From the NCBI GenBank assembly GCA_937901435.1, contig CALGTJ010000658.1:1-5509 (forward strand): a stretch of 5,509 nucleotides of DNA, read 5' to 3'. Every line of letters begins with the position of its first letter. The first letter of the stretch is position 1. Below, one piece after another: positions 1 to 5,509 of the stretch. Under the pieces are notes generated by a model. The model was not told the DNA's origin. It did no database searches and worked only from the letters and a program-made list of their open reading frames with translations. Both the position numbers and the translations under genes were made by a program. Origin of the DNA: an uncultured Rhodobacter sp. (GTDB taxonomy: Bacteria; Pseudomonadota; Alphaproteobacteria; Rhodobacterales; Rhodobacteraceae).

Positions 1-386
1 CGCTGCATTTCATCGACCGCAAAAAGAACGTCATCCGCCGCTCTGGCGAGAATATCGCGGCGGTCGAGGTGGAAACCATCCTGAACCGCCACCCCGCGCT
101 GCGCATGACCGCCGCCGCTGCTGCGCCCGATGACGTGCGCGGCGATGAGGTTGCGCTGTTTGCGATTTTGCAGGAGGGGGCAGAGATCAGCGCTCAAGAG
201 ATCGTCACATGGGCACTGGACCAGATGGCTTACTACAAGGTCCCCGGCTGGATCGCTTTTGTCGATCGCCTGCCCCTGACGGCCACGCAAAAGCTGCAAC
301 GGGGCGAGATGAAGACGCTGGTGGCGCAGACCATGGCGCAAGGCGGCTTTCACGACACCCGTGCGCTCAAGAAACGCCAGACCTGA
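1..386 (+). CDS. Acyl-CoA ligase (AMP-forming, ANL superfamily), C-terminal part only
   Basis: The 5' part lies outside the window; the reading frame is open from base 3 and gives the last 127 residues. The fragment starts in the hinge/A8 region with DRKKNVIRRSGENI (residues 5-18), very like the crotonobetaine/carnitine-CoA ligase (CaiC) type of the ANL family. It then carries the small C-terminal domain, including YYKVPGW and the A10 region PLTATQKLQR. Lys97 of the fragment is the expected catalytic lysine of the adenylation half-reaction. ANL ligases activate a carboxylic acid as acyl-AMP and transfer it to CoA in the cytoplasm; specificity lies in the missing N-terminal domain. The TGA stop shares its A with the ATG of the next gene, so the two are translationally linked. 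The family is clear; the substrate is unknown. Confidence 0.88.
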   Translation, partial: LHFIDRKKNVIRRSGENIAAVEVETILNRHPALRMTAAAAAPDDVRGDEVALFAILQEGAEISAQEIVTWALDQMAYYKVPGWIAFVDRLPLTATQKLQRGEMKTLVAQTMAQGGFHDTRALKKRQT

Positions 387-1561
387 TGCGCAAACCTGCC
401 TCTTACGACGGTGTTGTGGTCTGTGCGCCGGTGACAGTGCCCTATGTGCGCTTTTCCCCCGAAACGGCGCATTGGTGGACGGGGGCCGCGCTATTCGCCT
501 TGGCAGAAAAAACCGGTCTGCGCCCTGCGGATATCGACGGGTTCTGCTTTTCCAGCTTCTCTGCGCAGCCCGATACTGTCGTCGGCGTGGTGCAGCATCT
601 GGGTCTGTCGCCACGCTGGATGGATCACATCCCGACAGGTGGGGCGAGCGGCGTCATGGCCCTGCGCCGTGCGGCGCGCGCAGTGCAAGCCGGCGACGCC
701 GAGGTCGTCGCCTGTGTTGCTGCAGACACCAACCAGATCGAGAGTTTTCGCCAAAACCTGACAATGTTTTCAAGGTTTTCCCAAGACGCGACCTACCCCT
801 ATGGCTTTGGCGGGCCAAACGCGACCTTTGCCCTGATGACCGATAATTACATGCGTGAATTCGGCGTGACCCGTGAAACCTTTGCCAAGCTTTGCGTCGC
901 GCAACGCGCCAACGCCCTGTCCAACCCCTACGCCCTGATGAAGACTCCCTTGACGGTCGATCAATATATGAACGCCCGCCCCATTTCCGATCCGGTGCAT
1001 CTGTTCGACTGCGTGATGCCCTGCGCCGGGGCCGAGGCGTTTCTGGTGACAACGCCGGAAAAGGCCGCCGAACTGGGTCTGTCCAGCGCCAATATCCGTG
1101 CCACAATAGAGCGTCACAACGCCTTTGCCGAAGACCCGGTGCAAACGCGCGGTGGCTGGGTTCGCGATATTGACACGCTCTGGCAAGCGGCGGATCGCCA
1201 ACCCAGCGATATGGACACGGTGCAGGTCTATGACGACTATCCGGTCATCGTCTCGATGCAACTCGAAGACCTCGGATTTTGCGCCAAGGGCGGAATTGCG
1301 GGCTTTGTTGCGGCGAATGAATTTACCATCGACGGCACCCTGCCGCTGAACACGAACGGCGGGCAATTGTCGGCGGGGCAGGCGGGGGCCGCTGGCGGGT
1401 TTCAGAACATGACAGAGGCGCTGCGCCAGATTCTGCATCAGCCTCTGGGCGATCAGGTACCCGACGCGCGGCAGGCGCTGGTGTCTGGCTTTGGACTTGT
1501 GAACTATGATCGGGGAGTCTGTACGGGTGCGGCGGTGCTGCAAGTGGGGGACTTGAGATGA
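386..1561 (+). CDS. Thiolase-fold protein (SCP-x/Ltp2-like), thiolase catalytic residues missing; possible CoA-ester aldolase
   Basis: 391 residues, the usual length for SCP-x/Ltp2-type thiolase-like proteins. The frame is open further upstream (to 209), but that lies inside the ligase gene; ATG 386 overlaps the ligase stop (TGATG). Thiolase landmarks are recognisable but altered. The loop that normally carries the nucleophile (CASG) reads GASG at 86-89, so Cys is Gly86. The SCP-x HDCF motif reads YDDY (282-285), so His is Tyr282. The NxxGG...GHP block reads NTNGG...AGQA (322-333), so His is Gln332. The C-terminal Cys-Gly-rich loop is replaced by SGFGLVNYDRG (368-377). LEDLGFCAKGG (293-303) is typical of the lipid-transfer thiolase group. 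Such proteins work with a DUF35 partner, encoded next door. Classical thiolysis is unlikely; a retro-aldol cleavage as in Ltp2 is an inference. Confidence 0.88.
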   Translation: MRKPASYDGVVVCAPVTVPYVRFSPETAHWWTGAALFALAEKTGLRPADIDGFCFSSFSAQPDTVVGVVQHLGLSPRWMDHIPTGGASGVMALRRAARAVQAGDAEVVACVAADTNQIESFRQNLTMFSRFSQDATYPYGFGGPNATFALMTDNYMREFGVTRETFAKLCVAQRANALSNPYALMKTPLTVDQYMNARPISDPVHLFDCVMPCAGAEAFLVTTPEKAAELGLSSANIRATIERHNAFAEDPVQTRGGWVRDIDTLWQAADRQPSDMDTVQVYDDYPVIVSMQLEDLGFCAKGGIAGFVAANEFTIDGTLPLNTNGGQLSAGQAGAAGGFQNMTEALRQILHQPLGDQVPDARQALVSGFGLVNYDRGVCTGAAVLQVGDLR

Positions 1562-2796
1562 CCGACCCACTGCTGCCACCAAAACGCAAAGACCCGCTCA
1601 AAAATACAATGATGGGCCATGTGGCCCCGGCCTCGCGCAGTCGCGCTGCCAAGGCGATGGCTGCGCGTGCGGCGCAGGGGCGGCTTGTGCTGCAAAGCTG
1701 CGCGACCTGCGCGCGCGTCACCTATCCTCCGCGCGACCGCTGCCCGACCTGTTGGGGTCCGCTGGACTGGACTGATCAGCCGACGGGGGCGGTGGTTCTG
1801 GCCGAAACCACGATCCGGGCCACGACGGATAAATTCTTTCGCGATCATTTGCCGTGGCGCATTGGTACGGTACGGATGGACGCGGGGCCGACCGCGATTG
1901 TCCATCTGCACGGCGATGTGGCGGTCGGTGAAGCCGTTGAAATGACGTTGAAACTGGATCGCGGTGGCAATCCGGCGCTGTTTGCGCTGCCGGTCAAGGA
2001 GACCCCGAACATGCAGGACGACCCACAGTTGCGCGTCTTTACCGCCTCGCCCAAACACCGCCGCGTGCTGGTCACGGACGGGCGCACGGCGCTGGGGCAA
2101 GAGACTGCGCGCGCCTTGTTACAGGCTGGTGCGCAGGTGGTGTTTCTGGGCAATTCTGACCGATTGATGCGCTACAACGGACAGCCAGAGATCGAGGCGG
2201 AGGCGGGTGTCGAACCTGTCACATTGCGCGTCACCGACAGCCGATCGGTGCAGGAACTGGCCGCGCAATTGGGGGGGCGGATTGATGTTGTGGTGAATAC
2301 AGCCTTGCATACACGGGCTGGCACTGTCGCCTTTGGCGGCAAACTGACCGATCTGCAAGAGGCGATGGATGTCGAGGTGTCCGGCCTGATGCGACTGGCG
2401 CAGGCCTTTGGCCCGGCCCTTAGCGCGCGATCTGGTGATGGGGTGAACGCGGCGGCGGCGTTCGTCGATGTGGCCTCGATCTATGGGCTGACGGGCAATC
2501 CGGGGTTCGCCGGGATGGCGGCGAGTGCGGCGGCGCGCATGACCTTGTTGCACGGATTTCGACACGAAATGCAGCAGACAGGTATTCGCGTGATGAGCAT
2601 TCTGACCGGTCCCATCGACGACGGCTGGCACCAATCTGTGCCCCCGCCCAAGGTCACCCCCGCCCAGATTGCCCGCGCAATTGTGCAGGCGTTAGAGGCA
2701 GGGCAGGAACAGACCTGTGTCGGGGATATCGCCAAAAACCTGATGGCGCGCTGGCAAGATGACCCGCTGCTGACCGTGCGAGAGGAAAATCAATGA
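1558..2796 (+). CDS. DUF35 zinc-ribbon/OB-fold domain fused to a degenerate SDR domain
   Basis: 412 residues in two parts. Residues about 20-150 form a DUF35 (OB-fold, acyl-CoA-associated) domain: zinc ribbon Cys48-x2-Cys51-x10-Cys62-x2-Cys65 with the typical YPPRDRCPTC stretch, then a beta-rich OB-fold. Residues about 165-400 form a Rossmann/SDR domain. There the cofactor motif TGxxxGxG is degraded to TDGRTALG (173-180), NNAG reads NTAL (247-250), and Ser307 is kept, but the catalytic Tyr is Met320 and the Lys is Ala324. This half is therefore probably a structural pseudo-enzyme. DUF35 domains bind thiolase-like partners, as in the archaeal thiolase/HMG-CoA synthase complex and Ltp2-ChsH2, so this protein should pair with the preceding product. 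The start is ATG 1558, with GGGGGA at 1546-1551 as ribosome site and a 4-nt ATGA overlap with the upstream gene. Confidence 0.88.
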   Translation: MTDPLLPPKRKDPLKNTMMGHVAPASRSRAAKAMAARAAQGRLVLQSCATCARVTYPPRDRCPTCWGPLDWTDQPTGAVVLAETTIRATTDKFFRDHLPWRIGTVRMDAGPTAIVHLHGDVAVGEAVEMTLKLDRGGNPALFALPVKETPNMQDDPQLRVFTASPKHRRVLVTDGRTALGQETARALLQAGAQVVFLGNSDRLMRYNGQPEIEAEAGVEPVTLRVTDSRSVQELAAQLGGRIDVVVNTALHTRAGTVAFGGKLTDLQEAMDVEVSGLMRLAQAFGPALSARSGDGVNAAAAFVDVASIYGLTGNPGFAGMAASAAARMTLLHGFRHEMQQTGIRVMSILTGPIDDGWHQSVPPPKVTPAQIARAIVQALEAGQEQTCVGDIAKNLMARWQDDPLLTVREENQ

Positions 2797-3578
2797 GTGC
2801 TTCTGTTCTGGCGCAAATGGCCACGGCTCTGGCCAGCGGCAAGGTGAAATGCGTGGATCTGACCAACACGCTCAGCCCCGATTTTCCAGTGATCGTGCTG
2901 CCCGCAGAGTTTGGCCAATGCGCGCCGTTTCGGATGGAAAAGCTGTCACGCTATGATGACAACGGGCCCGCGTGGTATTGGAACAATATCTCGATGAATG
3001 AACACACGGGCACCCATTTCGACGCGCCCGCCCATTGGGTGACGGGGCGTGATTTGCCGTCCAACACGGTTGACGCGCTGCCGGTGCAGGACTTTGTCGC
3101 GCCCGCGGCGGTCATTGATATCAGCGCAGAGAGTGCGGCGCATGCGGATTTCGTACTGACCCGCGCCCATCTGGAAAACTGGGAGGCGCAGCACGGCAAG
3201 ATCCCGCCAAAGCATTGGATCGCCCTGCGGACGGATTGGTATAAACGCGTCGGCACCGCTGGATATCTTAACCTTTTAGAGGACGGCGCCCATTCTCCCG
3301 GACCAGACGCGGGTGCGATGGAATTCTTGGTACATGACCGGGATTGCATCGGGCTTGCGGTGGAAACTGTTGGCACGGATGCGGGGCAGGCGGTGCATTT
3401 CAACCCGCCGTTTCCGGCTCATTCGATTTTGCATGGCAACGGGCGGTATGGGCTGCAATGCCTGACCAATCTGGATCAACTGCCAACATTTGGCGCGCTT
3501 ATCGTGGCCTGCCCGCTCAAGATCGAAGGCGGCTCTGGCAGCCCGTTGCGGGTGATTGCCATGATTGAAAGTGTATAA
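2793..3578 (+). CDS. Cyclase/kynurenine formamidase-like metal-dependent hydrolase
   Basis: 261 residues, normal for the Cyclase family (PF04199: KynB, isatin hydrolase and relatives), which use a divalent metal to hydrolyse amide or ester bonds, often in rings. The signature HTGTHFDAPAH (71-81) gives metal ligands His71, His75 and Asp77 and the further His81. The second half of the site is HSILHGNGRYGLQCLTNLDQ from His210. Where KynB has a metal-binding Glu 12 residues after its His, this protein has Gln222. The gene overlaps the preceding stop by 4 nt (ATGA) and has a good ribosome site, AGAGGA at 2781-2786, 6 nt before the start. In this operon it probably opens a ring or hydrolyses an ester or amide intermediate. 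There is no signal peptide, so it is cytoplasmic. The family is secure, the substrate is not; the operon context does not favour kynurenine breakdown. Confidence 0.9.
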   Translation: MSASVLAQMATALASGKVKCVDLTNTLSPDFPVIVLPAEFGQCAPFRMEKLSRYDDNGPAWYWNNISMNEHTGTHFDAPAHWVTGRDLPSNTVDALPVQDFVAPAAVIDISAESAAHADFVLTRAHLENWEAQHGKIPPKHWIALRTDWYKRVGTAGYLNLLEDGAHSPGPDAGAMEFLVHDRDCIGLAVETVGTDAGQAVHFNPPFPAHSILHGNGRYGLQCLTNLDQLPTFGALIVACPLKIEGGSGSPLRVIAMIESV

Positions 3579-3579
3579 G

Positions 3580-4305
3580 ATGGCCCAGCGTACCACTATG
3601 ATAACAGGCGGTAATTCAGGAATTGGGGCGGCGATTGCGCAGCGTATTCTGGATCGGGGCGAGGCGGTGGTGTCCTTGGGTCTTGCACTGCCAGAAACTG
3701 ATCATCCCAGTCTCACAGGATATGTCGCAGACCTTACAAACCCGCAGGATACCGCCGCGATCGCGCAAGAGATTTGCGCCCGGCATGACATTGATCAACT
3801 GGTACATAACGCCGGGATGATCCTGCCTGATCCCTTGGTCGAGGCGGACCCGGACGATATCCTGACCCTCGCGCAGTTGCATCTGGCCGCGCCCATGGCC
3901 CTGACCAAAGCGGCGCTGGCGGGAATGGAGGCGCGGGGCTACGGGCGCATTTTGTTCATAAGTTCACGCGCTTCTATGGGGATGGCGACGCGGTCGGCCT
4001 ATGCCTCGACCAAGGCCGGGGTGCATGGTTTGGCGCGCACATGGGCCTTGGAACTTGCCCCCAAGGGGATCACCGTCAATGTGATCGCGCCGGGACCGGT
4101 GTTGACGGATAACTTTTGGGGGATCGTGCCCAAAGACGGCGCGTTGCAGGACAAGATTGCCAAAGGCGTGCCTGTGGGGCGCATTGGAACCGTTGAAGAT
4201 ATCGCCAATGCGGCGGCCTTTTTCCTGCAAGAGACCTCGGGATTCGTGACCGGGCAGGTTCTTTTTGTTTGCGGTGGTACAAGTCTTGGCGGACTAAACC
4301 TGTAG
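3580..4305 (+). CDS. Short-chain dehydrogenase/reductase (SDR, FabG-like)
   Basis: 241 residues from ATG 3580, a typical classical SDR length. Cofactor motif TGGNSGIG (9-16) lies close to the N-terminus, which supports this start; a TTG at 3565 in the same frame would add five residues inside the upstream gene. HNAG is at 76-79, the catalytic Ser at 128 or 129, and YASTK gives Tyr141 and Lys145. The NVIAPGPVLTD segment (167-177) and the C-terminal VTGQVLFVCGG (223-233) are also standard. The fourth catalytic-tetrad residue, usually Asn in helix alpha-4, appears to be His101. Ser, Tyr and Lys are intact, in contrast to the SDR half of the DUF35 fusion, so this is the likely active NAD(P)(H)-dependent oxidoreductase of the operon. 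It starts 1 nt after the hydrolase stop, and no further + strand gene of the operon follows. Confidence 0.92.
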   Translation: MAQRTTMITGGNSGIGAAIAQRILDRGEAVVSLGLALPETDHPSLTGYVADLTNPQDTAAIAQEICARHDIDQLVHNAGMILPDPLVEADPDDILTLAQLHLAAPMALTKAALAGMEARGYGRILFISSRASMGMATRSAYASTKAGVHGLARTWALELAPKGITVNVIAPGPVLTDNFWGIVPKDGALQDKIAKGVPVGRIGTVEDIANAAAFFLQETSGFVTGQVLFVCGGTSLGGLNL

Positions 4306-4306
4306 C

Positions 4307-4370
4307 GGCGCCACAATCACGCCATGAACCCCGGTTTCGGCGCCTGTTTGACGTGATCCGGGGGCAAACT
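4307..4370 (+). terminator. Possible weak terminator of the catabolic operon
   Basis: Immediately after the SDR stop there are several mutually exclusive inverted repeats: GGCGCC 4307-4312 with 4339-4344, ATCACG 4316-4321 with CGTGAT 4352-4357, and CCCCGG 4329-4334 with CCGGGG 4358-4363. The loops are long and no U-run follows, so this is not a canonical Rho-independent terminator. It may only reflect GC-rich sequence. The call rests mainly on position at an operon end. Confidence 0.25.
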
Positions 4371-4389
4371 TACCCCTTCGCTACATCAT

Positions 4390-4554
4390 GATTCTCTCTG
4401 AATGAAATAAATTTAACCTCTCGTTAACCCATTAAGCCTACCCGTCAGAGGCCCTTGGTGCTGCTTGAAGAGGGTGTACTGGACCCTAAGGCATAGAAAG
4501 ACTCTATTAAAAACAGTGTGATACCTGAATGTTTGCAGGACTCGTCATTGAGTC
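4390..4554. promoter_or_regulatory. Cluster of four GANTC (CcrM methylation) sites
   Basis: GATTC 4390-4394, GACTC 4500-4504, GACTC 4539-4543 and GAGTC 4550-4554 match the GANTC target of the alphaproteobacterial cell-cycle methyltransferase CcrM. By eye I find only four others in the rest of the window (943, 1429, 1515, 4241), all within genes. Sites in promoters can make transcription depend on replication-linked hemimethylation, read by GcrA or CtrA. The function here is inferred from clustering and from the neighbouring CtrA and DnaA boxes. Confidence 0.5.
4413..4429. promoter_or_regulatory. CtrA-binding box
   Basis: TTAACC at 4413-4418 and TTAACC at 4424-4429 are exact direct repeats 11 bp apart, giving TTAA-N7-TTAA, the consensus of the alphaproteobacterial response regulator CtrA, which contacts two half-sites one helical turn apart. 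A further TTAA follows at 4432-4435. It lies about 240 bp upstream of the protease start and about 110 bp downstream of the operon end, so the protease gene is the likely target. Whether it activates or represses cannot be read without a mapped transcription start. Confidence 0.65.
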
Positions 4555-4555
4555 C
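4538..4555 (+). other. Perfect 6-bp stem-loop built from two GANTC sites
   Basis: GGACTC (4538-4543) and GAGTCC (4550-4555) are exact inverted repeats around a 6-nt loop. Each arm contains one GANTC site, so the symmetric pair could be a dimeric protein site, a double methylation target or an RNA hairpin in the protease leader. No U-run follows, so it is not a terminator. Confidence 0.5.
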
Positions 4556-4564
4556 CTTGTAAAG

Positions 4565-4573
4565 TTATCCACA
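4565..4573 (+). promoter_or_regulatory. DnaA box
   Basis: TTATCCACA is a perfect match to the strong DnaA box (TTATNCACA), 94 bp upstream of the protease ATG. DnaA boxes outside origins can mark genes regulated by DnaA. I see no second box nearby, and a single 9-mer can occur by chance, although AT-rich 9-mers are rare in GC-rich DNA. Confidence 0.45.
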
Positions 4574-4595
4574 ATTGAGCTTCCATATCGCCTAA

Positions 4596-4620
4596 CGATG
4601 GGTTCAAGTCCGCCCCATTG
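4596..4620 (+). other. Small stem-loop in the protease leader
   Basis: CGATGGG (4596-4602) can pair with CCCATTG (4614-4620) over 7 bp with one G-U pair, leaving an 11-nt loop. If transcribed it would sit about 47 nt before the protease start. It is short, and its role is unknown. Confidence 0.3.
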
Positions 4621-4657
4621 TCGCCCCACCAGTAACTATGTTGGAGGACGGGGCGTT

Positions 4658-4662
4658 GGAGG
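4658..4662 (+). promoter_or_regulatory. Ribosome binding site that fixes the protease start
   Basis: GGAGG lies 4 nt before ATG 4667, where the protein begins directly with a signal peptide. The same octamer GTTGGAGG occurs just upstream at 4640-4647 and again at 4655-4662. The proximal copy serves the protease start; the distal one is too far away to do so. Confidence 0.75.
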
Positions 4663-4666
4663 TACG

Positions 4667-5380
4667 ATGAGATTAATAATGTTGTCCTTGGCGTTCTGCG
4701 CCGCCATAGGGCAGTCGGTTTTTGCAGGCGGCGGCCTGTCGGACCGAGACGGGCGTCAAGTGCCCGGATGGGAAGCGGTCGGGCGGTTGAATATCGCCGG
4801 ATTGAATATGTGCACGGGGGCATTGATTGCACCGGATATCGTGGTGACGGCGGCTCACTGCCTGTTCCATCCACGCACAGGTCGCGAAATTGACGCTCGC
4901 AAGATCGAGTTCAATGCGGGGCTATACGGCACAGTTTCCACCGCAAGCCGGATGGTCAGCCGGTCCGTCATTCATAAGGATTATCGTTACCGTCCGGCGG
5001 GCAAGGCCCAGGTCGGGACTGATCTGGCGGTGTTGCGGTTGGAAAGCCCGATCAGCATCAGCTTGATCAAGCCGCTTCAGATCGATGAACGCCCGGAGCG
5101 CGGCGATGCTGTTGGGGTTCTGTCGTATCGCGTGGACCGTGCGACCACCCCTGCCGTTGAAGAGCCGTGCTATGTGATTGCCCGTCAGGCCGACACAGTT
5201 GTGATGTCCTGCACCGTAGAATTCGGGGCGTCTGGTTCGCCTGTGTTCATCATCGAAAGAGGCAGCGCGCCGCGCCTTGTTTCCGTGGTGACCGCCAAGG
5301 CCGTTATGGGTGGAAAAAGAGTTTCGATTTCGACCGCTTTGGCGGCATCGGTCAAACAACTTTTGCGACGGGCCGGCTAA
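4667..5380 (+). CDS. Secreted trypsin-like serine protease (S1 family)
   Basis: 237 residues from ATG 4667. The frame is open upstream to an ATG at 4529, but that would bury the signal peptide behind 46 residues and has no good ribosome site; GGAGG precedes 4667. Residues 1-20 form a signal peptide (Arg2, hydrophobic 3-14, likely cleavage after VFA at 20), so the enzyme is exported. Catalytic triad: His64 in TAAHC, Asp119 in GTDLAVL, Ser189 in GASGSP. Cys49/Cys65 bracket the His as in chymotrypsin-fold proteases, and Cys168/Cys182 could form a second disulfide. The residue before Ser is Ala188 rather than the Asp of trypsin (GDSGG), and the motif ends SGS, as in bacterial V8/glutamyl-endopeptidase-like members. 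There is no propeptide of obvious length and no extra domain. The substrate is unknown. It converges with an HlyD-like gene. Confidence 0.9.
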   Translation: MRLIMLSLAFCAAIGQSVFAGGGLSDRDGRQVPGWEAVGRLNIAGLNMCTGALIAPDIVVTAAHCLFHPRTGREIDARKIEFNAGLYGTVSTASRMVSRSVIHKDYRYRPAGKAQVGTDLAVLRLESPISISLIKPLQIDERPERGDAVGVLSYRVDRATTPAVEEPCYVIARQADTVVMSCTVEFGASGSPVFIIERGSAPRLVSVVTAKAVMGGKRVSISTALAASVKQLLRRAG

Positions 5381-5381
5381 G

Positions 5382-5451
5382 CCTCTACCGTCCCGCGCCA
5401 TGGTTTCGTGAGCCCTAGGGTTCACGGAACGCCTCGCGGGATTTGTAGAGG
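5382..5451. terminator. Three-tier nested inverted repeat, probable bidirectional terminator
   Basis: Three inverted repeats share one centre. Outer: CCTCTAC 5382-5388 with GTAGAGG 5445-5451. Middle: TCCCGCG 5391-5397 with CGCGGGA 5435-5441. Inner: 5403-5416 with 5417-5430, 14 bp including two G-U pairs, core CCCTAGGG. It starts 1 nt after the protease stop and runs into the last 12 codons, including the stop, of the convergent HlyD-like gene, whose TAG (5415-5417) sits at the centre. The structure is read directly; a terminator role for both converging transcripts is inferred from position. There is no long U-run on either side. Confidence 0.65.
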
Positions 5452-5509
5452 GGTTTCAACAGATATTGCAGGATCGTCTTGGATCCGGTCTGCAATTCCA
5501 CCTGCGCCC
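5415..5509 (-). CDS. HlyD-family type I secretion membrane fusion protein, C-terminal end only
   Basis: Only the last 30 codons and the TAG stop are in the window, on the - strand; the gene continues beyond 5509. The tail (ELQTGSKTILQYLLKPL, then YKSREAFREP) closely resembles the C-terminus of HlyD/AprE/PrtE periplasmic adaptors, for example the E. coli HlyD ending with IKTG...ISYLLSPLEES. These proteins span the inner membrane and link the ABC transporter to the outer-membrane TolC-type channel of type I secretion. This segment returns from the beta-barrel region to the terminus. The last 12 codons (with stop) lie inside the right arms of the nested inverted repeat. The assignment rests on a short tail. 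Confidence 0.75.
   Translation of the reverse strand, partial: AQVELQTGSKTILQYLLKPLYKSREAFREP

Follow-up and report, generated by a model that had tools for sequence, protein, structure and literature searches.

IadH of the auxin-degrading iad operon: a DUF35 domain fused to a pseudo-SDR and probably partnering a putative Sal-like retro-aldolase

The window analyzed here, the whole 5,509-nucleotide stretch of contig CALGTJ010000658.1 from an uncultured Rhodobacter sp., carries on its forward strand the end of the iad operon for aerobic indole-3-acetate degradation, in the order iadF (3′ end), iadG, iadH, iadI, and iadJ. The partial iadF (3..386) encodes the end of an acyl-CoA ligase (AMP-binding_C, PF13193, 50.6 bits), with 69–72% identity to the terminal parts of longer ORFs (535–551 aa) at three other loci (L001, L002, and L044). 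Its stop codon overlaps the ATG of iadG (386..1561), which codes for a thiolase-fold protein (Thiolase_C_1 and PDB matches), a putative Sal-like retro-aldolase. The next gene, iadH (1558..2796), joined to both iadG and iadI by ATGA overlaps, encodes a fusion of DUF35 and a pseudo-SDR, as judged from Pfam domains and alignments. The iadI product (2793..3578) belongs to the isatin hydrolase family (PF04199, Cyclase match), its top PDB match being isatin hydrolase A (5nna, 363 bits, E 6.7e-108). Finally, iadJ (3580..4305, or from an alternative TTG start at 3565) encodes an SDR (adh_short_C2, 152.3 bits) with the canonical motifs TGGNSGIG and YASTK, in agreement with the intact SDR that the first-pass annotation had placed two genes downstream of the fusion. 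A scan of positions 4250–4700 found no promoter or terminator.

The window begins inside iadF, iadCDE fall outside it, and the ORF at 1558–2796 was assigned to IadH by its position between iadG and iadI. The gene order agrees with that of the syntenic records of Ruegeria pomeroyi and Roseibium algicola (reductase, Rieske alpha, beta, AMP-binding, thiolase family, SDR fusion, cyclase, SDR), and with the iad locus of Variovorax paradoxus CL014, matched by locus position, in which IadH likewise lies between iadG and iadI. The Rieske alpha subunits of two of the loci (L001 and L050) had as top match 9o71 (E 1.6e-162 and 6.4e-176), the PDB code of V. paradoxus IadDE according to a 2025 preprint (PMC12633357). 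We found 41 fusion-bearing genomes, one of which (G486, on a 3.5-kb contig) was omitted, so that neighborhood and IadD counts use 40. An IadD homolog (E ≤ 1e-60) was present in 36/40 fusion-bearing versus 1/40 fusion-lacking genomes, and in 33/40 versus 0/40 when at least 50% identity was demanded, the fusion-lacking controls being listed negatives (20 from the family, 8 from the class, and 12 from the phylum search) and not a random draw. Homologs from Bradyrhizobium also belong to the IadH family.

The N-terminal half of IadH exceeds the cut-offs of two Pfam models, zf-ChsH2 (1666..1761), a Cys4 zinc ribbon formed by Cys48, Cys51, Cys62, and Cys65 (1699–1752), followed by OB_ChsH2_C (1768..1947), an OB fold. 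The four cysteines are kept in 391, 391, 390, and 391 of 391 homologs. The earlier description of a complete ribbon and OB fold is confirmed. The match to DUF35 chains of known structure is modest (6ok1_B, E 6.7e-6; 9myr_B, E 0.05).

The C-terminal half (residues 166–412, 2053..2793) has an SDR fold from which both the cofactor and the catalytic motifs have been lost. Family counts were made on 391 two-domain homologs, after exclusion of 10 of 401 rows that had only one of the domains, the best 120 matches of each protein search having been taken. The glycine-rich loop TGxxxGxG reads TDGRTALG (2074..2097), and two of its three glycines are missing from the window protein: position 174, the first loop glycine, is Gly in 0/391 rows (Asp in 276, Asn in 107, Ser in 4, Glu in 3, and Ala in 1), position 178 is Gly in 8/391, and position 180 in 367/391. 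NTAL (2296..2307) replaces NNAG, with Asn247 in 389/391 rows and Thr248 in 317/391. The catalytic tetrad N-S-Y-K reads E-S-M-A, with Ser307 (2476–2478) retained, Met320 (2515–2517) in place of Tyr, and Ala324 (2527–2529) in place of Lys (span 2476..2529); among the 121 rows closest to the window protein, residue 324 is never Lys, with a gap in a single row. The alignments thus uphold the substitutions listed in the first-pass annotation. Its caveat that homologs with intact motifs might exist holds for the Tyr/Lys pair, found with the rest of the tetrad in 24/391 rows, but these form one distant branch and all have Asp at the first loop glycine. Because the losses are spread over the 391 homologs, recent decay in this strain, as well as a sequencing error, was rejected. 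A substitute Tyr/Lys pair was rejected as well: a Y...K pattern within residues 312–333 occurs only in the same 24 distant rows, and Lys is found in more than half of the rows of the SDR half only at 166, 204, 241, 365, and 404. To look for further DUF35–SDR fusions, 150 genomes were surveyed with PF12172; at 36 loci, a tblastn search with the SDR half recovered only the known fusion (L091). This survey is not a census, some PF12172 matches having no locus. An IadJ query in the same 36-locus search also matched an SDR at 30% in L086.

The protein encoded upstream of the fusion does not look like a thiolase, despite its fold. The top PDB matches of IadG are, in order, 9myr (CtSal), 4u4e (deposited as a thiolase), and 6ok1 (Ltp2), so that the retro-aldolases Sal and Ltp2 rank first and third, above 6esq and 7pxp, which are true thiolase complexes. 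Gly85-Gly86 (638..643) lie at the stretch where CtSal has a Gly for the thiolase nucleophilic Cys, and this GG is found in 40/40 IadG sequences (the window and 39 loci); loss of the nucleophile was judged through the CtSal alignment and not through a direct thiolase alignment. In the same alignment with 9myr, a YDDY motif (1229..1240) corresponds to CtSal YDCY, and GGQLSAGQAG (1358..1387) contains the equivalents of CtSal Gln347 and Gln352. YDDY, PxGG, and GGQLSxGQAG are each invariant in the 40 sequences, Ala330 alone varying within the last. The catalytic Cys of thiolases is therefore absent, and the catalytic Tyr of the YD motif, shared by Sal and Ltp2, is present, which suggests that IadG resembles the bile-acid retro-aldolase Sal more than a thiolase. 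The general acid of Sal and Ltp2 is missing, Asp284 standing at the place of Cys304 and Gln332 at that of Gln352/Tyr344 in 40/40 sequences. We know of no Asp serving as acid in the Sal/Ltp2 class, and Asp284 as the general acid of IadG is a guess from the alignment. In CtSal, for which PMC12329534 describes the role of the YDCY motif, replacement of Cys304 by Ala, Ser, or His abolished activity. An AlphaFold2 model of IadG built from three sequences had a pLDDT of 31, and no claim is based on it. Our literature search turned up no published activity for either IadG or IadH.

The two proteins are closely associated in genomes. iadG lies directly upstream of the fusion in 39/40 loci, the fusion being at a contig end in the 40th (L081), and among 295 genomes of the family, 26 have a close IadG homolog (E ≤ 1e-60) and 25 have the fusion (E ≤ 1e-50), each of these 25 having both. 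From this adjacency and co-occurrence, the DUF35 of IadH most likely docks on IadG. The original proposal, in which DUF35 is joined to a Rossmann pseudo-enzyme and docks on the 386–1561 product, is thus supported; the thiolase-like partner it expected has the fold, but looks like a Sal-type retro-aldolase, and it did not anticipate an operon for indole-3-acetate degradation. The channelling role then suggested is unsupported here, and in the Shy–Sal analog channelling was measured and not significant (PMC12329534). PMC10374108 describes V. paradoxus IadH and a SUMO-fused IadG as independently cloned and purified proteins, so that IadG apparently does not depend on IadH for solubility. In C. 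testosteroni TA441, aldolase activity strictly requires the DUF35 of ChsH2 (PMC12502768).

We consider it probable that IadG and IadH form a DUF35-bridged retro-aldolase converting dioxindole-3-acetyl-CoA into isatin and acetyl-CoA, with IadH as non-catalytic subunit; the reaction, the complex, and the product isatin are all what we infer. IadF would form the CoA thioester of dioxindole-3-acetate, a β-hydroxy acid whose hydroxyl is tertiary and thus cannot be oxidized to a β-keto acid. IadG, a thiolase fold without the thiolase nucleophile, would cut the C–C bond by retro-aldol chemistry, Tyr282 acting as the base and Asp284 taking the place of CtSal Cys304, to yield isatin and acetyl-CoA; IadI would then open isatin to isatinate. 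IadH would be a dedicated partner of IadG, docking through DUF35, its SDR half retaining the fold and not the dehydrogenase machinery. According to PMC12633357, loss of iadF, G, H, or I reduces anthranilate and makes C10H9NO4 accumulate, the chemistry is credited to IadF, G, and H jointly, and a ketothiolase and an alcohol dehydrogenase are named, by annotation, for the side-chain step. For V. paradoxus CL014, it reports that deletion of iadH lowers anthranilate and describes IadH as an annotated alcohol dehydrogenase; in the text on that iad locus, no word begins with DUF35, thiolase, or aldolase. The retro-aldolase proposal, as read from motifs and alignments, argues for revising this assignment.

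The annotated function would be preserved if IadH were a working, atypical alcohol dehydrogenase or ketoreductase reducing, for example, isatin to dioxindole after cleavage by IadG. C8H7NO2, the formula of dioxindole, builds up in the iadI deletion and in the iadCDEFGH_JK2 strain (PMC12633357); as it has two H more than isatin (C8H5NO2), some reduction takes place in the cell, and dioxindole was detected in V. paradoxus cultures (PMC9613470). Moreover, N-S-Y-K persists in the 24 rows mentioned above, and 5u4s, an SDR from Burkholderia cenocepacia whose title names an NADP complex and which is the closest solved relative of the SDR half, itself has a Leu at the Tyr position. However, window IadH has Glu, Met, and Ala for Asn, Tyr, and Lys and lacks two loop glycines, the first being Asp or Asn in 383/391 rows. 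In addition, conservation is comparatively low in the N, Y, and K columns, whose mean entropy is 2.54 bits against 1.57 for the SDR half (3.4% of random triplets are as variable), and dioxindole would be a side product, because isatin hydrolase acts on isatin. A catalytic IadH thus appears unlikely. A genuine ketothiolase activity of IadG, with IadH as its DUF35 subunit, would come near the preprint's view of IadG and fits its fold, its "thiolase family" annotation, the name of its second PDB match (4u4e), and the EC 2.3.1.16 given to it by annotation (PMC12633357), but we find it very improbable: GG occupies the stretch of the thiolase catalytic Cys in all 40 sequences, as in CtSal, the top match is a retro-aldolase, and the tertiary hydroxyl makes a β-keto thioester impossible at that carbon.

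Another possibility, compatible with the retro-aldolase proposal, is that the SDR half serves as an inactive subunit paired with IadJ in a hetero-oligomeric dehydrogenase. A 2021 FEBS J. title reportedly presents BbsCD of toluene degradation as having inactive pseudoenzyme subunits, and an intact SDR, iadJ, is encoded within the operon. Yet at the loci, to which this count is confined, an IadJ homolog lies within 3.5 kb of the fusion in just 20/40 cases, against 39/40 for IadG. Helices E and F form the usual SDR dimer interface, and in IadH their conservation is average (E, 1.58 bits) or slightly higher (F, 1.40), against 1.57 bits for the SDR half. Among 60 listed of the 347 PDB sequences matched, none bore the name BbsC, which was absent as well from the matches listed by Foldseek and VIA. 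An IadH–IadJ pairing is weakly supported, and we regard it as decidedly unlikely. BbsCD, reportedly an SDR heterotetramer that includes inactive subunits, and BbsAB resemble the iad proteins in that one pathway combines a thiolase-fold enzyme with both a DUF35-type and a pseudo-SDR subunit, but BbsA and BbsC are separate proteins, unlike the fused IadH, and BbsAB is a thiolase, unlike the retro-aldolase proposed for IadG.

The proposed IadG–IadH retro-aldolase has parallels in steroid metabolism. In Comamonas testosteroni CtShy–CtSal (9MYR), the bile-acid side-chain hydratase and retro-aldolase, an N-terminal DUF35 is fused to a second metabolic domain, as in IadH, and CtSal shares with IadG the thiolase fold, the Gly for the nucleophilic Cys, the Tyr-Asp motif, and GGQLSxGQxG. 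The second domain of CtShy is, however, an active MaoC hydratase, whereas that of IadH is a dead SDR; its zinc site is Cys3His1, against Cys4, and CtSal has YDCY and a steroid substrate, against YDDY. In ChsH1–ChsH2–Ltp2 (6ok1), DUF35 is likewise carried by a protein with its own non-catalytic enzymatic domain and docked on a retro-aldolase, which handles a tertiary β-hydroxyacyl-CoA, as proposed for IadG; but the DUF35 of ChsH2 is C-terminal, the dead domain is a MaoC paired with an active MaoC subunit instead of an SDR, and the Ltp2 motif is YDHF. For its part, 5u4s shares with the SDR half a GPID...VPPPK segment and is a single 245-aa SDR domain that, by our alignment, keeps the Lys and the glycine loop and has Leu for Tyr. 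The dead SDR would thus add a further kind of partner domain to DUF35–aldolase complexes, after MaoC hydratases. A more tentative and rather doubtful extension is that IadG–IadH represents a new class of thiolase-fold retro-aldolases, with a non-steroid substrate and an invariant Tyr-Asp pair, and that the former nucleotide face of the pseudo-SDR (Asn247, Arg253, Trp357, Gln359, and PPPK) now binds a different ligand, for example CoA or the oxindole product, controlling or completing the aldolase site.

By degrading auxin, bacteria influence root growth, and engineering is now under way to give soil bacteria this capacity. For removal of the acetyl side chain from auxin, annotation has pointed to a ketothiolase and an alcohol dehydrogenase, and the sequences argue against both; retro-aldol cleavage would require no reductant and would account for the need for a dehydrogenase-like gene without a dehydrogenase site. 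One pattern-based scan found no relatives in viral contigs. Among 72,556 plasmid records, 34 had a relative at E ≤ 1e-40, and residence of the operon on plasmids is possible.

In the window, iadH (1558..2796, +) is preceded by the end of an acyl-CoA ligase gene and a thiolase-fold gene (iadG, 386..1561), and followed by a PF04199 cyclase gene (iadI, 2793..3578), whose best match is isatin hydrolase A (5nna, 363 bits), and by an intact short-chain dehydrogenase/reductase (SDR) gene (iadJ, 3580..4305). In relatives, the operon starts with a reductase and both Rieske oxygenase subunits; the alpha subunit best matches 9o71 (E-values 1.6e-162 and 6.4e-176 at loci L001 and L050), given as the Variovorax IadDE structure in PMC12633357. 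The order in Ruegeria pomeroyi and Roseibium algicola (reductase, alpha, beta, AMP-binding, thiolase family, SDR fusion, cyclase, SDR) is iadC-D-E-F-G-H-I-J, with roles as assigned in that preprint, and the iad gene numbers follow the same sequence in PMC10374108. An IadD homolog (E-value ≤ 1e-60) was present in 36/40 fusion-bearing genomes versus 1/40 fusion-lacking ones; with at least 50% identity, these numbers were 33 and 0, and linkage to the fusion within the fetched loci was found in 21/40. Because some loci display racemase or molybdenum hydroxylase (L076) neighborhoods instead of IadD, related pathways may also make use of the IadG-H-I core: among fetched loci without Rieske genes, tblastn placed Asp/Glu racemase family genes near IadG-H in L058, L064, L066-L070, L073, and L074. 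A trypsin-like serine protease ORF (PF00089, PF13365; 4529-5380, +), separated from iadJ by a gap, is probably outside the operon.

The first-pass annotation had described the SDR half of IadH as keeping Ser307 but having lost the catalytic Tyr and Lys and the nucleotide motif; motif loss proves to be family-wide. We aligned 401 sequences (the best 120 of each of three protein searches, the window protein, and 40 genomic loci) and counted motifs on the 391 two-domain rows, leaving out 10 partial ones. The four zinc cysteines of the DUF35 domain are found in 391, 391, 390, and 391 rows. In the cofactor loop (TDGRTALG in the window, for TGxxxGxG), Gly is absent from the first of the three glycine positions in every row (Asp 276, Asn 107, Ser 4, Glu 3, Ala 1) and is found in 8 rows at the second and in 367 at the third. 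Tyr is present at position 320 (Met in the window) in 165 rows and Lys at position 324 (Ala in the window) in 121, but just 24 rows have both, with Lys alone in 97, Tyr alone in 141, and neither in 129. These 24 all stem from the best 120 matches of the third search and all carry Asp at the first glycine position of the loop. Lys at 324 is absent from the 121 rows closest to the window (one has a gap). In an 85-row tree (quick method, unrooted), one branch separates the 11 rows with Lys from all others (SH-aLRT 100), with one change; because the tree is unrooted, a single loss or a single gain of Lys both fit. In these 85 rows, the Asn, Tyr, and Lys columns have a mean entropy of 2.54 bits versus 1.57 for the SDR half, and 3.4% of random column triplets are as variable. 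The motif loss is ancient and common to the whole family, and decay in this strain only is ruled out. A distant branch (L071, L075-L078, and most of proteins P0241-P0360), whose member L076 adjoins a molybdenum hydroxylase gene, retains N-S-F-K or N-S-Y-K without the first loop glycine. Genome G646 also encodes, besides an ordinary pair, a second, divergent pair (L120, about 6100-8400, -) of IadG (55%) and DUF35-SDR fusion (29% identical), the latter with fewer SDR motifs still, as judged by eye.

The fusion is closely associated with IadG, whose gene lies immediately upstream in 39/40 loci, the exception (L081) having its fusion at a contig end. Among 295 genomes of the family, evenly sampled from a larger group, a close IadG homolog (E-value ≤ 1e-60) was found in 26 and the fusion (E-value ≤ 1e-50) in 25, all 25 having both; the remaining genome, G616, has an IadG gene truncated by the end of its contig. 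An isatin-hydrolase-like gene lies within 3.5 kb of the fusion in 37/40 loci; of the remaining three, two have a fusion truncated by a contig end, and in L058 a cyclase is 5.6 kb away. The top PDB matches of IadG are, from the best down, 9myr (confirmed by its paper as the bile-acid retro-aldolase CtSal), 4u4e (deposited as a thiolase), and the steroid retro-aldolase Ltp2 (6ok1), with the thiolase complexes 6esq and 7pxp ranking below them, and its PxGG, YDDY, and GGQLSxGQAG motifs are unvaried in 40/40 sequences (the window and 39 loci). According to PMC12329534, the aligned YDCY of CtSal provides catalytic Tyr302 and Cys304, the latter possibly assisted by Gln347 and Gln352, and Gly stands at the nucleophile position of SCP-2 thiolases. 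By alignment, IadG thus retains Tyr, Gly, and the two Gln residues, with Asp in place of the Cys.

IadG-IadH is most likely a DUF35-type retro-aldolase of which IadH would be the non-catalytic subunit, as sequence likeness and analogy with steroid degradation suggest. IadF would activate dioxindole-3-acetate with CoA, IadG would cleave the thioester into isatin and acetyl-CoA, with IadH as its DUF35 subunit, and IadI would convert isatin into isatinate. The preprint (PMC12633357) assigns other functions to the two proteins on the basis of annotation, ketothiolase for IadG and alcohol dehydrogenase for IadH. However, dioxindole-3-acetate carries a tertiary hydroxyl at the carbon beta to the carboxylate, and thus cannot yield a beta-keto acid; steroid pathways use Ltp2 in that situation, as PMC11321319 and PMC8399759 say of the C3 side chain. 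The DUF35 of ChsH2 is described as indispensable for aldolase activity in C. testosteroni TA441 (PMC12502768), and iadH deletion lowers anthranilate while C10H9NO4 builds up (PMC12633357); a DUF35 subunit accounts for a gene that is needed without a dehydrogenase site. A C8H7NO3 metabolite, distinguished there from N-formylanthranilate, has the formula of isatinate, the match being by formula alone.

Other data count against this retro-aldolase reading. Changing CtSal Cys304 to Ala, Ser, or His abolishes activity (PMC12329534), and IadG has Asp at that place. In V. paradoxus, each of the two proteins has been cloned and purified on its own (PMC10374108), so that the partner is not plainly required for solubility. 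Some IadH proteins may still act as reductases: C8H7NO2, the formula of dioxindole, which we read as reduced isatin, accumulates in the iadI deletion.

For the pseudo-SDR half, a simple spacer or scaffold role would fit, but Gly198, Asn247, Arg253, Gly351, Trp357, Gln359, Pro364, and Lys365 hardly vary (the same residue in 380-391 of 391 rows), and most lie in, or just past, what we take to be the nucleotide-binding motifs of active SDRs, which suggests that something still binds or docks at the former nucleotide face. Between the window and nine selected relatives (of the 40), identity is 42-67% in this half and 43-74% in the DUF35 half, indicating that the dead half is constrained almost as tightly as the live one. 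Substrate channeling, also proposed initially, is without support, the analogous Shy-Sal complex releasing 93% of its intermediate (PMC12329534). Pairing with IadJ is weakened because IadJ, found within 3.5 kb of the fusion in 20/40 loci, is missing near half of them.

The iadH gene and its deletion phenotype are already known. In the iad literature covered (PMC12633357, PMC10374108, PMC9613470, PMC11630574, and literature searches; mainly open-access main text), we found no statement of the DUF35 domain of IadH, of its dead SDR half, or of IadG as a retro-aldolase. The public names at L118/L119, "thiolase family protein" for iadG and "SDR family NAD(P)-dependent oxidoreductase" for iadH, appear misleading on both functions.

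A FAD_binding_3 and Oxidored_FMN fusion protein, the domain composition of 2-aminobenzoyl-CoA monooxygenase/reductase, adjoins the operon in L050 (12583-14886, +) and L066 (5961-8348, -), which suits further breakdown of anthranilate; a MarR gene is present in L050 as well. About 5.6-6 kb before its fusion, L058 carries additional iadF-like (72%) and isatin-hydrolase-like (81%) genes with no iadG or iadH between them, and these are nearer to those of the window than the L058 fusion is (44%).
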